Shown one piece after another: positions 1 to 64,000 of a DNA stretch of 64,000 nucleotides. The stretch comes from an uncultured Flavobacteriales bacterium (lineage in GTDB: Bacteria; Bacteroidota; Bacteroidia; Flavobacteriales; Crocinitomicaceae), in NCBI GenBank assembly GCA_946479285.1, contig CAMLFH010000003.1, positions 186,001 through 250,000 on the forward strand, given 5' to 3'. The position numbers and the translations under genes were made by a program. The notes below the pieces were generated by a model. It was not told where the DNA came from. It saw only the letters and a list, made by a program, of their open reading frames with translations, and searched no databases. The stretch's first letter is position 1. The number at the start of each line of letters is the position of its first letter.

Positions 1-1
1 A

Positions 2-361
2 AAGCTCTGCGAGCTTACACCTTTGCCAATTGCTTTAGATGAAGAGTTGATCGGGATCAATGAGACGAAGCAAAAAATTGAATTGCTGGAGACTATCAAA
101 CCGCAGTACATTATCCTGAAACCGAGTTTGCACGGCGGATTCAGCGGATCGAAAGAATGGATTGAACTGGCGGACGAAAGAGCCATTCCATGGTGGATTA
201 CTTCGGCGTTGGAGAGCAATATCGGATTGAATGCGATTGCGCAGTTTACGGCAGATTATAATGCGGTTTTACCACAAGGATTGGGAACAGGCGGATTGTA
301 TGAGACGAATTTTGAGGCTCCGCTGGAGATTGAAAAAGGACATTTGATTTATCTAAAATAA
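2..361 (+). CDS. menC: o-succinylbenzoate synthase, C-terminal part (5' truncated by window edge)
   Basis: The frame is open from base 2 with no start codon in a sensible place, so the gene begins outside the window. The 119 visible residues resemble the C-terminal barrel of enolase-superfamily o-succinylbenzoate synthases. They carry an ILKPSLHGG segment (the substrate-contacting lysine strand), then ITSALESNIGLNAIAQ, then a GLGTGGLY tail, all of which I associate with Bacteroidota MenC. The enzyme dehydrates SHCHC to o-succinylbenzoate in menaquinone synthesis in the cytoplasm. The family call comes from recognised motifs only. A related muconate-cycloisomerase-like or dipeptide epimerase is possible but fits the SALESNIG segment less well. 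Confidence 0.72.
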   Translation, partial: KLCELTPLPIALDEELIGINETKQKIELLETIKPQYIILKPSLHGGFSGSKEWIELADERAIPWWITSALESNIGLNAIAQFTADYNAVLPQGLGTGGLYETNFEAPLEIEKGHLIYLK

Positions 362-363
362 AG

Positions 364-392
364 GCTGGCGCGAGCCTGAGGCTCGCGCCAGC
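364..392. repeat. perfect 13-bp inverted repeat with 3-nt loop
   Basis: Arms GCTGGCGCGAGCC and GGCTCGCGCCAGC flank TGA. The element lies 3 nt after the menC stop. No T-tract follows on the plus strand, so it is not a textbook terminator for menC. It belongs with the other intergenic palindromes of this window and may protect the 3' end of the mRNA. Confidence 0.7.
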
Positions 393-398
393 AAACAA

Positions 399-428
399 AA
401 AAGGGCTTCTGCAATGCAAAAGCCCTCT
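399..428 (-). terminator. Rho-independent terminator of dnaK
   Basis: Read on the minus strand, an AGGGCTT...AAGCCCT stem is followed by a run of T, 18 nt past the dnaK stop codon. This is the usual layout of an intrinsic terminator. Confidence 0.75.
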
Positions 429-445
429 TCCTGTTAATTTATTTA

Positions 446-2356
446 TTACTTCTTATCGTTCTCATTTACTTCTTCGAAGTCAACATCAGTCACCTCATCA
501 CCTGCATTTCCGCCAGTGTTTCCACCTTGAGCTCCCTGATCTGCACCACCTGCATTCGCAGCGTTATACATTTCCTGAGAAGCTGCCTGGAAAGCATTGT
601 TCAAACGTTCCATTGCCGCATCTAAGTTTGCCATGTTCTTAGCTTCAAACTCAGTCTTCAATGCTGTTAAAGCATCTTCGATCGGTTGTTTTTTATCTGC
701 CGGAATTTTATCTCCGTATTCTGATAATTGACGCTCAGTCTGGAAGATTAATGAATCTGCTTTGTTCAAAGTTTCTGCTTCCTGCATACGTTTTTTATCT
801 GCATCTGCATTTGCTTCTGCTTCTGCTTTCATACGCTTGATATCCTCATCAGACAAACCTGAAGATGCTTCAATCTTGATTGACTGCTCTTTTCCGGTTC
901 CTTTGTCTTTTGCTGAAATGTGCATGATCCCGTTTGCATCCACATCGAATGTTACTTCGATTTGCGGTTCACCACGACGAGACGGTGGAATGTCTGTCAA
1001 TGAGAAACGACCCAATGTTTTGTTGTCGCCTGCCATCGGACGTTCACCTTGCAATACGTGAATGTCTACCGCCGGTTGGTTGTCTGCAGCTGTTGAGAAA
1101 GTCTCAGACTTCTTAGTTGGAATAGTTGTATTCGCTTCGATCAATTTCGTGAATACACCTCCCATTGTTTCAATTCCTAAAGACAATGGAATAACATCCA
1201 ATAGCAAGACATCTTTCACTTCACCTGTCAATACACCACCTTGAATTGCTGCACCAACTGCTACTACTTCATCCGGGTTTACTCCTTTTGACGGAGCTTT
1301 TCCGAAGAAACGCTGCACTGCATCCTGGATTACAGGAATACGTGTTGATCCACCAACCAAAATCACTTCGTCGATATCGCTTGTAGACAATCCTGCATTT
1401 TGAAGAGCAGAACGACAAGGAGCGATTGTTCTTTCAACGATTGAAGAAATCAACTGCTCGAACTTAGAACGCTGTAATGTTCTTACCAAGTGCTTTGGAA
1501 TACCGTTTACCGGCATAATGTATGGCAAGTTGATCTCTGTTGAAGTTGTTGAAGACAACTCGATCTTCGCTTTTTCAGCAGCTTCTTTCAAACGCTGTAA
1601 AGCCATCGGGTCTTCACGCAAGTCCAAACCTTCTTCTGATTTAAACTCGTCAGCCAACCAGGTAATGATTGCATTATCCACATCATCACCACCTAAGTGC
1701 GTATCTCCGTCTGTTGCCAATACTTCGAACACTCCATCTCCTAATTCCAAAACAGAAACGTCATGAGTACCACCACCAAAGTCGAATACAACGATCTTTT
1801 GGTCAATTCCTTTTTTATCCAATCCGTAAGCTAAAGCTGCAGCTGTGGGCTCGTTGATAATGCGTTTGATTGTCAAACCAGCGATTTCACCTGCTTCTTT
1901 TGTAGCCTGGCGTTGTGCGTCGTTAAAGTAAGCCGGAACGGTTACAACCGCTTCAGTCACTTCATGTCCCAAATAATCTTCAGCAGTTTTCTTCATTTTT
2001 TGAAGAATCATTGCAGAGATTTCCTGCGGAGAATACATACGTCCGTCGATGTCTACACGCGGACTATTGTTGTCGCCTTTCACTATTTTATAAGGTACAC
2101 GTCCGGTCTCTTTCTTCATTTCGTCATAAGAAGCTCCCATGAAACGCTTAATGGAGGAAATAGTTTTTGTTGGGTTGGTAATCGCCTGACGTTTTGCAGG
2201 ATCACCAACTTTTAGTTCTCCACCCTCTACGAATGCTACAACAGATGGTGTTGTACGTTTACCTTCAGAATTTGCGATTACAACCGGCTCATTTCCTTCC
2301 ATTACGGAAACACATGAGTTTGTTGTTCCTAAATCGATTCCAATTATTTTTCCCAT
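446..2356 (-). CDS. dnaK: molecular chaperone DnaK (Hsp70)
   Basis: A full-length Hsp70 of 636 residues, the normal size. The N-terminal nucleotide-binding domain starts with [12 protein letters not shown] (about residues 5-16). The phosphate-2 loop reads [13 protein letters not shown], with His where Phe is usual. [11 protein letters not shown] follows, then the substrate-binding domain and a helical lid. The Gly-rich tail ends [15 protein letters not shown], close to the bacterial EEV-type terminus. It folds proteins in the cytosol in an ATP cycle driven by DnaJ and GrpE, both encoded at 38.4-40.2 kb rather than beside it. It stands alone as a single-gene unit with its own terminator. The start codon sits 39 nt after a TGGCA-N6-TTGACT element shared with grpE. 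Confidence 0.98.
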
Positions 2357-2678
2357 TTTATTATTTTTTGTTTTTATTCAGATTTTCCTTCCTTAAGTCA
2401 AAGGTTGTGCCAGTTGGAAAGAGTGTCTTAATTCTGACAGATTTGACAAAAAAGACATGAAATACAGGAATTCCGCTGTCGATTTGTCAGAGAAATGTCT
2501 TTTGAAGTACCTTTTTGTCAGTTTGAGCTAAAAATCGAACTGACTGAACCAATATTATAGGCACGCATTTATAGATCCCGCAGATTTTATTTTGAATATT
2601 AGGAACTTCGCGAGCTCAGTCAGTTTTTTAAATTTTCGGTTGGAGCAGTTCGCTCCATCCAGATTTTCATGCAAATAA
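2357..2678. other. intergenic region between dnaK and a permease gene
   Basis: About 320 nt without a convincing gene. Open frames that run through it have no family signature. It holds the dnaK upstream element near 2400, several TGTCA/TGACA half-sites between 2430 and 2520, and a weak TGGAGC...GCTCCA hairpin near 2642-2658 that may end the permease transcript. Nothing else is recognisable. Confidence 0.6.
2396..2412 (-). promoter_or_regulatory. TGGCA-N6-TTGACT element upstream of dnaK
   Basis: On the minus strand this reads TGGCA CAACCT TTGACT, ending 39 nt before the dnaK ATG. The same two blocks at the same spacing occur before grpE (40214-40230). The layout matches a sigma-54 -24/-12 promoter (TGGCAC-N5-TTGC) except that the -12 GC is GA in both copies. 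It could instead be another heat-shock promoter class. The shared motif is seen; its function is inferred. Confidence 0.5.
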
Positions 2679-4181
2679 CTATTCCACCGATGAATCCAAT
2701 AATTTATCTGACTGATTATCTTTCTTCTTAAACACCAGGTAATAAATCGGAATTCCTGCAAGGATCAACAAAATACTCCCAAACGTATCCCAAAAAGTAA
2801 ATAGTGTGAGTGAAACGCAAATTATCACCGCAAAAACCAAATACAAAAACGGAATCACCGGATAACCGAAAGCTTTGTATGGTCTGTGAGCATCTGGCAT
2901 GGTTCTGCGCAATTTGAACAAACCAAGAATCGTTACGATGTAGAAAATCATCGATCCGAAGGTCGCGAACTTGATCAGGATCCCGTAAGAACCAGAACAA
3001 CATAAAATGATCGACCACAAAGCCTGGATCCACATTGCCCAGGCAGGAACTCCGAAACTATTTAACTGGCTTGCCTTTTTGAAAAACAAGCCGTCTTTCG
3101 ACATCGCATAAAACAAACGTGAACCTGCCATGATCAATCCGTTATTACAACCGAATGTGGAAATCATGATCAATATGGCCATCAGGATATTTGCTACATT
3201 TCCAAACAACATAAACGCTGCCGACGTTCCTACTCTATCCGAACTGGCAAATTGAATTCCTGTTGATTGAACAGCTTCTTTGGTGTAGACAAAATTGCCT
3301 TCAAAAGGAGCTCCGTGAATCGGAAGCAAACCAAGGTAGGCAACATTTGCCAAAATGTAAAGAATAGTAACGATGAATGTACCCAGGAACAAAGCTCTTG
3401 GTAGATTTCTTTCGGGATTTCGAATATCTCCTGCAATAAACGTTACATTGTTCCACGCGTCTGAAGAGAACAGTGAGTTGATGATGGTTGTAGACAAAAC
3501 AATCATTAATCCAACAGTGGTCAGATCAACTGCAGGAAGCCAATTCCCCAATTCGTCTTTCTTGATAGAACTTGCATGCCACATATTTTCAAAATTCGCA
3601 TCAAAAAAACCGGATGAAAACCCAACCACTATTCCGGCAACGATCAAGACAGCAAGAGCAATTAACTTGGAACTGGTGAAAATCGCCTGTATGATTTTGC
3701 CATAATTGATTCCGCGAACATTGATAATGGTAAGGATCAGAATCGTGGCTACCCCAACGAAATTGGCTCCGTTAATCTTCACTGAACCGTATTCGAGCAA
3801 GGTTTTATCTACTAATACAGGAAAGAAAACTCCCGCAAACTTCCCGAATGCCACGGCTACTGCTGCAATTACTCCCGTTTGGATTACAGCAAAGGTTGTC
3901 CAGCCGTATAGAAACGACGGCAATTTCCCCCAAGCCTCGCGGATATAAACAAATTGTCCGCCTGCTTTCGGGAACATTGCAGCCAACTCTCCGTAACTTA
4001 AGGCACCAAACAAGGTAATAACTCCCGTAATTAACCAGGTAAAAAGTAACCATCCGGAACTTCCCAAATCGCGCGACATTTCTGCGGAAACAATGAATAT
4101 TCCCGAACCGATCATACTTCCCGCAACCAGGAAAGTTGCATCCAGCAAGCCCAATGATTTCTTAGTCGTGTTTTCTTCCAT
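2679..4181 (-). CDS. APC-superfamily amino acid permease (LAT/YfnA-like)
   Basis: 500 residues with about 12 hydrophobic segments. The N-terminus carries the APC hallmark GSMIGSGIFIV (about 21-31), the unwound first helix that binds the amino-acid backbone. YGELAAMFPKAGGQFVYIREA (about 83-103) marks helix 3. It probably moves amino acids across the inner membrane by exchange or cation symport; the substrate cannot be read from sequence. A second, distantly related APC permease lies directly upstream on the same strand. A terminator separates them, so they are neighbours rather than one operon. The C-terminal tail is short, charged and cytoplasmic. Confidence 0.88.
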   Translation of the reverse strand: MEENTTKKSLGLLDATFLVAGSMIGSGIFIVSAEMSRDLGSSGWLLFTWLITGVITLFGALSYGELAAMFPKAGGQFVYIREAWGKLPSFLYGWTTFAVIQTGVIAAVAVAFGKFAGVFFPVLVDKTLLEYGSVKINGANFVGVATILILTIINVRGINYGKIIQAIFTSSKLIALAVLIVAGIVVGFSSGFFDANFENMWHASSIKKDELGNWLPAVDLTTVGLMIVLSTTIINSLFSSDAWNNVTFIAGDIRNPERNLPRALFLGTFIVTILYILANVAYLGLLPIHGAPFEGNFVYTKEAVQSTGIQFASSDRVGTSAAFMLFGNVANILMAILIMISTFGCNNGLIMAGSRLFYAMSKDGLFFKKASQLNSFGVPAWAMWIQALWSIILCCSGSYGILIKFATFGSMIFYIVTILGLFKLRRTMPDAHRPYKAFGYPVIPFLYLVFAVIICVSLTLFTFWDTFGSILLILAGIPIYYLVFKKKDNQSDKLLDSSVE

Positions 4182-4190
4182 AAGCAGTAA

Positions 4191-4228
4191 TAAAAAAGTC
4201 CCGATTCGTCGCTGCGGATCGGGACTTT
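4191..4228 (-). terminator. Rho-independent terminator after the second permease gene
   Basis: Arms AAAGTCCCGAT and ATCGGGACTTT (11 bp) are followed by T residues on the minus strand, 17 nt past the stop of the gene at 4245-5762. Confidence 0.85.
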
Positions 4229-4244
4229 ATGAATTCAAATAAAT

Positions 4245-5762
4245 TTATTCTTCAGGAGCTTCTTCTTCCGTATCATGTCCGGTGATGGAAGCATCTAAAT
4301 TGTAATGATTCAGATTACTTTTTCTACGGCTATACAGGAAGTAAATGACAATTCCTAAAGCAAGCCAGCTCAATGAAAGCAACTGTGCATCAATACTCAA
4401 ATTACACATCAGGTAGATATTGATAGAAATACCCAAAACCGCTATTACAGGAAGAGCCGGAACTTTAAATGTACGCGGTAAATTCGGTTGTTTCACGCGG
4501 AGTACCCAAACTGCGATACAAACCATTAAGAACGCAAACAAGGTTCCGAAACTAGTCATATCAGCAAGTTTATTGATCGGTGTAAAGGCAGCCACAGTTG
4601 CAATGATAACCCCAAGAATGTAAAGGTTTCGTTTTGGAGTTCCTGAAACCGGGTTAATTTCCGAAAAAACTTTAGGTATCAATCCATCTTTTGCCATTCC
4701 AAGGAAAATACGGGATTGTCCCATGATCATTACCATCAATACAGAAACCAAACCAATAGTTGCCGCAATTGTAATTAGTGTACTTGCCCATTTTTGACCG
4801 GCAATATCGAAGGCATAGGCAACAGGAGCTTTAATTGCATCCGGATAAGCACCTTTCGGATCGAAGTCCTGGTAGTTCATCATTCCCGTTAATACTAAGG
4901 AAACAAGGATGTATAAAACGGTACAGATCAATAAGGAAGCAACGATAGCAAACGGCACATCTTTCTTCGGATTAATTGCTTCACCAGCCTGTGTTGAAAC
5001 GGCATCAAAACCTACGTAAGCAAAGAAGATAGCTGCAGCACCGGAAACAATTCCTGTAACTCCATAAGCATTATGCATGACACCCTCATGTGAAATTTGC
5101 TTTACATCAGGAATAAACGGAGACCAATTGGCCATATTAATAAAGAACAAACCGGCAATAATTACAAACAGTACTGCTGCCACTTTCAGGATTACAATGA
5201 AATTATTGGCTTTCGCTGCGCCTTTAGTTCCTCTAACCAAAATTCCAACAACCAATAAAACAATTAGGAATGCAGGTAAATTCATCGAAAAACCTGTACC
5301 TGTGTAACTTGCAGGATCGGAGGTTAAATAGTCCGGTAAGACTATGTGGAATACCTTGAGGAGTTTATTAAAGTATCCTGACCACGAAACGGCGACTGTC
5401 ATTGATCCCATTGCATATTCCAAAACAAGTCCCCAACCAATGATCCAAGCCAAAAGTTCACCGATTGTTCCGTATGCATAAGCATAAGCTGAACCTTCAA
5501 CCGGTAAAATTGCTGCAAATTCCGAATAACATAAAGCTGCGAAAACACATGCAATCCCTGCGATTATAAAGGATAGAGATAACGCAGGACCTGCATGATA
5601 ATAAGCTCCCGTTCCCGTTAGAACAAAAATTCCACCTCCGATAATTGCACCAACTCCAATTGCTGTTAAGCTCCATTTTCCAAGAACACGCTTCAATTGA
5701 CTTTTCTTCATGTCGTCTTCAAAAGCGCTCATTGGTTTTTTACGCCATACACTGCCTGCCAT
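4245..5762 (-). CDS. APC-superfamily permease, cationic amino acid transporter (CAT) type
   Basis: 505 residues and about 12 membrane segments. The IGVGAIIGGGIFVLTG motif (about 35-50) is the APC substrate-binding loop. CYSEFAAILPVEGSAYAYAY and the IGWGLVLEY segment are typical of the CAT branch, which carries Lys/Arg/ornithine or other amino acids. The first ~30 residues and the last ~35, with a run of Glu, are predicted cytoplasmic. ATG at 5762 gives a normal N-terminus; an in-frame Met at residue 12 is an alternative. A near-consensus -7 box TATCTTTA lies about 30 nt upstream. Substrate unknown. Confidence 0.88.
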   Translation of the reverse strand: MAGSVWRKKPMSAFEDDMKKSQLKRVLGKWSLTAIGVGAIIGGGIFVLTGTGAYYHAGPALSLSFIIAGIACVFAALCYSEFAAILPVEGSAYAYAYGTIGELLAWIIGWGLVLEYAMGSMTVAVSWSGYFNKLLKVFHIVLPDYLTSDPASYTGTGFSMNLPAFLIVLLVVGILVRGTKGAAKANNFIVILKVAAVLFVIIAGLFFINMANWSPFIPDVKQISHEGVMHNAYGVTGIVSGAAAIFFAYVGFDAVSTQAGEAINPKKDVPFAIVASLLICTVLYILVSLVLTGMMNYQDFDPKGAYPDAIKAPVAYAFDIAGQKWASTLITIAATIGLVSVLMVMIMGQSRIFLGMAKDGLIPKVFSEINPVSGTPKRNLYILGVIIATVAAFTPINKLADMTSFGTLFAFLMVCIAVWVLRVKQPNLPRTFKVPALPVIAVLGISINIYLMCNLSIDAQLLSLSWLALGIVIYFLYSRRKSNLNHYNLDASITGHDTEEEAPEE

Positions 5763-5878
5763 ATTAAGATTTTTTAGTTTTCAAGTGTCTAAAGATAGAA
5801 AAAATGTGAATGAATGCTAAAATCTAAATATTTGTTCCGAATTTAACCTACCTTCTCTCCTCATACTAAACTTTCAGT

Positions 5879-5886
5879 TACATTTG
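5879..5886 (+). promoter_or_regulatory. -7 promoter box TACATTTG
   Basis: Matches the Bacteroidota -7 consensus TAnnTTTG and ends 19 nt before the ATG at 5906. No clear -33 partner. Confidence 0.5.
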
Positions 5887-5905
5887 ATATAAATAAAGCT
5901 CTTCT

Positions 5906-7591
5906 ATGTGGATTTTTCGCTTTAGTGCAAACCTTAAGAATTTTTTCAGATTACTGTCCATTATTAGAATCATTGCCGGACATTATACAGCCAATTGGCT
6001 GACAACCGGACCTTTGCGGATTATCTTTGACCCAAGAGGAAAAAATCGAAAAACACGTTCTGAAAGACTGCGTTTGATCATTGAGGATCTGGGTCCCACG
6101 TTTATCAAATTCGGACAAATCGTTGCTGACAGGCCGGATATTGCTTCGGAAGGGTTGCGGATGGAATTGAAAAAATTACAATCTTCTGCCCGCCCAATGC
6201 CCGATGATATTGCGATCCAGATCATTGAGAACGAAATCGGAGCTTCTATCGATACGGTTTTTTTGGAATTCAATGAAGAACACATTGCTTCAGCTTCTAT
6301 CGGCCAGGTTTATACCGGAAAATTACATACCGGGGAAAAAGTGGTCGTTAAAGTACAGCGTCCGAACATCCGCAACAAAATACGCCTGGATATCAAACTT
6401 CTTCAAATATTTGCCCAGAAAGTTCAAAACCAATATCCCGAAATCAGTAATTTCAACCTGATCCGCTTCGTGGAAGATTTTGGCGACATCATGCTCAAAG
6501 AACTCGATTTCATGAACGAGCTTTCCAACATGATGCGTTTTACACACATGTTCAAGGGCGATGACCGGGTATATGTTCCAAAGGTTTACAGCAAGTATTC
6601 TACAGCCAAAGTATTGGTGATGGAATATATTGAAGGAGAAGCTCCGGACAACCTCGAAAACCTGGTTGAAAAAGGATATAATCCGCAGCAAATTGCAGAA
6701 AACGGAGTCAACATCATTTTAACAATGATCCTTAGACATGGTTTCTTCCATGCCGACCCACATTCGGGGAATATGTTTATCCGAAGAGACAACCAAATCG
6801 TTTTGATCGACTTTGGAATGTGTTCCAGCCTGAAACCTAAACAAATTGATGGATTGATCGATTTCCTGATCGGTTTTTCGGAAAATAATCCGCATAAAAT
6901 TTCCAAGGCTTTGTTAAAACTAACCGAAGTGGAAAACTTCCGGGAGATGGAGAGCCTGGAATTTGAGATCAGGGAGCTGACATTGAAATACACCTATTAT
7001 TCATACAATGATGTAGATATTTCCGGTTTGTTTACGGATACTTTCAGGTTATTGATGAAATACGGGATCACGATTCCAAGTAACCTGTACATGCTTTTGA
7101 AAACCCTGGTTACTATTCAAAAAGTGGCCGAAGCGCTGCAGGTAAAACTGGATATGATCTCCATGGTGAAACCTTACGCAGTCGAAAAAATCAAAGAACG
7201 TTTTTCCTGGAAGAACATCAAATCTAAAATTATCACCTCTGCGGAAGACTATTTGTACCTGGTAGAAACACTTCCGAAAGATATCAAAGCGATCGTAACG
7301 AGTTTCAAACACGAAGGATTGCGTCACAACATCAAACTCGGAGAAGAAGGAAATACGATCGGGAATACAGAAATCAGAAGGCATATATACCGTTTTGGCG
7401 CGATCGTTTTACTGGGGATGCTCTTGATCTGTGCCACACTCTTGAAAGTTTACAATGTGCAAATTTTCACCAGCAAGGATGGAAGACCAATTCTGCATGA
7501 AGTTTTTGGGAATTTCCCGGATATTTTCTTTGTGACCACAGTCGTTATATCCGTTTTTGTTGTACTTCGAATGATGTTTAGAGCCAAATAA
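5906..7591 (+). CDS. ABC1/UbiB/ADCK-family atypical kinase
   Basis: 561 residues. The KFGQ motif (about 68-71), diagnostic of the ABC1 kinase family, is followed by an Ala-rich nucleotide loop region and AFGxxHADPHSGN-type catalytic residues (HADPHSGNMF, about 284-293). VLIDFGM supplies the metal-binding Asp. Two C-terminal hydrophobic helices (about 493-513 and 535-555) anchor it in the membrane. In proteobacteria UbiB supports ubiquinone synthesis. This lineage uses menaquinone (menC lies at the window start), so the role may be in lipid or quinone handling. The ATPase gene downstream starts 3 nt after its stop, so the two are probably cotranscribed. Confidence 0.9.
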   Translation: MWIFRFSANLKNFFRLLSIIRIIAGHYTANWLTTGPLRIIFDPRGKNRKTRSERLRLIIEDLGPTFIKFGQIVADRPDIASEGLRMELKKLQSSARPMPDDIAIQIIENEIGASIDTVFLEFNEEHIASASIGQVYTGKLHTGEKVVVKVQRPNIRNKIRLDIKLLQIFAQKVQNQYPEISNFNLIRFVEDFGDIMLKELDFMNELSNMMRFTHMFKGDDRVYVPKVYSKYSTAKVLVMEYIEGEAPDNLENLVEKGYNPQQIAENGVNIILTMILRHGFFHADPHSGNMFIRRDNQIVLIDFGMCSSLKPKQIDGLIDFLIGFSENNPHKISKALLKLTEVENFREMESLEFEIRELTLKYTYYSYNDVDISGLFTDTFRLLMKYGITIPSNLYMLLKTLVTIQKVAEALQVKLDMISMVKPYAVEKIKERFSWKNIKSKIITSAEDYLYLVETLPKDIKAIVTSFKHEGLRHNIKLGEEGNTIGNTEIRRHIYRFGAIVLLGMLLICATLLKVYNVQIFTSKDGRPILHEVFGNFPDIFFVTTVVISVFVVLRMMFRAK

Positions 7592-7594
7592 TTC

Positions 7595-8770
7595 ATGACT
7601 ACTTTTCAATCTAAAATTAACCAAACCAGGAATCACTTTAAAAACTCGGACATTGATCTGGGCTTTCGAAACCTGGTGGATTGTGTGCTGGATACTGCAG
7701 ACAAAACTTACTATCAAAAAACCATTGACCTGGTTTCCTGGAAGGAACAAAACCCGGAAGACCGCGATCAATTTGTTCAAAGATCACTGGAACTGCTTCA
7801 GGAATTGGAACAACTGGCTATTGATGCAAATAATGGGCATGAAGCACTTGCTGTAATTTCCGATCTGACAAAAAAATACCGCAGGAGCTCCTTTGAGATC
7901 GGACCAATAAACATCGCTATTCAATCCGGAGAAATTTGGGGATTAGTGGGTGAAAACGGAAACGGAAAAACCTCTTTGCTTCGCGTTATTGCGAAAGATC
8001 TGGATTTTGACAAAGGCACGATTCTCTTCTCGCATGATTTGGAACAATTAAACTTATACAATCAGCGCTCTCACCTGGCTTATATTCCGCAAAGAACCCC
8101 GAAATGGCATGGTTCTTTGAAGAGCAACCTGAAATTCACTGCAAGTCAGTACGGTATTTTAGGAGAAGAGAATGAATTGCTGGTATTGATGTACATCATT
8201 CGCTTTGGTTTGTGGTCTTTCCGCAATTACAAATGGAGCGAATTATCTTCCGGATATAAAATGCGGTTTGAACTGGCCCGGACTTTCCTTCGAAAACCCA
8301 AATTGCTTTTATTGGATGAACCATTGGCCAACCTGGACGTTCTTGCCCAGCAATTGATTTTAGAAGATTTAAAGCTCATGGCTGCCAGCTTATCCAATCC
8401 GCTGGGAATTATTTTGAGTTCACAACAGCTTTTCGAAGTCGAAAAAGTAGCCGATAAAGTGATCTTCCTGAAAAAAGGAAGTCCTGTGTACATCAATCAA
8501 TCGAAAGAAGTCGAAGAAGATTCATTGGACGGAGCAGAAAAAACCATCCTGGAAATGGATATTCAACTTTCAAAAGAAGAACTTTCGGGAATTATTCAAT
8601 CCTTACCGATAGACCAAATCCAATACAACGGCGGGATTTTCATTGTTCATATTTCAAAACAATCGTGCATGAACGAAGTGCTGCAGAAACTCATTGATTC
8701 CAAGGTGCAGATCACCTACATTCGTGACATCTCCAAATCATCCAGACGCTTTTTCATCCAAAACGCCTAA
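7595..8770 (+). CDS. ABC transporter ATP-binding protein with N-terminal extension
   Basis: 391 residues. The first ~85 are a helical extension unlike a standard ABC domain. Then come Walker A GENGNGKTS (119-127), signature LSSGY (217-221, S-S-G in place of S-G-G), and Walker B LLLLDEP (237-243). The last ~100 residues form an extra C-terminal domain. It hydrolyses ATP for an exporter or a regulatory ABC complex. The partner is probably the membrane protein encoded 2 nt downstream, since no other permease is in the unit. Substrate unknown. Confidence 0.85.
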   Translation: MTTFQSKINQTRNHFKNSDIDLGFRNLVDCVLDTADKTYYQKTIDLVSWKEQNPEDRDQFVQRSLELLQELEQLAIDANNGHEALAVISDLTKKYRRSSFEIGPINIAIQSGEIWGLVGENGNGKTSLLRVIAKDLDFDKGTILFSHDLEQLNLYNQRSHLAYIPQRTPKWHGSLKSNLKFTASQYGILGEENELLVLMYIIRFGLWSFRNYKWSELSSGYKMRFELARTFLRKPKLLLLDEPLANLDVLAQQLILEDLKLMAASLSNPLGIILSSQQLFEVEKVADKVIFLKKGSPVYINQSKEVEEDSLDGAEKTILEMDIQLSKEELSGIIQSLPIDQIQYNGGIFIVHISKQSCMNEVLQKLIDSKVQITYIRDISKSSRRFFIQNA

Positions 8771-8772
8771 CT

Positions 8773-10650
8773 ATGAACCTTTTTAAGAAATTTGATATTT
8801 TTTTGCTGGAAAAGTTTCCGCTGCTTTGGCATACCAAGTTATTGTATGCCTGCTTGTTTTCTGTTTTGATGAGCATCCTTTTTTATTCCTGGGGTTATTT
8901 TTATACGGATCCAAAGTCCATCATCCGCATTTCTCAAAGTTTTTATTTCGAGCGTTCAAATGCATCTCTTTGTTTTGTTCTCCTGAACGCCACTTTCATT
9001 ATCGTTTGGGCTTTGGCTTTCTATAGGAAAAGTGCACTAAAGAATCTCTATCCTTTGCAGCGATTTTACTTCACACGTTTACTTTGCTCTTTTATGGTGA
9101 TATTTTGGAGCTTGACATGGCCATACACCACATTCAATTGGGGAGTGAAAGCAAAAGTGAAGCAGCTTGCTCCAATAGAAGAATTAAAAGACCACATTCA
9201 AACTATCAATTTAGCAGATGCATTTTTGTTTGATAATAGCTTTTACTACAATACTTATTTAAATGTTTACCATCCCGATGTAACAGAAATCCAGTTCGAT
9301 TATAACGATTCCACATGGACCAATATGCCATCTGTTCTCTATGGTAGTCTATCCAAACTTAAAGAATCTGAAAATCAGTATAAATTCGAATATCACCCGA
9401 AAAATCAGATCGCTGAAGTTGAATTAAAAAGTGATGAAACGTATTACAGCCCGTCTCTTCATCCTGAAAACAATGACACGGTTGAAAACATGCTCACGCA
9501 ATTCTTAGTGCTCAAAACGATTGTGGCAAAATCTCCTTGTTCAAGTTCAGGTGAATACACCTATTTATTAGAGACAAAGAAGCTCCGGCAATTATGTCCC
9601 AACGGACTGTATGACTTACGAAATTTTTCAAAAGAGGAATTATCACCGGATTATTTCTCCTACCCGGAATACAAGAATATCTTTCACGAATACGCTGAAA
9701 GAAGGAATGATTACAATTATTTGATCCATTATAACGAATACGACGGTGAGCAAAATTTCTCCATAGAGGCCAACAAATCGTTTAATGCGTTTTTAAAATC
9801 CAGTAAAAGAGACGATATCCTGAAAGTACTTAATAAGTATCAGGACCTATTAGCTCGACATAAAATCAGGCATTCCCTTAACAATGCTGAAATTTTGGAT
9901 TACGTGCTAAAAAGAAAACACAAGATGACTGCTCCAGCAGTTGTAGGTGAATTTGCCAATAATCCGGAACAGGCTCAAGCAGACCTTTCCCGGTTTGGCA
10001 ACCTGGAGGGGTATGAAGCATTCAGAGCCTCCACGGAAGACGAACACGAACAATCTTTGTATTTTGTAGAAAAAGCGCAATTGGAAGAATTGTATTCAAA
10101 CAGCCAGGCAGCGCATGATCCTGCCATTAATTGGATTCCATTTGTTGCAAGTCTCTTTTTTGCACTTGGCTTTGCGCTGGTGTTTTTCCTTTTTGCAATA
10201 GGAAATCCGATCAACCTGATCATTGCAGCTTCGGTTGGCGGAGTATTTGTGATTCTAAACATCCTGTTCTTCCTTTTGTTTTTAGAACAGCATGATTATC
10301 GTGAGGATTACGATCCGACATTCCGGATTTTTGCACAACTGCTGATTTTCAGTGGAATTTTGTATTCATTGCTGTATATCTTCTATTCCAAAAAGAGTAT
10401 TTCGAAAAGGCTTCTTTTGATCACTTTCAACCTCTGTTTTGCAGTGACGATTTTTGTTCCGATTTTCTCTTACCAATTTTTGGAATCTGTCTTGAAAAGA
10501 AAATACATGGACAGTTGCTTCAACCAGCACACAGAACATAGTGTCTTTTACTATTGGGGTCAAGATCCTATAGTTATCTGGCTGTCTGCATTCGGGGCGA
10601 TTCTCGTATTCACTCATTTCATAAAACGGGTTTTGGCAAAACCGGAATAA
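8773..10650 (+). CDS. uncharacterised multi-pass membrane protein, probable ABC partner
   Basis: 625 residues, no family recognised. Helices near residues 24-42, 60-80 and 100-120 are followed by a large hydrophilic domain (about 125-455, rich in Tyr, Asn and Glu) and then five or six helices to the C-terminus. The layout, two helix groups around a big extracytoplasmic loop, resembles ABC exporters of the MacB/ABC-2 kind, but no MacB motif is evident. It starts 2 nt after the ATPase stop, so the two very likely act together. The FtsX/MacB assignment is not claimed. Confidence 0.75.
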   Translation: MNLFKKFDIFLLEKFPLLWHTKLLYACLFSVLMSILFYSWGYFYTDPKSIIRISQSFYFERSNASLCFVLLNATFIIVWALAFYRKSALKNLYPLQRFYFTRLLCSFMVIFWSLTWPYTTFNWGVKAKVKQLAPIEELKDHIQTINLADAFLFDNSFYYNTYLNVYHPDVTEIQFDYNDSTWTNMPSVLYGSLSKLKESENQYKFEYHPKNQIAEVELKSDETYYSPSLHPENNDTVENMLTQFLVLKTIVAKSPCSSSGEYTYLLETKKLRQLCPNGLYDLRNFSKEELSPDYFSYPEYKNIFHEYAERRNDYNYLIHYNEYDGEQNFSIEANKSFNAFLKSSKRDDILKVLNKYQDLLARHKIRHSLNNAEILDYVLKRKHKMTAPAVVGEFANNPEQAQADLSRFGNLEGYEAFRASTEDEHEQSLYFVEKAQLEELYSNSQAAHDPAINWIPFVASLFFALGFALVFFLFAIGNPINLIIAASVGGVFVILNILFFLLFLEQHDYREDYDPTFRIFAQLLIFSGILYSLLYIFYSKKSISKRLLLITFNLCFAVTIFVPIFSYQFLESVLKRKYMDSCFNQHTEHSVFYYWGQDPIVIWLSAFGAILVFTHFIKRVLAKPE

Positions 10651-10722
10651 GCAAGCGAAATCGCGATAGCTAGCGGGATCAAAATTGTTGACGGAATGTC
10701 GGTGTAAATTAACTATTTCAGC

Positions 10723-10730
10723 TACATTTG
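10723..10730 (+). promoter_or_regulatory. -7 promoter box TACATTTG of alaS
   Basis: TAnnTTTG match 46 nt before the alaS ATG. A short CTCTC...GAGAG hairpin (10735-10749) lies in the presumed leader. Confidence 0.5.
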
Positions 10731-10776
10731 CAACTCTCAAAAAGAGAGTAAATAAAGCATTCACAAGTTAACAGTA

Positions 10777-13392
10777 ATGACAGTACACGAGATTCGCAAG
10801 CAGTTTTTTGATTTTTTTGCATCGAAAGGACATCAGATTGTTCCTTCAGCACCAATGGTTGTGAAAAATGACCCAACCTTGATGTTTACGAACGCCGGAA
10901 TGAACCAGTTCAAGGATTTTTTCCTTGGAAATGCGGTTCCGAAGAATCGTCGTGTCGCCAATTCTCAAAAATGTTTACGCGTTTCAGGAAAACACAATGA
11001 CCTGGAAGAAGTGGGCGTGGATACTTACCACCACACCATGTTCGAGATGCTTGGAAACTGGTCTTTCGGAGATTATTTCAAAGAAGAGGCTATTGGCTGG
11101 GCATGGGAATTATTGACTGAAGTTTACAAAATTCCAAAAGACCGTTTATACGTGACTGTTTTTAAAGGTGATGAAAAAGACGGTGTTCCAATGGACCAGG
11201 AATCCTTTGATATCTGGAAGAAATACATTGCTGAAGACCGCATCATTTTGGCTTCCAAGAAAGATAATTTCTGGGAAATGGGTGATACGGGCCCATGCGG
11301 ACCTTGTACGGAAATTCACGTAGATAACCGTCCTGCTGCTGAAAGAACAAAAGAAGACGGAAAGAAATACGTAAACGAAGATCATCCGCAAGTGATTGAG
11401 ATCTGGAACAACGTATTCATGCAGTTCAACCGCAAAGCCGACGGAAGCTTAGAACCACTTCCTGCAACGCACGTGGATACCGGAATGGGATTGGAACGTT
11501 TGGCAATGACACTTCAGGACAAAACTTCCAATTACGACATCGATTTATTCCAGACTTTGATCCAGCATATGGAAAAAGTTTCCGGAAAGAAATACGGAGA
11601 GAACGAAACAACGGATATCGCTTTGCGTGTGATCGCTGATCACGTGCGTGCCATTGCATTCTCTATTGCAGACGGACAATTGCCATCCAATACCGGAGCC
11701 GGTTATGTGATTCGTCGTATTTTGAGACGCGCTGTCCGTTACGGATACCAAACACTGGGATTGAAAGAACCCTTCCTTTCCGGTTTATCGGTGGTACTTT
11801 CCCAGGTCATGGGAGATCCGTTCTCCGAATTGGTGAAACAAGGCGAATTGGTAGAGAAAGTGATCCGTGAAGAAGAATTGTCTTTTTTCCGTACACTGGA
11901 ACAAGGGATCAAGCGCATTGAAAGCTTAATTACAGCTGCGAAAAATGACCATAAAACCATTCTTGATGGAGTTTCTGTCTTTGAATTATATGATACTTAC
12001 GGTTTCCCATTCGACTTGACCAGTTTGATTGCTCGTGAGAACGATCTTTCTGTAGATGAAGATGGATTCAACGCCCAATTAACGAAACAAAAAGACCGTT
12101 CAAGAGCCGCAACAGCTATTGAAACAGATGACTGGGTACAATTGATCGATGATTCGGTGGAGGAATTCGTTGGATACGATTATTTGGAAACAGCTGTTGA
12201 AATTGTGAAATACCGGAAGGTTTCTCAGAAACAAAAGACTTTCTATCAATTGGTTTTCACTAAAACTCCTTTCTACCCGGAAGGTGGTGGACAAGTTGGT
12301 GATACGGGAAGAATTTACAACGATTCGGAATCTCTGGTGATCTTTGACACGAAAAAAGAGAACAACCTCATCGTTCATTTATCTGAAAATCTCCCGGCAA
12401 ACCCGAACAAACCTTTTACTGCTGAAGTAAATAAAGAAAAACGTCATTTATCGGCTTTCAATCACTCTGCTACTCACTTGCTGCATCATGCTTTGCGAAG
12501 TGTTTTGGGAACTCATGTCGAGCAAAAAGGATCTTTGGTAAATTCAAATTACCTGCGTTTCGACTTTTCTCATTTTTCGAAAGTGACGGATGAGGAATTG
12601 GCTAAAATCGAATCATTGGTGAGCGAAGCAATTCGTGCCAGCATTGATTTGGATGAAAGACGCAATGTTCCGATCGAAGTAGCAACAGAAATGGGTGCTA
12701 TGGCTTTGTTCGGTGAAAAATACGGCGATACGGTCCGTGTGATCAAATTTGGTGATTCGGTTGAATTATGCGGTGGAACACATGTTAAAAACACCGGACA
12801 AATCGGTTTATTCAAAATCCAGGCTGAATCTGCTGTTGCAGCAGGTATTCGCAGAATTGAAGCGATTACAAATGTTGCCGTAGAATCGCATTATGCAGAT
12901 CAGGAATCGAAATTGAAATCGGTAAATGAACTCTTGAAAAATCCGAAAGACGTTTCCAAGGCTGTAGAAGATTTGATCCTGAAAAACAACCAGCTTCAAA
13001 AACAGGTGGAAACCTTCAAGAAGGAACAGGCTAAATCGGTGAAAGCTGATTTGAAGACCAAAATTGTTTCCAAAGGGGATTTTTCTTACCTCGAGGCAAT
13101 CATTGATCTGGATGCAGGTTCCGTGAAAGATATTTTGTTCCAGTTGAAAGGCGAAGTTCAAAACCTGTTTGCAGTAATTGGCTCAAAAGAAGACGACAAA
13201 TGTGCGATCAGTGTGCAGGTAGACGAGACCTTGGTTTCAGCAAAAGGATGGAATGCAGGAGCTTTGGTTAAATCCGTAGCTCAATTAATCCAGGGAGGCG
13301 GAGGCGGACAAGCTTTCTTCGCAACCGCCGGAGGTAAAAATGCGGCAGGACTAAGTGAAGCAATCGAAACGATTAGAAAGACTATTTCTTAA
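10777..13392 (+). CDS. alaS: alanine--tRNA ligase
   Basis: 871 residues, the full bacterial length. The class II catalytic core begins near VPSAPMVVKNDPTLMFTNAG (about 23-42). The editing domain contains HSATHLLHHAL (HxxxH, about 567-577) and the zinc-binding CGGTH (about 666-670). The C-Ala domain ends with the Gly-rich QGGGGGQAFFATAGG. It charges tRNA-Ala and clears mischarged Ser and Gly in the cytosol. The last 11 bp overlap, tail to tail, the flippase gene on the other strand, and no terminator separates them. It is monocistronic from its own TAnnTTTG promoter. Confidence 0.98.
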   Translation: MTVHEIRKQFFDFFASKGHQIVPSAPMVVKNDPTLMFTNAGMNQFKDFFLGNAVPKNRRVANSQKCLRVSGKHNDLEEVGVDTYHHTMFEMLGNWSFGDYFKEEAIGWAWELLTEVYKIPKDRLYVTVFKGDEKDGVPMDQESFDIWKKYIAEDRIILASKKDNFWEMGDTGPCGPCTEIHVDNRPAAERTKEDGKKYVNEDHPQVIEIWNNVFMQFNRKADGSLEPLPATHVDTGMGLERLAMTLQDKTSNYDIDLFQTLIQHMEKVSGKKYGENETTDIALRVIADHVRAIAFSIADGQLPSNTGAGYVIRRILRRAVRYGYQTLGLKEPFLSGLSVVLSQVMGDPFSELVKQGELVEKVIREEELSFFRTLEQGIKRIESLITAAKNDHKTILDGVSVFELYDTYGFPFDLTSLIARENDLSVDEDGFNAQLTKQKDRSRAATAIETDDWVQLIDDSVEEFVGYDYLETAVEIVKYRKVSQKQKTFYQLVFTKTPFYPEGGGQVGDTGRIYNDSESLVIFDTKKENNLIVHLSENLPANPNKPFTAEVNKEKRHLSAFNHSATHLLHHALRSVLGTHVEQKGSLVNSNYLRFDFSHFSKVTDEELAKIESLVSEAIRASIDLDERRNVPIEVATEMGAMALFGEKYGDTVRVIKFGDSVELCGGTHVKNTGQIGLFKIQAESAVAAGIRRIEAITNVAVESHYADQESKLKSVNELLKNPKDVSKAVEDLILKNNQLQKQVETFKKEQAKSVKADLKTKIVSKGDFSYLEAIIDLDAGSVKDILFQLKGEVQNLFAVIGSKEDDKCAISVQVDETLVSAKGWNAGALVKSVAQLIQGGGGGQAFFATAGGKNAAGLSEAIETIRKTIS

Positions 13393-14878
13393 CGAATTTT
13401 CCTTTCACAAAGCCCAGTGCTTTTTGAAAATAGGAAATAGTCTCATTTTCCAGTTTGAAAATATAAATAGGAAACACGAATAATCCCATTACAAGAATGG
13501 ATTCAAAGCACATTTGGATCCATTTGTTGTTTATGAGTCCTTGTGTGAAGTAACCTGCCGTGAATGTGATTACCGCCAATCCGATGACAAAGAACTGATT
13601 TCGCGTAAAGGGATGAATCTTGTAAATCTTCCACACGAAAATCAATCTTCCCAGGTTAAAGATGATAAATGCAATGCTTGTTGAAATGGCAGCTCCTGCT
13701 CCACCCCACTGCGGTATCAGCAGCAGATTAAAGGCGTAAACCGTTCCAATTAAAATAACGGTAAAGATCAATTCGTAACGGTATTTCTTGGAAGTCGTAA
13801 AGATCGCCCCGTTCAGACCCAAAAACATGTCCAGTAAACGACCGATCATCAACATCAGGAAAATCCATTTCCCGGGCTGGTATATCGGTTTCAACAGAGA
13901 AAAGAGAAAATCAATATTCAGCCAGACCATTAAAAACATTCCCAATCCCAAAACAAGCGAAACAGAACTGACTTTTTGGTAAAGATCTTTCATCTTATCC
14001 ATCTCCCGGTGTTTCCAGTAATCTGCAACTAAAGGCGCACTAACCCGAAGAATCGAACGATAAGGCACCTGTAGAGCACCGCTCAGAAAAACTACTGTAG
14101 AGTATATTCCCGCTTCTTCCAATCCGATTATTTCGGCCAGCATCATCAAATCCAGTGAGGTAACCAAAACGAATCCAAGACTATTTACATAATAAAAAGA
14201 GGAGAACTGGAAGATAATCCGCTTGAAGCGTTTCGAGATTTGAATGGACGAATAACTCAGGTTAAACTCATTGATCCGGATCAGGTAAACAAGCAGGATC
14301 AGAGTTGGAACAATGTAAAGCAAACTATGCCATACCACAAATTGCTCAAACGAAATCCAATCCGCTATGAACAGCAGTATTAAAAAAGTTGTTACTACGC
14401 GAAGAACGATTTCGTATGCAAAGACCGAAACGATATTCTTGTACAAACTCCGCAGGTAAGATTCAAGTACGATGAAAATCACATATGAAATCCCGATCGG
14501 CAGAACCCAGTAATAATACTCATTGAACAAAGCAGACTTCTCACTGTACCTGGCCTGAATTTGTTCACTGAGCCCGATATACAACAGGGTACAGATCACT
14601 ATTCCAATCAAAACTATAATCAGGGTAAAAGGCAAAAAACCGTGGTGCTTTTTTTCGGGATTCTTAAAGAACGGAAAGAATTTCCACACCGTGAATAGAC
14701 TCCCCATGTTTGCCAACTGTGCAAAAAGCGTACCCACAGTAACGATCAGGTTTACCAAACCAATTTGTTCGATACTTAAAAACCATATGAATAAAAGACC
14801 TTTATTCAAATACCCCAAAACAATTCCCAGATAGGAAATAATCATTGTTCTGAAAGCATCTTTTTGTACCAGTCCCAT
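13382..14878 (-). CDS. polysaccharide flippase (Wzx-like, MATE/MOP superfamily)
   Basis: 498 residues with about 14 hydrophobic helices and very few long loops, the usual form of O-antigen or capsule flippases. The N-terminus FRTMIISYLGIVLGYLNKG resembles polysaccharide-biosynthesis transporters. It would move lipid-linked oligosaccharides across the inner membrane. It is divergently transcribed from the glycosyltransferase at 14976, so the intergenic 97 bp hold two opposed promoters. With the nonulosonate genes downstream it forms the glycan export part of the island. Confidence 0.85.
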   Translation of the reverse strand: MGLVQKDAFRTMIISYLGIVLGYLNKGLLFIWFLSIEQIGLVNLIVTVGTLFAQLANMGSLFTVWKFFPFFKNPEKKHHGFLPFTLIIVLIGIVICTLLYIGLSEQIQARYSEKSALFNEYYYWVLPIGISYVIFIVLESYLRSLYKNIVSVFAYEIVLRVVTTFLILLFIADWISFEQFVVWHSLLYIVPTLILLVYLIRINEFNLSYSSIQISKRFKRIIFQFSSFYYVNSLGFVLVTSLDLMMLAEIIGLEEAGIYSTVVFLSGALQVPYRSILRVSAPLVADYWKHREMDKMKDLYQKVSSVSLVLGLGMFLMVWLNIDFLFSLLKPIYQPGKWIFLMLMIGRLLDMFLGLNGAIFTTSKKYRYELIFTVILIGTVYAFNLLLIPQWGGAGAAISTSIAFIIFNLGRLIFVWKIYKIHPFTRNQFFVIGLAVITFTAGYFTQGLINNKWIQMCFESILVMGLFVFPIYIFKLENETISYFQKALGFVKGKFVKK

Positions 14879-14899
14879 TCAACACCTGAATTTACCTGA

Positions 14900-14907
14900 C
14901 AAATGTA
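14900..14907 (-). promoter_or_regulatory. -7 promoter box TACATTTG of the flippase gene
   Basis: Minus-strand TAnnTTTG match ending 21 nt before the ATG at 14878, within the divergent promoter region. Confidence 0.5.
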
Positions 14908-14945
14908 ATTAAACAATCGCAAGTCATAGAGCAAATAATATTCGC

Positions 14946-14953
14946 TATCTTTG
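14946..14953 (+). promoter_or_regulatory. -7 promoter box TATCTTTG of the glycosyltransferase operon
   Basis: TAnnTTTG match. It puts transcription start near 14960, which would leave the upstream ATG at 14961 nearly leaderless and favours the ATG at 14976. Confidence 0.55.
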
Positions 14954-14975
14954 ATTTTTGATGCAAAATAACTTC

Positions 14976-15884
14976 ATGAATAAAAAATTATCGGTTATTA
15001 TCTGTACGTACAATCGAGATAAATACATTGCTGAATCCATCCAAGCTGCATTAAATCAGACATCACATCCGGATACTTACGAAGTTGTTGTTATCAATAA
15101 CAACTCTACCGACAGCACTCATGAAATTTGCACAAAACTGTTAAACGATCCGAACGTTCCTGCTTTCCATTATTTTGTAGAAACCAATCAGGGCCTATCT
15201 TACGCTAGAAATCGGGGGATGCAGGAATCCAAAGGACAAATTTTCTGCTTCATCGATGACGATGCTATCATGGAAAAGGATTATACAGCAAACTTAATGG
15301 CTTTCTTTGATCAAAATCCGGATGTTGCGGCTGCCGGAGGACGGATTTATCCGCGTTTTGAAGGAAAAGCTCCCAAATGGCTTTCTCATTTTTTAGTTCC
15401 GCTAATGTCGACCATCGACCTTGGAAACGAAGCAAAACCTTTCAAGTTCGGGAAATATCCCATTGGAGCAAATATGGCAATCAGGGCCAGCGTTTTTGAA
15501 TCGCTGAAACCATTTGATGTACATTTGGGAAGGACCGGGAACAACCTTCTCGGAGGAGAAGAAAAAGACATTTTTTCGCGCATGCGTGCCCGGAATTATG
15601 GAATTTGGTACGTTCCCAATACGATCGTTCATCACGTAATCCCGGATGCAAGACTTCAAAAATCCTTTATCAAAAAAATGGGGGTGGGAATTGGGCTTAG
15701 CGAGCGAATTCGTTCTAAAAACCTGGGAGGAATGAACTACTTCAAAACCAGTATCAGGGAATTGTGCAAATGGGGAGCTACATTCCTGCTTGCATTGGGA
15801 TATACATTGATGCTTGCACCTGCTAAAGGAATCATGCTGATCCGCTTTCGGTTTTGGGTTTCCAAAGGACTTTTTAATTATTGA
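14976..15884 (+). CDS. family 2 glycosyltransferase
   Basis: 302 residues from the chosen ATG (MNKKLSVIICTYNR). An in-frame ATG at 14961 adds five residues but would sit almost at the transcription start. The GT-A fold is marked by SVIICTYNR, a nucleotide-binding VVINNNSTDST stretch, and the metal-binding FIDDDA (DxD type). A GGEEKDIFSRM segment fits the ED catalytic region. A single amphipathic or hydrophobic C-terminal stretch (LLALGYTLMLAP) may attach it to the membrane. It probably adds a sugar to the lipid-linked glycan. First gene of a rightward run with the next start 16 nt away. Confidence 0.88.
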   Translation: MNKKLSVIICTYNRDKYIAESIQAALNQTSHPDTYEVVVINNNSTDSTHEICTKLLNDPNVPAFHYFVETNQGLSYARNRGMQESKGQIFCFIDDDAIMEKDYTANLMAFFDQNPDVAAAGGRIYPRFEGKAPKWLSHFLVPLMSTIDLGNEAKPFKFGKYPIGANMAIRASVFESLKPFDVHLGRTGNNLLGGEEKDIFSRMRARNYGIWYVPNTIVHHVIPDARLQKSFIKKMGVGIGLSERIRSKNLGGMNYFKTSIRELCKWGATFLLALGYTLMLAPAKGIMLIRFRFWVSKGLFNY

Positions 15885-15900
15885 AAACAAACTGAATTAA

Positions 15901-16773
15901 ATGCTCAAGTTCATACAAAATTTAAGGTTAAGCAGTGAAACTCTAGCACGCATATTGATTCTGAGTCGGTGGACCGGAATTCTAAAATCCACTTCGGCCG
16001 ATAAGACAACCTGTGTGATTGTTGGAAACGGTCCGTCATTTAGAGATTCTTTGAATAAATACCGGGATGAGCTGAGCCGGCACGACCTGGTTTGTGTCAA
16101 CAATTTCGCCGCTTCTGATTCTTTCCTGGAATTGAAGCCCCGTTACTACATTATCAATGCCACCATTGTGTTCTTACCAGATGCCAAACAGAGCAAAATT
16201 TACCAGGATTTCAAAAGGGAAGTCTTTGATAACCTCAGAAAAACAAGCTGGGACATGGAAATCATGGTGCCATTCGCAGCTAAAAAATCACCGGATTTTA
16301 AACAACTTCTGGCAGATAACAAACACTTAAAACCCATCTATTTCAATTTAACATCCATTGAAGGCTTTTCCTGGTTCAAAAACTTGCTTTTCAAAATGGG
16401 AGTCGGGACACCCCGTCCGCACAATGTGATTATCCCTGCAATCATGAACATGATCTACCTGAAATACAGGACCATTATTCTCATCGGTGCAGATCATTCC
16501 TGGCTGGGAGAAATTTCAGTTTCGGAAGATAACATAACATTGATCAATCAGAAACATTTTTACGATGAGAACGAGTCTAAAGCTATCCCAATGAATGATT
16601 ATCAGCTAAGGCCGCGAAGACTTCACGAGGTATTGCAAAAATTCCAACTCACTTTCCAGGGATATTGGGAAATCAACGAATACATTGAAAACAAAAACAT
16701 TCAGATCTATAATTGCAGCGAAGTTTCTTTGATCGATGCCTTCGAACGCAAAAAACTAAACGAATTGTCATAA
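15901..16773 (+). CDS. GT42/DUF115-like protein, candidate nonulosonate transferase
   Basis: 290 residues. The N-terminal CVIVGNGPS (38-46) and VCVNNFA (64-70) have the pattern of CstII-type GT42 sialyltransferases and of the DUF115/Maf proteins (GNGPS followed by an Asn-rich CNxF). A second match is the HNVIIPAIMNM helix followed by TIILIGADHSW (191-201), equivalent to the GIDFY strand of GT42. A late YNCSEVSLIDAF (270-281) fits the C-terminal strand. Maf and GT42 enzymes transfer CMP-pseudaminic or CMP-sialic acid, and a CMP-nonulosonate operon lies 0.8 kb downstream, so a transferase role is reasonable. The similarity is by eye and remote. It could be another GNGPS-type glycan enzyme. Confidence 0.55.
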   Translation: MLKFIQNLRLSSETLARILILSRWTGILKSTSADKTTCVIVGNGPSFRDSLNKYRDELSRHDLVCVNNFAASDSFLELKPRYYIINATIVFLPDAKQSKIYQDFKREVFDNLRKTSWDMEIMVPFAAKKSPDFKQLLADNKHLKPIYFNLTSIEGFSWFKNLLFKMGVGTPRPHNVIIPAIMNMIYLKYRTIILIGADHSWLGEISVSEDNITLINQKHFYDENESKAIPMNDYQLRPRRLHEVLQKFQLTFQGYWEINEYIENKNIQIYNCSEVSLIDAFERKKLNELS

Positions 16774-16787
16774 ATACTCCGAAAGCA

Positions 16788-17570
16788 ATGTTTAAACGAG
16801 CATTTTCTAAATTTTTCAATCCCAAATTTTACACCTTGCTGCGTTTGATCGCATTGACCGCATTCAAGAAGAAAAATAAGTCCGGAACGATCCGCATCGG
16901 TGGATTTAAAATAGAATACAATGACATTCGGGCTTTGATGGGAATGTATCACGAGATCATTTACCAGGAGCATTACCGTTTTGCAACGAAGAGTGAAAAA
17001 CCGGTAATCATTGACTGCGGAGCGAACATCGGCCTTTCCGTCTTATATTTTCACCGAACTCATCCAAAAGCTCAAATTATAGCTATTGAAGCTGATCCGG
17101 CAGTTGCAGCAGTTCTTCGAAGAAATCTGGAGGCAAACGGCTGTTCTGCAACAGTTATTGAAAAGGCAGCCTGGAGCAATTCCGATTCTGAAATCACCTT
17201 CGGCCAGGCCGGCGCAGATTCAGGTTCTATCTTCTCTACAGAAAACGTGATTCGTGTCCCAACTGTACGATTCAAAGACATCATTGAAGAATATCCTTCC
17301 ATCGACTTAATTAAAATTGACATTGAAGGTGCTGAAATGGAAGTAATCGAAGACTGTTATTCTTCCCTGGGCAGATCGAAATACGTCTTTATCGAATTCC
17401 ATTCCTTCCCTCAAAGAGAACAGCGTTTAGAACGTATTTTAGAACTGCTTGCTTCCCAGGGATTCCGATATAAAGTGCTGCAGGCCAGACGCGAGGAAAA
17501 ACCTTTCATGCAGGATATCAGCAATCAGGAGATGGACGTGCAATTAAACGTTTTCTTCCATAAGAATTAA
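16788..17570 (+). CDS. FkbM-family SAM-dependent methyltransferase
   Basis: 260 residues from the ATG at 16788; a longer frame overlaps the previous gene and adds no family sequence. SAM-binding motif I is IIDCGANIGLSVLYF, followed by the acidic motif II AIEADP, and IDLIKIDIEGAEMEVI, the DIEG signature of FkbM proteins. These enzymes O-methylate sugars or small polyketide-like substrates; here a glycan hydroxyl is the likely target. It starts 14 nt after the GT42-like gene and probably belongs to the same transcript. Confidence 0.85.
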   Translation: MFKRAFSKFFNPKFYTLLRLIALTAFKKKNKSGTIRIGGFKIEYNDIRALMGMYHEIIYQEHYRFATKSEKPVIIDCGANIGLSVLYFHRTHPKAQIIAIEADPAVAAVLRRNLEANGCSATVIEKAAWSNSDSEITFGQAGADSGSIFSTENVIRVPTVRFKDIIEEYPSIDLIKIDIEGAEMEVIEDCYSSLGRSKYVFIEFHSFPQREQRLERILELLASQGFRYKVLQARREEKPFMQDISNQEMDVQLNVFFHKN

Positions 17571-17580
17571 ATCATTCGGT

Positions 17581-17588
17581 TATCTTTG
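17581..17588 (+). promoter_or_regulatory. -7 promoter box TATCTTTG of the nonulosonate operon
   Basis: TAnnTTTG match ending 21 nt before the GTG start of pseB. A second match, TACATTTG, overlaps the start codon itself (17603-17610) and is less likely to be used. Confidence 0.5.
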
Positions 17589-17609
17589 TAATATCTCAAA
17601 AATACATTT

Positions 17610-18620
17610 GTGAAAGACAAATCAATACTAATTACTGGCGGAACAGGTTCCCTTGGAAAGGCACTTACCAAACATATTTTAAGCAATCATCCTGAAATAG
17701 CACGACTGGTTATCTTTTCCCGGGATGAGCAGAAACAGTTTGAAATGGAACAGGAATTCCCGCAAAGGACTTATCCCCAGATTCGCTATTTTATTGGCGA
17801 TATTCGCGATTTAGAACGTCTAGAAAGAGCTTTTTCAGGAATTGATTATGTTATTCACGCAGCAGCTATGAAACACGTCCACATTGCGGAATACAATCCG
17901 GATGAATGCGTGAAAACAAATGTCGGAGGAGCGGACAATGTGATCAAAGCAGCTCTTAAAACAAATGTGGAACATGTTGTTGCACTTTCTACAGACAAAG
18001 CTTGTGCACCGATCAATTTATACGGAGCTACCAAATTGACTTCCGATAAATTATTCGTTGCTGCAAATAATATCAAAGGAAAAAGAAACGTGAAATTTTC
18101 TGTGGTCCGTTACGGAAACGTAATGGGTTCAAACGGATCAGTGATTCCTTTTTTCCTGAAGAAAAAACGCAACGACGGTGTTTTACCGATTACGGTAGAA
18201 TCCATGACACGTTTCAATATTTCCCTGCAAGGTGGTGTGGACATGGTTATGCATGCCCTTGAAACCGCCTGGGGAGGAGAAATTTTCGTTCCTAAGATTC
18301 CATCCTACCGCATTTTAGATGTTGCAGAAGCAATTGGTCCGGAATGTGAAAAACCGGTTATCGGAATTCGTCCCGGAGAAAAAATCCACGAAGAAATGAT
18401 TACTTCATCCGATTCTTTTTTCACTTACGATCTGGGGAAATACTACACTATTTTGCCTCAAACACCTAATTGGAAAATGGACCAGTTTGTGGACCATTTT
18501 AAAGCAGTGAAAGTTTCAGAAGGTTTTTCGTACTCGTCTGATAAAAATTCTGATTGGGAAACGGTTGAAAGCCTCAGAACACTCATTAAAGAACACGTTG
18601 ATCCTGCTTTTGAAGTATGA
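17610..18620 (+). CDS. pseB: UDP-N-acetylglucosamine 4,6-dehydratase (inverting), PseB
   Basis: 336 residues from a GTG start, the normal PseB length. It is an extended SDR with the NAD loop GGTGSLG (10-16), STDKACAP (127-134), and the catalytic YGATK (138-142). PseB proteins use TDK in place of the usual SxxxY arrangement, and MKHVHIAEYNP (about 87-97) is also characteristic. It converts UDP-GlcNAc to the 4-keto-6-deoxy-L-altro sugar, the first step of pseudaminic acid synthesis. It overlaps the aminotransferase by 4 nt, opening an eight-gene operon. FlaA1-type dehydratases of other pathways are close relatives. Confidence 0.93.
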   Translation: MKDKSILITGGTGSLGKALTKHILSNHPEIARLVIFSRDEQKQFEMEQEFPQRTYPQIRYFIGDIRDLERLERAFSGIDYVIHAAAMKHVHIAEYNPDECVKTNVGGADNVIKAALKTNVEHVVALSTDKACAPINLYGATKLTSDKLFVAANNIKGKRNVKFSVVRYGNVMGSNGSVIPFFLKKKRNDGVLPITVESMTRFNISLQGGVDMVMHALETAWGGEIFVPKIPSYRILDVAEAIGPECEKPVIGIRPGEKIHEEMITSSDSFFTYDLGKYYTILPQTPNWKMDQFVDHFKAVKVSEGFSYSSDKNSDWETVESLRTLIKEHVDPAFEV

Positions 18621-19813
18621 ACAGTATTATTCCGTACGGACGACAGGAGATAACTCCGGAAGATATTCAAACGGTTATTGAAACCCTGCAATCTGATTTT
18701 CTGACCCAGGGACCCAAAATTGCTGAATTTGAAAATGCATTTGCCCAATACGTTGGTTCAACCTATGCAGTTGCGGTAAGCAATGGAACCGCAGCGCTCC
18801 ATTTAGCCGTAATGGCCTTGGGAATCCGGGAGGATGAATACGTGATTTGCACTCCCATTACCTTTGCAGCTTCCATTAATTGTGTGAAATATTGCGGCGG
18901 ACAGATCTTGTTTGCAGATATTGATCCCGAAACGTATTTGATGGACCTGAAATCCGTTGAAGCATTGATCAAAAACAATCCGGACAAGAAAATCCGCGGG
19001 ATTATTCCTGTTGACTTTGCCGGCCGCGTTCCTCAATTGGATGCTTTCAAAAAACTGGCAGATAAACACAACTTATGGATCATTGAGGATGCCTGTCATT
19101 CTCCGGGTGGGTCTTTTCAGGACGAAACCGGAAAAGAGCAGCCTGCAGGAAATGGACTATTTGCTGATTTGAGCGTTTTTTCCTTTCATCCGGTAAAACA
19201 CATTGCCACCGGGGAGGGCGGAATGATCACCACCAATAATTCGGAGCTTTATCAGCAATTACTGACTTTGCGCACGCACGGAATCACGCGGAACACAGAT
19301 CTGTATGAAAACTCCATCGAATTTGCAGTTGGCAACGGTGTTTCAAACGGAGAATACCCGCTTTGGTACATGGAAATGCAGGAATTGGGTTACAATTACC
19401 GGATTACTGACTTCCAGGCTGCATTGGGAATTTCACAATTGAGCCGGGCGGAACAAAACCTGGTTAAAAGACGTGCAATTGCACAAAAATATACCGATTC
19501 GCTCAATTCTCTGGATGATGTCATTCATTCTTCAGGTGTTGTTGAGGGACATGCTTACCATCTTTTCATTTTGGAGGTAAACGATCGAAAAGGTTTGTAT
19601 GACTATTTGAGATCACAGCATATTTTTGCCCAAATTCACTACATTCCTGTTCACCTCATGCCTTATTACAAAAAGCAGGGATGGAAAGAAGGAGATTTTC
19701 CGAATGCAGAAAAATATTATTCCAGATGTATCAGCATTCCGATGTTCCCAAGTATGACCGAAGAAGAAATAGAACGTGTTATTTCTACCATTCAAGCATA
19801 TTATTCCAGTTAG
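18617..19813 (+). CDS. pseC: UDP-4-amino-4,6-dideoxy-N-acetyl-beta-L-altrosamine transaminase, PseC
   Basis: 398 residues, a DegT/DnrJ/EryC1 PLP aminotransferase. The PLP lysine is Lys194 in FSFHPVKHIATGEGG. Upstream lie the phosphate-binding SNGTAALHLA (55-64) and EDACHSPGG (157-165), where Asp158 would contact the pyridine nitrogen. Position directly after pseB with an ATGA overlap, together with the motif set, fits PseC, which aminates C4 using glutamate. Length is typical. Confidence 0.92.
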   Translation: MNSIIPYGRQEITPEDIQTVIETLQSDFLTQGPKIAEFENAFAQYVGSTYAVAVSNGTAALHLAVMALGIREDEYVICTPITFAASINCVKYCGGQILFADIDPETYLMDLKSVEALIKNNPDKKIRGIIPVDFAGRVPQLDAFKKLADKHNLWIIEDACHSPGGSFQDETGKEQPAGNGLFADLSVFSFHPVKHIATGEGGMITTNNSELYQQLLTLRTHGITRNTDLYENSIEFAVGNGVSNGEYPLWYMEMQELGYNYRITDFQAALGISQLSRAEQNLVKRRAIAQKYTDSLNSLDDVIHSSGVVEGHAYHLFILEVNDRKGLYDYLRSQHIFAQIHYIPVHLMPYYKKQGWKEGDFPNAEKYYSRCISIPMFPSMTEEEIERVISTIQAYYSS

Positions 19814-19817
19814 CACA

Positions 19818-20504
19818 GTGGCACGAATAGCAATTATACCGGCTCGAGGAGGAAGCAAACGAATTCCCCGAAAAAACATCAAGGATTTTCTTGGAAGACC
19901 CATCATTGCTTATTCCATCGAATTAGCTCTGAAAAGCTCCCTTTTTGACCAGGTTATGGTTTCAACAGACGATGCTGAAATTGCTGCTGTTGCAAAAAAA
20001 TACGGTGCTGATGTCCCGTTTTTAAGAAGTGATAAAAACAGTGATGATTTTGCAGGAACATTTGAAGTCATTGAGGAAGTTATCCTGGACTATGCAAAAA
20101 AAGGAATTGATTTTGAAGAAGCCTGCTGTATTTACCCATGCACTCCGATGCTTCAGGTGAAGGATTTGGCTGCCGCACACCAAAAATTGGTTCAGGGTTC
20201 TTTTTCTTCTGTCTATCCTGTTGTTCCATACTCCCCTCCTATTCAAAGAGCTTTAATGATCTCGGAAGAAAAACTGCGCTATCTGAATCCGGAACACCGG
20301 TTTACACGCTCGCAGGATTTGGAAAAATCGTATTTTGATCCCGGGCAATTCTATTGGATGAAAACGAATGAAGTGATTCAGCAAAAGGGAATTTTCACAG
20401 ATAATACCGGCTACATCTTACTCGACGAACTTTTTGTCCAGGATATCGACAATGAAACCGATTGGAAATTAGCAGAATTAAAATACAAACTTCTTAATTC
20501 TTAA
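19818..20504 (+). CDS. pseF: CMP-nonulosonate cytidylyltransferase, PseF
   Basis: 228 residues from a GTG start at 19818, chosen because AIIPARGGSKRIPRKN, the CTP-binding signature, then lies at the very N-terminus. The longer frame overlaps pseC. VSTDDAEIA, CIYPCTP and the downstream DPGQFYWM are typical of PseF/NeuA enzymes. It joins CTP and the nine-carbon acid to give CMP-sugar. The FTRSQDL and PGQFYW segments favour PseF over NeuA, but this is judged by eye. Confidence 0.9.
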   Translation: MARIAIIPARGGSKRIPRKNIKDFLGRPIIAYSIELALKSSLFDQVMVSTDDAEIAAVAKKYGADVPFLRSDKNSDDFAGTFEVIEEVILDYAKKGIDFEEACCIYPCTPMLQVKDLAAAHQKLVQGSFSSVYPVVPYSPPIQRALMISEEKLRYLNPEHRFTRSQDLEKSYFDPGQFYWMKTNEVIQQKGIFTDNTGYILLDELFVQDIDNETDWKLAELKYKLLNS

Positions 20505-20508
20505 TTGA

Positions 20509-21405
20509 ATGGATTCACCTGAAAATATCCGGTTTGTGGAAAACAAATATGGTTACCTGGAAATTGCAGAAAAACCAAGTCCCGAAGAGTTGCAGAATTA
20601 TTACGCTGACATCTATTTTCAAACAAGCCAGGGTGCTTACGAAGCTACCTACTCGGAACAGGAACTAACTTTCTTTCAAAACTCCAACCATTTGAAAGCG
20701 GAAATTATCGCTGACTTTTTCAAAGATCAACCAAAATCGGAGCGGAGGTTATTGGATGTCGGTTGCGGCGAAGGTTTTACAATGGACTACTTTTTCAAAA
20801 AAGGTTGGGAGGTGATCGGAATCGACTATTCCCAGGATGGTGTGGCTCGTCAGAACCCGGAAATGAAGCCTTTTGTACTGCAGGGAGATATTTACCTGCA
20901 AATCCAGGAGTTGATTGAGAAAAAGGAACAATACGATGTCATTTCTATTCTCAATGTATTGGAACATGTAATTGATCCTGTTCTGACTTTGAAAGAATTA
21001 CAGAAATTACTTTCCCCAGGAGGTTTATTGATTATCCTGGTACCGAACGATTTTTCTATACTCCAAAAATCACTTTTAGCGGATCAGAAAATTTCCCGGC
21101 AATTCTGGATCAAAACCCCGGACCATTTAAATTACTTCTCGAAAGATTCATTGATTGCCCTTTGTGAAGATCAGCAATTCAAATTTCACAAATGCCTGTC
21201 TGATTTTCCGATCGATTATTTCCTGGCAAATCCGGACAGCAATTACATTGAAGACGGAAGCAAAGGCAAAAATTGTCACCAGGCACGTATGTGGCTCGAT
21301 AACCTGCACTGCTCCATTTCAATCCCGAAAACCATTGAACTCTATGAAGCATTTGCAAATTTAGGATCCGGAAGACAAGTTACAGCTTATTTTACCAAGT
21401 CATGA
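20509..21405 (+). CDS. class I SAM methyltransferase of the nonulosonate operon
   Basis: 298 residues. LLDVGCGEGFTMDYF (about 83-97) is SAM motif I, and VIGIDYSQDG is the acidic second strand. ISILNVLEHVIDP matches motif post-II of Methyltransf_11/12-type enzymes. The first ~75 residues form an extra N-terminal part (YADIYFQ) and the last ~80 are family-specific. It sits inside the operon between pseF and the acetyltransferase, so it probably methylates an oxygen or nitrogen of the nonulosonate or its precursor. Substrate not known. Confidence 0.85.
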   Translation: MDSPENIRFVENKYGYLEIAEKPSPEELQNYYADIYFQTSQGAYEATYSEQELTFFQNSNHLKAEIIADFFKDQPKSERRLLDVGCGEGFTMDYFFKKGWEVIGIDYSQDGVARQNPEMKPFVLQGDIYLQIQELIEKKEQYDVISILNVLEHVIDPVLTLKELQKLLSPGGLLIILVPNDFSILQKSLLADQKISRQFWIKTPDHLNYFSKDSLIALCEDQQFKFHKCLSDFPIDYFLANPDSNYIEDGSKGKNCHQARMWLDNLHCSISIPKTIELYEAFANLGSGRQVTAYFTKS

Positions 21406-21974
21406 ATTATTCAAGATACTTGAACCAGGAGGTTTATTCGCTAAACGACTTCCAGGTAACTCCAATGAGAGAAAGCGATATTTTACGCATCAAAGAATGG
21501 AGAAATGCACAAATGGATGTGCTCCGCCAGGCTAAATTGATCAGTAATGAAGAGCAGGTAAATTATTACAAAAATGTGGTTGTTCCGAGTTTTGAAAAAG
21601 AATATCCGAATATCATGCTTTTTAGTTTTTTGCAGGCCGGTAAATGCATTGGTTACGGCGGACTAACGAATATTCACTGGCCGGACAAACGTGCGGAACT
21701 TTCATTTCTTGTCGATCCGGATCATGCAGCCGATCTGTCGGTTTACGAGCAGGATTTCAGTCACTTCATCGAACTCATGAAGGAAATTGCTTTCAAAGCA
21801 TTGGGGTTTAATCGGATCTTTACAGAGACTTACGATATACGCGATCATCATATAGGGATTTTAGAATCCTGCGGCTTCGTATTGGAAGGCAGAATGCGCT
21901 CTCACGTATGTATTAATGGTATCTTTGTAGATTCTCTGATTCATGGAATAGTAAAAAAAGATTATGGACTTTAA
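21402..21974 (+). CDS. GNAT N-acetyltransferase, PseH-like
   Basis: 190 residues with the GNAT layout: FQVTPMRESDILRIKEWRN at the N-terminus, CIGYGGLTNIHW as the central strand, and FTETYDIRDHHIGILESCGFVLEGRMRSH near the C-terminus, the usual RimJ/RimL-like acetyl-CoA region. In pseudaminic acid synthesis PseH acetylates C4-NH2 of the UDP-sugar after PseC, and the position in this operon fits. It overlaps both neighbours (4 nt upstream, 11 nt downstream), so translation is probably coupled. The acyl donor need not be acetyl-CoA. Confidence 0.8.
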   Translation: MNYSRYLNQEVYSLNDFQVTPMRESDILRIKEWRNAQMDVLRQAKLISNEEQVNYYKNVVVPSFEKEYPNIMLFSFLQAGKCIGYGGLTNIHWPDKRAELSFLVDPDHAADLSVYEQDFSHFIELMKEIAFKALGFNRIFTETYDIRDHHIGILESCGFVLEGRMRSHVCINGIFVDSLIHGIVKKDYGL

Positions 21975-23862
21975 AGGAAAACGGATTTTTATCAGCGGTG
22001 GTGCCGGCGTAATTGGAACAGAAATGGTACAACTACTTCATCAGCAGGGAGCTCATATTATGGTGGGCGATCTAAAGCCCATTCCTACCGATTTTCCGTC
22101 AACAATTATTTACCGCCAGGGCGATTTAAATTCCATCACTCAAGCCGAATTAGATCATTTCAACCCGGAATATTTTATTCACCTTGCAGCCACATTCGAG
22201 CGTTCTGCCGAAACATACGAACACTGGGAAGAAAACTTCCATCACAATATTTTGTTGAGCCATCATTTGATGACATTGATGCGGAATGTTCCCGGATTAA
22301 AACGGGTAGTTAATGCATCCAGCTATTTGATTTACGACAAGACACATTACCAGTTTAAAGAAGCTCAGGAAAAAGCAGTAAAACTGACGGAGTCACATAC
22401 CATTAATCCGAGGAACCTGACCGGGCTGGCAAAACTGGCTCATGAAATTGAACTGGATTTTCTGGCCATTTTCAAGTCAGATCAATTTACCAGTATTTCT
22501 GCACGTATTTATCGTGGCTATGGTAAAAACTCACGCGATATTATTTCCCGCTGGGTGAGAGATTTGTTGAATAACCAGAAAATTACCGTCTACAATCCGG
22601 AGGGTTTTTTTGATTATATCTATGCCGGAGACACTGCAAAAGGATTACTTAAACTGGCGCTCTGTGATCAAACGGGAATTGTAAACCTGGGAACGGGAAG
22701 ATCCAGGCAAGTTGGAGACGTCATTCAAATTCTCCAGGTGCATTTCCCGCAAATGCAGGCTGAACATATTCGGAAAACGGATGAGCTAATTGAAGCCTCC
22801 GAAGCAGACACGACTTTATTGAAAAGTTATATCAACTGGACACCGGAACGGGATTTGGAAAATACCATTCCTGAAATCATTGCATTCGAACAGCAAAGAT
22901 CTGTAGAAAAAGAAGTCATTTACGGCCATATTCTGGTTACAAGTGCTTCCCGCAAGATTGGTTTAATTCAGGCAGTTAAAAAAGCTTCGAATAAAATCCA
23001 CCCTTCGATCAAAGTAATTGCAGCAGATGCCTCTGATACCTGTTTGGCAAAACATTTCTCAGATGATTTTTGGAAAATTCCGTTCATTAGTCAAATTGAT
23101 ATCAAGGAATTTATACAAAGCTGTAAAACAAAATCTATCCAATTGATTATCCCATCCCGCGATGGTGAATTGGCTTTTTTCTCCGAACACAAATCACAGT
23201 TCAAAGAAGCAGGAATTCATGTGATGGTCTCTGATAAAGAATCCATTGAAAAATGCGTCGACAAACTGTCGTTTTATACCAATAACAAAAACATTCCAAC
23301 CATTATTCCCGCATTTGAAGACATTGCTTCAGCGAATGGAACAGCCTTCGTTGTAAAGGAGCGTTTTGGTGCCGGATCAGATTCAATCGGTATCAATTTA
23401 AACGCAGCTGATGCTTTGGCCCATTCCAAACAATTGCAGCATCCGATATTCCAGCCTTTTATTGAAGGTTCGGAATTAAGTATTGATGCATATATTGATA
23501 CTTCCCGGAAAGTAAAAGGATTGGTTATGCGAAAAAGAGAGCTGGTTGTTAACGGTGAATCTCAGATTACTACTACTATTCAGGACAATCAATTGGAAAG
23601 CGCATTCTATGCCGTCATTGACAGCTTGAAATTGAGCGGACATATCATTTTACAAGCCATTATCGATTCAAAAGGAGAAATTCACATCATCGAATGCAAT
23701 CCACGGTTCGGTGGAGCTTCCACTCTTTCAATCAAAGCCGGATTGGACAGTTTTTACTGGGCTTATCTTGAAAGTTCGAATATTTCCATTGAATCTTATC
23801 CGTTTATTCCAACCAAAGAACCGATTACCCAGGTTCGCTATCCGGCAGATCTGTATTTATGA
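21964..23862 (+). CDS. fusion protein: SDR epimerase/dehydratase domain plus ATP-grasp ligase domain
   Basis: 632 residues. Residues 1-~305 are an extended SDR: NAD loop GGAGVIG (12-18), NASSYLIYD with the catalytic Ser region (118-125), but the YxxxK dyad reads TGLAK (153-157), so the catalytic Tyr is Thr. A linker is followed by ~318-632, an ATP-grasp domain of the PylC/carbamoyl-phosphate-synthase type with GHILVTSASRKIG, VVKERFGAGSDSIGI (nucleotide-binding lysine region) and ECNPRFGGAS (from Glu577, metal and ATP binding). ATP-grasp enzymes ligate a carboxylate to an amine. In this operon the domain could add an amino-acid or other acyl group to the nonulosonate. It overlaps the GNAT gene and the HAD gene. 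Substrate unproven. Confidence 0.8.
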   Translation: MDFKGKRIFISGGAGVIGTEMVQLLHQQGAHIMVGDLKPIPTDFPSTIIYRQGDLNSITQAELDHFNPEYFIHLAATFERSAETYEHWEENFHHNILLSHHLMTLMRNVPGLKRVVNASSYLIYDKTHYQFKEAQEKAVKLTESHTINPRNLTGLAKLAHEIELDFLAIFKSDQFTSISARIYRGYGKNSRDIISRWVRDLLNNQKITVYNPEGFFDYIYAGDTAKGLLKLALCDQTGIVNLGTGRSRQVGDVIQILQVHFPQMQAEHIRKTDELIEASEADTTLLKSYINWTPERDLENTIPEIIAFEQQRSVEKEVIYGHILVTSASRKIGLIQAVKKASNKIHPSIKVIAADASDTCLAKHFSDDFWKIPFISQIDIKEFIQSCKTKSIQLIIPSRDGELAFFSEHKSQFKEAGIHVMVSDKESIEKCVDKLSFYTNNKNIPTIIPAFEDIASANGTAFVVKERFGAGSDSIGINLNAADALAHSKQLQHPIFQPFIEGSELSIDAYIDTSRKVKGLVMRKRELVVNGESQITTTIQDNQLESAFYAVIDSLKLSGHIILQAIIDSKGEIHIIECNPRFGGASTLSIKAGLDSFYWAYLESSNISIESYPFIPTKEPITQVRYPADLYL

Positions 23863-24533
23863 TCATTGTAACAGACTTAGACGATACACTTTATCCGGAG
23901 ATCGAATTTGTTCACAGCGGATTCCGTGCTGTTTGCAAGTACCTGAATAGTACATTTCAAATTGATCCCGAAGAAGGATATGAGATCATGCTCCGGGAAT
24001 TGAAAACAACTGGTCGTGGAAAGGTCTTTGATGCCGTATTGGTACAACATGGCATAAACACCATTTCAAACCGCAAAAAATGCCTTTCGGTATATCGGTC
24101 TCATCAACCGGAACTAAAGCTTTATCCGGAAGCAGAACGTTTCCTGAAGCGCTTCTCAAACTATAGAAAGTACGTGATCACTGATGGAAACATACGTGTT
24201 CAGCGCAACAAGCTGCGTGCATTGAAGCTGCAGGAACATTTTGTTAAAACTATCCCGACATACCAATATGGTATTCAGTACTCCAAACCATCCGTTTTTT
24301 GCTTTGAAAAGATCCTGCAATGGGAAGGCGGAAAATTACCCGGACAATTGGTTTATATTGGAGACAATCCTAAAAAGGATTTCGTTTCGCTCAATAAGAT
24401 CGGGGCTAAGACCATTCGGGTATTAACCGGTGAATTTCAATCCCTGCAAGCCGCTCCGGGATACGATGCACAATATACCGTGAATACTTTGGATGAAATT
24501 ACAGAAGAATTTATTAAAAAAATTGCCTTATGA
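23859..24533 (+). CDS. HAD-superfamily hydrolase of the nonulosonate operon
   Basis: 224 residues. Motif I is TDLDDTLYPE with nucleophile Asp6 and acid Asp8. ITDG (motif II), SKPSVF with the motif III Lys, and IGDNPKKDF (motif IV) follow. A cap between motifs I and II makes it a C1-type phosphatase. It overlaps its neighbours by 4 nt on each side. It may dephosphorylate a pathway intermediate such as a nonulosonate 9-phosphate or a product of the ATP-grasp step. It does not resemble PseG, whose GT-B hydrolase fold is not found nearby. Confidence 0.85.
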   Translation: MIIVTDLDDTLYPEIEFVHSGFRAVCKYLNSTFQIDPEEGYEIMLRELKTTGRGKVFDAVLVQHGINTISNRKKCLSVYRSHQPELKLYPEAERFLKRFSNYRKYVITDGNIRVQRNKLRALKLQEHFVKTIPTYQYGIQYSKPSVFCFEKILQWEGGKLPGQLVYIGDNPKKDFVSLNKIGAKTIRVLTGEFQSLQAAPGYDAQYTVNTLDEITEEFIKKIAL

Positions 24534-25567
24534 AGATTGCAAATTTTGAAATAGCAAACGATAAACCTTGTTTTATCATTGCGGAACTTTCTGCTAATCA
24601 CAACGGAAGCATTGAAACAGCCATTGAAACAATCCGGGCTGCAAAACGTGCCGGAGCAGATGCTATCAAATTTCAAACATATACTGCTGATACAATCACA
24701 TTGAATAGCAGAAAGGAAGATTTTTTAATCCAGGGAACCATTTGGGAAGGAAAATACCTTCACGATTTGTACCAGGAAGCCTACACTCCCTGGGAGTGGC
24801 ATCAGCAATTGTTTGATACAGCAAAGGAAGAAGGGTTGATCTGTTTCTCTTCCCCTTTTGATCACACTGCAGTAGATTTCCTGGAAAATTTAAATGTTCC
24901 GGCATACAAAATTGCCTCTTTTGAAATAACAGATATTCCTTTAATAGAATACACAGCATCTAAAGGAAAACCAATCATTATCTCCACAGGTATCGCAACT
25001 TATGAAGACGCGCAATTAGCTGTGGAAGCATGCAGAAGAGTTGGAAACGATCAAATCATCCTGTTAAAATGTACTTCCAGTTATCCGGCACCTATTGAAG
25101 AAGCAAACATGGTGATGATTCCTTATCTGGCAAAGGAGTTTGGCGTTATATCCGGCTTATCAGACCACACCATGGGATCAATTGTGCCATTAGTTTCAAT
25201 TTCCCTGGGAGCAAAAGTTATTGAAAAACATTTTATCATTGATCGCTCGATCGGTGGTCCTGATGCAAGTTTCTCCATGAATGAAGCAGAATTCAGCGAA
25301 ATGGTAAAAGCGGTTCGTGAGGCCGAAAAAGCACTGGGAACGGTAACTTTTGAACTAAGCGAAAAACAACTGGTAAGCAGAGCTCACAGCCGGTCATTAT
25401 ATATTTCAAAAGATCTTCAAAAAGGAGAAATGGTTACTCCTGAACATATTCGGTCTGTAAGGCCCGGATTTAGTTTACATCCAAAATACTATTCCGAAAT
25501 AATCGGAAAACGGTCCTTAAAAGATTTCACCTTAGGTGACCGCATAAAAAAAGAGGACTTCGAATAA
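24530..25567 (+). CDS. pseI: pseudaminic acid synthase, PseI
   Basis: 345 residues, the normal length. The NeuB barrel has FIIAELSANHNGS (about 15-27), DAIKFQTYTADTIT (about 44-57), and STGIATYED. The metal-binding region includes SDHTMG (His and Asp) and IEKHFIIDRSIGGPDASFS, where GGPD-xxFS points to PseI rather than sialic acid NeuB. An antifreeze/SAF domain occupies the last ~60 residues (ARSLYISKDLQKGE onward). It condenses the 6-deoxy-diacetamido-hexose with PEP. Last gene of the operon, followed at once by a strong terminator. Confidence 0.93.
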   Translation: MKIANFEIANDKPCFIIAELSANHNGSIETAIETIRAAKRAGADAIKFQTYTADTITLNSRKEDFLIQGTIWEGKYLHDLYQEAYTPWEWHQQLFDTAKEEGLICFSSPFDHTAVDFLENLNVPAYKIASFEITDIPLIEYTASKGKPIIISTGIATYEDAQLAVEACRRVGNDQIILLKCTSSYPAPIEEANMVMIPYLAKEFGVISGLSDHTMGSIVPLVSISLGAKVIEKHFIIDRSIGGPDASFSMNEAEFSEMVKAVREAEKALGTVTFELSEKQLVSRAHSRSLYISKDLQKGEMVTPEHIRSVRPGFSLHPKYYSEIIGKRSLKDFTLGDRIKKEDFE

Positions 25568-25581
25568 AGTCCTCTTTTTTT
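25551..25581 (+). terminator. bidirectional Rho-independent terminator after pseI
   Basis: Arms AAGAGGACTT and AAGTCCTCTT (10 bp) with a 6-nt loop and seven T on the plus strand. It includes the pseI stop codon. An A-run on the other side lets it also end the convergent YfhO gene. Confidence 0.9.
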
Positions 25582-25602
25582 GATCTTATTTTGACTGACT
25601 GC

Positions 25603-28600
25603 TTATGCAGCCGGTTCAACATGCTTTTTCTTACGTTTCCAGGACATATAAAGTCCGAATCCTAATAATGCCATCAATATGATTGATCCGATTCTTGCTA
25701 TCGTATTCACTGTTTTGTATTTCGGCAAGTCATAAACGAATTCAATTTTACTTTTTCCGCCTTTCAGTTGAATTCCCCGCAACAGGTAATTTACTTTTAA
25801 GATCGGAACTTCTTTCCCGTCAACAAATGCTTTCCAACCTATCGGATAGTAAATTTCTGAGAAAACAGCTAATTGGTTTCCTTTCACATCCGCCTGGTAA
25901 GTTAATTTGTTCGGAACAGAATGTATCAATTTAACAGAGCCTTCCGCAGAGAATTTTCTACCATTCAATTTACCTGCAAACTCGGGGAGCATCAAAGCTT
26001 CAGTTGCCGGATCAAAAGATTCCGTAACTTTCAGGTAAACCAGCGAAGTAAATGATTTGGCTGTGTCAGCCTGTAATGTCATTAAAGGCACCAGGTTGGT
26101 ATTTCCTCTCACATCAATCACAAACATAGCTTCCTGACCTTTCCCCAGGCCGCTTGCCAATTGTACTTTTAAAGTGTCTTTGATTCCCGGAACAACATAC
26201 TGCAGGTTTTCACCACCATAGATCGTTGCTTTTTTCACCGGTATGCGGTTTACTAAAAAGACTCCGGTACCCCGGTTCTCAGCGTTGAATTTATTTCCAA
26301 GTGCACGAATTTCGTCATTCGGAGTAGCTTCTTCACGAACCTGTCTCACCAACCACGCATTTCCAAGCGCTGTAGGATTCCTGATTGCCGTATCTAAACC
26401 TGTTTGAGAAGATTGAAGGAAATACTTCACATTCAACATATCAAGCACCTTATTGTTAGTCTTGGAAATCTGGAAATCCATCAGGTTATTGATGTTTCTC
26501 AATTTAGCACCGTGATAACCTCCCAATGATTTATGGAAGTAGGAAGCTCTACTGCTTGAGAAAGCTCCTGCAAAATCCAGTACCCGGTAATTTGTAACCT
26601 TATTTAAAGCCTGGAAACGGTATGAATTGATCACATTCGCTCTTGCAAGACCATCGTATTCCAATTCAAGAGCTTTTTGCTCTCCTTTTAATTTTCCTTT
26701 ATTAACAATAGCTGCAAGCGAAGGATTTTGAGCCAACTCGGCTGCCATAATTTCCTCATCTCCTTTTGTTGTGGAAATAGGATAAGCGGCCAACCCTGCC
26801 TCTTCCCAATATTTATAGTTCGCTCCGGAAGCATCGTCTACGGTACCTAAATAATTGTAAGCAACAGGAACCAAATCAGCAAATGTCAATACAACCAATC
26901 CGGCAATTAAAACAGTATTAGCACTTTTTTCATTCTTAACGAATAGGAAAATGACAAATAATCCTGCACCCAAAAATGCAAACAAGATGGAACGCGTCAT
27001 ACTGGAACTGAAAATTTGCTGTCTGGCCAGTTTAACTGCATTGTAAGAATCCATTTGAGATTTAACCTGCATGTCAACAAATTGCTGCACTTGCTGCGGA
27101 TTTGTAAGGTCGATCTGGTATTGAGCTGCCATTTGCGGATCCATTTGCAGAACCTGCTGGGTATATGCTTCGCTCAATCCTGCGTATTGATTTGCTTCTG
27201 CCGGATTCGTATATCCATCCCCTAATCCTACGACTTTCACAATGATTAAAAATACCACAAATGCTCCCAAAACAATCAATACTTTTTGTTTCTGTGCAAT
27301 GATCTCTTCACGTTTTTTGATGAGCTCGTTCAGGAATAAAATCCCCATTACCGGAATGGTCAATTCAATCAATACCAAAATAATGGTAACAGCTCTAAAC
27401 TTGTTATATGCCGGAACATGGTCAATAAAGAAATCCGTTAATCCCATGAAGTTTTTCCCCCATGATAACATAATTGCCAATAGTGTCACCGCGAAAAGTG
27501 CCCATTTAATTTTATCCTTCATGAAGAACAACCCTAAGAATGCCAGCATACAAACAATTACGCCGATATAAACAGGTCCTGAAGTCACAGGCTGTGTTCC
27601 CCAATAGGAATATCCTCTTAAGGCATTGTTGATCTCTTCCTGGGACATATCACTGTTTTGGATCTGTTCAGAAAAAGGTGAATTCCCCAACTGCTCAGAT
27701 GCCCCTCCTTTTACGTAAGGAGAAATGAAAGTAAATGACTCTCCTACTCCGTAAGACCATTGAGTAATATAATTGCGGTCCAAACCAGTCGATTGATTTG
27801 TTGCCGGCGTACCTTCCGGTGTGATAGTTACATCGTTTCCACCACGGATTGTGCTCTTAGCATAATCGTTAGTTAAAATGATGTTTCCACTGTTAATAAC
27901 AAAGGCCAGGATGAACATTCCAATAATCCCCGCTGAAGTGATAAAGAAGTTCTTAAGGGTTTTCTTTTGAATTGCTTCAATGAAGAAATAAATCCCCAGG
28001 AACAATAAAATGAACAGGAAGTAATAGGTAATCTGAACGTGGTTCATCGCCAGTTCAAACGTCATGAAGAGTCCCGAAAGGATAACTCCCCACATCCTAT
28101 TGGTTCGATAAGCATAGATAAAAGCACCAAGCAAAGCAGGTAAAAACGCTGCTGCTCCCGACTTAGTAACGTGACCTGCCTGGATAACAATCAACTCATA
28201 GCTGGAGAAACTGAATGCAATGGCACCGAGTAGTCCCACCCATGGATTTAATCTCAGCAATCGGGCAAAGACCAGGAAACACAGGAAATGCAGGAAGATG
28301 GTTCCTGTTGGATTTGGAAGGTATTTAAAATGCTGATTTATAATACGCTTAAACCAATTTCCCGGATAAGCCATCGAAATTTGCTCTGCAGGCATTCCTC
28401 CAAAAGCGGAACTCACCCACATTGGTTCTTTACCTGTTTCTTCACGATACATTTCTGATTCGTTACTCATTCCTTTCCACTCCTTAACGTCATGCTGCTT
28501 AACACCATATCCATCAAATTGTGGCTTAAAGAATGCTGCAATAATGATAAACATCACCCCGATGATTGCCAGGTACATCCAATTTTTCTGAAAAAAGCCT

Positions 28601-28611
28601 TTTATATCCAT
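25603..28611 (-). CDS. YfhO-family multi-pass membrane protein
   Basis: 1002 residues. About 12-14 N-terminal and middle helices and a final C-terminal helix enclose a large extracytoplasmic region. The N-terminus LAIIGVMFIIIAAFFKP and the early WVSSAFGGMPAEQIS segment are typical of Bacteroidota YfhO proteins, which belong to the GT-C-like lipid-linked glycosyltransferase group. In Bacillus YfhO is linked to glycosylation of teichoic acid. Being next to a glycan island, it may decorate a surface polymer, but it is transcribed toward pseI from its own promoter and is a common chromosomal gene in this phylum, so the link may be fortuitous. Confidence 0.88.
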   Translation of the reverse strand: MDIKGFFQKNWMYLAIIGVMFIIIAAFFKPQFDGYGVKQHDVKEWKGMSNESEMYREETGKEPMWVSSAFGGMPAEQISMAYPGNWFKRIINQHFKYLPNPTGTIFLHFLCFLVFARLLRLNPWVGLLGAIAFSFSSYELIVIQAGHVTKSGAAAFLPALLGAFIYAYRTNRMWGVILSGLFMTFELAMNHVQITYYFLFILLFLGIYFFIEAIQKKTLKNFFITSAGIIGMFILAFVINSGNIILTNDYAKSTIRGGNDVTITPEGTPATNQSTGLDRNYITQWSYGVGESFTFISPYVKGGASEQLGNSPFSEQIQNSDMSQEEINNALRGYSYWGTQPVTSGPVYIGVIVCMLAFLGLFFMKDKIKWALFAVTLLAIMLSWGKNFMGLTDFFIDHVPAYNKFRAVTIILVLIELTIPVMGILFLNELIKKREEIIAQKQKVLIVLGAFVVFLIIVKVVGLGDGYTNPAEANQYAGLSEAYTQQVLQMDPQMAAQYQIDLTNPQQVQQFVDMQVKSQMDSYNAVKLARQQIFSSSMTRSILFAFLGAGLFVIFLFVKNEKSANTVLIAGLVVLTFADLVPVAYNYLGTVDDASGANYKYWEEAGLAAYPISTTKGDEEIMAAELAQNPSLAAIVNKGKLKGEQKALELEYDGLARANVINSYRFQALNKVTNYRVLDFAGAFSSSRASYFHKSLGGYHGAKLRNINNLMDFQISKTNNKVLDMLNVKYFLQSSQTGLDTAIRNPTALGNAWLVRQVREEATPNDEIRALGNKFNAENRGTGVFLVNRIPVKKATIYGGENLQYVVPGIKDTLKVQLASGLGKGQEAMFVIDVRGNTNLVPLMTLQADTAKSFTSLVYLKVTESFDPATEALMLPEFAGKLNGRKFSAEGSVKLIHSVPNKLTYQADVKGNQLAVFSEIYYPIGWKAFVDGKEVPILKVNYLLRGIQLKGGKSKIEFVYDLPKYKTVNTIARIGSIILMALLGFGLYMSWKRKKKHVEPAA

Positions 28612-28628
28612 AAGTTAAAATTGTCGAC

Positions 28629-28636
28629 CAAAAATA
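28629..28636 (-). promoter_or_regulatory. -7 promoter box TATTTTTG of the YfhO gene
   Basis: Minus-strand TAnnTTTG match ending 17 nt before the ATG at 28611. Confidence 0.45.
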
Positions 28637-28752
28637 AGAACTTTAATCTTCCAAAGGGTGTTTTGGCAGAAATTATCGTGAATTCTAATTTCAGGTAATC
28701 CTTGAACGAAAGGGAATTTGGAATGTAGTAGGAATTGTTCTAATATCGGATC

Positions 28753-29721
28753 ATGAAAATAGTTGCTCTCATTCTAATTTTGGCAAGCTTGGTTTTTAAA
28801 GTCAATGCTTCCGAACAAATAAAATCCATATCCGGGTTTTATATTTATAAGACCAGTAAAAACATGTCGGTGAGCAAGGGAGAAGCTAAATTCACCCTTC
28901 ATTTTTACAGCCAGAATTTCAGTGATGTTCCAAAAGGATACGAAACTATTATCTATTATTCTGTCAATGACTTAATCGATACCCTGGTTTTAGATTCTTC
29001 CTTTACAACAAGCATTCAAATTCCTATGGGAAAAACGGTATTCAAATTTTGGCCGGGACCAGGTTATAATGAAGTCATCAGCGATACGATAGAGGTGACT
29101 GATCAAACGGAGTATGAAGCGCAGGTGTATTTCCTTTCCGAGAATTTGATGATAGAAGTGGACAAACCGGTTATTTACCTTCAAAGTCCGGTAAAACTGG
29201 ATTTTTCAATCCGTATAAAACCAACGAATGAGTTCACTTTCACTTATCCGGCGTACAAAGAAAATTGGAAAGGAAGCGTTTATCCGACAGGTGAAATCGA
29301 GATCGGCAAGCAGAAATATCCTTACCTGTTCTGGAATTCGAAACAGGCATTCAGCCTGAAAAAGCATGCAAACGGATACCGCGTTTCAAGAGCAGATGTC
29401 ATTTCTTTTTTGGAAAAGCAACTTTCCAATGCAGGTTTGACATCCACCGAAAAAACCGATTTTATTACTTTCTGGGGACCGCGATTGACACAATACGAAT
29501 CGGTATTCATTCAATTTTACCTGCAGGAAGACTGCAACCAGTTTGCGCATTTGGAGTGTGAACCCATGCCAACAGCTATCAACCGGCTTTACATTGCCTT
29601 TTCCGAATGGAATTATCAATTGGAATCTTTTACCCATCCGGTCGAACTTCCTGCTTTCAAACGCGAAGGTTTTAATCTCTTGGAATGGGGCGGATTTGAA
29701 CTAAAATCAATCGAATTATGA
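28753..29721 (+). CDS. uncharacterised secreted protein, paralogue 1 of 4 (YPYLFW/EWGG family)
   Basis: 322 residues with a signal peptide (about 1-20, cleavage near VNAS). An N-terminal region (about 25-135), probably beta-rich, contains FKFWPGPGYNEVISDTI. The family domain follows, with KPVIYL, TYPAYKENWKG, YPYLFWNS, EKTDFITFWGP, NRLYIAF and a terminal LEWGGFE. No catalytic motif is recognised. It opens an array of four such genes and overlaps the next by 4 nt. I recall similar strings in uncharacterised proteins of other phyla but know no function. It is probably periplasmic or exported. Confidence 0.85.
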   Translation: MKIVALILILASLVFKVNASEQIKSISGFYIYKTSKNMSVSKGEAKFTLHFYSQNFSDVPKGYETIIYYSVNDLIDTLVLDSSFTTSIQIPMGKTVFKFWPGPGYNEVISDTIEVTDQTEYEAQVYFLSENLMIEVDKPVIYLQSPVKLDFSIRIKPTNEFTFTYPAYKENWKGSVYPTGEIEIGKQKYPYLFWNSKQAFSLKKHANGYRVSRADVISFLEKQLSNAGLTSTEKTDFITFWGPRLTQYESVFIQFYLQEDCNQFAHLECEPMPTAINRLYIAFSEWNYQLESFTHPVELPAFKREGFNLLEWGGFELKSIEL

Positions 29722-30698
29722 ACCAAAAACTGTATTTACTGGTTGTACTAATGATTCCGTTTTTCGGCTTGTCTGAGGGAATAAAATCTGTTTCACCAAT
29801 TAGGTTAATCAAAGACAGCGTTTCCGGAAAAATTCATTCCGACAGTATTAGACTGGTCTTTCAAGTGGAGGATTTCTATGATCAATTGATGTTGAACCAA
29901 CATGCTGCAATTATCCAGGTCAAAATTGACGGTCGAACAAAGAAATATACGGTTACGAATAAAAAGCGGACCTTTCAATTTGCTTTATCAAAAGGAAAAC
30001 ACCAATTAAATTTCTTTGTGAATGCTAACTTTGAAGAGATCAGTCTTGATCAGGAATTCAAAGGGAGCCACTATTATGAATATGGTTTAAACTTTCAGGG
30101 AGGCGAAAATTCAGGGACACAAATTATGGTAGAAAAACCGGTCATTTACTTTTACACCGGGAAAAAAGAACCATTCAGCCTGAAGATCAAAACAGATGCT
30201 GAATTACAATTTACTTATCCAGCGTATGAAAATGAATGGAAAGGAACTACTTCTCCGGATGGAACTATTCAGATCAACGGATCAAACTATCCGTATCTTT
30301 TTTGGGATGCGCAGCTTCCTGTTGAAAAGCTGAATTTGAACTGGCAGCATTCGGAACAGATCCTGGGTACACAAACTAGCCAATACCTTTCAGCACAACT
30401 GGATTATTTGGGATTTAATCCGAAAGAAAAAGCGGATTTTATCACTTACTGGGGACCACGGATGCAAAAAATGAAATACGTGGAAATACTTTGGATCCAA
30501 AACGAATCCATTGATGCAATTGCTTCCCTGGAAACTTCTCCTGTGTTTAATCAGAACCGCATTTACATTGTTTTCAAAGAAATCAGCGAACTTACAGATA
30601 AAGCTTTAATACAAAGACTGAACCAGCTGATGCCCATTAAACGGGCTAATAACTGTTTGGTGGAATGGGGCGGAATCGAAATGCCCTCCAATTTATAA
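29718..30698 (+). CDS. uncharacterised secreted protein, paralogue 2 of 4
   Basis: 326 residues, signal peptide 1-~20. It has the same two-part layout as its neighbours: an N-terminal domain with FFVNANFEEISLDQEF, then KPVIYFY, TYPAYENEWKG, YPYLFWDA, EKADFITYWGP, NRIYIVF and LVEWGGIE. It is the most divergent copy in the middle, with ETSPVF replacing the EPxP stretch. It overlaps the first gene by an ATGA junction, and 3 nt separate it from the third. No function known. Confidence 0.85.
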   Translation: MNQKLYLLVVLMIPFFGLSEGIKSVSPIRLIKDSVSGKIHSDSIRLVFQVEDFYDQLMLNQHAAIIQVKIDGRTKKYTVTNKKRTFQFALSKGKHQLNFFVNANFEEISLDQEFKGSHYYEYGLNFQGGENSGTQIMVEKPVIYFYTGKKEPFSLKIKTDAELQFTYPAYENEWKGTTSPDGTIQINGSNYPYLFWDAQLPVEKLNLNWQHSEQILGTQTSQYLSAQLDYLGFNPKEKADFITYWGPRMQKMKYVEILWIQNESIDAIASLETSPVFNQNRIYIVFKEISELTDKALIQRLNQLMPIKRANNCLVEWGGIEMPSNL

Positions 30699-30701
30699 GT
30701 C

Positions 30702-31649
30702 ATGCGTACACTATTCTTTTTCTTATTGATCAGTTCTAATTTGTTGGCAAATGCCCCGGAATGGATTCCTGATTACTTGGTGAGTTATCAAACCGATAAA
30801 AAGCCATCCAACACCGGTTCCCGGATCCGGATTGTTTGTGAGTTTGATTCAGATTACGACTTGTTCCGTGAATTGCGCTTCGGGATGAACGGAAGCAATG
30901 AACGGATCAGGATGAACGACAAAAACGAAGTGGAAGTCATCCGAAAACCACAAAAAGCCGTTTTTCAATTCTACTATGACAGTAACTTCCAGGAAATTGA
31001 AACAGATTCCATTGAAGTCAAAAAAGGACAAATAACTGTTATTTCTTTGCATTTCAAAGCGAGGAATGAACCTCGTCCGGTGAAAAAACCGGTCATTTAC
31101 CTTTACCCGGAATCGGACACCGAAGTTTCTGTTCAACTCAAAACAGCCGGCGAATTAACTTTTTCTTACCCGGATTATGCTTCCGGATGGAAAGGAACCG
31201 CTCATTCGGATGGTTCTATCGATGTAAACGGAAATCGCTACCCGTACTTGTTTTGGGAATCGGAACAACGTTTTAACAATTTCAATTTAAAGATTGGCGG
31301 ATTTCTCATAGACAAAGAAAATGTCATCGTATCCTTGGAAAAACACCTGTCTGATCTTGGATTCAACGACAAAGAGAAAACAGATTTCATTACATTTTGG
31401 GGACCACAACTGCTGCAGCATAAACAAGTGTTGATTCAATTCATTCTACATGATTCCTGCAACGAGTTCGCTGCATTGGAAATTGAACCGAAACCGGAGC
31501 ATTTAAACCGGGTTTATATGATTTGGCATGGGATTGATGGTCCGTTTAAAACTTTTCTGAATCCTCAAAAACTAAAAACCATGAATCGTAATGGCTTTGA
31601 TGTGCTGGAATGGGGCGGAATTGAAATCAAACCCACTCATTCAAACTAA
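30702..31649 (+). CDS. uncharacterised secreted protein, paralogue 3 of 4
   Basis: 315 residues, signal peptide about 1-17 (LLISSNLLANA). The N-terminal part contains VFQFYYDSNFQEIETDSI, matching the equivalent stretch of copies 1 and 2. The family domain has KPVIYLYPESDTEVSV, SYPDYASGWKG, YPYLFWES, EKTDFITFWGP, NRVYMIW and LEWGGIE. The domain is nearly the same as in copy 4 at DNA level over about 150 bp, pointing to a recent duplication. Function unknown. Confidence 0.85.
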   Translation: MRTLFFFLLISSNLLANAPEWIPDYLVSYQTDKKPSNTGSRIRIVCEFDSDYDLFRELRFGMNGSNERIRMNDKNEVEVIRKPQKAVFQFYYDSNFQEIETDSIEVKKGQITVISLHFKARNEPRPVKKPVIYLYPESDTEVSVQLKTAGELTFSYPDYASGWKGTAHSDGSIDVNGNRYPYLFWESEQRFNNFNLKIGGFLIDKENVIVSLEKHLSDLGFNDKEKTDFITFWGPQLLQHKQVLIQFILHDSCNEFAALEIEPKPEHLNRVYMIWHGIDGPFKTFLNPQKLKTMNRNGFDVLEWGGIEIKPTHSN

Positions 31650-31655
31650 ACAACT

Positions 31656-32318
31656 ATGAGACAATTAATCTTTCTTGCACTAGCGAGTACGGTACTTTTC
31701 TCTTCATGCAGAGACAAAAAAGAAGAACCTTCATTGAAGAAACCCGTCATATACTTCTATCCGGAATCAGACACCGAAGTTTCCGTTGAACTCAAAACTA
31801 CCGGCAACCTGACATTTTCCTACCCGGATTATGCCTCAGGCTGGAAGGGAACAGCACATCCGGATGGTTCAATCGATGTAAACGGAAAACACTACCCCTA
31901 TTTGTTCTGGGAATCTCAGCAGCCTTTTAATTCATTTAATAAAGAGATCGGCTGTGTGCTTTTATACAAAGAACATGCTGTAAAATCTTTGGAAAAGCAT
32001 CTGACTAAACTGGGATTCAACGAAAAAGAAAAAACAGATTTCATTACTTATTGGGGACCACAAATTAGTAAGCATGAATTGGTCATGGCTCAATTCCTGA
32101 TCAATGAAGAGTGTGAAGAATTTGCAACCTTAGCTATTCAACCAACTCCCGCACATTTAAACAGGGTTTATCTAATTTGGACAAACTTCGAACTGAATTC
32201 GTCACAAATTCCATTAATTAAAACCCAAATACTACATCCACTCAACCGCGATGGCTTTGATGTTTTGGAATGGGGCGGAATTGAATTGGAGAGACCGGGA
32301 CCAGTCATGACTAATTGA
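31656..32318 (+). CDS. uncharacterised lipoprotein, paralogue 4 of 4 (minimal form)
   Basis: 220 residues. A lipobox LFSSC at about 14-18 makes it a predicted lipoprotein, unlike the other three copies. The N-terminal domain of copies 1-3 is absent: only ten residues separate the lipid Cys from KPVIYFYPESDTEVSV. The family domain is complete, with SYPDYASGWKG, YPYLFWES, EKTDFITYWGP, NRVYLIW and LEWGGIE. It therefore defines the core of the family. Probably in the outer membrane or inner-membrane periplasmic face. Confidence 0.87.
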   Translation: MRQLIFLALASTVLFSSCRDKKEEPSLKKPVIYFYPESDTEVSVELKTTGNLTFSYPDYASGWKGTAHPDGSIDVNGKHYPYLFWESQQPFNSFNKEIGCVLLYKEHAVKSLEKHLTKLGFNEKEKTDFITYWGPQISKHELVMAQFLINEECEEFATLAIQPTPAHLNRVYLIWTNFELNSSQIPLIKTQILHPLNRDGFDVLEWGGIELERPGPVMTN

Positions 32319-32409
32319 TTAAAACAAGCAGCAGTGCAATTTCCCGGCAATTATCAATTATCCACTGACTATTATCAATTCTACTCAGCCGGGGTTGATT
32401 CAATTAAAT

Positions 32410-32417
32410 TAATTTTG
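32410..32417 (+). promoter_or_regulatory. -7 promoter box TAATTTTG
   Basis: TAnnTTTG match ending 27 nt before the ATG of the lipoprotein gene at 32445, implying it is transcribed separately from the four-paralogue array. Confidence 0.45.
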
Positions 32418-32444
32418 GTTAGTTTTAGAAAAAAACAAAACAAT

Positions 32445-32882
32445 ATGAAAAAGTTATTACTCTTACTTGCGGTATCGGGTACTGTATTGGTTACATCTTG
32501 TAACACGGCAACAGATGCTGATTATGATGCAATGGCACAAGACATGTGCGACTGTGTGAACAAATCTTCAACAGGGATTTCTGACAACATGAAAGATGCG
32601 ATTGTGAAATCTGAAAAAGACGGAACAGATATGCAGGCTGCAGTTACTGAGGTGATGATGAAAGATCTGAAAACCGGAATGGCTGACGCACAGGCAATGC
32701 AGGACCTTGGAACAGAAATGCAGGGATGCTCCAAAGAGTTGGAGAAAAAGTATGACAAAGTTTATACTACCGAAACAGAAGACCAGGTGATCGAAAAACT
32801 TCTAAGTTCTTTGAAAGCAAAAAAGGGATGTGAATTTACTTATGCAATCATGAAAATGGGCGCAAAAGAAATGAAGAAATAA
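32445..32882 (+). CDS. small lipoprotein of unknown function
   Basis: 145 residues from the ATG at 32445; the longer frame has no signal sequence before it. Lipobox LVTSC at about 14-18. The mature part is helical and Met- and Lys-rich, with Cys in MCDCVNKS, MQGCSKELEKK and KKGCEF. These four cysteines may form disulfides after export. No family recognised. Ends in a strong terminator. Confidence 0.8.
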   Translation: MKKLLLLLAVSGTVLVTSCNTATDADYDAMAQDMCDCVNKSSTGISDNMKDAIVKSEKDGTDMQAAVTEVMMKDLKTGMADAQAMQDLGTEMQGCSKELEKKYDKVYTTETEDQVIEKLLSSLKAKKGCEFTYAIMKMGAKEMKK

Positions 32883-32905
32883 GATATCAATAAAATACAA
32901 TTCAG

Positions 32906-32940
32906 GTAGGGACGCGACGCATCGCGTCCCTACTTTTTTT
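32906..32940 (+). terminator. palindrome plus T-tract, terminator after the small lipoprotein
   Basis: 12-bp arms GTAGGGACGCGA and TCGCGTCCCTAC around CGCA, followed by seven T. The same palindrome family occurs at 34191 and 38394, without T-tracts there. Confidence 0.8.
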
Positions 32941-32949
32941 AATGGATCT

Positions 32950-34119
32950 TTATTTCTGTGGATTCGCGAACATCTTCACATCATCGCCGGTGATCTTCGT
33001 TCCGCACAAAATCACCAAACGCTCCACAATATTTCTTAACTCACGAATATTTCCCGTCCAGTCTGTTTGCTGCAACTCAAGCAGGGCCTCATCGGTAAAT
33101 TCTTTCTTCGGAATTCCATGATCGTTGCAAACCAGGGCGATAAAGTGTTCGGCAAGCATCGGAATATCTTCTCTGCGCTCATTCAACGAAGGAACATGAA
33201 TCAAAATAACCGCCAGGCGGTGGTATAAATCTTCTCTGAAACGTCCTTCCGCGATTTCTTTACGCAAATCCTTATTTGTTGCCGCAACTACGCGTGCATC
33301 AATCTTAATGTCTCTTTCACTGCCAACTCGCTGAATGACATTTTCCTGTAAAGCTCTCAATACTTTTGCCTGTGCAGAAGCACTCATGTCTCCAATCTCA
33401 TCCAGGAATAAGGTTCCGCCGGAAGCCAATTCGAATTTTCCTTTTTTATCTTTTACAGCCGAAGTAAATGCCCCTTTTTCGTGACCAAATAATTCACTTT
33501 CGATCAATTCACTTGGAATAGCTGCACAGTTGACTTCTACAAACGGCATCTTTCTACGATTGGAAAGATCGTGAAGCGAACGGGCAACCAATTCTTTTCC
33601 GGAACCGTTTGCACCTGTTATCAAAACACGCGCATCAGAAGGCGCAACCTTTTCGATCATTTCTTTGATCTTATTGATTCCTTCTGTTTCACCAATAATG
33701 GAAGATCCTTTGAATTTACGTACGGTGGTTTTCAACTGTTTCGTTTCTTCCACCAGTACCACCCGGTCTTTCGCATTTCTGATCGTAACCAGGATACGAT
33801 TCAGGTCAAGCGGCTTTTCAATAAAATCGAAAGCACCTTTTTTGATCGCATCGACAGCTGTTTCAATGTTTCCGTGACCGGAAATCATGATAACCGGAGT
33901 ATCGATCTTTTGAACGATTAAAGCATCAAGAACTTCCAATCCGTCCATTTGCGGCATTTTGATATCGCAGAAAATGATATCGTAAAGCGTATTCTTTGCT
34001 TTCTCAAGTCCTTCTACTCCATTCTCAGCTTCGTCTACCTGGAAGTCTTCGAATTCCAGGATTTCACGCAGAGCCCTGCGAATAGCGCGCTCATCATCAA
34101 TGATCAATATCTTTGCCAT
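32950..34119 (-). CDS. NtrC-type response regulator with AAA+ domain but no DNA-binding domain
   Basis: 389 residues. The receiver domain (1-~120) has phospho-acceptor Asp52 in CDIKMP and the conserved Lys102. The sigma-54 AAA+ domain has Walker A GANGSGKE (169-176), the sigma-contact loop GAFTSA (216-221, Ser for the second Gly of GAFTGA), and Walker B TLFLDE (236-241). The protein ends 36 residues after [10 protein letters not shown] with no Fis-type helix-turn-helix, so it cannot bind enhancers in the usual way. No kinase gene is adjacent. It probably activates sigma-54 holoenzyme from solution or acts with a partner. Confidence 0.9.
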
Positions 34120-34190
34120 GTGTTTTTATTGGTGAACGAAAATAACCATTTAATTACGAATTGTGAATGTATTGGTCAATTATAAACACG

Positions 34191-34218
34191 GTAGGCACGC
34201 GACGCATCGCGTGCCTAC
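34191..34218. repeat. 28-bp palindrome, copy 2 of the GTAGG/CCTAC family
   Basis: Arms GTAGGCACGCGA and TCGCGTGCCTAC around CGCA. It differs from the copy at 32906 only at one G-C pair that is swapped to C-G, a compensatory change. It lies between the regulator and ppx genes. Confidence 0.85.
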
Positions 34219-34246
34219 AGGTATTCCATATTTATTAATTCACAAT

Positions 34247-35140
34247 TCAAAAAAATCGGCGTAAAACCCCTTCCTTCAACGAACACGGAGAAATAACAAT
34301 CTCTTTGATCCCGAATTTCTCAATGATCCATTTGGTTTTTAAAGCGGCAACCGGGGCCATTTTTCTCCGGATCGGAATAATGAAAGGATGATTTTCCCGC
34401 TGTTCGGCAGTTGATTCGATGATCCAATCCAAGGTGTCGATCAGTTCCGCTCGTGGAACACGGATGTTTTGCAGCATATTTGGAAATGCTTCCTCATGCA
34501 CCATTTCATAGAATGTTTCGAAACTCCCGGATGCTCCTACAAGCACCTGACAAGATCGGAAGTTCTCCAATTCCTTCGAATTTTCTTCAAACCAGCGAAT
34601 TAATTGCGTTTTATTCTCTTTGGTCAAAGGGTTTTCCAGGGGAAATAATTGAACGGCTCTCGAAACACCGATATTTGCACTGATAAACTCCAGTTCTTTC
34701 CCGGTCTCGATGCGGATAAATTCCGTACTTCCTCCTCCAATGTCCATGATCAATGAACTTTTATCAAATTCGTAAGACCAGCTCACTCCCTGGTAAATCA
34801 GTTTTGCTTCTTCCAGTCCGTCTACTATTTCGATCTCCAAATCGAAACGTTTCTTGATTTCCTGCAGAAATTCGATCTTGTTACCTGCATCACGAACGGC
34901 AGAAGTGCCAATTCCTGTAATACTGGTAACATTCAAACTGGTACAAATCCTGGTGAAATTTTCAAACGCCTGAAAAGCGCGTTCCATAGCTTCATCGGAA
35001 ATGATTCCTTCATTGATACCACCCATTCCAAGTGCAACACCTTCTTTCGAATTGTGCACAATATCAAATCCGGAAGCGTTTACATCCGCAACCAGCAAAT
35101 TAAATGTATTTGTTCCCAGATCAATGACCGCTACACGCAT
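34247..35140 (-). CDS. Ppx/GppA-family phosphatase, short form
   Basis: 297 residues. ASKHA-fold motifs are AVIDLGTNTFNLLVAD (phosphate 1), GTSAVRDAGN, and SLIMDIGGGSTEFI (phosphate 2). Family members of about 300 residues lack the HD and C-terminal domains of E. coli Ppx (513). It hydrolyses polyphosphate or (p)ppGpp. The gene starts 1 nt from the ABC permease stop and is the last of a three-gene unit with natA- and natB-like genes. Confidence 0.9.
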   Translation of the reverse strand: MRVAVIDLGTNTFNLLVADVNASGFDIVHNSKEGVALGMGGINEGIISDEAMERAFQAFENFTRICTSLNVTSITGIGTSAVRDAGNKIEFLQEIKKRFDLEIEIVDGLEEAKLIYQGVSWSYEFDKSSLIMDIGGGSTEFIRIETGKELEFISANIGVSRAVQLFPLENPLTKENKTQLIRWFEENSKELENFRSCQVLVGASGSFETFYEMVHEEAFPNMLQNIRVPRAELIDTLDWIIESTAEQRENHPFIIPIRRKMAPVAALKTKWIIEKFGIKEIVISPCSLKEGVLRRFF

Positions 35141-35141
35141 T

Positions 35142-36437
35142 TTACTTGATTTTCAACCAAAGAATAATATTTTTAAATCGCAGCGTATGTCCAAATTGAA
35201 GCAAACCGTTCTTGAATAATCGTGCTGCAATTGCTATCACGCCAATAGAGCTCGCCAGGAGTAAAAATAACGAAACAAACAATTGGTACGCACTTCCTTG
35301 ATCAAATCCGATCGATAATTTCACCATGGCAACTACCGGGGCCGTAAATGGGAAATACATCAGGAAAGTTGTCATCGGACTATCCGGGTTTTCCAGGGCA
35401 AAATAACCTGCATACAAAGCAAAACACAAAATTAAGATCAATGGAATCAGGAATTGCTGTCCATCCGATTCGGATCCTGAAACAGCTCCCAAAGCCGCGA
35501 AAAAAGCTCCGTAGAACAAATAGCCACAGGTAAAGAACAGCGAAAAATAAAAGATCATCACTCCAAACTGAACGCGGTCGAAAACCAGTTCCACAAACTG
35601 ATTGTAATCGCTTACCTGACCTGCTGCTGCTACCTGGTTGGAAGCATCGTACATGTCCACAAAAATTGTTTCGCGCATGAAATACAAGCCCAGTCCGATG
35701 ATCAAACACCATAAGAATAGTTGTAAAAAGGCGCTGATTCCGATCCCCAGAATTTTGCCAAGCATCAAAGATCTTGGTTTCACTGTGGCCAATATGATTT
35801 CTACCACCCGGTTTGTTTTTTCCCGGGAAACAGAACGCAGGATTGTCATTCCGAAAAGGAAAATGAACACAAAGATCACTGCTCCGAAGAACAATCCGAC
35901 CCAGCCTGCCAAATCGCTTTTCACATCCTTGGGATCATAAACATTGCGAAATGCAAAGTTTATCGGCTGTTTGATCTTCCTGAATTCGGTAACGGATAAT
36001 TTGGTAAACTCTTTCGCCAGGACTTCTTCCAGTCTTCTTTCAACCTGGTAGCGAATATTGACCGACATAGTAAATGAAGGTTTTTCCCGGTAAAACAAAA
36101 AGCTCGTTTTATTCGAAAGGATCTTCTCATTCACCTCCACCATTGCATCAAACTCGGCAAAGCGTTTTTCATTAGCGAATTGTTCAATTTCAATGTAATT
36201 CGTAGCAAAGGAATAGGTTATATTCGGATCTTCCCCCGACATAATCTTGTGTTCCATCACATTTGCAGGATCTACGATCAAAACGTTCCATTTCTGCTGT
36301 TCTTTCCCACCGAATTGAAAAATCAGGTAGGTAAAAGTCAACACCACCAAAGGCCCTAAAATTGCCATCAATATAAAGGAACGGCTTTCCAGTCGCTCTC
36401 TCAGCTCACGCATTGCAATTATCCAACTATTTCTCAT
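35142..36437 (-). CDS. ABC-2 type transporter permease (NatB-like)
   Basis: 431 residues. One N-terminal helix (about 22-42) is followed by a long extracytoplasmic loop to ~170, then five or six helices. The VGLFFGAVIFVFIFLFGMTI stretch and EKTNRVVEIILATVKPRSLMLGKILG (R-V-V-E-I-I-L) are the ABC-2 exporter signature. It pairs with the ATPase gene just upstream, 11 nt overlap. Na+/drug or lipid export is usual for the family. Substrate unknown. Confidence 0.9.
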   Translation of the reverse strand: MRNSWIIAMRELRERLESRSFILMAILGPLVVLTFTYLIFQFGGKEQQKWNVLIVDPANVMEHKIMSGEDPNITYSFATNYIEIEQFANEKRFAEFDAMVEVNEKILSNKTSFLFYREKPSFTMSVNIRYQVERRLEEVLAKEFTKLSVTEFRKIKQPINFAFRNVYDPKDVKSDLAGWVGLFFGAVIFVFIFLFGMTILRSVSREKTNRVVEIILATVKPRSLMLGKILGIGISAFLQLFLWCLIIGLGLYFMRETIFVDMYDASNQVAAAGQVSDYNQFVELVFDRVQFGVMIFYFSLFFTCGYLFYGAFFAALGAVSGSESDGQQFLIPLILILCFALYAGYFALENPDSPMTTFLMYFPFTAPVVAMVKLSIGFDQGSAYQLFVSLFLLLASSIGVIAIAARLFKNGLLQFGHTLRFKNIILWLKIK

Positions 36438-37350
36438 CGTTTCCAGTTGTTACAGTTGAAATAAATACTTCATTCATACTTGGCAGAACTTCCCATGCAG
36501 CTTCAATTTTCACCTGTCCGATCAACGTTTTCAGCAAATCCTCAAAGGAATTATCTCCGCGCATTTTCACACGTGCAATGAAGCGATCGTCGCCCAATAT
36601 TTCTTTATCGGTTAATTCGAAACCTATCCAGAGTGCATTTACGAAAGCGATCATATTCCCCCTGAACTTCACGGCATATTCTCCGGTTTTCTGTTGATCC
36701 TGGATCTCACTTACCCGGCCTTCCAGTACTTTTTTGGACTGATGGATCAATACCACGCGATCGCAGATTTCTTCCACGCTGCGCATATTGTGTGTCGAAA
36801 TCAAAATGGTTTTCCCTTTTGCTTTCATCTCCTGCATTTCTGCTTTGATAAGTTCCACATTTACCGGGTCAAATCCGGAAAAAGGTTCGTCTAAAATTAG
36901 TAAATCCGGTTCGTGTAAAATGGCATAAATGAATTGTACTTTCTGCGCCATTCCTTTGGAAAGTTCCTGGATCCGCTTCTTTCTCCAATCAGCACAGTTG
37001 AACTTCTTCAGCCAATAATCCAAGGAAGTATTGATCTCGCTTTTGCTCATTCCACGCAAAGCTCCCAGGAAATGTGCATGTGCTTCCACAGTCATTTGCT
37101 TGTACAAACCTCTTTCTTCGGGTAAATAACCGATATGTGCCAAATGCTTTTGCTGCAGCAGGTCGCCGTTAAAACGGATCGTTCCCGAATCCGGCTCAAT
37201 AATCTTATTGATAATTCGAATAAGCGTGGTCTTCCCTGCTCCATTCGGACCCAGTAAACCAAAGATTTCTCCCTTCCGAAGTGAGAATGAAACCTGGTCT
37301 ATTGCAGCTTTTCGCTGATAACGCTTTGTAAGCTCCTGAATTTCTAACAT
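36427..37350 (-). CDS. ABC transporter ATP-binding protein (NatA-like)
   Basis: 307 residues. Walker A GPNGAGKT (34-41), signature LSKGMAQKVQF, Walker B LLILDEPFSGFD, and an ISTHN switch His. The last ~85 residues form a C-terminal domain typical of NatA/CcmA-type ATPases. The ABC start is at the very N-terminus (MLEIQELTKRY), so the ATG at 37350 is secure, which makes the -7 box only 5 nt upstream notable. Confidence 0.93.
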   Translation of the reverse strand: MLEIQELTKRYQRKAAIDQVSFSLRKGEIFGLLGPNGAGKTTLIRIINKIIEPDSGTIRFNGDLLQQKHLAHIGYLPEERGLYKQMTVEAHAHFLGALRGMSKSEINTSLDYWLKKFNCADWRKKRIQELSKGMAQKVQFIYAILHEPDLLILDEPFSGFDPVNVELIKAEMQEMKAKGKTILISTHNMRSVEEICDRVVLIHQSKKVLEGRVSEIQDQQKTGEYAVKFRGNMIAFVNALWIGFELTDKEILGDDRFIARVKMRGDNSFEDLLKTLIGQVKIEAAWEVLPSMNEVFISTVTTGNDEK

Positions 37351-37355
37351 GCAAT

Positions 37356-37363
37356 CAAAAATA
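37356..37363 (-). promoter_or_regulatory. -7 promoter box TATTTTTG of the natA-like operon
   Basis: Minus-strand TAnnTTTG match that ends 5 nt before the ATG, so the mRNA would be leaderless or nearly so. Confidence 0.45.
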
Positions 37364-37389
37364 TCTTTAATCCACTGCTTTTTGCGGGA

Positions 37390-38301
37390 TTATTTACTTT
37401 GTAAAAGTAATTTATTCCAGTTCTTCCAGCGGTAAACCAACCAAAAAACAAGAATCATTAACGGATAAAACAGGAACATGGTTACATACATATCCCAACC
37501 CAATACCGGTGTTGACACATCCATGAACAATGCATCGGTTTGAATGACCTGCCAATTGTTGGTCAGGATAATTATTCCGAATAAATTATTTGCCAGGTGA
37601 AATCCCCATGAAAGTTCCAATCCGTCATCCATAATGGCAATAAATGAAGTGAAAACTCCGGAAAGAATGTAATAACCAATAGCAAAAGACCCTAGTTTGT
37701 CTATCTCTGGATTCATCAGGTGCAAAGCCCCGAAAAGAATTCCATTGATCAGAACGAGGTAAATTCCCTTTTGAGTTGCTTTCCCGAACATCTGAAGTAA
37801 AAAACCTCTGAAAAGTACTTCTTCAAATCCGGTTTGGATCGGAACCAGCACAACCGAAATAAGCACCAACCAGAAAAAATGTTCCGGTTGAAAATTCCAG
37901 TGGATTTGGTGATTGAAATCAATGAAAGTGATGAAGAAAGAAACCATCATCAAGGTCGACCACAAGCCGAACGAAAAGAAAAATCGTCGGAAATCAAATC
38001 GGGGGCGTGCCGTCAAAAAGGTTCTAAAAGATCTTTTAAAAATAAGCCGGGAACAAAGTACAATGGATAGTAAACCGAAAATGAAGGGAATCATGTTCAG
38101 AGCAAAAAATTCATTTTTAGAAAAGAAATCTTTGGCATTTGAGAAAGATGCCAGGCTTTCACCTTCCGGTAATTTAGCAGCCATCAGGAGCCCGGTCAAA
38201 GAGCCTCCTACAAAGTAAACACCTATGATAATCGCAACGAGCCCCAGCAAATAATGCCTGATCCCGATAGTGGGCTCGATCGGACTAGTAAATCTTCTCA
38301 T
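37390..38301 (-). CDS. CPBP-family intramembrane metalloprotease
   Basis: 303 residues, about eight helices. The catalytic EEVLFRG (Glu160, Glu161, Arg165) is followed by a second motif with ALHL (His194) and a third HLANN near 246. These are the ABI/CAAX-protease signatures (EExxxR, FxxxH, HxxxN). The enzyme works in the inner membrane; substrates in bacteria are mostly unknown. A near-consensus -7 box TAGATTTA precedes the gene. Confidence 0.9.
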   Translation of the reverse strand: MRRFTSPIEPTIGIRHYLLGLVAIIIGVYFVGGSLTGLLMAAKLPEGESLASFSNAKDFFSKNEFFALNMIPFIFGLLSIVLCSRLIFKRSFRTFLTARPRFDFRRFFFSFGLWSTLMMVSFFITFIDFNHQIHWNFQPEHFFWLVLISVVLVPIQTGFEEVLFRGFLLQMFGKATQKGIYLVLINGILFGALHLMNPEIDKLGSFAIGYYILSGVFTSFIAIMDDGLELSWGFHLANNLFGIIILTNNWQVIQTDALFMDVSTPVLGWDMYVTMFLFYPLMILVFWLVYRWKNWNKLLLQSK

Positions 38302-38393
38302 TACGTAAATCTAGTGAAAAGAATGTTTATTGATCTGTTTCAACCCGATTGTCGATAAATTCTTTTGAATGACATCTGTTTTTTAACAAACAG

Positions 38394-38421
38394 GTAGGGG
38401 TGCGATTAATCGCACCCCTAC
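38394..38421. repeat. 28-bp palindrome, copy 3 of the GTAGG/CCTAC family
   Basis: Arms GTAGGGGTGCGA and TCGCACCCCTAC around TTAA; flanking G and C extend the palindrome to 30 bp. Arm changes relative to the other copies are paired. It lies just past the 3' end of dnaJ, on the side away from its coding region. Confidence 0.85.
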
Positions 38422-38443
38422 CGTCTATGATTGTTATTTCCTC

Positions 38444-39559
38444 TTACTGGAACATATCTTTCATTCGCTGAAAGAATCCTTTTTCGTTTTGTCCCGGGCT
38501 TGGTTTGAAGTTTTCACTTGCTCTCAATTTCTCCAGGATTTCTTTTTCTTCTTTGCTCACTTTTTTCGGTGTCCAAACGTTGATGTGAACGAACAAATCT
38601 CCTTGTCCGTAACCCTGAAGAACCGGCAATCCTTTTCCTTTCAAACGAAGCATTTTTCCGCTTTGAGTTCCGGGATCTACTTTTATTTTTGCTTTCCCGC
38701 CTACAGTAGGAACTTCGATTGTTTCTCCCAGTACAGCATCCACAAAATTCACAAACGCTTCGTAATGCAGGTTTTCACCATCTCTGCGTAATTCTTCGTG
38801 AGCCTGTTCTTCGATCACTACGATCAAATCTCCCGGAATTCCATTGAATGGTCCTGCATTTCCTTTTCCGGAAACACTCAATTGCATTCCTTCTTCAACA
38901 CCTGCAGGAATTTCAATCTCAATAACTTCTTCTTGTCGTTTCAGTCCCTGGTTATCTGCATCAGCAGGTTTTTGATCGATCATTTTACCGGCTCCCTGAC
39001 AAACATTACAGGTTGTCTGCGTCTGCATAGCTCCTAAAAATGTTTGGGCAACACGTGTAATCCGACCGGATCCGTTACAGGTAGCACATGTTTTATAGGT
39101 TACGCCGTCTGCATTTACCAGCTTATTGACCTTGATTTTTTTGGTAACACCTTCTGCTACTTCTTCCAAAGTCAATTTCATTTTAACGCGCAGATTGGTT
39201 CCGCGCACTACACGCTGGCCCCCGCCTCTTGCACCGCCAAAACTGCCGCCGCCGCCAAATGCTCCACCGAAAATATCTCCGAAATTCGAGAAGATATCAT
39301 CCATATTCATTCCGCCGCCAAAACCTTGGTTTCCACCTAATCCGGCATGACCGTATTGATCGTAACGCGCTTTTTTATTTGCATCCGAAAGTACTTCGTA
39401 TGCTTCTGCAGCTTCTTTAAATTTATCCTCCGCCTCGGAATCTCCCGGATTTTTATCGGGGTGATACTTCAATGCCATTTTACGGTAAGCCTTCTTAATT
39501 TCTGCTTCCGTTGCACCTTTTGTAATGCCAAGAACTTCGTAATAATCTCTTTTATCCAT
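38444..39559 (-). CDS. dnaJ: chaperone DnaJ with half of the zinc domain
   Basis: 371 residues. The J domain has the HPD motif (33-35), followed by a Gly/Phe-rich stretch (about 72-118). Only two CxxCxGxG motifs are present (Cys158/161 and Cys184/187) in place of four. They match motifs 2 and 3 of E. coli DnaJ, so zinc centre II is kept and centre I is lost. The two C-terminal beta domains are complete ([21 protein letters not shown]). It stimulates DnaK ATPase. It is the second gene of the grpE-dnaJ operon, 59 nt after grpE. Confidence 0.96.
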
Positions 39560-39618
39560 ATTTCATTCAATTGCAAATGGCAGCCTTCAAATCCCTGAAT
39601 ACTGCCATCTGTAATGTT

Positions 39619-40188
39619 TTATTGTCCTACAACTACTTTCGCGAAACGAATTACTTTATCATTCAGATAATATCCTTTTTCCACATCATCGATGATCTTT
39701 CCTTTCAAATCTTCGGATGGTGCCGGAACGTTTGCGATTGCTTCATGAAGATCAGAATCGAAAGCCTGGTGTTTTGCCTCCATTTGCTTCAATCCTTTTC
39801 CTTCCAATAGGTTTCTCAATTTGTGGTGGATCAATTTGAATCCATCTTTCACACCTGAAATATCTTCTGAAGTTTCATTATTTGCAATAGCGCGCTCGAA
39901 ATCGTCCATCACAGACAACATATCTTTCAAAACACTTGCACTTGCTGTTGAAATTAATTCGATTTTCTCTTTATTGGTGCGTTTACGGTAATTATCAAAC
40001 TCCGAATACAAACGCAAATACTTATCATTCAATGCCGCAACCTGGTCTTCAGTTGAAGGCGCACCGGCATTTACTGACGAATTGTCAGCGTTTTCAACCT
40101 GCTCATTCACCGCTTCATCCTGATTTTCTTGATTCTGTCCCTCAGCATTCGGGTTAAACTCTTCGTTTTGAACTGCTTCTTCTGCCAT
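39619..40188 (-). CDS. grpE: nucleotide exchange factor GrpE
   Basis: 189 residues from the ATG at 40188; an upstream TTG adds three residues. The Glu/Gln/Asn-rich disordered N-terminus (about 1-50) is followed by the long coiled coil (LNDKYLRLYSEFDNYRKRT) and a beta domain with GKIIDDVEKGYYLNDKVIRFAKVVV, a GrpE hallmark. It releases ADP from DnaK. The TGGCA-N6-TTGACT element ends 25 nt upstream. Confidence 0.96.
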   Translation of the reverse strand: MAEEAVQNEEFNPNAEGQNQENQDEAVNEQVENADNSSVNAGAPSTEDQVAALNDKYLRLYSEFDNYRKRTNKEKIELISTASASVLKDMLSVMDDFERAIANNETSEDISGVKDGFKLIHHKLRNLLEGKGLKQMEAKHQAFDSDLHEAIANVPAPSEDLKGKIIDDVEKGYYLNDKVIRFAKVVVGQ

Positions 40189-40213
40189 TATTGTCAATTT
40201 TTTGAAGCAGAAT

Positions 40214-40230
40214 AGTCAACTACCTTGCCA
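40214..40230 (-). promoter_or_regulatory. TGGCA-N6-TTGACT element upstream of grpE-dnaJ
   Basis: Minus strand TGGCA AGGTAG TTGACT, same blocks and spacing as before dnaK (2396-2412); the 6-nt spacers differ. It fits a -24/-12 layout with GA for GC at -12 and would give a leader of about 12 nt. Function inferred. Confidence 0.5.
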
Positions 40231-40312
40231 TAGGACGGAAACAGACAAGGTGACAGGAAAACTGACATGCTTCAAATTTACGAATTACGAATTCAAAAAG
40301 TTACGGCCACTC

Positions 40313-41344
40313 TTATACAAAATCAATTTTATCTACTAATTGGTTGTTCTTGAAGCAGTAAGCTTCGTAAGACTTTTTCTGATTAACCGCGTAAACCGCT
40401 TCAATCGTAATTTTATCAGCATCTGGCATTCTGCTTTTTACGAAACTTTGCTGATAGAGAGACAATTCTGTGAGAGGAATAAGCTGTTCAAATTCGAAAC
40501 CTTCATCATAAGTGAATTCCAATTCATAGTTCGCATGCTGCCATTTCAATTTCTGATCGTAGGCTATTAAATTTGGAGCAGAAACCGGATTCTTGTCAGA
40601 AAGCAGATCTTTCCCTGATTGTCCAAGCATCATAAAACCTGATAAAACCATTGCTGAATAGCCGATTTTCCGAAAGGAAAACTCACTTAAACGGGGTAAA
40701 ATCGATTTCATTGCGAACGTCGAAAAAATGGCGGAAGCAGCAACGATTAATCCTATGTAAATGACTTTACCGTTTATCAGCCCAAATAAAAAGTACAAAC
40801 CAATTTTGACCAAATGCAAAATGATCTCATTTGCTGCGCGCGTTGCAACAATTTCTTCTTTTGTCAATCCATAACGCAGGTAAAACCGATTGAATAACAA
40901 TCCGACTGCTCCTGTTAACCCTGATAAGAATCCTGCTAAAAAGCCAACGAAAGCGAGTTTCATTGCAGCGGGTCTTTCCTGTTCATTAATCTCTTTTGGC
41001 TTTTTGAATAAAAATATCAGGTTACTCACAAGGAAAATTCCCATTACAATTTCCAGGTAAACCGGATTGACGTATTTTAAGAGCACAGCTCCCAACCAAA
41101 CAGCCGGTAAAGCTGCCGGCACAAAATACGTCACAATGTTCCAACAGATATTCTTTCTAAAAACAATGAGCCGTGAAGCAGAACTCGTAAAGGTCCCAAC
41201 CGATAATGCGGCCGGAACCTGACCTACAGATAACAATTGACCAAGAATCGGTATGAGCATCAGTCCTGCCCCACCTCCGCAAATGGCACTAATAGAAAAT
41301 GCCAGAAAGCTAACAATAAATAAGATTATTAAGATCGTTGTCAT
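40313..41344 (-). CDS. TauE/SafE-family permease with soluble C-terminal extension
   Basis: 343 residues. Residues 1-~255 form about eight helices with two repeats typical of TauE/SafE proteins (ICGGGAGLMLIPILGQ in the first, LAGFLSGLTGAVGLLFNRF in the second). These proteins export sulfite, sulfonates or related anions. About 90 extra residues follow the last helix and carry no helix. Their composition (ANYELEFTYDEGFEFEQLIPL, KSYEAYCFKNN) somewhat resembles PepSY-like folds. A PepSY-like lipoprotein gene lies 11 nt upstream in the same direction. Confidence 0.8.
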   Translation of the reverse strand: MTTILIILFIVSFLAFSISAICGGGAGLMLIPILGQLLSVGQVPAALSVGTFTSSASRLIVFRKNICWNIVTYFVPAALPAVWLGAVLLKYVNPVYLEIVMGIFLVSNLIFLFKKPKEINEQERPAAMKLAFVGFLAGFLSGLTGAVGLLFNRFYLRYGLTKEEIVATRAANEIILHLVKIGLYFLFGLINGKVIYIGLIVAASAIFSTFAMKSILPRLSEFSFRKIGYSAMVLSGFMMLGQSGKDLLSDKNPVSAPNLIAYDQKLKWQHANYELEFTYDEGFEFEQLIPLTELSLYQQSFVKSRMPDADKITIEAVYAVNQKKSYEAYCFKNNQLVDKIDFV

Positions 41345-41355
41345 CTTATAATGAA

Positions 41356-41811
41356 CTACTTACCGATTTTCGTAAGTACCATCGGGTCTTGTTTTTCTCC
41401 AACAGCTGAATAAACAACCGTTTGATCACCTAATGTTCCGTCCAGTTCAATTTCGTAATAAACTGCTTTTCCAATCTCAATGCGTTTTGCATCATCCAGT
41501 TTGAATTCTTTGAAATCGGATTTCACTTTCGTAAGTACAGCTGCCGGAATTTGCGCATTGGCAATCTCCTGTTCCACTTTCAAAATCGTTCCCTCTGCAT
41601 TCACCCAAACTTCGTAATCGTCTTTTCCCAAATCGAATTCCGCTTCATAAATTCCATTCTTTACTTCCCAGTCCAGATCTTTGGCTTCCGGGTATTTGGT
41701 CGTTACTGCATTGATTACTACGGAAGGAATTTCCTGTTGATCGATCGTGCCCGCGCAAGACGCAAATGCTATTGGCAAAAAGGCCAATAAGATGATTTTT
41801 AAACTTTTCAC
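41356..41811 (-). CDS. PepSY-like (DUF2874-type) lipoprotein
   Basis: 151 residues with a lipobox (AFASC, about 14-18). Two PepSY-like units follow: VVINAVTTKYPEAKDLDWEVKNGIYEAEF with WVNAEGTILKVEQEI, and a second starting IPAAVLTKVKSDFKEF. Such proteins are periplasmic, often bind ligands or metals, and are commonly controlled by two-component systems. A kinase/regulator pair lies just upstream, in the same direction. First gene of a likely two-gene unit with the TauE-like permease. Confidence 0.82.
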   Translation of the reverse strand: MKSLKIILLAFLPIAFASCAGTIDQQEIPSVVINAVTTKYPEAKDLDWEVKNGIYEAEFDLGKDDYEVWVNAEGTILKVEQEIANAQIPAAVLTKVKSDFKEFKLDDAKRIEIGKAVYYEIELDGTLGDQTVVYSAVGEKQDPMVLTKIGK

Positions 41812-41836
41812 AACTCTTGTTTTAATATTTATACTA

Positions 41837-41844
41837 CAAAGTTA
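41837..41844 (-). promoter_or_regulatory. -7 promoter box TAACTTTG
   Basis: Minus-strand TAnnTTTG match ending 25 nt before the ATG of the PepSY-like gene. Confidence 0.5.
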
Positions 41845-41886
41845 TGGGGCAAATCAGGAAAGAATCTGGAAAACAACGTTAAACCG

Positions 41887-41915
41887 GTAGCCGATCAGTC
41901 GCGACTGATCGCTAC
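41887..41915. repeat. palindrome with AGTCGCGACT core, copy 1
   Basis: GTAGC...GCTAC ends enclose the perfect 18-bp palindrome GATCAGTCGCGACTGATC (one bulged C). Located between the histidine kinase and PepSY-like genes. Cores alike occur at 59595 and 60893. Confidence 0.85.
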
Positions 41916-43204
41916 AACGGTTTGAACTGAATAGTAAACTGATGGATCCCCAACGCATACTTATAGGAAATCTCATCCCCGGAAAGGTCTATGATTGATT
42001 TAACAATGGCAAGTCCTAAACCTGTAGAAGATTTATCTTCCGATTCTTTGTGAAAGCGTTGAAACAGTTTTTCATTATCCAGCGGATTATCAGAACCTGT
42101 ATTCGAAATCTGCAGGGAAGAATCGCTCAACGAAATTCCAATCTTCCCTTTTTTAACATTGTGACGGATCGCATTCTTAACCAGATTTGTAATCAGGATC
42201 CGCGCCAGTTCGGGATTCATTGTTACCTTCAATCGGTCCTGATAACTAGTTGGATCGAAATTGAATTCCAGTTCCAACTCCTTGAAGGCAATCTGGTCCC
42301 GGAAATCCTCAATTACATTCTGGATCAACTCATTCAAATCAACAGATTCTTCATTTAGGAACTGTTTATTCTCAATTTTAGAAAGCAAGAGCAGGGATTT
42401 ATTCAGACGAGTTAGCCGCTCCAATGTCTCAATGGTTTGAAAAACCTCTTTCACTGCTTCTTCCGTCAATGATTCATTTTCTGCCAACAACTGCAGCTTA
42501 TTTAGTGCAATTGCAAGCGGAGTCTGAAGTTCGTGTGAAGCATTTTCGATCAGTTGTTTCTGGTTGTGGAATGAACGGACATTGCTTTCCAATACTTCCG
42601 TGACGACTTTATTCAACAGTTGAAACTCTGAAGTTTTGGATTGGATCGGCTGAACCTGTTCATTTTTACCCAGTTTAAACTGAGCAAGCCGATTCAAATA
42701 AGCGAAAAACGGTTTCCACATCCTTTTCAAAACCAGCGTATTGATTGCTAAAATCGTAACGATCAAAATGAGATAGAGCCACAATAAGGAATAAAACAGG
42801 TCTTCGATCAAATCATCTTCCTCGACCATCGAAGAAATGATTTTCAGCTGATAGAATTCATTTTCGCTTGCTTCGAAAACAGTGGTCAGTAAGCGTACAG
42901 GCTCCAGGTCATCTTCGTTTTCCATGTACATCAGCGTGTCTTTGTACCTATCGTAATGCTTCAGGGCATGATATTCGGGAATTTTCCGAATTGCATAATT
43001 TCCTTCGTCAAAACTCTTCTTCAACAACACGGTCGAGTCAAGTTTTGCTTCGTGAATTATCAGAAGTTTGGAATTGTCCAAACCATCGTCAATACTGTCA
43101 TGAACCTCATCAATCATATTTACATAAAAGATGAAAGCCCAGGCAGACAATCCAAGGAGTAATGCCAGTGACATATAAACAATGGTGCGCTGAATTAACT
43201 TCAC
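41912..43204 (-). CDS. sensor histidine kinase
   Basis: 430 residues. TM1 (about 8-28) and TM2 (about 138-160) enclose a ~110-residue sensor loop without a recognised fold. The HisKA domain carries the phosphorylated His224 in NASHELQTPL. HATPase_c follows with NLVKNAIRHN (N box) and STGLGLAIVKSI (G2 box). It autophosphorylates and passes phosphate to the regulator encoded 4 nt into its start. Compact kinases of this kind in Bacteroidota often control metal or envelope genes; the adjacent PepSY lipoprotein fits that. Confidence 0.93.
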   Translation of the reverse strand: MKLIQRTIVYMSLALLLGLSAWAFIFYVNMIDEVHDSIDDGLDNSKLLIIHEAKLDSTVLLKKSFDEGNYAIRKIPEYHALKHYDRYKDTLMYMENEDDLEPVRLLTTVFEASENEFYQLKIISSMVEEDDLIEDLFYSLLWLYLILIVTILAINTLVLKRMWKPFFAYLNRLAQFKLGKNEQVQPIQSKTSEFQLLNKVVTEVLESNVRSFHNQKQLIENASHELQTPLAIALNKLQLLAENESLTEEAVKEVFQTIETLERLTRLNKSLLLLSKIENKQFLNEESVDLNELIQNVIEDFRDQIAFKELELEFNFDPTSYQDRLKVTMNPELARILITNLVKNAIRHNVKKGKIGISLSDSSLQISNTGSDNPLDNEKLFQRFHKESEDKSSTGLGLAIVKSIIDLSGDEISYKYALGIHQFTIQFKPL

Positions 43205-43878
43205 GATTCGATCAATTTATAGCCGACCCCGTAAATCGATTGTATTTCGATTCCCGAATCTCCTTCATTCATTTTCTTTCTCAAATTCTTGATTTGTGAG
43301 TAGATAAATTCAAAATTATCCGCTTCATCAATATTGTCTCCCCAAACGTGTTCAGCCAAAGCAGTTTTTGAAACCAGCCTTCCCTTGTTTGAGATCAAGT
43401 ACATCAAAATGGCAAACTCTTTCCGATTGAGTGTTAGTTCTTCATTGCGCAGACTAATCGACTGATTGGTCACATCGACCCGGATATTCCCAATCTCGAG
43501 CAATCCATTTCCATCAAACTTTTTTCTGCGGACAATGGAACGAACACGCGCAATCAATTCTGAAAGATGAAAGGGTTTCGTCAAATAATCATCCGCGCCT
43601 AAATTCAATCCTTCCAATTTGTCATCCAGTGAATTCCGGGCAGAAAGAATCAAAACACCATCTGATTTCCCTTGATTTTTCAGTTCCCGGAGCAATTCCA
43701 GACCACTTCCATCGGGCAAATTAATGTCCAGTAAAATGCAGTCATACTCATAGATCAACGCTTTATCCAACGCATCATTCAGGTTCGAAGCCGTTTCCAC
43801 AACTGCGTTTTCCTGTTTCAATGCGCGTTCGATCGAATCAAGCATCTCAGGTTCATCTTCTACAACTAATATCTTCAT
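43201..43878 (-). CDS. OmpR/PhoB-type response regulator
   Basis: 225 residues. Receiver with the phospho-acceptor Asp51 in LLDINLPDGSG, conserved Thr/Lys (LSAR, LTKPF). A winged-helix domain (about 130-225) contains NRKEFAILMYLISNKGRLVSKTALAEHVWG and ends with YGVGYKL. It binds DNA when phosphorylated by the cognate kinase. It overlaps the kinase gene by 4 nt, and the unit is transcribed leftward toward the PepSY and TauE genes, its likely targets. Confidence 0.93.
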   Translation of the reverse strand: MKILVVEDEPEMLDSIERALKQENAVVETASNLNDALDKALIYEYDCILLDINLPDGSGLELLRELKNQGKSDGVLILSARNSLDDKLEGLNLGADDYLTKPFHLSELIARVRSIVRRKKFDGNGLLEIGNIRVDVTNQSISLRNEELTLNRKEFAILMYLISNKGRLVSKTALAEHVWGDNIDEADNFEFIYSQIKNLRKKMNEGDSGIEIQSIYGVGYKLIES

Positions 43879-44027
43879 TATTCAAAGTTCCCTTAAAAAT
43901 CTGAAAAAAAACTGGAATCGGGACAGAACAGGAATGAGAAAACAGAATGAAGATTGATTCCTCTGTTTCTTATCATTTCCCTTTCTGTAAAAAATGGTCC
44001 AAAAACTCCCACATTCAAAATATCGCC

Positions 44028-44035
44028 TAAATTTG
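44028..44035 (+). promoter_or_regulatory. -7 promoter box TAAATTTG
   Basis: TAnnTTTG match ending 20 nt before the ATG at 44056; it supports that start over the longer open frame. Confidence 0.55.
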
Positions 44036-44055
44036 TACTTCATTTTCAAAATTGC

Positions 44056-45930
44056 ATGCTTCGTCCCTTTCGCGATGTTCTTAAATTGATCCTGTTCTGG
44101 ATTGTCTGTTTCGATATCCACCGAATCTTGTTCTCCATGCATCATTTCGGAAAACTGAAAGAAGCCGGATTGGGAGAATGGCTCTTAACTTTCGTTTATT
44201 CGTTCCGCCTGGATCTTGCAACAGCAGCCGGACTTTCGGCACTTCCTTTCTTATTCCGCTTGTTTCAATATTACACGGATTGGAAGTGGTGGGGACGTTT
44301 ATTCCGCATCAGCTTAATTGCTTCTATTTTATTTCTCGTTTTAGTTCAGGCAGGTGAAATTGTAGCTTACGGTGAATGGAACCACAAACTGACTTCCCGC
44401 GTATTCATGCATCTTTCGCATCCGGATGAAGTAGCCAGAACAGCGAATTATTCGATGATCTTTTGGTATATCGGGTATGCTTTGATCCAGCTCACAATCT
44501 ACATTTTCCTTTCCCGAAAATTCTTTCAGAAAAAACCCATTGAAAAAGCAGACATCAGGCATTGGTTTGAATGGCTGGCTTTACCTGTCACATATGTTGC
44601 AGCGATCTTCCTGTTTTTCCTGTCTCTGCGCGGAGGATTTCAACCGGTTCCGCTAAACATCAATGCTGCCAGTTACTCAAACAAAGCTGTTGTAAACGAT
44701 ATTTCCATCAACTCACTTTATTTCTTCGGGAAAAGTTATTTGTTGTACAACCGTTCGGAAATTGATGCATTCATCCCGAAGGTGGATAAGGTTGCAGCCC
44801 GGAAGGAAGTTGAGAAATGGTACAGCTATCCGAGGGAGCATGACAATTATTTTTTGGAGAACACACGTCCGAATGTGGTATTTATCGTTCTGGAAGGTTG
44901 GTCTGCAGAAGCTATTGGTAGTCTTGGACCCAATAAAGGCGCCACTCCAAACTTTGACAAACTGGCCAAAAACGGCGTGCTTTTCACCAATATTTATGCT
45001 ACCGGGACTACTTCCGAAATCGGGAACTCAAGTATTTTCAGCGGACATTACACCCTACCGGAAGTTTCTATTTCTATGCAGCCGGAAAAACACCGCAAAT
45101 TACATTGTCTGAATGAAGACATGGAAGACTGGGGTTATCACAGTTCCTACATTTTCAGTGGTGACTTGAAATATGGAAATATTGGCGGTTACTTCATGGA
45201 CCATGGATTTGATGTGGTGAAAGATGAAGCAGATTTTCCTTCTGACCTTCCACGCGGAAAACTCAATTTCTTCGACCGCGATTTGTACAAATTCCTGATC
45301 CAGGAAATCAATCAAAACAAGAAACCATTCCTGCAATGTGCTTTTACAGGGAGCACACATGCTCCATACGATCAGCCAGCTGCTAAAAAAGGAAAACATT
45401 TTACCGGTGAAGAAGCGGATTTCATGAACTCATTGGTTTATGCAGATGAGTGTTTGGGCGAATTCATTCAAAACTGTAAGAAAAATCCGTGGTTTAAAAA
45501 CACTTTATTTGTCTTTGTTGCCGATCACGGACATGCTTCACCGGGAATGGTTGATCCGGGAAGAGGTAAATTCTATCATGTACCGCTTTTATTCTACGGG
45601 CAACCAATTAAGAAAGCATACCGTGGCAAACGCATGAACGTAGTTGGTTCACAGGCAGATATTGCTGCAACTTTAATCTATCAGATGAAAGGTCAGCCGG
45701 CGCGCTATCCGTATAGTAAAGATCTTATGAATCCGAAAGTTCCGCAATTTGCTTTCCATGCGGTTATCCGCGGATACGGCTGGGGAACAGACAAAGGAAA
45801 TTTCACTTACTACATGGAACAGAAAATTATTGGAGACGATAATTTCAAGGATCGAAAAGACTTCAAAAAAGCTCAGAAAAACTGTTCTTACTTCCTGAAT
45901 ACACTTTACGAAGATTATAAAAAATTGTAA
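44056..45930 (+). CDS. LTA synthase-like sulfatase/phosphoglycerol transferase
   Basis: 624 residues from the ATG at 44056, set by the promoter position and by MLRPFRDVLKLILFW forming the first helix. Five N-terminal helices (to about 205) are followed by an extracytoplasmic sulfatase-fold domain. The domain includes PNVVFIVLEGWSAEAIGSLG, TGTTSEIGNSSIFSG with the nucleophile Thr region, and VADHGHASPG with metal His/Asp. LtaS-like enzymes transfer phosphoglycerol or phosphoethanolamine to lipids and glycans in the outer leaflet. Gram-negative homologues decorate periplasmic glucans or lipid A. Substrate not evident. Confidence 0.88.
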   Translation: MLRPFRDVLKLILFWIVCFDIHRILFSMHHFGKLKEAGLGEWLLTFVYSFRLDLATAAGLSALPFLFRLFQYYTDWKWWGRLFRISLIASILFLVLVQAGEIVAYGEWNHKLTSRVFMHLSHPDEVARTANYSMIFWYIGYALIQLTIYIFLSRKFFQKKPIEKADIRHWFEWLALPVTYVAAIFLFFLSLRGGFQPVPLNINAASYSNKAVVNDISINSLYFFGKSYLLYNRSEIDAFIPKVDKVAARKEVEKWYSYPREHDNYFLENTRPNVVFIVLEGWSAEAIGSLGPNKGATPNFDKLAKNGVLFTNIYATGTTSEIGNSSIFSGHYTLPEVSISMQPEKHRKLHCLNEDMEDWGYHSSYIFSGDLKYGNIGGYFMDHGFDVVKDEADFPSDLPRGKLNFFDRDLYKFLIQEINQNKKPFLQCAFTGSTHAPYDQPAAKKGKHFTGEEADFMNSLVYADECLGEFIQNCKKNPWFKNTLFVFVADHGHASPGMVDPGRGKFYHVPLLFYGQPIKKAYRGKRMNVVGSQADIAATLIYQMKGQPARYPYSKDLMNPKVPQFAFHAVIRGYGWGTDKGNFTYYMEQKIIGDDNFKDRKDFKKAQKNCSYFLNTLYEDYKKL

Positions 45931-45967
45931 TTCCTGAATTTTCCAGAATTGTACACGAAAAGTACCG

Positions 45968-45975
45968 TATCTTTG
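45968..45975 (+). promoter_or_regulatory. -7 promoter box TATCTTTG of rlmN
   Basis: TAnnTTTG match ending 19 nt before the rlmN ATG. Confidence 0.55.
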
Positions 45976-45994
45976 TGCTCTCATTGAAGTAAGC

Positions 45995-47074
45995 ATGTCA
46001 TCCAAATTGATCAATATCAGAAATTTAAACCCGGAAGAACTGAAAGCAGCAATCGTTGCGTTCGGGGAACCTGCATTCCGTGCAAAACAGGTTTACGATT
46101 GGATTTGGAAGAAAAATGTTCACGACTTCCATGCGATGGCAAACATCGGGAAAAGCCTACAGGAAAAATTACAGGAGAACTTTTATTTCGATGGAATTAC
46201 TGTTGAGGATCAGCAGGTTTCGGTGGATAAAACGATCAAATGTGCTTTTGGAATTGAAGGTCAAAGCCAGGTGATTGAAGGAGTTTTGATTCCTACACCT
46301 TCCCGCATGACCGCTTGTATTTCTTCGCAGGTTGGATGCAGTTTGTCCTGCGCATTCTGTGCTACAGGCCGACTGAAAATGATGCGCAACCTAAGTGCCG
46401 GAGAAATCGTGGACCAGGTTGTTTACCTCAAGAACCTGGCAACTGACAAATACAACACCAACCTTTCCAATGTTGTTTACATGGGAATGGGAGAACCTTT
46501 GTTAAACTACAAAAACGTGGTTCGCAGTGCAGAAATCCTAACGGATGAAAACGGTTTGGGCATGTCGCCGAAGCGGATTACCGTTTCCACAGCCGGAATT
46601 GCCAAAATGATCAAAAAACTGGGCGACGACCAGGTGAAATTCAACCTGGCACTTTCACTGCACGCAGCAGACGATGCCAAGCGTTCCAAAATCATGGACA
46701 TCAACGATACCAATAACCTCGAAGCACTTTCAGAGGCACTGGAATATTTCCATGAAAAAACAGGTTCACGTGTTACCTTCGAATACATTATTTTCAAGGA
46801 TTTCAACGATGGATTGGAAGATGCCAGACAATTAGCAGATTTCGCAAAAATAGTTCCCTGCAAGATCAACATCATTGAATACAACCCGATCGACGACGGA
46901 GAATACCGCCAGGCAGACCGCCAAAAAGTAGATGATTTTGCCCGTTTCTTAGAAGAAAAATGCAACCTCATCGTAAACGTTCGCCGCAGCCGTGGAAAAG
47001 ACATTGATGCAGCATGTGGTCAGTTGGCAAATAAAAATAAGATGATTGACAAGCGGGTTTTGAAAGTCAGTTAG
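45995..47074 (+). CDS. rlmN: dual-specificity RNA methyltransferase RlmN
   Basis: 359 residues. The radical-SAM cluster is CSLSCAFC (Cys115, Cys119, Cys122), followed by YMGMGEPLLN and a C-terminal DAACGQL with the catalytic Cys341; a second catalytic Cys lies in the middle. It methylates C2 of A2503 in 23S rRNA and A37 of some tRNAs. Length and motif set are standard. Monocistronic, followed at once by a GTGACTTCG-type intergenic repeat. Confidence 0.96.
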   Translation: MSSKLINIRNLNPEELKAAIVAFGEPAFRAKQVYDWIWKKNVHDFHAMANIGKSLQEKLQENFYFDGITVEDQQVSVDKTIKCAFGIEGQSQVIEGVLIPTPSRMTACISSQVGCSLSCAFCATGRLKMMRNLSAGEIVDQVVYLKNLATDKYNTNLSNVVYMGMGEPLLNYKNVVRSAEILTDENGLGMSPKRITVSTAGIAKMIKKLGDDQVKFNLALSLHAADDAKRSKIMDINDTNNLEALSEALEYFHEKTGSRVTFEYIIFKDFNDGLEDARQLADFAKIVPCKINIIEYNPIDDGEYRQADRQKVDDFARFLEEKCNLIVNVRRSRGKDIDAACGQLANKNKMIDKRVLKVS

Positions 47075-47126
47075 GTGACTTCGCTACGCTTATGCTGAAG
47101 CTTTAGCGTAAGCATTCAGCCACCTT
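47075..47126. repeat. intergenic repeat with GTGACTTCG start and AGCATTCAGNCACC end, copy 1
   Basis: Begins right after the rlmN stop. GCTTATGCTGAAG and CTTTAGCGTAAGC can pair as a 13-nt stem with two wobble pairs. The last 28 nt recur at 48298-48325 with two mismatches. Confidence 0.75.
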
Positions 47127-47258
47127 TCATCTATAATCAATTAAATTATTCAATTCCGATTTTTCTATCATACAGCTTCTGGAAAAGGTCACTGAGAGAA
47201 GTCGAAGTGCACTTTTCATTTAATTTGTGCATTTTGACTTTTGCATTTTGAATTAAAG

Positions 47259-47266
47259 TAAATTTG
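47259..47266 (+). promoter_or_regulatory. -7 promoter box TAAATTTG of the prenyl synthase gene
   Basis: TAnnTTTG match ending 5 nt before the ATG, so the transcript would be leaderless. A TTTG that may serve as the -33 box lies 22 nt upstream. Confidence 0.45.
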
Positions 47267-47271
47267 TCTAC

Positions 47272-48240
47272 ATGACAGTTCAGGAGATTTTAGCGCCCAT
47301 CGAAACGGAAATGAAGTTGTTCGAAGTTCGCTTCCATGAGAGTATGAAATCAAAGGTTCCTTTGCTGGATAAAATCACGCATTACATCATTCGCAGAAAA
47401 GGAAAGCAGATGCGGCCCATGTTCTTGTTCCTGACAGCAAAAATGCTTGGCGAGATCAATGAAAAAACATATCAGAGCGCTTCACTGGTTGAATTACTGC
47501 ATACCGCAACATTAGTTCATGATGACGTAGTTGATGATGCCAATGAACGCAGAGGTTTCTTCTCTGTCAATGCACTTTGGAAGAATAAAATTGCTGTTTT
47601 GGTTGGAGATTACATGCTTTCACGCGTGTTGCTCCACTCACTCGAAAACGACAATGTAAGAGCACTGCAGATTGTTGCAAGAGCTGTTCGTGAAATGAGT
47701 GAAGGAGAATTACTTCAGATCGAAAAAGCGCGAAAACTGGATATTACGGAAGAAGTTTACTTTGATGTCATCCGTCAAAAAACAGCCAGTTTGATTGCAA
47801 CTGTTTGCGAATCTGCAGCTGCATCCGTTGACCGGGAAGATATGGCCGACCGCATGCGCCGATTCGGAGAACTCGTTGGTTTGGCCTTCCAGGTGAAAGA
47901 CGATATTTTCGATTACGGAACTCCCGGGAACATTGGGAAACCAACCGGAAACGATATTCGTGAACGCAAAATGACTTTGCCTCTAATCTACGCCTTGCAG
48001 CATAGTGATAAACCAGTTCGAAAGGAATTGATGAACATTGTGAAAAACCACAACGAGGAAAAGAAATACGTGCAGCGTGCCATTCAGCTAGTTATTGAAG
48101 CCGGAGGAATTGAGTACGCACACAAACGCATGATTGAACTGAAAACAGAAGCTCTTGACCTGTTGACGGATGTTCCGGATTCCGAATCAAAAAGAGCTCT
48201 GATCGGTTTGGTGGAGTACACCGTAACCCGGGATAAGTGA
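47272..48240 (+). CDS. polyprenyl diphosphate synthase (octaprenyl-type)
   Basis: 322 residues. Aspartate-rich FARM DDVVDD (84-89, followed by NERRG) and SARM DDIFDYG (210-216), with GKQMRPM upstream. Size and spacing match long-chain trans-prenyl synthases, which make the C40-type side chain of menaquinone from FPP/GPP and IPP. menC at the start of the window belongs to the same quinone pathway. The N-terminal stretch VQEILAPIETEM agrees with homologues, supporting the start. The stop codon lies in the first bases of a GTGACTTCG repeat. Confidence 0.9.
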   Translation: MTVQEILAPIETEMKLFEVRFHESMKSKVPLLDKITHYIIRRKGKQMRPMFLFLTAKMLGEINEKTYQSASLVELLHTATLVHDDVVDDANERRGFFSVNALWKNKIAVLVGDYMLSRVLLHSLENDNVRALQIVARAVREMSEGELLQIEKARKLDITEEVYFDVIRQKTASLIATVCESAAASVDREDMADRMRRFGELVGLAFQVKDDIFDYGTPGNIGKPTGNDIRERKMTLPLIYALQHSDKPVRKELMNIVKNHNEEKKYVQRAIQLVIEAGGIEYAHKRMIELKTEALDLLTDVPDSESKRALIGLVEYTVTRDK

Positions 48241-48325
48241 CTTCGACTCCGCTGCGCCTTTGCTGTGCGCCTACGCTGAAGCTACGGCGTAAGCATAAGC
48301 TTTAGCGCAAGCATTCAGTCACCTT
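48237..48325. repeat. intergenic GTGACTTCG repeat, copy 2 (longer form)
   Basis: The TGA of the prenyl synthase is part of the repeat start (gTGActtcg). The tail AGCTTTAGCGCAAGC + ATTCAGTCACCTT matches copy 1 over 28 nt with two differences. TGACTTCGACTCCGCT recurs exactly at 63774-63789. Confidence 0.75.
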
Positions 48326-48427
48326 AACTCTGATTCCGCTCAGTAACCTTTCTGGTTGTTTCTTAACTCCGTAATGAAAAAGTCATTGAGTCCTGAAGTT
48401 TCGGGAAAATGCATTTTCAATGATAGT

Positions 48428-48739
48428 TTATTGATCCAGCAAATCTGATCCTCTGTAATCCCGTGGATTCCGTTCCCAGCTCTTCTTCAGCAAATGTTCA
48501 ATTCCATAGGCGACAGAAGCAGCAAACACGATCGCTGCCAATGAAATCACAATATTGGGTAAATCTGTTCTGATATCTGCAAACACAATGATCAATCCAA
48601 TCAGGAATGCAAAAAGAAATTGTGAAAACAAAAATATAGCACCTCCCAACAGTCCATATGCCCAATGAGCGCGATTATGGGTTTTTGACAGGTTGTAATA
48701 AGATCTCCAGAAAAAATAAATTGGTATAAGTGCAAGCAT
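48428..48739 (-). CDS. small inner-membrane protein of unknown function
   Basis: 103 residues with three hydrophobic helices (about 2-14, 27-52, 60-84) and a charged C-terminal tail ERNPRDYRGSDLL. ATG at 48739 follows a TAnnTTTG box with normal spacing, which supports it as a real gene despite its size. No family recognised. Confidence 0.7.
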   Translation of the reverse strand: MLALIPIYFFWRSYYNLSKTHNRAHWAYGLLGGAIFLFSQFLFAFLIGLIIVFADIRTDLPNIVISLAAIVFAASVAYGIEHLLKKSWERNPRDYRGSDLLDQ

Positions 48740-48755
48740 TTAAGTTGATTTACCA

Positions 48756-48763
48756 CAAATCTA
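48756..48763 (-). promoter_or_regulatory. -7 promoter box TAGATTTG
   Basis: Minus-strand TAnnTTTG match ending 16 nt before the ATG at 48739. Confidence 0.5.
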
Positions 48764-48848
48764 AGCAATTCAGCAGAAAGAAGTAAACTTTCAACGTTTC
48801 TCTTCATTTCAACGTTGTGGTCAACAACAATTTTTAGACAACTTTTAG

Positions 48849-48856
48849 TACCTTTG
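48849..48856 (+). promoter_or_regulatory. -7 promoter box TACCTTTG of the lipoprotein-dnaG-mscS run
   Basis: TAnnTTTG match ending 18 nt before the ATG at 48875. Confidence 0.5.
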
Positions 48857-48874
48857 AATCAATATTAAAACAAC

Positions 48875-49288
48875 ATGAAAAAAATCCTTGGTCTTATTTT
48901 TATTGCCTCCATTTCACTGCTAATGAATAGCTGTGGAGAAGAGAAAAAAGCTCCCGAAAAAACGGACAATTTAGTAGAAATCAAGAATGGAATGTACACG
49001 GAATACTATCCGGGTAGAAAAGCCATTAAGTTCAAAGGACCACAGGATGACATGAGCCAGAGAAACGGACGCTGGTTCTTTTACGACGAAAGAGGAAACG
49101 AACTTTCTATGACCGAATATGTAAACGGAAAAAAACACGGATTTATTTTTGTTCGTTACCCGAACGGAGCAATGCGCTATACCGGGGAGTTCAATATGGA
49201 TAAAGAAGCCGGTATTTGGAAATTTTACAAAGAAGACGGAACAATTATCTCTGAAAAAGATTACGGAAACAAAGAAATCGTTCAATAA
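48875..49288 (+). CDS. lipoprotein with MORN-like (YwqK-type) repeats
   Basis: 137 residues. Lipobox LMNSC (about 16-20). The mature part has repeated units of the MORN_2/YwqK kind: NGMYTEYYPGRKAIKF, RNGRWFFYDERGNELSM, KHGFIFVRYPNGAMRYTG and EAGIWKFYKEDGTIISE. Such beta-hairpin repeats are common in Bacteroidota lipoproteins and have no fixed function. It is the first gene of a tight run; dnaG starts 5 nt after its stop. Confidence 0.85.
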   Translation: MKKILGLIFIASISLLMNSCGEEKKAPEKTDNLVEIKNGMYTEYYPGRKAIKFKGPQDDMSQRNGRWFFYDERGNELSMTEYVNGKKHGFIFVRYPNGAMRYTGEFNMDKEAGIWKFYKEDGTIISEKDYGNKEIVQ

Positions 49289-49293
49289 AGAAT

Positions 49294-51279
49294 ATGTCCC
49301 GCATTCCCCCGCATATCATTGATGAAATCATGCAGACAGCTCGTATTGAAGAGGTGATCGGGGAATTTGTGAACTTAAAAAAATCAGGATCTAACCTCAA
49401 GGGACTAAGTCCGTTCGTGGACGAGAAGTCGCCTTCATTCATGGTTTCTCCTGCAAAACAGATCTTTAAATGCTTTTCTTCCGGGAAAGGCGGAACGGTA
49501 GTCAGCTTCCTAATGGAAAAAGAACACTTTTCCTACCCGGAAGCCTTAAAATGGCTGGCTGATAAGTACGGGATCCAGGTTCCGGAAGACAAACCTCAGA
49601 CCGCGGAAGAAATGGCTGCGGTCACCGAGCGTGAAAGCTTGTATATCATCAACGAATTCGCCAAAGAACACTTCATGCACAATATGCATGATGTCCAGGA
49701 AGGTCAGAATATCGGTCTCTCCTACTTTGAAGAACGTGGATTCAGAGCAGACATTATCAAAAAATTCCAACTGGGATATTGTTTGAACTCCGGAGATGAT
49801 TTCACCAAAGCAGCTTTAAACAAAGGATACAAAAAAGAATACTTAGAATCTGTTGGATTAACCCGTACCAAAGAAGAACGCAGTTTCGATTTCTTCCGCG
49901 GTCGTGTGATGTTCCCCATTCATTCCATCTCAGGTCGGGTACTTGGATTTGGAGGACGAACGCTCATCACCGACAACAAGAAAGTTGCCAAGTACTTCAA
50001 TTCTCCGGAAAGTATTATTTACAACAAGAGTGAGATCTTGTATGGATTGTATTTCGCGAAAGGAGATATCGTCAAATACGACAATTGTTTCATGTGCGAA
50101 GGATACACGGATGTGATCTCGATGCACCAGGCCGGAGTTGCCAATTCGGTTGCTTCTTCCGGAACATCTTTGACGAAGGAACAGATTCGCTTAATCAAGC
50201 GCTACACCCAAAACATTACCATTTTATATGATGGTGATGCAGCCGGAATCAAAGCTTCTTTCCGTGGAATTGATCTCATCCTGGAAGAAGGAATGAACGT
50301 AAAAGTGGTTCTTTTCCCGGATGGGGACGACCCCGACTCTTATTCCAAAAAAGTGAGCACCACGGAATTGATGGATTTCATCAAAGCCAACACGCAAGAT
50401 TTTGTCAGTTTCAAGACCTCACTCCTACTTGCTGAAGGAAACAACGACCCGCTTCAAAAAGCGCAGATCATCCGGGATGTGGTCCATTCCATTTCATTGA
50501 TCCCGGATCAGATTACGCGTTCTGTTTTTACTACTGAGATTGCTAAAGTTTTCGGGTTTGATGAAAGCATTGTGATCAATGAACTCAACAAACTGCGCAA
50601 GAACCAGATTGCCAAAGAGCTGGACGAGCCGATGATTGCCTCGAATCCTTCATTGACAGACACATTTACGGAGCCAACACCGCAAGCTGTAACAGCTACA
50701 GTGGTCAAACATCCGTATGCCTTAGAAGAATATGAATTAATCCGTGTATTGGTGAAATACGGTGTTTTTGCCATTACAACAGACCATATTGACGAACACG
50801 GACTGGCCCATACGGTTGAAGTGAGCGTGGCAGAATTGATCAATCATGAATTGGCAAAGGACGAACTGACCTTTCAGTTTCCCATCTTCCAGGAAATTTA
50901 TCAGCAAATCATAGACGGATTAATTGAAAAAACCCTCTATAAAGTTTCGTATTGGATGCGGCATGAAAACCAGGAAATTGTGCAGTTCATTACCGAAATT
51001 GAAACCGATCAATACGAATTGAGTCCGCAGTGGCTTTTAAAATACAGCGTAGACACGAATCGCGAAATAGACAAACTGAAAAGTACGGTCATGAATGTGA
51101 TTTATGCCTTCAAGAAACTGCGTGTGATGCAGCGCATCGAAAAAATTCAGAAGGAATTGAAAGACTTAGCTGATGAAGTTACGCAGGAACAATTCCAGGA
51201 CTTGTTATCCGAGCAGATCGTACTGGAAAAGATTAAAATGCTGCTTGCAGGGAAGTTGAATCAAACCATCATTCACTGA
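49294..51279 (+). CDS. dnaG: DNA primase DnaG with degenerate zinc-binding domain
   Basis: 661 residues. The N-terminal CHC2-like domain keeps the shape (GLSPFVDEKSPSFMVSP, then KCFSSGKGG) but three of the four zinc ligands are replaced: Ser39 and Val42 for the Cys/His pair and Ser63 for the last Cys; only Cys60 is left. The TOPRIM core is intact, with FMCEGYTDVISMHQAG and ILYDGDAAGIKA (acidic triad). A ~200-residue C-terminal helicase-binding part follows. It makes RNA primers at the fork. mscS starts 2 nt after its stop. Confidence 0.95.
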   Translation: MSRIPPHIIDEIMQTARIEEVIGEFVNLKKSGSNLKGLSPFVDEKSPSFMVSPAKQIFKCFSSGKGGTVVSFLMEKEHFSYPEALKWLADKYGIQVPEDKPQTAEEMAAVTERESLYIINEFAKEHFMHNMHDVQEGQNIGLSYFEERGFRADIIKKFQLGYCLNSGDDFTKAALNKGYKKEYLESVGLTRTKEERSFDFFRGRVMFPIHSISGRVLGFGGRTLITDNKKVAKYFNSPESIIYNKSEILYGLYFAKGDIVKYDNCFMCEGYTDVISMHQAGVANSVASSGTSLTKEQIRLIKRYTQNITILYDGDAAGIKASFRGIDLILEEGMNVKVVLFPDGDDPDSYSKKVSTTELMDFIKANTQDFVSFKTSLLLAEGNNDPLQKAQIIRDVVHSISLIPDQITRSVFTTEIAKVFGFDESIVINELNKLRKNQIAKELDEPMIASNPSLTDTFTEPTPQAVTATVVKHPYALEEYELIRVLVKYGVFAITTDHIDEHGLAHTVEVSVAELINHELAKDELTFQFPIFQEIYQQIIDGLIEKTLYKVSYWMRHENQEIVQFITEIETDQYELSPQWLLKYSVDTNREIDKLKSTVMNVIYAFKKLRVMQRIEKIQKELKDLADEVTQEQFQDLLSEQIVLEKIKMLLAGKLNQTIIH

Positions 51280-51281
51280 GC

Positions 51282-52406
51282 ATGTTAGAAACCAGATTCA
51301 CACTTGGTTTGATCGAAGTTTGTTATTTGAACATCCTCATTATTATTGTTTCTTTCTTTTTAGCGTATGTGGCAAAAAAGATCATTTATCGTTCGTTAAA
51401 ACGTTACCTCACTTCAGCGAATATTCATTTGGAAGGAAGAAAAGCTACCTGGATGAAATTACTGAGTCAGAGTGGTTTCGCTTTGGCAGCCTATTTTTCC
51501 ATCAAATGTTTCAACATTAATAACGAAGGAGTTACTTTCAAAGAATTCCTGGATTATCATTTCATTGATACTTCGAAGATCAAAGTGAGCTTTGAGAATG
51601 TGATATTAGTGATCCTGATCATTTTCGGGGCACGTGTCACTTTAAATATTGTGAGGCTGCTCTTTCAGCGCCGGTTTAAACGACATAAAATTTCTGAAAT
51701 CGGTACGGAATATGTGTACACGCAGGTTGCCAAATACATCATCAATGTAGTAGCATTCTTCTGCATTTTAGTGGCATTGGATGTGGATGCAAAATTATTC
51801 CTGGGGGGTTCCGCAGCATTACTGGTTGGTTTAGGACTTGGATTACAGGATGTTTTCAAAGACATGTTCTCGGGTTTCGTCCTGCTTTTTGAAGGAAGCA
51901 TTCGTGTAGGAGACGTGGTGGAATTCAATGACGGAAAATCATCCGATTCGATGGTTGCCAAAATTATCCGCATCAATGTGCGAACTACTCAAATTGAAAC
52001 GCGCGACGGGAATATTCTCATTGTTCCCAATGCCAAACTGACGCAGGAATACGTTGAAAACTGGAGTCACGGAAGCACGCTTTCCCGTTTTCGGCTTCCG
52101 GTAACCATTGCTTATGGAAGTGATACACATTTGGTTAGCGAACTATTGAAACAAGCTGTTCTGAGCCATCCGAAAGTTCATAAAACAAAAGGAGTAGATG
52201 TTCGACTGAATGATTTCGGAGAAAACGGACTTCAAATGGAAGTGATGTTTTGGGCAGACCAAAGCTGGGACATTAACGTGTACAAATCCGAGATCCGTTT
52301 TGAAATTGATCGTTTGTTCCGTCACTACAAGATCCGAATTCCTTATCCGCAAAGAGATATGCGAATCATTCAAAGTCAGTCAGATTCAACAGATACAAAA
52401 CTTTAG
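51282..52406 (+). CDS. MscS-family mechanosensitive ion channel
   Basis: 374 residues. Four or five helices precede the pore region LFLGGSAALLVGLGLGLQDVFKDMFSGF (in the glycine/alanine-rich TM3 of MscS). The beta domain has VGDVVEFN, GIVxxIxxRxTxIxT-like KIIRINVRTTQIETRDGNILIVPNAKL, and a C-terminal alpha/beta domain ending IRIPYPQRDMRI, close to the IPFPQ of the family. It opens under membrane tension to release osmolytes. Cotranscribed with dnaG by spacing. Confidence 0.93.
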   Translation: MLETRFTLGLIEVCYLNILIIIVSFFLAYVAKKIIYRSLKRYLTSANIHLEGRKATWMKLLSQSGFALAAYFSIKCFNINNEGVTFKEFLDYHFIDTSKIKVSFENVILVILIIFGARVTLNIVRLLFQRRFKRHKISEIGTEYVYTQVAKYIINVVAFFCILVALDVDAKLFLGGSAALLVGLGLGLQDVFKDMFSGFVLLFEGSIRVGDVVEFNDGKSSDSMVAKIIRINVRTTQIETRDGNILIVPNAKLTQEYVENWSHGSTLSRFRLPVTIAYGSDTHLVSELLKQAVLSHPKVHKTKGVDVRLNDFGENGLQMEVMFWADQSWDINVYKSEIRFEIDRLFRHYKIRIPYPQRDMRIIQSQSDSTDTKL

Positions 52407-52461
52407 ATCGAGGAATCTGAACAAATTTGGTTGGTGGTCTGTAGTCTCAAAGTCTTCCAAG

Positions 52462-52496
52462 TTTGTATATTTGCATCCTATCAAAGGAGAAATAAA
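52462..52496 (+). repeat. imperfect copy of the ppa promoter/start region (left arm)
   Basis: 35 nt that match 56430-56464 at 31 positions, including the -7 box TATATTTG (52466-52473) and the position of the ppa start codon (ATC here instead of ATG). It marks the left border of the polysaccharide islet. Confidence 0.65.
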
Positions 52497-52587
52497 TTCC
52501 GGATGGTTTTGCGCTTTCCGGGAAATTGTTTAAATCTCCTGTAAAGCAATTTTCCTAAATGATCTCAATTGTTAATTTGACGCATCT

Positions 52588-53634
52588 ATGATAAAATACC
52601 ATTTAGTAATTCAGGGTCCCATTTTATCTGTTGGCAGGTCTGGCAATTCTTACAAGTCTTACAACCCAGCTGCGCCCAATGAAAACATTGTCCATTTTGA
52701 TTGCAGAGAGACCATAAAGAATGTACTGACAAAATATGCATCGTTATTTGAGAAAATTGTGGTGGCCACCTGGGAAGACGAAACTATCGAAGCTGAGGAA
52801 TTGAATGCGTGGGAAAATTGTAAATTGGTCAAATTAAAAAACCTGGATCAAACCTACATTGATTCAAAACATCCAACCGGACAAATAAACCTGATGAGGC
52901 AATTTTACAGCATTCTGAAAGGAATGGAGGAAATGGATATCACTGCAGGTGAAAACAATTATGTGATCAAAATTCGTACAGACCAGGAAGTGGATTTGAA
53001 CCGAATGATCGAAGAACATCAAAAGAGCTCTTCAGATAATCAGAAAAAGATAGGTATCTCCTTTTTTACTAAAAATGAAATATCCGATTTCTATTTTCTG
53101 GCACCTTATCAAAAGCTGGAACAGTTTTGCAGGGACGTATTATCAGTTCAGGAAATTCCGCAAATAGACATCGTGAAAACTACTGTTCACAAAGTCATGA
53201 TTCAGGCTCCCTTTTACCAACGATATGCTAAAAAAAGAGAGCTGATGAATTTCTTTTACCTGAAATCATTTGAACCTAAATTCCCCAATCTTGGATTTAC
53301 CCTTTATAATTGTACCCGTGCGAAAGAAATCACATCGTTTGCAGATGACGAATTCACTTCTTTTTCATTGGAACTTTTGCACGGCACATCCTGGAGAGGA
53401 GATTTAATATCACCTCATCCTAACCAGGCAATATTCTTAAACAAGGAATTTACAAAAGACCGGGAGTTGACTGCATTTAATTATTTTATCTTTCAAACAC
53501 CAAAAACTTATTTTACTCAAAAAGGAAAACTAAATTTTAAAGCATTGATTGGGATTATCTGTTTTTTTATGATCAAATACTCACCTGTCTCTTTAAGAAA
53601 AAAACTATTAGCCAGATATATCGTTAATGAATAG
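52588..53634 (+). CDS. WavE-like lipopolysaccharide/capsule synthesis protein
   Basis: 348 residues. The N-terminal YHLVIQGPILSVG, then IVVATWEDETIE, and YVIKIRTDQEVD are features of the WavE family (QGP; RTD), a group of probable glycosyltransferases in LPS core and capsule loci. One C-terminal hydrophobic stretch (LIGIICFFMIKYSP) is likely a membrane contact. Base composition looks more AT-rich than the housekeeping flank. The next gene overlaps by 8 nt. First gene of the four-gene islet. Confidence 0.75.
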   Translation: MIKYHLVIQGPILSVGRSGNSYKSYNPAAPNENIVHFDCRETIKNVLTKYASLFEKIVVATWEDETIEAEELNAWENCKLVKLKNLDQTYIDSKHPTGQINLMRQFYSILKGMEEMDITAGENNYVIKIRTDQEVDLNRMIEEHQKSSSDNQKKIGISFFTKNEISDFYFLAPYQKLEQFCRDVLSVQEIPQIDIVKTTVHKVMIQAPFYQRYAKKRELMNFFYLKSFEPKFPNLGFTLYNCTRAKEITSFADDEFTSFSLELLHGTSWRGDLISPHPNQAIFLNKEFTKDRELTAFNYFIFQTPKTYFTQKGKLNFKALIGIICFFMIKYSPVSLRKKLLARYIVNE

Positions 53635-55249
53635 ACAACTATTAATTTTAAGCGGCGAGACGATCAGCCCTGAAATGCAGCTCTTTTTCGGACATTTGCC
53701 TTCCTGCATGGTCCCCGTTCGAAATCGGGTAGCGCTGGATTTTATCTATCACGAAAACGTCAATCATTACGATCATATTTCTATTGTCTTAAAAAAAGAG
53801 GCGCAGTTTGTTCTCGAATATTTGGATCACATGCAGTATGCTATTGAACCCATTGTTTTAGACCAGGTAAAAGATTTGACCTATTCCATTGAACAAGGAT
53901 TAAAAAACATCCAATTAAATATTCCAACTACCATTTTATTCGGGGATACTTATTTGCCTTATATGACAAGTCATTTAAGCAATGAGGACCTGCTGCTTGT
54001 GAGTAAAACAACGGATTCTCTCAGATGGACAATTGTGGACCACGATCAAGCCAGTAATACCATTCAATTTGAAGACAAAAAAGAAATTGCCCTTGATTCG
54101 GATTTCAACGCGGTAATCGGCGTGTTTCATTTAAATTCTCCCGGTAAACTGCTGGACTTACTTGTTTCCAATCCGGGAAGAAAATTCTACGATACCCTGC
54201 AGGAATATTACAACACCAGTGATTCATTTCGAATAATGGAAACCGATCAATGGATTGATTACGGACACATTGATAATTATTTCGCGAGCAAAAAGATTAT
54301 TGAACCACGATTTTTTAATAATCTCGTTATTGACAAAGATCAAAAGCGCCTGATAAAAAGAAGTCATGACACGGAAAAGTTCATCAACGAAGTAGCCTGG
54401 TATTCTCAACTGCCCGGCGAACTTAAAAAATTTGTTCCTGAAATTTTCTCTTTTTCAACTGACCCCATTGATCCGTTCATAGAAATGAGGTATTATCATG
54501 AGATTTTCACAATCCATGAGCTCTTTATCAATTGTAACTTCGATACCAAAAAATGGGCGCAGATTTTGGGAACCATTCAACATGTTGTCACTGAATTCTC
54601 TGAGCATCATCCTCCTTTTGAAGTGGATTTTGCGTCACAAAGACATCACATGTATGTGACTAAAACAATCGATCGATTACATGATTTTAAAACGCAGCAC
54701 TTGATCGATCCGGAAAGGCCTATCCGCATTAACAGTAAAGAATATCCGTCGATAAATTATATTATTGAGAACATCGGTAGAATTATAGAAAAAAACGGAT
54801 TGATTAATGACACAGCATTTGGATTCATCCATGGAGATTTGTGTTTCCCGAATATTTTATATGACTTACAGACAGATGATTGTATCCTGATTGATCCGAG
54901 AGGTAAATTCGGGGATGTTAAAAATTACGGCGATGTGTTATACGAATGGGCGAAACTTGCTCATAGTATTGATGGAAAATACGATTTCATTATTTCAGAT
55001 CGCTTTGATTCCATTTGCACTGGAAATGAAATTTATTATAAACTGCATACGCACCTCATCCATGATGAAATATCGGCCTTGTTTTATCAGGAAGTGATCC
55101 GGGACGAGCAATTAATCAAAAAAGTAAAACTTCTACAGGCGCTGTTGTTTTTCAGCATGCTTCCTTTACATAAAAACAATGCGAAAAGACAGTTCATCAT
55201 GCTTTGTAAAGCCATGGAACTCGTAGAACCATTTATAAAAGAATTATGA
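53627..55249 (+). CDS. fusion: nucleotidyltransferase-like domain plus APH/choline-kinase-like domain
   Basis: 540 residues. Residues 1-~240 follow the order of sugar nucleotidyltransferases but lack an obvious GxGxR loop; SCMVPVRNRVALDF and TTILFGDTYLP (acidic strand) fit a diverged form. The C-terminal half is an aminoglycoside/choline-kinase fold with FIHGDLCFPNILYD (Brenner HGDxxxxN) and ILIDPRGKFGD (DxR/G metal motif). It probably phosphorylates a small alcohol or sugar and may bind nucleotide with the other half. It sits between WavE and HAD genes with overlaps of 8 and 4 nt. Substrate unknown. Confidence 0.75.
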   Translation: MNRQLLILSGETISPEMQLFFGHLPSCMVPVRNRVALDFIYHENVNHYDHISIVLKKEAQFVLEYLDHMQYAIEPIVLDQVKDLTYSIEQGLKNIQLNIPTTILFGDTYLPYMTSHLSNEDLLLVSKTTDSLRWTIVDHDQASNTIQFEDKKEIALDSDFNAVIGVFHLNSPGKLLDLLVSNPGRKFYDTLQEYYNTSDSFRIMETDQWIDYGHIDNYFASKKIIEPRFFNNLVIDKDQKRLIKRSHDTEKFINEVAWYSQLPGELKKFVPEIFSFSTDPIDPFIEMRYYHEIFTIHELFINCNFDTKKWAQILGTIQHVVTEFSEHHPPFEVDFASQRHHMYVTKTIDRLHDFKTQHLIDPERPIRINSKEYPSINYIIENIGRIIEKNGLINDTAFGFIHGDLCFPNILYDLQTDDCILIDPRGKFGDVKNYGDVLYEWAKLAHSIDGKYDFIISDRFDSICTGNEIYYKLHTHLIHDEISALFYQEVIRDEQLIKKVKLLQALLFFSMLPLHKNNAKRQFIMLCKAMELVEPFIKEL

Positions 55250-55626
55250 TAGAATCTGAAAAGGTAATAGTAATGGATATTGATGGAACCCTTTGTGAAA
55301 CAAAAAAAGAGGGACAACAATACATCGATGTTCTGCCGAAAGAAAATATTTTAAAAAAGTTGAGAGAATACAAAGAATCCGGTTTTTACATTATCCTCCA
55401 AAGTGCAAGACAAATGAGAACTTTTGAAGGAAATGTGGGTCGAATTAATGCCGTTACCGGGAAGGAGCTATTTGCCTGGCTGGAAAAATTTGACATTCCT
55501 TTTGACGAAATTTATCTCGGCAAACCATGGTGCGGTCATCAGGGGTTTTACGTAGATGATAAAGCAATTCGTCCAGCAGAATTTGAACAATTGTCCTACG
55601 AGGAGATTAAACAACTCATCTCTTAA
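55246..55626 (+). CDS. small HAD phosphatase of the polysaccharide islet
   Basis: 126 residues, capless HAD. Motif I is VMDIDGTLCE (Asp11, Asp13), then ILQSARQMRT (motif II Ser), KPWCGHQGFYVDDKAIRP with motif III Lys and motif IV Asp-Asp. The form is that of capsule-locus phosphatases that act on sugar or glycerol phosphates. It overlaps the kinase fusion by 4 nt and the next gene starts 3 nt on. Confidence 0.85.
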   Translation: MIESEKVIVMDIDGTLCETKKEGQQYIDVLPKENILKKLREYKESGFYIILQSARQMRTFEGNVGRINAVTGKELFAWLEKFDIPFDEIYLGKPWCGHQGFYVDDKAIRPAEFEQLSYEEIKQLIS

Positions 55627-55629
55627 GCT

Positions 55630-56367
55630 ATGAAAGTGATTATTCCAATGGCCGGAGAAGGAAGCAGGTTCAAGAACATTGGACTGAGTGCTCCGAAATA
55701 TCAACTCAAAGCATATGATAAAACCTTGTTTGACTGGTCTTTATTATCCTTATCTGACTTTTTTGAACATGAGTTTATTTTTATTTGCAGAAAACAACAT
55801 TTTTCCGAAAGCTTCATTACCGAATCCTGCAAAAAACTTGGGATCAGGCAATTTCAACTCATAGAAATCGATGAGAACACAGATGGACAGGCCAGTACTG
55901 TTTTTCATTGCGACCCTTATATCGATTCGGAAGATTCTGTGGTGATTTACAATATAGACACTTACGTGGAAGAAAAACAAATCCTCCATCAGCAAATTTC
56001 GGAAGAAGTAGATGGGTTTGTTCCGGTTTTTGATGTGGAAGGAGACAAATGGAGTTTTGTTCGTTTCGATGAAACAAAACCAAATACGGTTACTGAGATT
56101 ACAGAAAAGATCCGGATTTCAAACTGGGGAACCGTTGGTTTCTACTACTTCAAAAAGTGGGGTGATTTTACGCGAATTTATCAGCAATACAAAGAGGAGA
56201 TCAAGGTAAATTATAAAGAATCTTACATTGCCCCTATGTATCATTACCTGATCCGGGAAGGGAAAGAAATTCATGCCGTAATTTTGGATAAAAGCACCGT
56301 ACATATATTGGGTACTCCCGAAGACCTGGTTGAGTTTTGTCCGGATTATCTATCCATGAACAGCTGA
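55630..56367 (+). CDS. sugar/alcohol-phosphate nucleotidyltransferase
   Basis: 245 residues. The N-terminal VIIPMAGEGSRFKNIGLSAPKY (GxGxRF, then PK) is the NTP-binding loop of this family. IYNIDTYVE gives the metal Asp, and GTVGFYYFKKWGDF is the substrate strand. It joins an NTP with a phosphorylated sugar or alcohol, perhaps the product of the kinase-like gene in the same cassette. The islet ends here; the ppa promoter follows within 70 nt. Confidence 0.85.
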   Translation: MKVIIPMAGEGSRFKNIGLSAPKYQLKAYDKTLFDWSLLSLSDFFEHEFIFICRKQHFSESFITESCKKLGIRQFQLIEIDENTDGQASTVFHCDPYIDSEDSVVIYNIDTYVEEKQILHQQISEEVDGFVPVFDVEGDKWSFVRFDETKPNTVTEITEKIRISNWGTVGFYYFKKWGDFTRIYQQYKEEIKVNYKESYIAPMYHYLIREGKEIHAVILDKSTVHILGTPEDLVEFCPDYLSMNS

Positions 56368-56429
56368 TAAAAGCCAAAATCCTTTGCCTGGAGACCCGTT
56401 ATTCGGATTTGCTTGCAAAATGGCACTTA

Positions 56430-56464
56430 TTTGTATATTTGCACCCTATGAAAGCAGAAATTAA
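56430..56464 (+). repeat. ppa promoter/start region (right arm of imperfect repeat)
   Basis: Partner of 52462-52496 (31 of 35 identical). This copy is the functional one, with the -7 box and the ATG of ppa at 56448. Confidence 0.65.
56434..56441 (+). promoter_or_regulatory. -7 promoter box TATATTTG of ppa
   Basis: TAnnTTTG match ending 6 nt before the ATG at 56448, with TTGC at 56412-56415 in the -33 position. It predicts a leaderless or nearly leaderless mRNA. Confidence 0.55.
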
Positions 56465-57134
56465 AGCAGTTATCGATGCAATGAGTAAGCGTTTTACTTC
56501 GCATCCTTGGCATGGGATTGAGATCGGTGAAAAACAACCGGCAATCGTAAATGCCTTTATCGAGATCATTCCGGCAGATTCCATTAAATATGAAATTCAC
56601 AAGCCATCCGGTTATATCATGGTTGACAGACCTCAGAAATTGTCGAACCACATGCCTTGTTTGTACGGATTTGTTCCACAAACGTATTGCGATAAGGAAG
56701 TAGCTGCTTTCTCTAATGAAAAAACTGGAAGAACTGATATCGTTGGTGACGGAGATCCATTGGATATTTGTGTGCTTTCAGAAAGAACTTTCCACCAGGG
56801 AAATATTCTTTGTGATGCAAAAGTGATTGGTGGTTTTAGAATGCTTGACGGTGGTGAAGCAGATGATAAGATCATTGCTGTATTGAAAGGCGATCAGGCT
56901 TATGGAGCGATCGAAGATATTTCCGAAATGCCTAAAATGGTGATTGACCGTGTTCGTCATTTCTTCCTGACTTACAAAGATTTGGACGGAGGTGCTAAAA
57001 ACGTAGAGATTACTCACGTTTATGGAAAAGAAGAAGCGTTTGAAGTGATCAAAAGATCTCACAGCGATTATAACAATAAATTTGGAAATGCTAACGACGA
57101 ATTAGCTTCCGCTTTAGAGAAATTGTTGGGTTAG
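56448..57134 (+). CDS. ppa: inorganic pyrophosphatase
   Basis: 228 residues from the ATG at 56448; an open frame extends upstream but starts within the previous gene. The HPWHGIEIG N-terminal segment, IKYEIHKPSGYIMVDRP (substrate lysine/tyrosine), LYGFVPQTYC and VGDGDPLDICVLSER (metal-binding DxDPxD) define a family I soluble PPase. It hydrolyses PPi to drive biosynthesis, including the nucleotide-sugar and tRNA-ligase reactions encoded nearby. It ends at a strong terminator. Confidence 0.95.
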   Translation: MKAEIKAVIDAMSKRFTSHPWHGIEIGEKQPAIVNAFIEIIPADSIKYEIHKPSGYIMVDRPQKLSNHMPCLYGFVPQTYCDKEVAAFSNEKTGRTDIVGDGDPLDICVLSERTFHQGNILCDAKVIGGFRMLDGGEADDKIIAVLKGDQAYGAIEDISEMPKMVIDRVRHFFLTYKDLDGGAKNVEITHVYGKEEAFEVIKRSHSDYNNKFGNANDELASALEKLLG

Positions 57135-57150
57135 TCCCAACTTTTTTTTT
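57125..57150 (+). terminator. Rho-independent terminator of ppa
   Basis: GTTGGG and CCCAAC stem (6 bp) with a 5-nt loop and nine T; it starts inside the last ppa codons. Confidence 0.75.
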
Positions 57151-57176
57151 GACTATTAATTTAAACATGAAGTAAT

Positions 57177-58019
57177 ATGAAACACGTTTTTACTACCGTA
57201 ATTTTAGCGATTGGCTTTAGCACTTTGTCTACAGCACAATTAGCTCCGCAGCCAAGTCCAATGGGTAAACTGGAACAAACAGTCGGTTTGACTGAAGTGA
57301 GTATCAAATATTCCCGCCCAAGCAAGAAAGGACGTACCATTTTCGGTGATATCGTTCCATTCGGAGAAGTTTGGAGAACAGGTGCAAATGAAAACACTAC
57401 GTTTACAAACTCAGATGTAGTAATCTTCGGAAAAGACACGTTAAAGCCGGGAACTTATGCGCTTTTCACAAAGCCAACGAAAGAATCATGGGATTTAATC
57501 TTCTATACGAGTACCGATAACTGGGGAACTCCTGAGAAGTGGGACGATAAGAAAGTTGCTTTGAAAGTTTCTGCCAAACCAATGATGTCAAAAGAAACGG
57601 TTGAAACCTTCACTATCTCCATCGACGGATTGGAATCCGTAAACGGCGCTACTTTGATGTTGAAGTGGGACCAAACTGCGGTTGCATTCCCGTTTGCTGT
57701 GGCAACAGATGCAAGAGTGATGGCAAATATCAACAAAACAATGGCCGGACCTTCTGCAGATGACTATTTCGAAGGAGCAAATTATTACTTACAGAACAAG
57801 AAAGATCTGAAAAAGGCATTGGAATGGGCTACAAAAGCTTCTGACATGAACCCGGATGCTTTCTGGATCTTACGTACAAAATCTTTGATCCAGGCAGAAT
57901 TGGGCGACAAAAAAGGTGCTGTTGAATCGGCTAAAAAAGGATTGGCTTTGTCTGAGAAAACAAAATACGACAACTACACGAAAATGTTCAATGACTCTAT
58001 CAAAGAATGGAGTAAATAA
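57177..58019 (+). CDS. DUF2911 protein with TPR-like C-terminus
   Basis: 280 residues. Signal peptide 1-20 (cleaved near STAQL). Residues ~25-180 are the DUF2911 domain: VGLTEVSIKYSRPSKKGRTI, PFGEVWRTGANENTTF, LKPGTYALF and WDLIFYTSTDNWGT. The last ~85 residues contain TPR-like helices (YYLQNKKDLKKALEWATKAS, then KGAVESAKKGLALSE). Exported, function unknown; common in Bacteroidota. A terminator follows. Confidence 0.88.
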   Translation: MKHVFTTVILAIGFSTLSTAQLAPQPSPMGKLEQTVGLTEVSIKYSRPSKKGRTIFGDIVPFGEVWRTGANENTTFTNSDVVIFGKDTLKPGTYALFTKPTKESWDLIFYTSTDNWGTPEKWDDKKVALKVSAKPMMSKETVETFTISIDGLESVNGATLMLKWDQTAVAFPFAVATDARVMANINKTMAGPSADDYFEGANYYLQNKKDLKKALEWATKASDMNPDAFWILRTKSLIQAELGDKKGAVESAKKGLALSEKTKYDNYTKMFNDSIKEWSK

Positions 58020-58036
58020 ATACAATAATCTTTTAG

Positions 58037-58074
58037 AAAAGCGATTTATCTTCCGGGATAAGTCGCTTTTTGTT
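58037..58074 (+). terminator. Rho-independent terminator after the DUF2911 gene
   Basis: AAAAGCGATTTATC and GATAAGTCGCTTTT form a 14-nt stem with one wobble pair, followed by T residues. Confidence 0.85.
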
Positions 58075-58155
58075 TTGTAACCTTTCAGCCCAAACAACTT
58101 TTATTCCTAAAAGGGCATTCTTCTTGTAAGACCAAATTATTGTATTTTAGATTCC

Positions 58156-59577
58156 ATGAGATTTTTGTCGATTATATGTTTGTTACTTTTGGGTGGGTTT
58201 GTTCACGCGCAGCAATCCAATTCCGAGGATTATCTGGAATACGGAAACATCACTGCACAATCCAAAAGATATATCGATTTGACTATTGGGAATCCGAAAA
58301 GTGAAAAGATCTATGTCTTACGGGTTGAGCATAGCTCAGAAGTTACTTACCGCCTCACTTCAGACGCAATTGCCCCGGATTCGTCCGCTCAGATTAGAAT
58401 TCAGGTCAACCCTACTAAAAAAGGCCCTTTCAATTTTGTATTGAAATTATACATGAGTGACCAGGTCAATCCGGTCATTTACCGTTTAACAGGAAACGTA
58501 ACGGAAGAACTTCCTGATGATAATTACCTCACCAAATGTCCCGACTTTAATTCGGTTCCTGCCAAATCAGCGGAAACGAGTGAACTGACCATCATCACTA
58601 TCGACAAAATAACGGAAGAACCACTTTCGAAAACAATTGTAAGTATTATTCATAACGGTCAGCCCAGTGGAACCTGGATCACCGGGAAATTGGGACTGTT
58701 CAAGGAAAAACTTCCCCCGGGATTCTTCTATTTCCTGGTAACCAAAGAAGGTTATCTGACCAAAGAAGCCGGAATTTATGTCGGTCCGAAAATTTCTACG
58801 ATCACCATTCCGCTATCCAAAGATCCGTCATACGACCCGCCGATCCCAACCAAAGAGCCTGTTCCGGAACCGGAAGAGATTGCTCAGCAATTGCCTCCAA
58901 AGGAAGCGGAACAGATCCTGAATGAACAAATGACCAATGAAAGTGTTGATACAACTACCCAAAAAGTGATGCCCGAATTGGTTTCCATTCCTGTGGGAAA
59001 TTTTGACGAATCCTATTTCAAAGATGTGAATGTGGTATTTGTACTCGATATTTCAAGTTCCATGAAAATGGGCGAAAAGATGAACCTGATGAAATATTCC
59101 CTGAATCAATTGGTAGAAAAACTGCGTCCGCAGGATAAAATGGGATTGGTAACCTATGCCAGTTCGGCAGAAGTATTCCAGGCTTCCACTTCCGGAGACC
59201 ACAAAGAAGAATTGAAGAAATCCATCGCAAACCTGAAACCGATTGGGATGACAGCCGGTGGAAAGGGAATTAAACTGGGATACAAGGAAGTGATGAAGAA
59301 TTACGATCCGGCTAAGACCAATATGGTGATAGTAATCACGGATGGTGCTTTCAACAAAGATTCGGAAGATTACCAGAAGACCGTGCAAAAATATGCCAAA
59401 GACGGCGTGGTGTTTTCAGTTGTAGGAATTCAGACTCGCGAAAAAGATGCAAAATTAATGGAAGAAGCTGCTCATTTTGGAAATGGCCGTTTTGTTCCGA
59501 TCCAAAAACTGACGGATGCCCATTCTAACCTGACGCAGGAAATCCGGATTGCGGCATTCAAGGGGATTCAGAAATAA
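58156..59577 (+). CDS. secreted von Willebrand factor A domain protein
   Basis: 473 residues. Signal peptide 1-18 (GGFVHA). Residues ~30-115 look like an Ig-like or beta-sandwich domain. A carboxypeptidase-regulatory-like stretch (KTIVSIIHNGQPSGTW, about 159-174) leads to a Pro/Glu-rich linker (about 225-260). The VWA domain (about 290-460) has the MIDAS D298-x-S300-x-S302 and a later ITDG Asp. Such proteins bind ligands through a metal and are often found in envelope or gliding-related systems. No neighbour fixes the role. Confidence 0.87.
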   Translation: MRFLSIICLLLLGGFVHAQQSNSEDYLEYGNITAQSKRYIDLTIGNPKSEKIYVLRVEHSSEVTYRLTSDAIAPDSSAQIRIQVNPTKKGPFNFVLKLYMSDQVNPVIYRLTGNVTEELPDDNYLTKCPDFNSVPAKSAETSELTIITIDKITEEPLSKTIVSIIHNGQPSGTWITGKLGLFKEKLPPGFFYFLVTKEGYLTKEAGIYVGPKISTITIPLSKDPSYDPPIPTKEPVPEPEEIAQQLPPKEAEQILNEQMTNESVDTTTQKVMPELVSIPVGNFDESYFKDVNVVFVLDISSSMKMGEKMNLMKYSLNQLVEKLRPQDKMGLVTYASSAEVFQASTSGDHKEELKKSIANLKPIGMTAGGKGIKLGYKEVMKNYDPAKTNMVIVITDGAFNKDSEDYQKTVQKYAKDGVVFSVVGIQTREKDAKLMEEAAHFGNGRFVPIQKLTDAHSNLTQEIRIAAFKGIQK

Positions 59578-59594
59578 TTGAAGATCGTCTGTCG

Positions 59595-59614
59595 CGATCA
59601 GTCGCGACCGATCG
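59595..59614. repeat. palindrome with AGTCGCGACC core, copy 2 of the AGTCGCGACT family
   Basis: CGATCAGTCG and CGACCGATCG pair with one mismatch. It lies 17 nt after the VWA gene stop; the sequence goes on with GATCGGCTAC, like the outer parts of the other copies. Confidence 0.7.
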
Positions 59615-59666
59615 GCTACTGATCGATTGATTGTGTTAAAAGCAGTTTCCGATTCGATTCTATTTT

Positions 59667-59674
59667 TAGCTTTG
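59667..59674 (+). promoter_or_regulatory. -7 promoter box TAGCTTTG
   Basis: TAnnTTTG match ending 22 nt before the ATG at 59697. Confidence 0.5.
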
Positions 59675-59696
59675 TACCGGTTTTTAAATAACACGA

Positions 59697-60872
59697 ATGA
59701 AATTCTCCTTCTTAAGGAAAAAATGGTTTAAAATACCTTATACCATCCTTCTTTATGGTTTTGCTGCCTATGGGTTTATACTTGTTGTTACTTATTTCGC
59801 AGTCAAATTCAACTGGACCAATGAAAGTGGCTCCGTAGACGAAAACAACCGGTATTTCGCAGAAATGCATGACAAATACGACCAGTCTTTCAAGGTCGAT
59901 TCGGTATCGATGATCAAACACCGTTTTGAAGTGTTGAACCGCATTATGCTTGTCAATGATTTTTATCCGAAGAACGCGAATTACATTCTCTCGGTTTATA
60001 CTGAAAATAAAGATGAGAAACTGGCACTTCGCATGCTGGATGCTGTGGACCTTCAATTGAAAAAGAACAAGGCTTACCGGAAAGCTTTGTCCAAGTGGAA
60101 ATACAAGAACGAAAATACTTCTCAAAAAAGTACCGGTCTAAGTGTTTTTGAATGGATGAACATTGCTGAATGGCAGGATTTCAAACAAGCAGTAACCAAA
60201 GACAAAAAGTATATTGACTCGGTTTACCGTGTTACTGGAGTTGAACCACGATTGATTGTCGCCTGTTTGGTAGGTGAGCAAATTCGTCTCTTTAACTCAA
60301 GCAGGGAATCTTATAAACGCTACATGGGGCCATTGAAAATGCTGGCCTTGGAAAACCACCTTTCTTACGGTGTTACAGGAATCAAAAACGGAACAGCTTT
60401 AACGATTGAGCGCTATTTGGCTGAAAAAGACAGTGAATTCTATCCGGGTGAAAAGTACGAAGCGCTTTTGGATTTTGATTCCACAACCAATTTCACCACA
60501 AAAGGGAATGACACACTTGACTTACGCCTGCAGCGGTTGGTGCAATTTGAAAATCATTACTATTCCTATCTGTATACTGCTTTGTTCCTGCGGGAAATTA
60601 AAACGCAATGGGAAAAAGCCGGTTATCCGATAAATGACCGCCCAGAGATCTTAGCATCTTTGTTTAACCTGGGTTTCCAGCGTTCGAAGCCAAAACCGAA
60701 TCCTGCTGTGGGTGGTTCTGTTTACAAGATCAAGGACACAGATTATACTTTCGGGTCCGTGGCTTATGAATTCTATTACAGCGGAGAAATGGCCGACGTT
60801 TTCCCTTATAAGAAGAAAAGTTTTGATGAACCACGAACTGTTATTAAACGAACAGAACGGGAAACAGAATGA
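59697..60872 (+). CDS. membrane-anchored protein of unknown function, possibly lysozyme-like
   Basis: 391 residues. One N-terminal anchor helix (about 14-37) puts the rest in the periplasm. No family recognised with confidence. EPRLIVACLVGEQIRLFN, YGVTGIKNGTALTIERYL and EILASLFNLGFQR recall the helix order of lysozyme-like transglycosylases (catalytic Glu helix, G-x-x-G, late YN-L-G), but the match is weak. Conserved-looking Tyr- and Lys-rich tail. Cell-wall hydrolysis is a hypothesis only. Confidence 0.7.
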   Translation: MKFSFLRKKWFKIPYTILLYGFAAYGFILVVTYFAVKFNWTNESGSVDENNRYFAEMHDKYDQSFKVDSVSMIKHRFEVLNRIMLVNDFYPKNANYILSVYTENKDEKLALRMLDAVDLQLKKNKAYRKALSKWKYKNENTSQKSTGLSVFEWMNIAEWQDFKQAVTKDKKYIDSVYRVTGVEPRLIVACLVGEQIRLFNSSRESYKRYMGPLKMLALENHLSYGVTGIKNGTALTIERYLAEKDSEFYPGEKYEALLDFDSTTNFTTKGNDTLDLRLQRLVQFENHYYSYLYTALFLREIKTQWEKAGYPINDRPEILASLFNLGFQRSKPKPNPAVGGSVYKIKDTDYTFGSVAYEFYYSGEMADVFPYKKKSFDEPRTVIKRTERETE

Positions 60873-60880
60873 ATCCGTAA

Positions 60881-60916
60881 ATCTGTAGCAGGCAGTCGCG
60901 ACTGATCGCTACAGAT
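60881..60916. repeat. palindrome with CAGTCGCGACTG core, copy 3
   Basis: ATCTGTAGC and GCTACAGAT outer arms (9 bp) and CAGTCGCGACTG inner palindrome, with three imperfect positions between. Intergenic, 8 nt after the stop of the previous gene. Confidence 0.8.
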
Positions 60917-60935
60917 TACCTTAAACAAAACGATT

Positions 60936-61376
60936 ATGAAAACACTGCTTGTTCTAATGTTGACCTTTCCATTTCTTGCTTTTTCCCAAAAAGAGGCAAA
61001 GAAAGAAGTACGCCAGGTTATAGATCAATTGTTTGAAGGAATGAGAAAAGGTGATAGTTCGATGGTGCGGAAAACACTTTTGCCCAATGCTACTTTAAAT
61101 ACCAGTTTCGTCACTATCAAGGGAGAAGCGAAATTGCACCAGGATTCTATTACTTCTTTCCTAAATGCAATTGGAACACCGCATACGGAGATTTGGGACG
61201 AACGTTTACTTTCCTGCGAGATAAAAGTGGATGACAACCTGGCAACTGTTTGGACCAAATATGCCTTTTACGCCAACAATGTCTATTCACACGAAGGAGT
61301 AAATGCTTTCCAATTGGTAAAATTGAACGGTGTTTGGAAAATCCTGATCATTACGGATACACGCAGGAAGAAATAA
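60936..61376 (+). CDS. secreted NTF2-like/SnoaL-type small protein
   Basis: 146 residues. Signal peptide 1-17 (FPFLAFSQ). The mature part has the NTF2-like order: helix VRQVIDQLFEGMRKGDSSMVRK, LLPNATL, then strands with VDDNLATVWTKYAFY and FQLVKLNGVWKILIITDTR. Proteins of this shape (DUF4440/lumazine-binding-like) bind small ligands. Role unknown; a separate gene beside the unknown membrane protein. Confidence 0.8.
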   Translation: MKTLLVLMLTFPFLAFSQKEAKKEVRQVIDQLFEGMRKGDSSMVRKTLLPNATLNTSFVTIKGEAKLHQDSITSFLNAIGTPHTEIWDERLLSCEIKVDDNLATVWTKYAFYANNVYSHEGVNAFQLVKLNGVWKILIITDTRRKK

Positions 61377-61534
61377 TTGCCGATTGATAAAATGGAATTT
61401 CGTTGGCACGCGAGGCGTGGCCATCCCCTTTATCCCCCCTTCAAAGGGGAAATCATGAAATTTTTCGTTGTAATGCATTAGAATTCAGATAAAATGCTTT
61501 CTTTTGTAGACGAACACTATTTCACACTATTCAC

Positions 61535-62545
61535 ATGAGAACCAGCAAATACATCCTCACAGCTGACGATTACGGAGCACTTGATTATATTGACCAGGGA
61601 ATTATTAAAGCTATCAAAGCAGGAAAAATAAATTCTGTAGCTTGTTTCACCACGCGCTTTGATCGTGAAAATGAAGCTGATTTACCTGAAAGAATTCAAA
61701 AATTAATAGACTTAAAAAAAGAAGGGTACGATTTTTCAATTGGACTGCATTTCTGCATCACATCCGGTTTTTCCAATGATGTTGATACGATGCTTTACGG
61801 AAATTCGCTTACCAAATACAACGGGGAGAAAAAACGCCACGAATTCAAAACAGCGGTTAATTATAGATTTAAGCAGGTTGAAGAAGCGCATATTGAAAAG
61901 GAATTACGTTCTCAAATCAAAATCCTTCAGGATCTGCTGGGAGACGAACCAATCGATTCAATTTCCAATCATCACGGTTTGGTTTACATCAATACCAATT
62001 TGTTCAAACCTTATTCGAAAGTAGCTGCTGAATTTAAAATTCCTGTACGTGCTCCCATTACCTGGAGAAAAGCAGGATTGAAAGTGAGCAATTGGGATAA
62101 AAAGATGTTCAACGCAACTATCCGTGAAGGAATTAAACTAAAAATGATTGATCAATTGAGAAATGCGCTTGATTCAAAAAGCCGAATCAAAATTGCTCAA
62201 AATTTAAACCTGTTTCATCCTACCTGCCTGGTAGATGAATTTTACGGTCAGCCATTCAAACCCAATTTGACACAATTGTTCGAATCGTTCAATGATGCAA
62301 CCTTTAGTGCGGAATTCATGTTTCATTTAGCAGATGCGGAATTCCGTTCAGAGAAAGGGTTAAACGAAGATCAAACTGCAGATATGCGTTCGCACAATGG
62401 CATTGACAGTGGTTATTTCAGATGGCGCGAAATGGAATTTAATACGCTGATGAATACCGATTTTCCTGAAAAACTTCAAAAAACAAATTTCAGGAACCTG
62501 GTTTCACTCGATAAAGAAAAGCCAATTTGGTTGGCAAATGACTGA
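61535..62545 (+). CDS. YdjC/ChbG-family carbohydrate deacetylase
   Basis: 336 residues. The TADDYG motif (Asp11, Asp12) gives the metal Asp; IGLHFCITSG and ISNHHGLVYIN supply the His residues of this family. It removes acetyl groups from amino-sugars such as chito-oligosaccharides or polysaccharide intermediates in the cytosol or, with hopanoid HpnK, on lipids. No signal peptide. A terminator follows. Longer than E. coli ChbG (249), mainly from inserts after residue 100. Confidence 0.85.
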   Translation: MRTSKYILTADDYGALDYIDQGIIKAIKAGKINSVACFTTRFDRENEADLPERIQKLIDLKKEGYDFSIGLHFCITSGFSNDVDTMLYGNSLTKYNGEKKRHEFKTAVNYRFKQVEEAHIEKELRSQIKILQDLLGDEPIDSISNHHGLVYINTNLFKPYSKVAAEFKIPVRAPITWRKAGLKVSNWDKKMFNATIREGIKLKMIDQLRNALDSKSRIKIAQNLNLFHPTCLVDEFYGQPFKPNLTQLFESFNDATFSAEFMFHLADAEFRSEKGLNEDQTADMRSHNGIDSGYFRWREMEFNTLMNTDFPEKLQKTNFRNLVSLDKEKPIWLAND

Positions 62546-62587
62546 AAAAAGTTACATCGCAGTGTGTTTTTTCAGTTAGTTTAGGTA

Positions 62588-62623
62588 GAGAGTGGTTTCT
62601 AGTTCACCACTCTCTTTTTTTTT
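62588..62623 (+). terminator. Rho-independent terminator after the YdjC/ChbG gene
   Basis: GAGAGTGGT and ACCACTCTC (9 bp) with a 9-nt loop and nine T. Confidence 0.9.
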
Positions 62624-62690
62624 CGTTCTCAATACATCCTGCAAATGCTGGTTCGAGTGCCGGACATTTCAGTCTGACTTATTGAGAACG
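62624..62690. repeat. 11-bp perfect inverted repeat enclosing 45 nt, upstream of corA
   Basis: CGTTCTCAATA and TATTGAGAACG pair perfectly. The loop contains GGTTCGAGTGCC, which resembles a tRNA T-arm, but no cloverleaf can be drawn. Nothing else is recognisable up to the corA start except a CGGTT...AACCG hairpin at 62736-62762. Confidence 0.55.
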
Positions 62691-62817
62691 GTTATGTGGG
62701 ATACATGAACTAACAAATAAACAACTCAAAATAACCGGTTCGTTTTAGCGGGGTTTTAACCGAAAAAGGACATCTTTGTAACGCAAATATTTAGTCGTTC
62801 ACTCAACATTTATCGGT

Positions 62818-63768
62818 ATGATCCGCGTTTTTTACACACACGAAAATGAGCTGGTTTGGGAAAAATATCCTGAAAAAGCAGTCCTTGATCCCAAAAGAAA
62901 ATACCTGTGGATTGATCTGCTTCACGCCAGTCAGGAGGAGAAAGATCAAGTGTGTGACTTCTTTAAAGTGAAATTGCCAACCTACAAGGAAGCTGTGGAA
63001 ATTGAAAGCAGTTCGCGCTATTCGGAAGATCACATCTCGATTAAGGCCAACAGTGGGTTTCTGAAAGATGGTGAAACACCTAAAATTCACCAGGTTTCCT
63101 TTCTTCTGAAGGAGAATGTTTTGTTCACTGTCCGCAATGCTGAATTGCAGTCTTTTGCAGAGGTTGTCAAAAAAATCAAAGTGGCCCGGCAGGATTTCAT
63201 TCGTTCCGGTTCACAGATCTGGGTATTGCTTTTGGAAACACGGATCGACCTGGATGCGGATTACATTGAAAATCTTACCCGAACTACCAATATTATCAGC
63301 CGGAAAGTGCAGAGCTTATCAGATCCGGAGGAAAAAACACTTCGCAAAATTGCGGAATTGCAGGAGAATACCATTTTAATCCGGGAAAGTATTACGGACA
63401 AGCAGCGTTTGATTTCTGCTTTGACACGTTCTCCATTCATTGATCCCGAAACCGGAGAACGTTTGCGGGTGATTATGAAAGATATCACGTCCCTGCTGCA
63501 GCATACTCAATTCAGCTTCGAACGCCTGGAATATCTCCAGGATACTTTAATGGGTTTGGTGAATATCGAACAAAATAAGATCATTAAGATCTTTACCGTA
63601 GTATCGGTCATTTTCATGCCTCCTACCTTGATTGCAAGTATTTACGGGATGAATTTCAGAGTCATGCCGGAACTGAGTTTCTCATTCGGTTATCCGATAG
63701 CGGTTGTATTGATGATCGGATCTTCAGCTCTGACGCTGCTTTATTTTAAGCGGAAAAAGTGGTTATGA
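62818..63768 (+). CDS. corA: CorA-family magnesium/cobalt transporter
   Basis: 316 residues. A long soluble N-terminal cytoplasmic domain (about 1-250) with helices (ENTILIRESITDKQRL) is followed by two C-terminal helices and the signature YGMNF (GMN, 277-279) between them, ending in a positive KRKKW tail. CorA pentamers conduct Mg2+ and Co2+ inward. Upstream lies a 270-nt gap with an inverted repeat; a CATCTTTG at about 62770 is a one-off match to the -7 box. Confidence 0.93.
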   Translation: MIRVFYTHENELVWEKYPEKAVLDPKRKYLWIDLLHASQEEKDQVCDFFKVKLPTYKEAVEIESSSRYSEDHISIKANSGFLKDGETPKIHQVSFLLKENVLFTVRNAELQSFAEVVKKIKVARQDFIRSGSQIWVLLLETRIDLDADYIENLTRTTNIISRKVQSLSDPEEKTLRKIAELQENTILIRESITDKQRLISALTRSPFIDPETGERLRVIMKDITSLLQHTQFSFERLEYLQDTLMGLVNIEQNKIIKIFTVVSVIFMPPTLIASIYGMNFRVMPELSFSFGYPIAVVLMIGSSALTLLYFKRKKWL

Positions 63769-63773
63769 TACTT

Positions 63774-63789
63774 TGACTTCGACTCCGCT
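63774..63789. repeat. TGACTTCGACTCCGCT repeat fragment
   Basis: Identical over 16 nt to 48238-48253 in the intergenic repeat after the prenyl synthase. It lies 6 nt after the corA stop. Confidence 0.7.
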
Positions 63790-63808
63790 TAGCTGCCTTT
63801 AAAAGAAA

Positions 63809-63834
63809 AAGTCCCGCCGGAGCGAGACTTTTTT
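63809..63834. terminator. bidirectional terminator between corA and the YceI gene
   Basis: AAGTCCCGC and GCGAGACTT pair with one mismatch. An A-run before it and a T-run after it allow use from both sides by the converging genes. Confidence 0.75.
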
Positions 63835-63835
63835 A

Positions 63836-64000
63836 TTATTTCGTTACAGGAATCGTAACGTTGATTTTAATAGAGCTTCCAACATCTCCGCCGGCCTTCC
63901 CTACGTTGTAAGTTGCGCGGTCAATGGAGAAAGAAGAGGTGATCTTCGCTTTACTTCCTGATTTTGTGAAACTGAATGGGATTGTAATATCCTTCGTTAC
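63836..64000 (-). CDS. YceI-family protein, C-terminal part (5' end outside the window)
   Basis: Minus-strand frame of 54 residues ending in TAA at 63836; the rest lies beyond the window. FSIDRATYNVGKAGGDVGSSIKINVTIPV is read as KITSSFSIDRATYNVG then a final beta strand, the C-terminal pattern of YceI lipocalin-like proteins (FxIDRxxYNVG). These are usually secreted and bind isoprenoids or quinones. Confidence 0.75.
   Translation of the reverse strand, partial: VTKDITIPFSFTKSGSKAKITSSFSIDRATYNVGKAGGDVGSSIKINVTIPVTK

What the first reader, a model, noticed from the sequence alone, without database searches (positions are those of the whole stretch)
28753..32318. Four-gene tandem array of an uncharacterised exported family
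All four share KPVIY, YP-Y..WKG, YPYLFW, EK.DFI..WGP, NR.Y and a terminal EWGG. Three have a signal peptide and an extra N-terminal domain; the fourth is a lipoprotein with the core alone. Copies 3 and 4 are nearly identical at DNA level over the core. The conserved Trp, Glu and Gly may form a binding or catalytic site. No known function.
Basis: partly seen in the sequence, partly recalled or inferred. Interest (0 to 1): 0.7.

Follow-up and report, generated by a model that had tools for sequence, protein, structure and literature searches.

The report
Unnamed surface-protein domain in tandem genes
Four neighbouring genes in a freshwater Bacteroidota genome encode exported-looking proteins that end in the same domain, which occurs in several bacterial phyla, matched no named family or solved structure searched here, and keeps a nearly unchanging set of charged and aromatic residues.

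Summary
The array is real: four co-directional genes (28753-32318), with gaps of at most 6 bases. All four end in a ~185-residue core, KPVIY to EWGG. Copies 1-3 add an N-terminal domain; a copy-3 model matches the transthyretin-like fold there. Copy 4 is a core-only putative lipoprotein inside the copy-3 clade, but 70.6% identical to copy 3 in core nucleotides, not "nearly identical". Copies 1-3 have orthologues in order in three other loci; 2-8 family genes stand together in 41 of 76 loci. The core matched no Pfam, NCBIfam or PHROGs family and no PDB sequence; its confident model (pLDDT 91.5) has no convincing PDB match. It recurs in Bacteroidota, Clostridia and Patescibacteria, C-terminal in the members read. 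Lys, Trp, Glu, two Arg and the final Trp-Gly are kept in at least 480 of 481 cores. New lead: in 16 of 32 core-bearing Patescibacteria genomes a Memo-family gene (9 of 16 fused to CapA-type PGA_cap) lies within 7 kb on the same strand; 4 of 5 new cases readable upstream agree. The link fails outside Patescibacteria. I favour a domain that binds an anionic envelope polymer; ligand and activity are untested.

The parts
28753..29721 (+). copy 1, 322 aa, N-terminal domain plus core
29161..29703 (+). core of copy 1 (KPVIY to EWGG)
29718..30698 (+). copy 2, 326 aa, overlaps copy 1 by 4 bases
30132..30686 (+). core of copy 2
30702..31649 (+). copy 3, 315 aa, N-terminal domain plus core
30819..31067 (+). 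N-terminal transthyretin-like domain of copy 3 (model residues 40-122)
31083..31631 (+). core of copy 3
31656..32318 (+). copy 4, 220 aa, core-only putative lipoprotein (lipobox by eye)
31737..32285 (+). core of copy 4, modelled at pLDDT 91.5 (whole protein)
32445..32882 (+). small putative lipoprotein downstream, relatives beside arrays in L002, L003 and listed for L004; membership in the unit uncertain
32904..32935 (+). terminator-like hairpin after the small lipoprotein gene (4 found in the region, 4.0 expected by chance)

Best explanation
The four genes encode exported proteins whose common C-terminal core is a conserved extracytoplasmic domain. Most likely it is a binding module: conserved Lys, two Arg, two Glu and three Trp form one pocket that holds an anionic envelope polymer, for example a glycan with acidic sugars or a poly-gamma-glutamate-like chain. 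The transthyretin-like domain of copies 1-3 would act as spacer or adaptor; copy 4 would hold the same module on a lipid anchor. Copies 1-3 would be long-lived paralogues that divide ligands or places among them. Shown: array, domain anatomy, conservation, rough signs of purifying selection on copies 1-3, spread over phyla, operon-like pairing with Memo or Memo/CapA-type genes in half of the core-bearing Patescibacteria sampled. Inferred: export, pocket, binding, kind of ligand, division of labour.
For: Near-invariant K2, Y6, P30, W36, E97, W105, R142, R166, W174, G175 (479 or more of 481) and E173 (473, Asp in 8); much the same in 40 cores taken from profile hits. No His, Cys, Ser or Asp among the columns kept at 97% or more. 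The core stands C-terminal on different carriers: CarboxypepD_reg-like, SLH and Cu_amine_oxidN1, BspA-type repeats, and by eye lipoprotein or membrane anchors. dN/dS 0.06-0.19 between full-length orthologues in the 6 of 9 pairs where dS could be computed. Memo within 7 kb and on the same strand in 16 of 32 core-bearing Patescibacteria genomes; 4 of 5 new cases readable upstream agree. The window array lies beside a sugar operon with NeuB and a YfhO-like gene, and NeuB relatives lie near the array in 6 other loci.
Against: No ligand or activity was tested, and no coordinates were at hand to show that the invariant residues meet in one pocket. Memo is absent at E<=1e-3 from 100 of 100 genomes of the Fluviicola family and was not sought in Clostridia. 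PGA_cap lies close to the core in only 1 of 34 other genomes (29 clostridial by record, 4 Bacteroidota, 1 Patescibacteria), though 26 of 34 hold one somewhere. The NeuB and YfhO neighbours may be mere regional synteny: other arrays (for example L018, L019, L027, L030, L034) lack them. Memo has no settled function (recalled).
Confidence: 0.38

Rival explanations
1. The core is an enzyme that cuts or modifies an envelope polymer; the two conserved Glu act as acid/base or nucleophile, Lys and Arg hold the substrate.
For: E97 invariant and E173 Glu or Asp in 481 of 481 distinct cores, with Trp, Lys and Arg; Memo and PGA_cap neighbours look like enzymes by family name.
Against: No match to an enzyme family or a known enzyme fold; no distance between the Glu residues could be measured.
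Confidence: 0.22
2. The core is a protein-docking module that holds partner proteins, such as the Memo/CapA-type neighbour, at the cell surface.
For: Same-strand pairing with Memo genes in 16 of 32 Patescibacteria genomes; many different carrier domains.
Against: No such neighbour in the Fluviicola family (Memo 0 of 100) and PGA_cap close in 1 of 34 other genomes, while the same residues stay conserved.
Confidence: 0.2
3. The array is a set of immunity or defence proteins against toxins of competitors, multiplied by duplication.
For: Tandem diverged paralogues with copy number from 2 to 8 per locus.
Against: Copies 1-3 are kept in order across Fluviicola loci; one residue set is kept across phyla; no toxin gene was noticed beside the window array (PADLOC was not searched).
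Confidence: 0.08
4. The conserved residues are structural only, and the domain is a stable spacer or folding cap at the C-terminus of exported proteins.
For: C-terminal place in the members read; many invariant columns are Gly, Pro and Trp.
Against: Near-invariant Lys, Arg and Glu are unusual for a mere spacer; copy 4 consists of the core alone.
Confidence: 0.12

Closest known systems
Transthyretin-like / CarboxypepD_reg domains (5aq0_B, human carboxypeptidase D)
   Different: 11% identity; copy 3 itself matches neither Pfam model; the core is a separate domain
Uncharacterised protein A0A3G4ZNZ8 of Terrestrivirus (giant virus)
   Same: Foldseek E 5.3e-14, TM-score 0.67 on the query, 22% identity
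   Different: 406 aa, rmsd 11.2 over the whole alignment, function unknown; the only match at E<=0.001 in the viral library
BspA-family leucine-rich repeat surface protein of Ruminococcus albus 7 (WP_013483720.1, plasmid pRUMAL02)
   Same: Ends in the core, 54.9% identical to the Tyzzerella protein used as query
   Different: Named for its repeats; single copy beside unrelated genes; the core is not annotated
Adaptor-protein mu homology domains (AP-4 mu4, 3l81_A)
   Different: Too weak to mean kinship; 4% identity; eukaryotic adaptor proteins

Membership tests
Transthyretin-like / CarboxypepD_reg (N-terminal domain only) | same fold by structural alignment | tested here: met
Transthyretin-like / CarboxypepD_reg (N-terminal domain only) | Pfam match by the window's own copies | tested here: not met
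   no CarboxypepD_reg hit at E<=1 for copies 1-3
Type IX secretion cargo | C-terminal sorting domain | tested here: not met
   no sorting-domain family among hits at E<=1 for the four copies; the C-terminus is the core
Bacterial lipoprotein (copy 4) | signal peptide with lipobox cysteine | tested here: inconclusive
   LFSSC by eye in P0004; no predictor run
DUF7878 (PF25297) | score over the Pfam cut-off | tested here: inconclusive
   L065 19.2 bits against a cut-off of 25; 3 of 52 cores at E<=1, best E 4.6e-4, cut-off not shown there
AP mu homology domain | same fold | tested here: inconclusive
Memo (PF01875) or PGA_cap (PF09587) | domain present in the core proteins themselves | tested here: not met
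   no hit in the window copies at E<=1; not among the 25 of 30 families shown for 52 cores; only neighbour proteins match
Any family with a solved structure (core) | significant sequence or fold match | tested here: inconclusive

The most novel reading that the evidence does not exclude
The core is a protein domain with a fold not yet seen in solved structures, spread over at least three bacterial phyla and one giant virus, with a near-invariant Lys-Trp-Glu-Arg-Arg-Glu-Trp site that binds or processes an anionic envelope polymer; in Patescibacteria it works as one unit with a Memo/CapA-type protein, and in Fluviicola it has been multiplied into a conserved set of surface proteins.
Probability: 0.27. 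Interest if true: 0.85.

Novelty: new variant of a known kind. Interest (0 to 1): 0.6.

Why it matters
One search alone found 2785 relatives at E<=1e-3, yet the core has no model in the Pfam, NCBIfam or PHROGs copies searched and no solved relative was found. The residue pattern is as strict as that of many enzymes or specific binders, so one structure with a ligand could annotate thousands of proteins, many of them in the ultrasmall Patescibacteria. The pairing with Memo/CapA-type genes also gives a testable lead on bacterial Memo proteins. The array itself, a set of diverged tandem paralogues, is an ordinary kind of locus.

Tried and rejected
Sequence libraries: Pfam, NCBIfam and PHROGs gave only scattered weak hits for the core. 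DUF2750 (5 of 52 cores, best E 0.0072) and DUF7878 (3 of 52, best E 4.6e-4) were not followed further.

Viral contigs: 62 stretches matched a pattern, none encoded a relative by tblastn.

CapA/Memo as a universal partner: rejected. Memo 0 of 100 in the Fluviicola family; PGA_cap close to the core in 1 of 34 other genomes. PGA_cap (any match at E<=1e-3, weak partial ones included) is commoner with the core in the Fluviicola family (34 of 45 against 29 of 55, p 0.02), but within 20 kb of it in only 4 of 45: about 4 kb in G079, 5 kb in G099, 19-20 kb in G003 and G091.

Literature: full-text searches for KPVIYLYP, KPVIYLY, YPYLFW, 'EWGG motif', Fluviicola + paralog, Crocinitomicaceae + hypothetical protein + tandem, Fluviicola/Crocinitomicaceae/surface protein, Memo-like protein + PGA_cap, AmmeMemoRadiSam, Patescibacteria/CapA/poly-gamma-glutamate showed nothing on this domain; only search listings were seen, no paper was opened. 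Relatives in fungi are recalled, not tested.

Full report
Observation. The four ORFs lie where the finding puts them and share all the motifs it names. They are co-directional: copies 1 and 2 overlap by 4 bases, and gaps of 3 and 6 bases follow. The one wrong detail is copies 3 and 4: 70.6% nucleotide and 64.7% protein identity over the core, pS 0.62; only the first 60 codons are closer, 82.8% and 88.3%.

Where it is. The named best relatives of copy 3 are Fluviicola proteins, so the window is probably from Fluviicola or a close relative. No whole genome is held for it.

History. In a tree of 85 cores, copies 1, 2 and 3 each group with the gene at the same place in L001, L002 and L003 (support 100/98, 100/100 and 99/94). 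Copy 4 falls inside the copy-3 clade with P0050, P0060 and P0041 (the bootstrap had not settled). P0041 is a full-length protein of F. taffensis (318 aa), so copy 4 need not descend from the window's own copy 3. For the nine full-length orthologue pairs of copies 1-3, dN/dS could be computed in six and is 0.06-0.19; synonymous sites are near saturation, so these are rough. Copies 1-3 thus look like long-lived paralogues, not a fresh amplification.

Spread. Three homology searches gave 869, 1131 and 2785 proteins at E<=1e-3 (overlapping sets, not to be added). Two or more family genes stand in 41 of the 76 loci, all co-directional within a locus, up to 8; L076, a clostridial pair, is the one case not of Bacteroidota by record or content. 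By sampled genomes, centre genome counted, the core occurs in 45 of 100 of the Fluviicola family (G035 is only a weak N-terminal match), 13 of 198 of its phylum, 5 of 299 of the phylum of a Lachnoclostridium genome and 32 of 192 of the phylum of a Falkowbacteria genome.

Architecture. In the members read, the core is the last domain. Carriers include SLH (L037) and Cu_amine_oxidN1 (L070), BspA-type repeats (L097), CarboxypepD_reg (L039, below the cut-off) and, by eye, lipoprotein or membrane anchors. Most long N-terminal parts scanned matched no Pfam family over its cut-off. One member, L108, shows no obvious export signal by eye.

Conservation. In 481 distinct cores W36, E97, W174 and G175 are invariant; K2, P3, P30, W105, R142 and R166 are kept in 480, Y6 and G176 in 479, E173 in 473 with Asp in the other 8 (485 of 490 rows had fewer than 20 gaps, then identical rows were merged). 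Many rows were found through words or patterns around KPVIY and DFITYW, which biases those columns. In 40 rows from loci that I picked among profile hits in genomes, W36, E97, W105, E173, W174 and G175 are 40 of 40, K2, R142 and R166 39, and G176 38. All four window copies keep the charged and Trp columns; copy 1 departs at Y8 and copy 2 at P137.

Neighbours. A YfhO-like gene lies by the array in 10 loci, the window included, and in most of these a response-regulator gene follows on the other side. Upstream in the window is a run of genes with Polysacc_synt_2, DegT aminotransferase, cytidylyltransferase, acetyltransferase and NeuB domains, which from general knowledge looks like nonulosonate synthesis. 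NeuB relatives lie near the array in 6 other loci (one, L009, confirmed by Pfam). Other arrays (L018, L019, L034 and more) sit elsewhere, so this link may be positional only.

Patescibacteria. Clustering of neighbours showed that 10 of 15 Patescibacteria loci (L102-L114, L117, L118) have a gene of one family beside the core gene. Of these ten, eight partners were scanned: four match both Memo (PF01875) and PGA_cap (PF09587), three Memo alone, and one, a cut piece, PGA_cap alone; some frames were cut by the locus ends, and one Memo score (26.8) is just under the cut-off of 27. Over 192 genomes the core is in 32, Memo in 49, both in 18 (Fisher p 7e-5); PGA_cap is in 26 of 32 with and 76 of 160 without the core (p 4e-4). 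Genomes are related, so these p-values overstate independence. Memo lies within 7 kb of the core in 16 of 32 (15 of them within 2.7 kb), on the same strand in all 16, in either order; in 9 of the 16 PGA_cap is in the same open frame. As a check I searched the class of G671: 11 of 49 genomes hold the core, 7 of them new, with 8 core genes. With a profile made from the earlier partners, a Memo gene stands directly upstream on the same strand in 4 of the 8; in 3 the upstream side is cut by the contig end, and in 1 there is none.

Mechanism. I favour a binding module for an anionic envelope polymer (0.38), with an enzyme (0.22) and a docking module (0.20) as main rivals. The reasons are the strict Lys/Arg/Glu/Trp set, the lack of a conserved nucleophile or metal pattern, the many carriers, and glycan- or capsule-related neighbours in two unrelated groups. 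The neighbour evidence fails for PGA_cap in Clostridia and for Memo in the Fluviicola family.

Novelty. The array is an ordinary kind of locus. The core is an unnamed family in the libraries searched, possibly with an unseen fold; the absence of a match does not prove that. I rate it a new variant of a known kind (modular exported proteins) and put the bolder reading in the novel case.

Noticed in passing
window 32445-32882; loci L002, L003, L004: Small putative lipoprotein with a CDCV motif beside the array in Fluviicola-type loci; in nine other loci a different small exported-looking protein family stands at or near the array end (cluster 5).
   Followed up: partly
window 21964-23862: One protein joins an epimerase domain to PylC-like/ATP-grasp domains within the sugar gene run.
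   Followed up: no
L003 (CP034120.1): Record titled Glaciecola amylolytica carries a Fluviicola-type array and synteny, so the title is probably wrong; L014, L024, L032 and L033 (Chitinophaga and Chryseobacterium MAG titles) also carry such arrays.
   Followed up: no
L077-L081: About 500-aa putative lipoproteins, with repeat-like N-terminal parts by eye, end in the core; all five genomes also hold a separate tandem set.
   Followed up: partly
L082-L084: The N-terminal part looks by eye like an outer-membrane barrel before the core; L083 matched no Pfam family.
   Followed up: no
L098 (MT835506.1) 3128-4543: An unverified, unannotated phage record from faeces encodes a core protein; it could be a bacterial contig.
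   Followed up: no
L018, L019, L027, L030, L034, L035, L043, L046: A second array position: an exported-looking protein of about 250 aa (cluster 7; CarboxypepD_reg-like below the cut-off in L019) stands directly upstream in eight loci.
   Followed up: partly
Patescibacteria loci L104, L107, L110, L118: Proteins that join Memo and PGA_cap domains; a full-text search with both names found no paper.
   Followed up: partly
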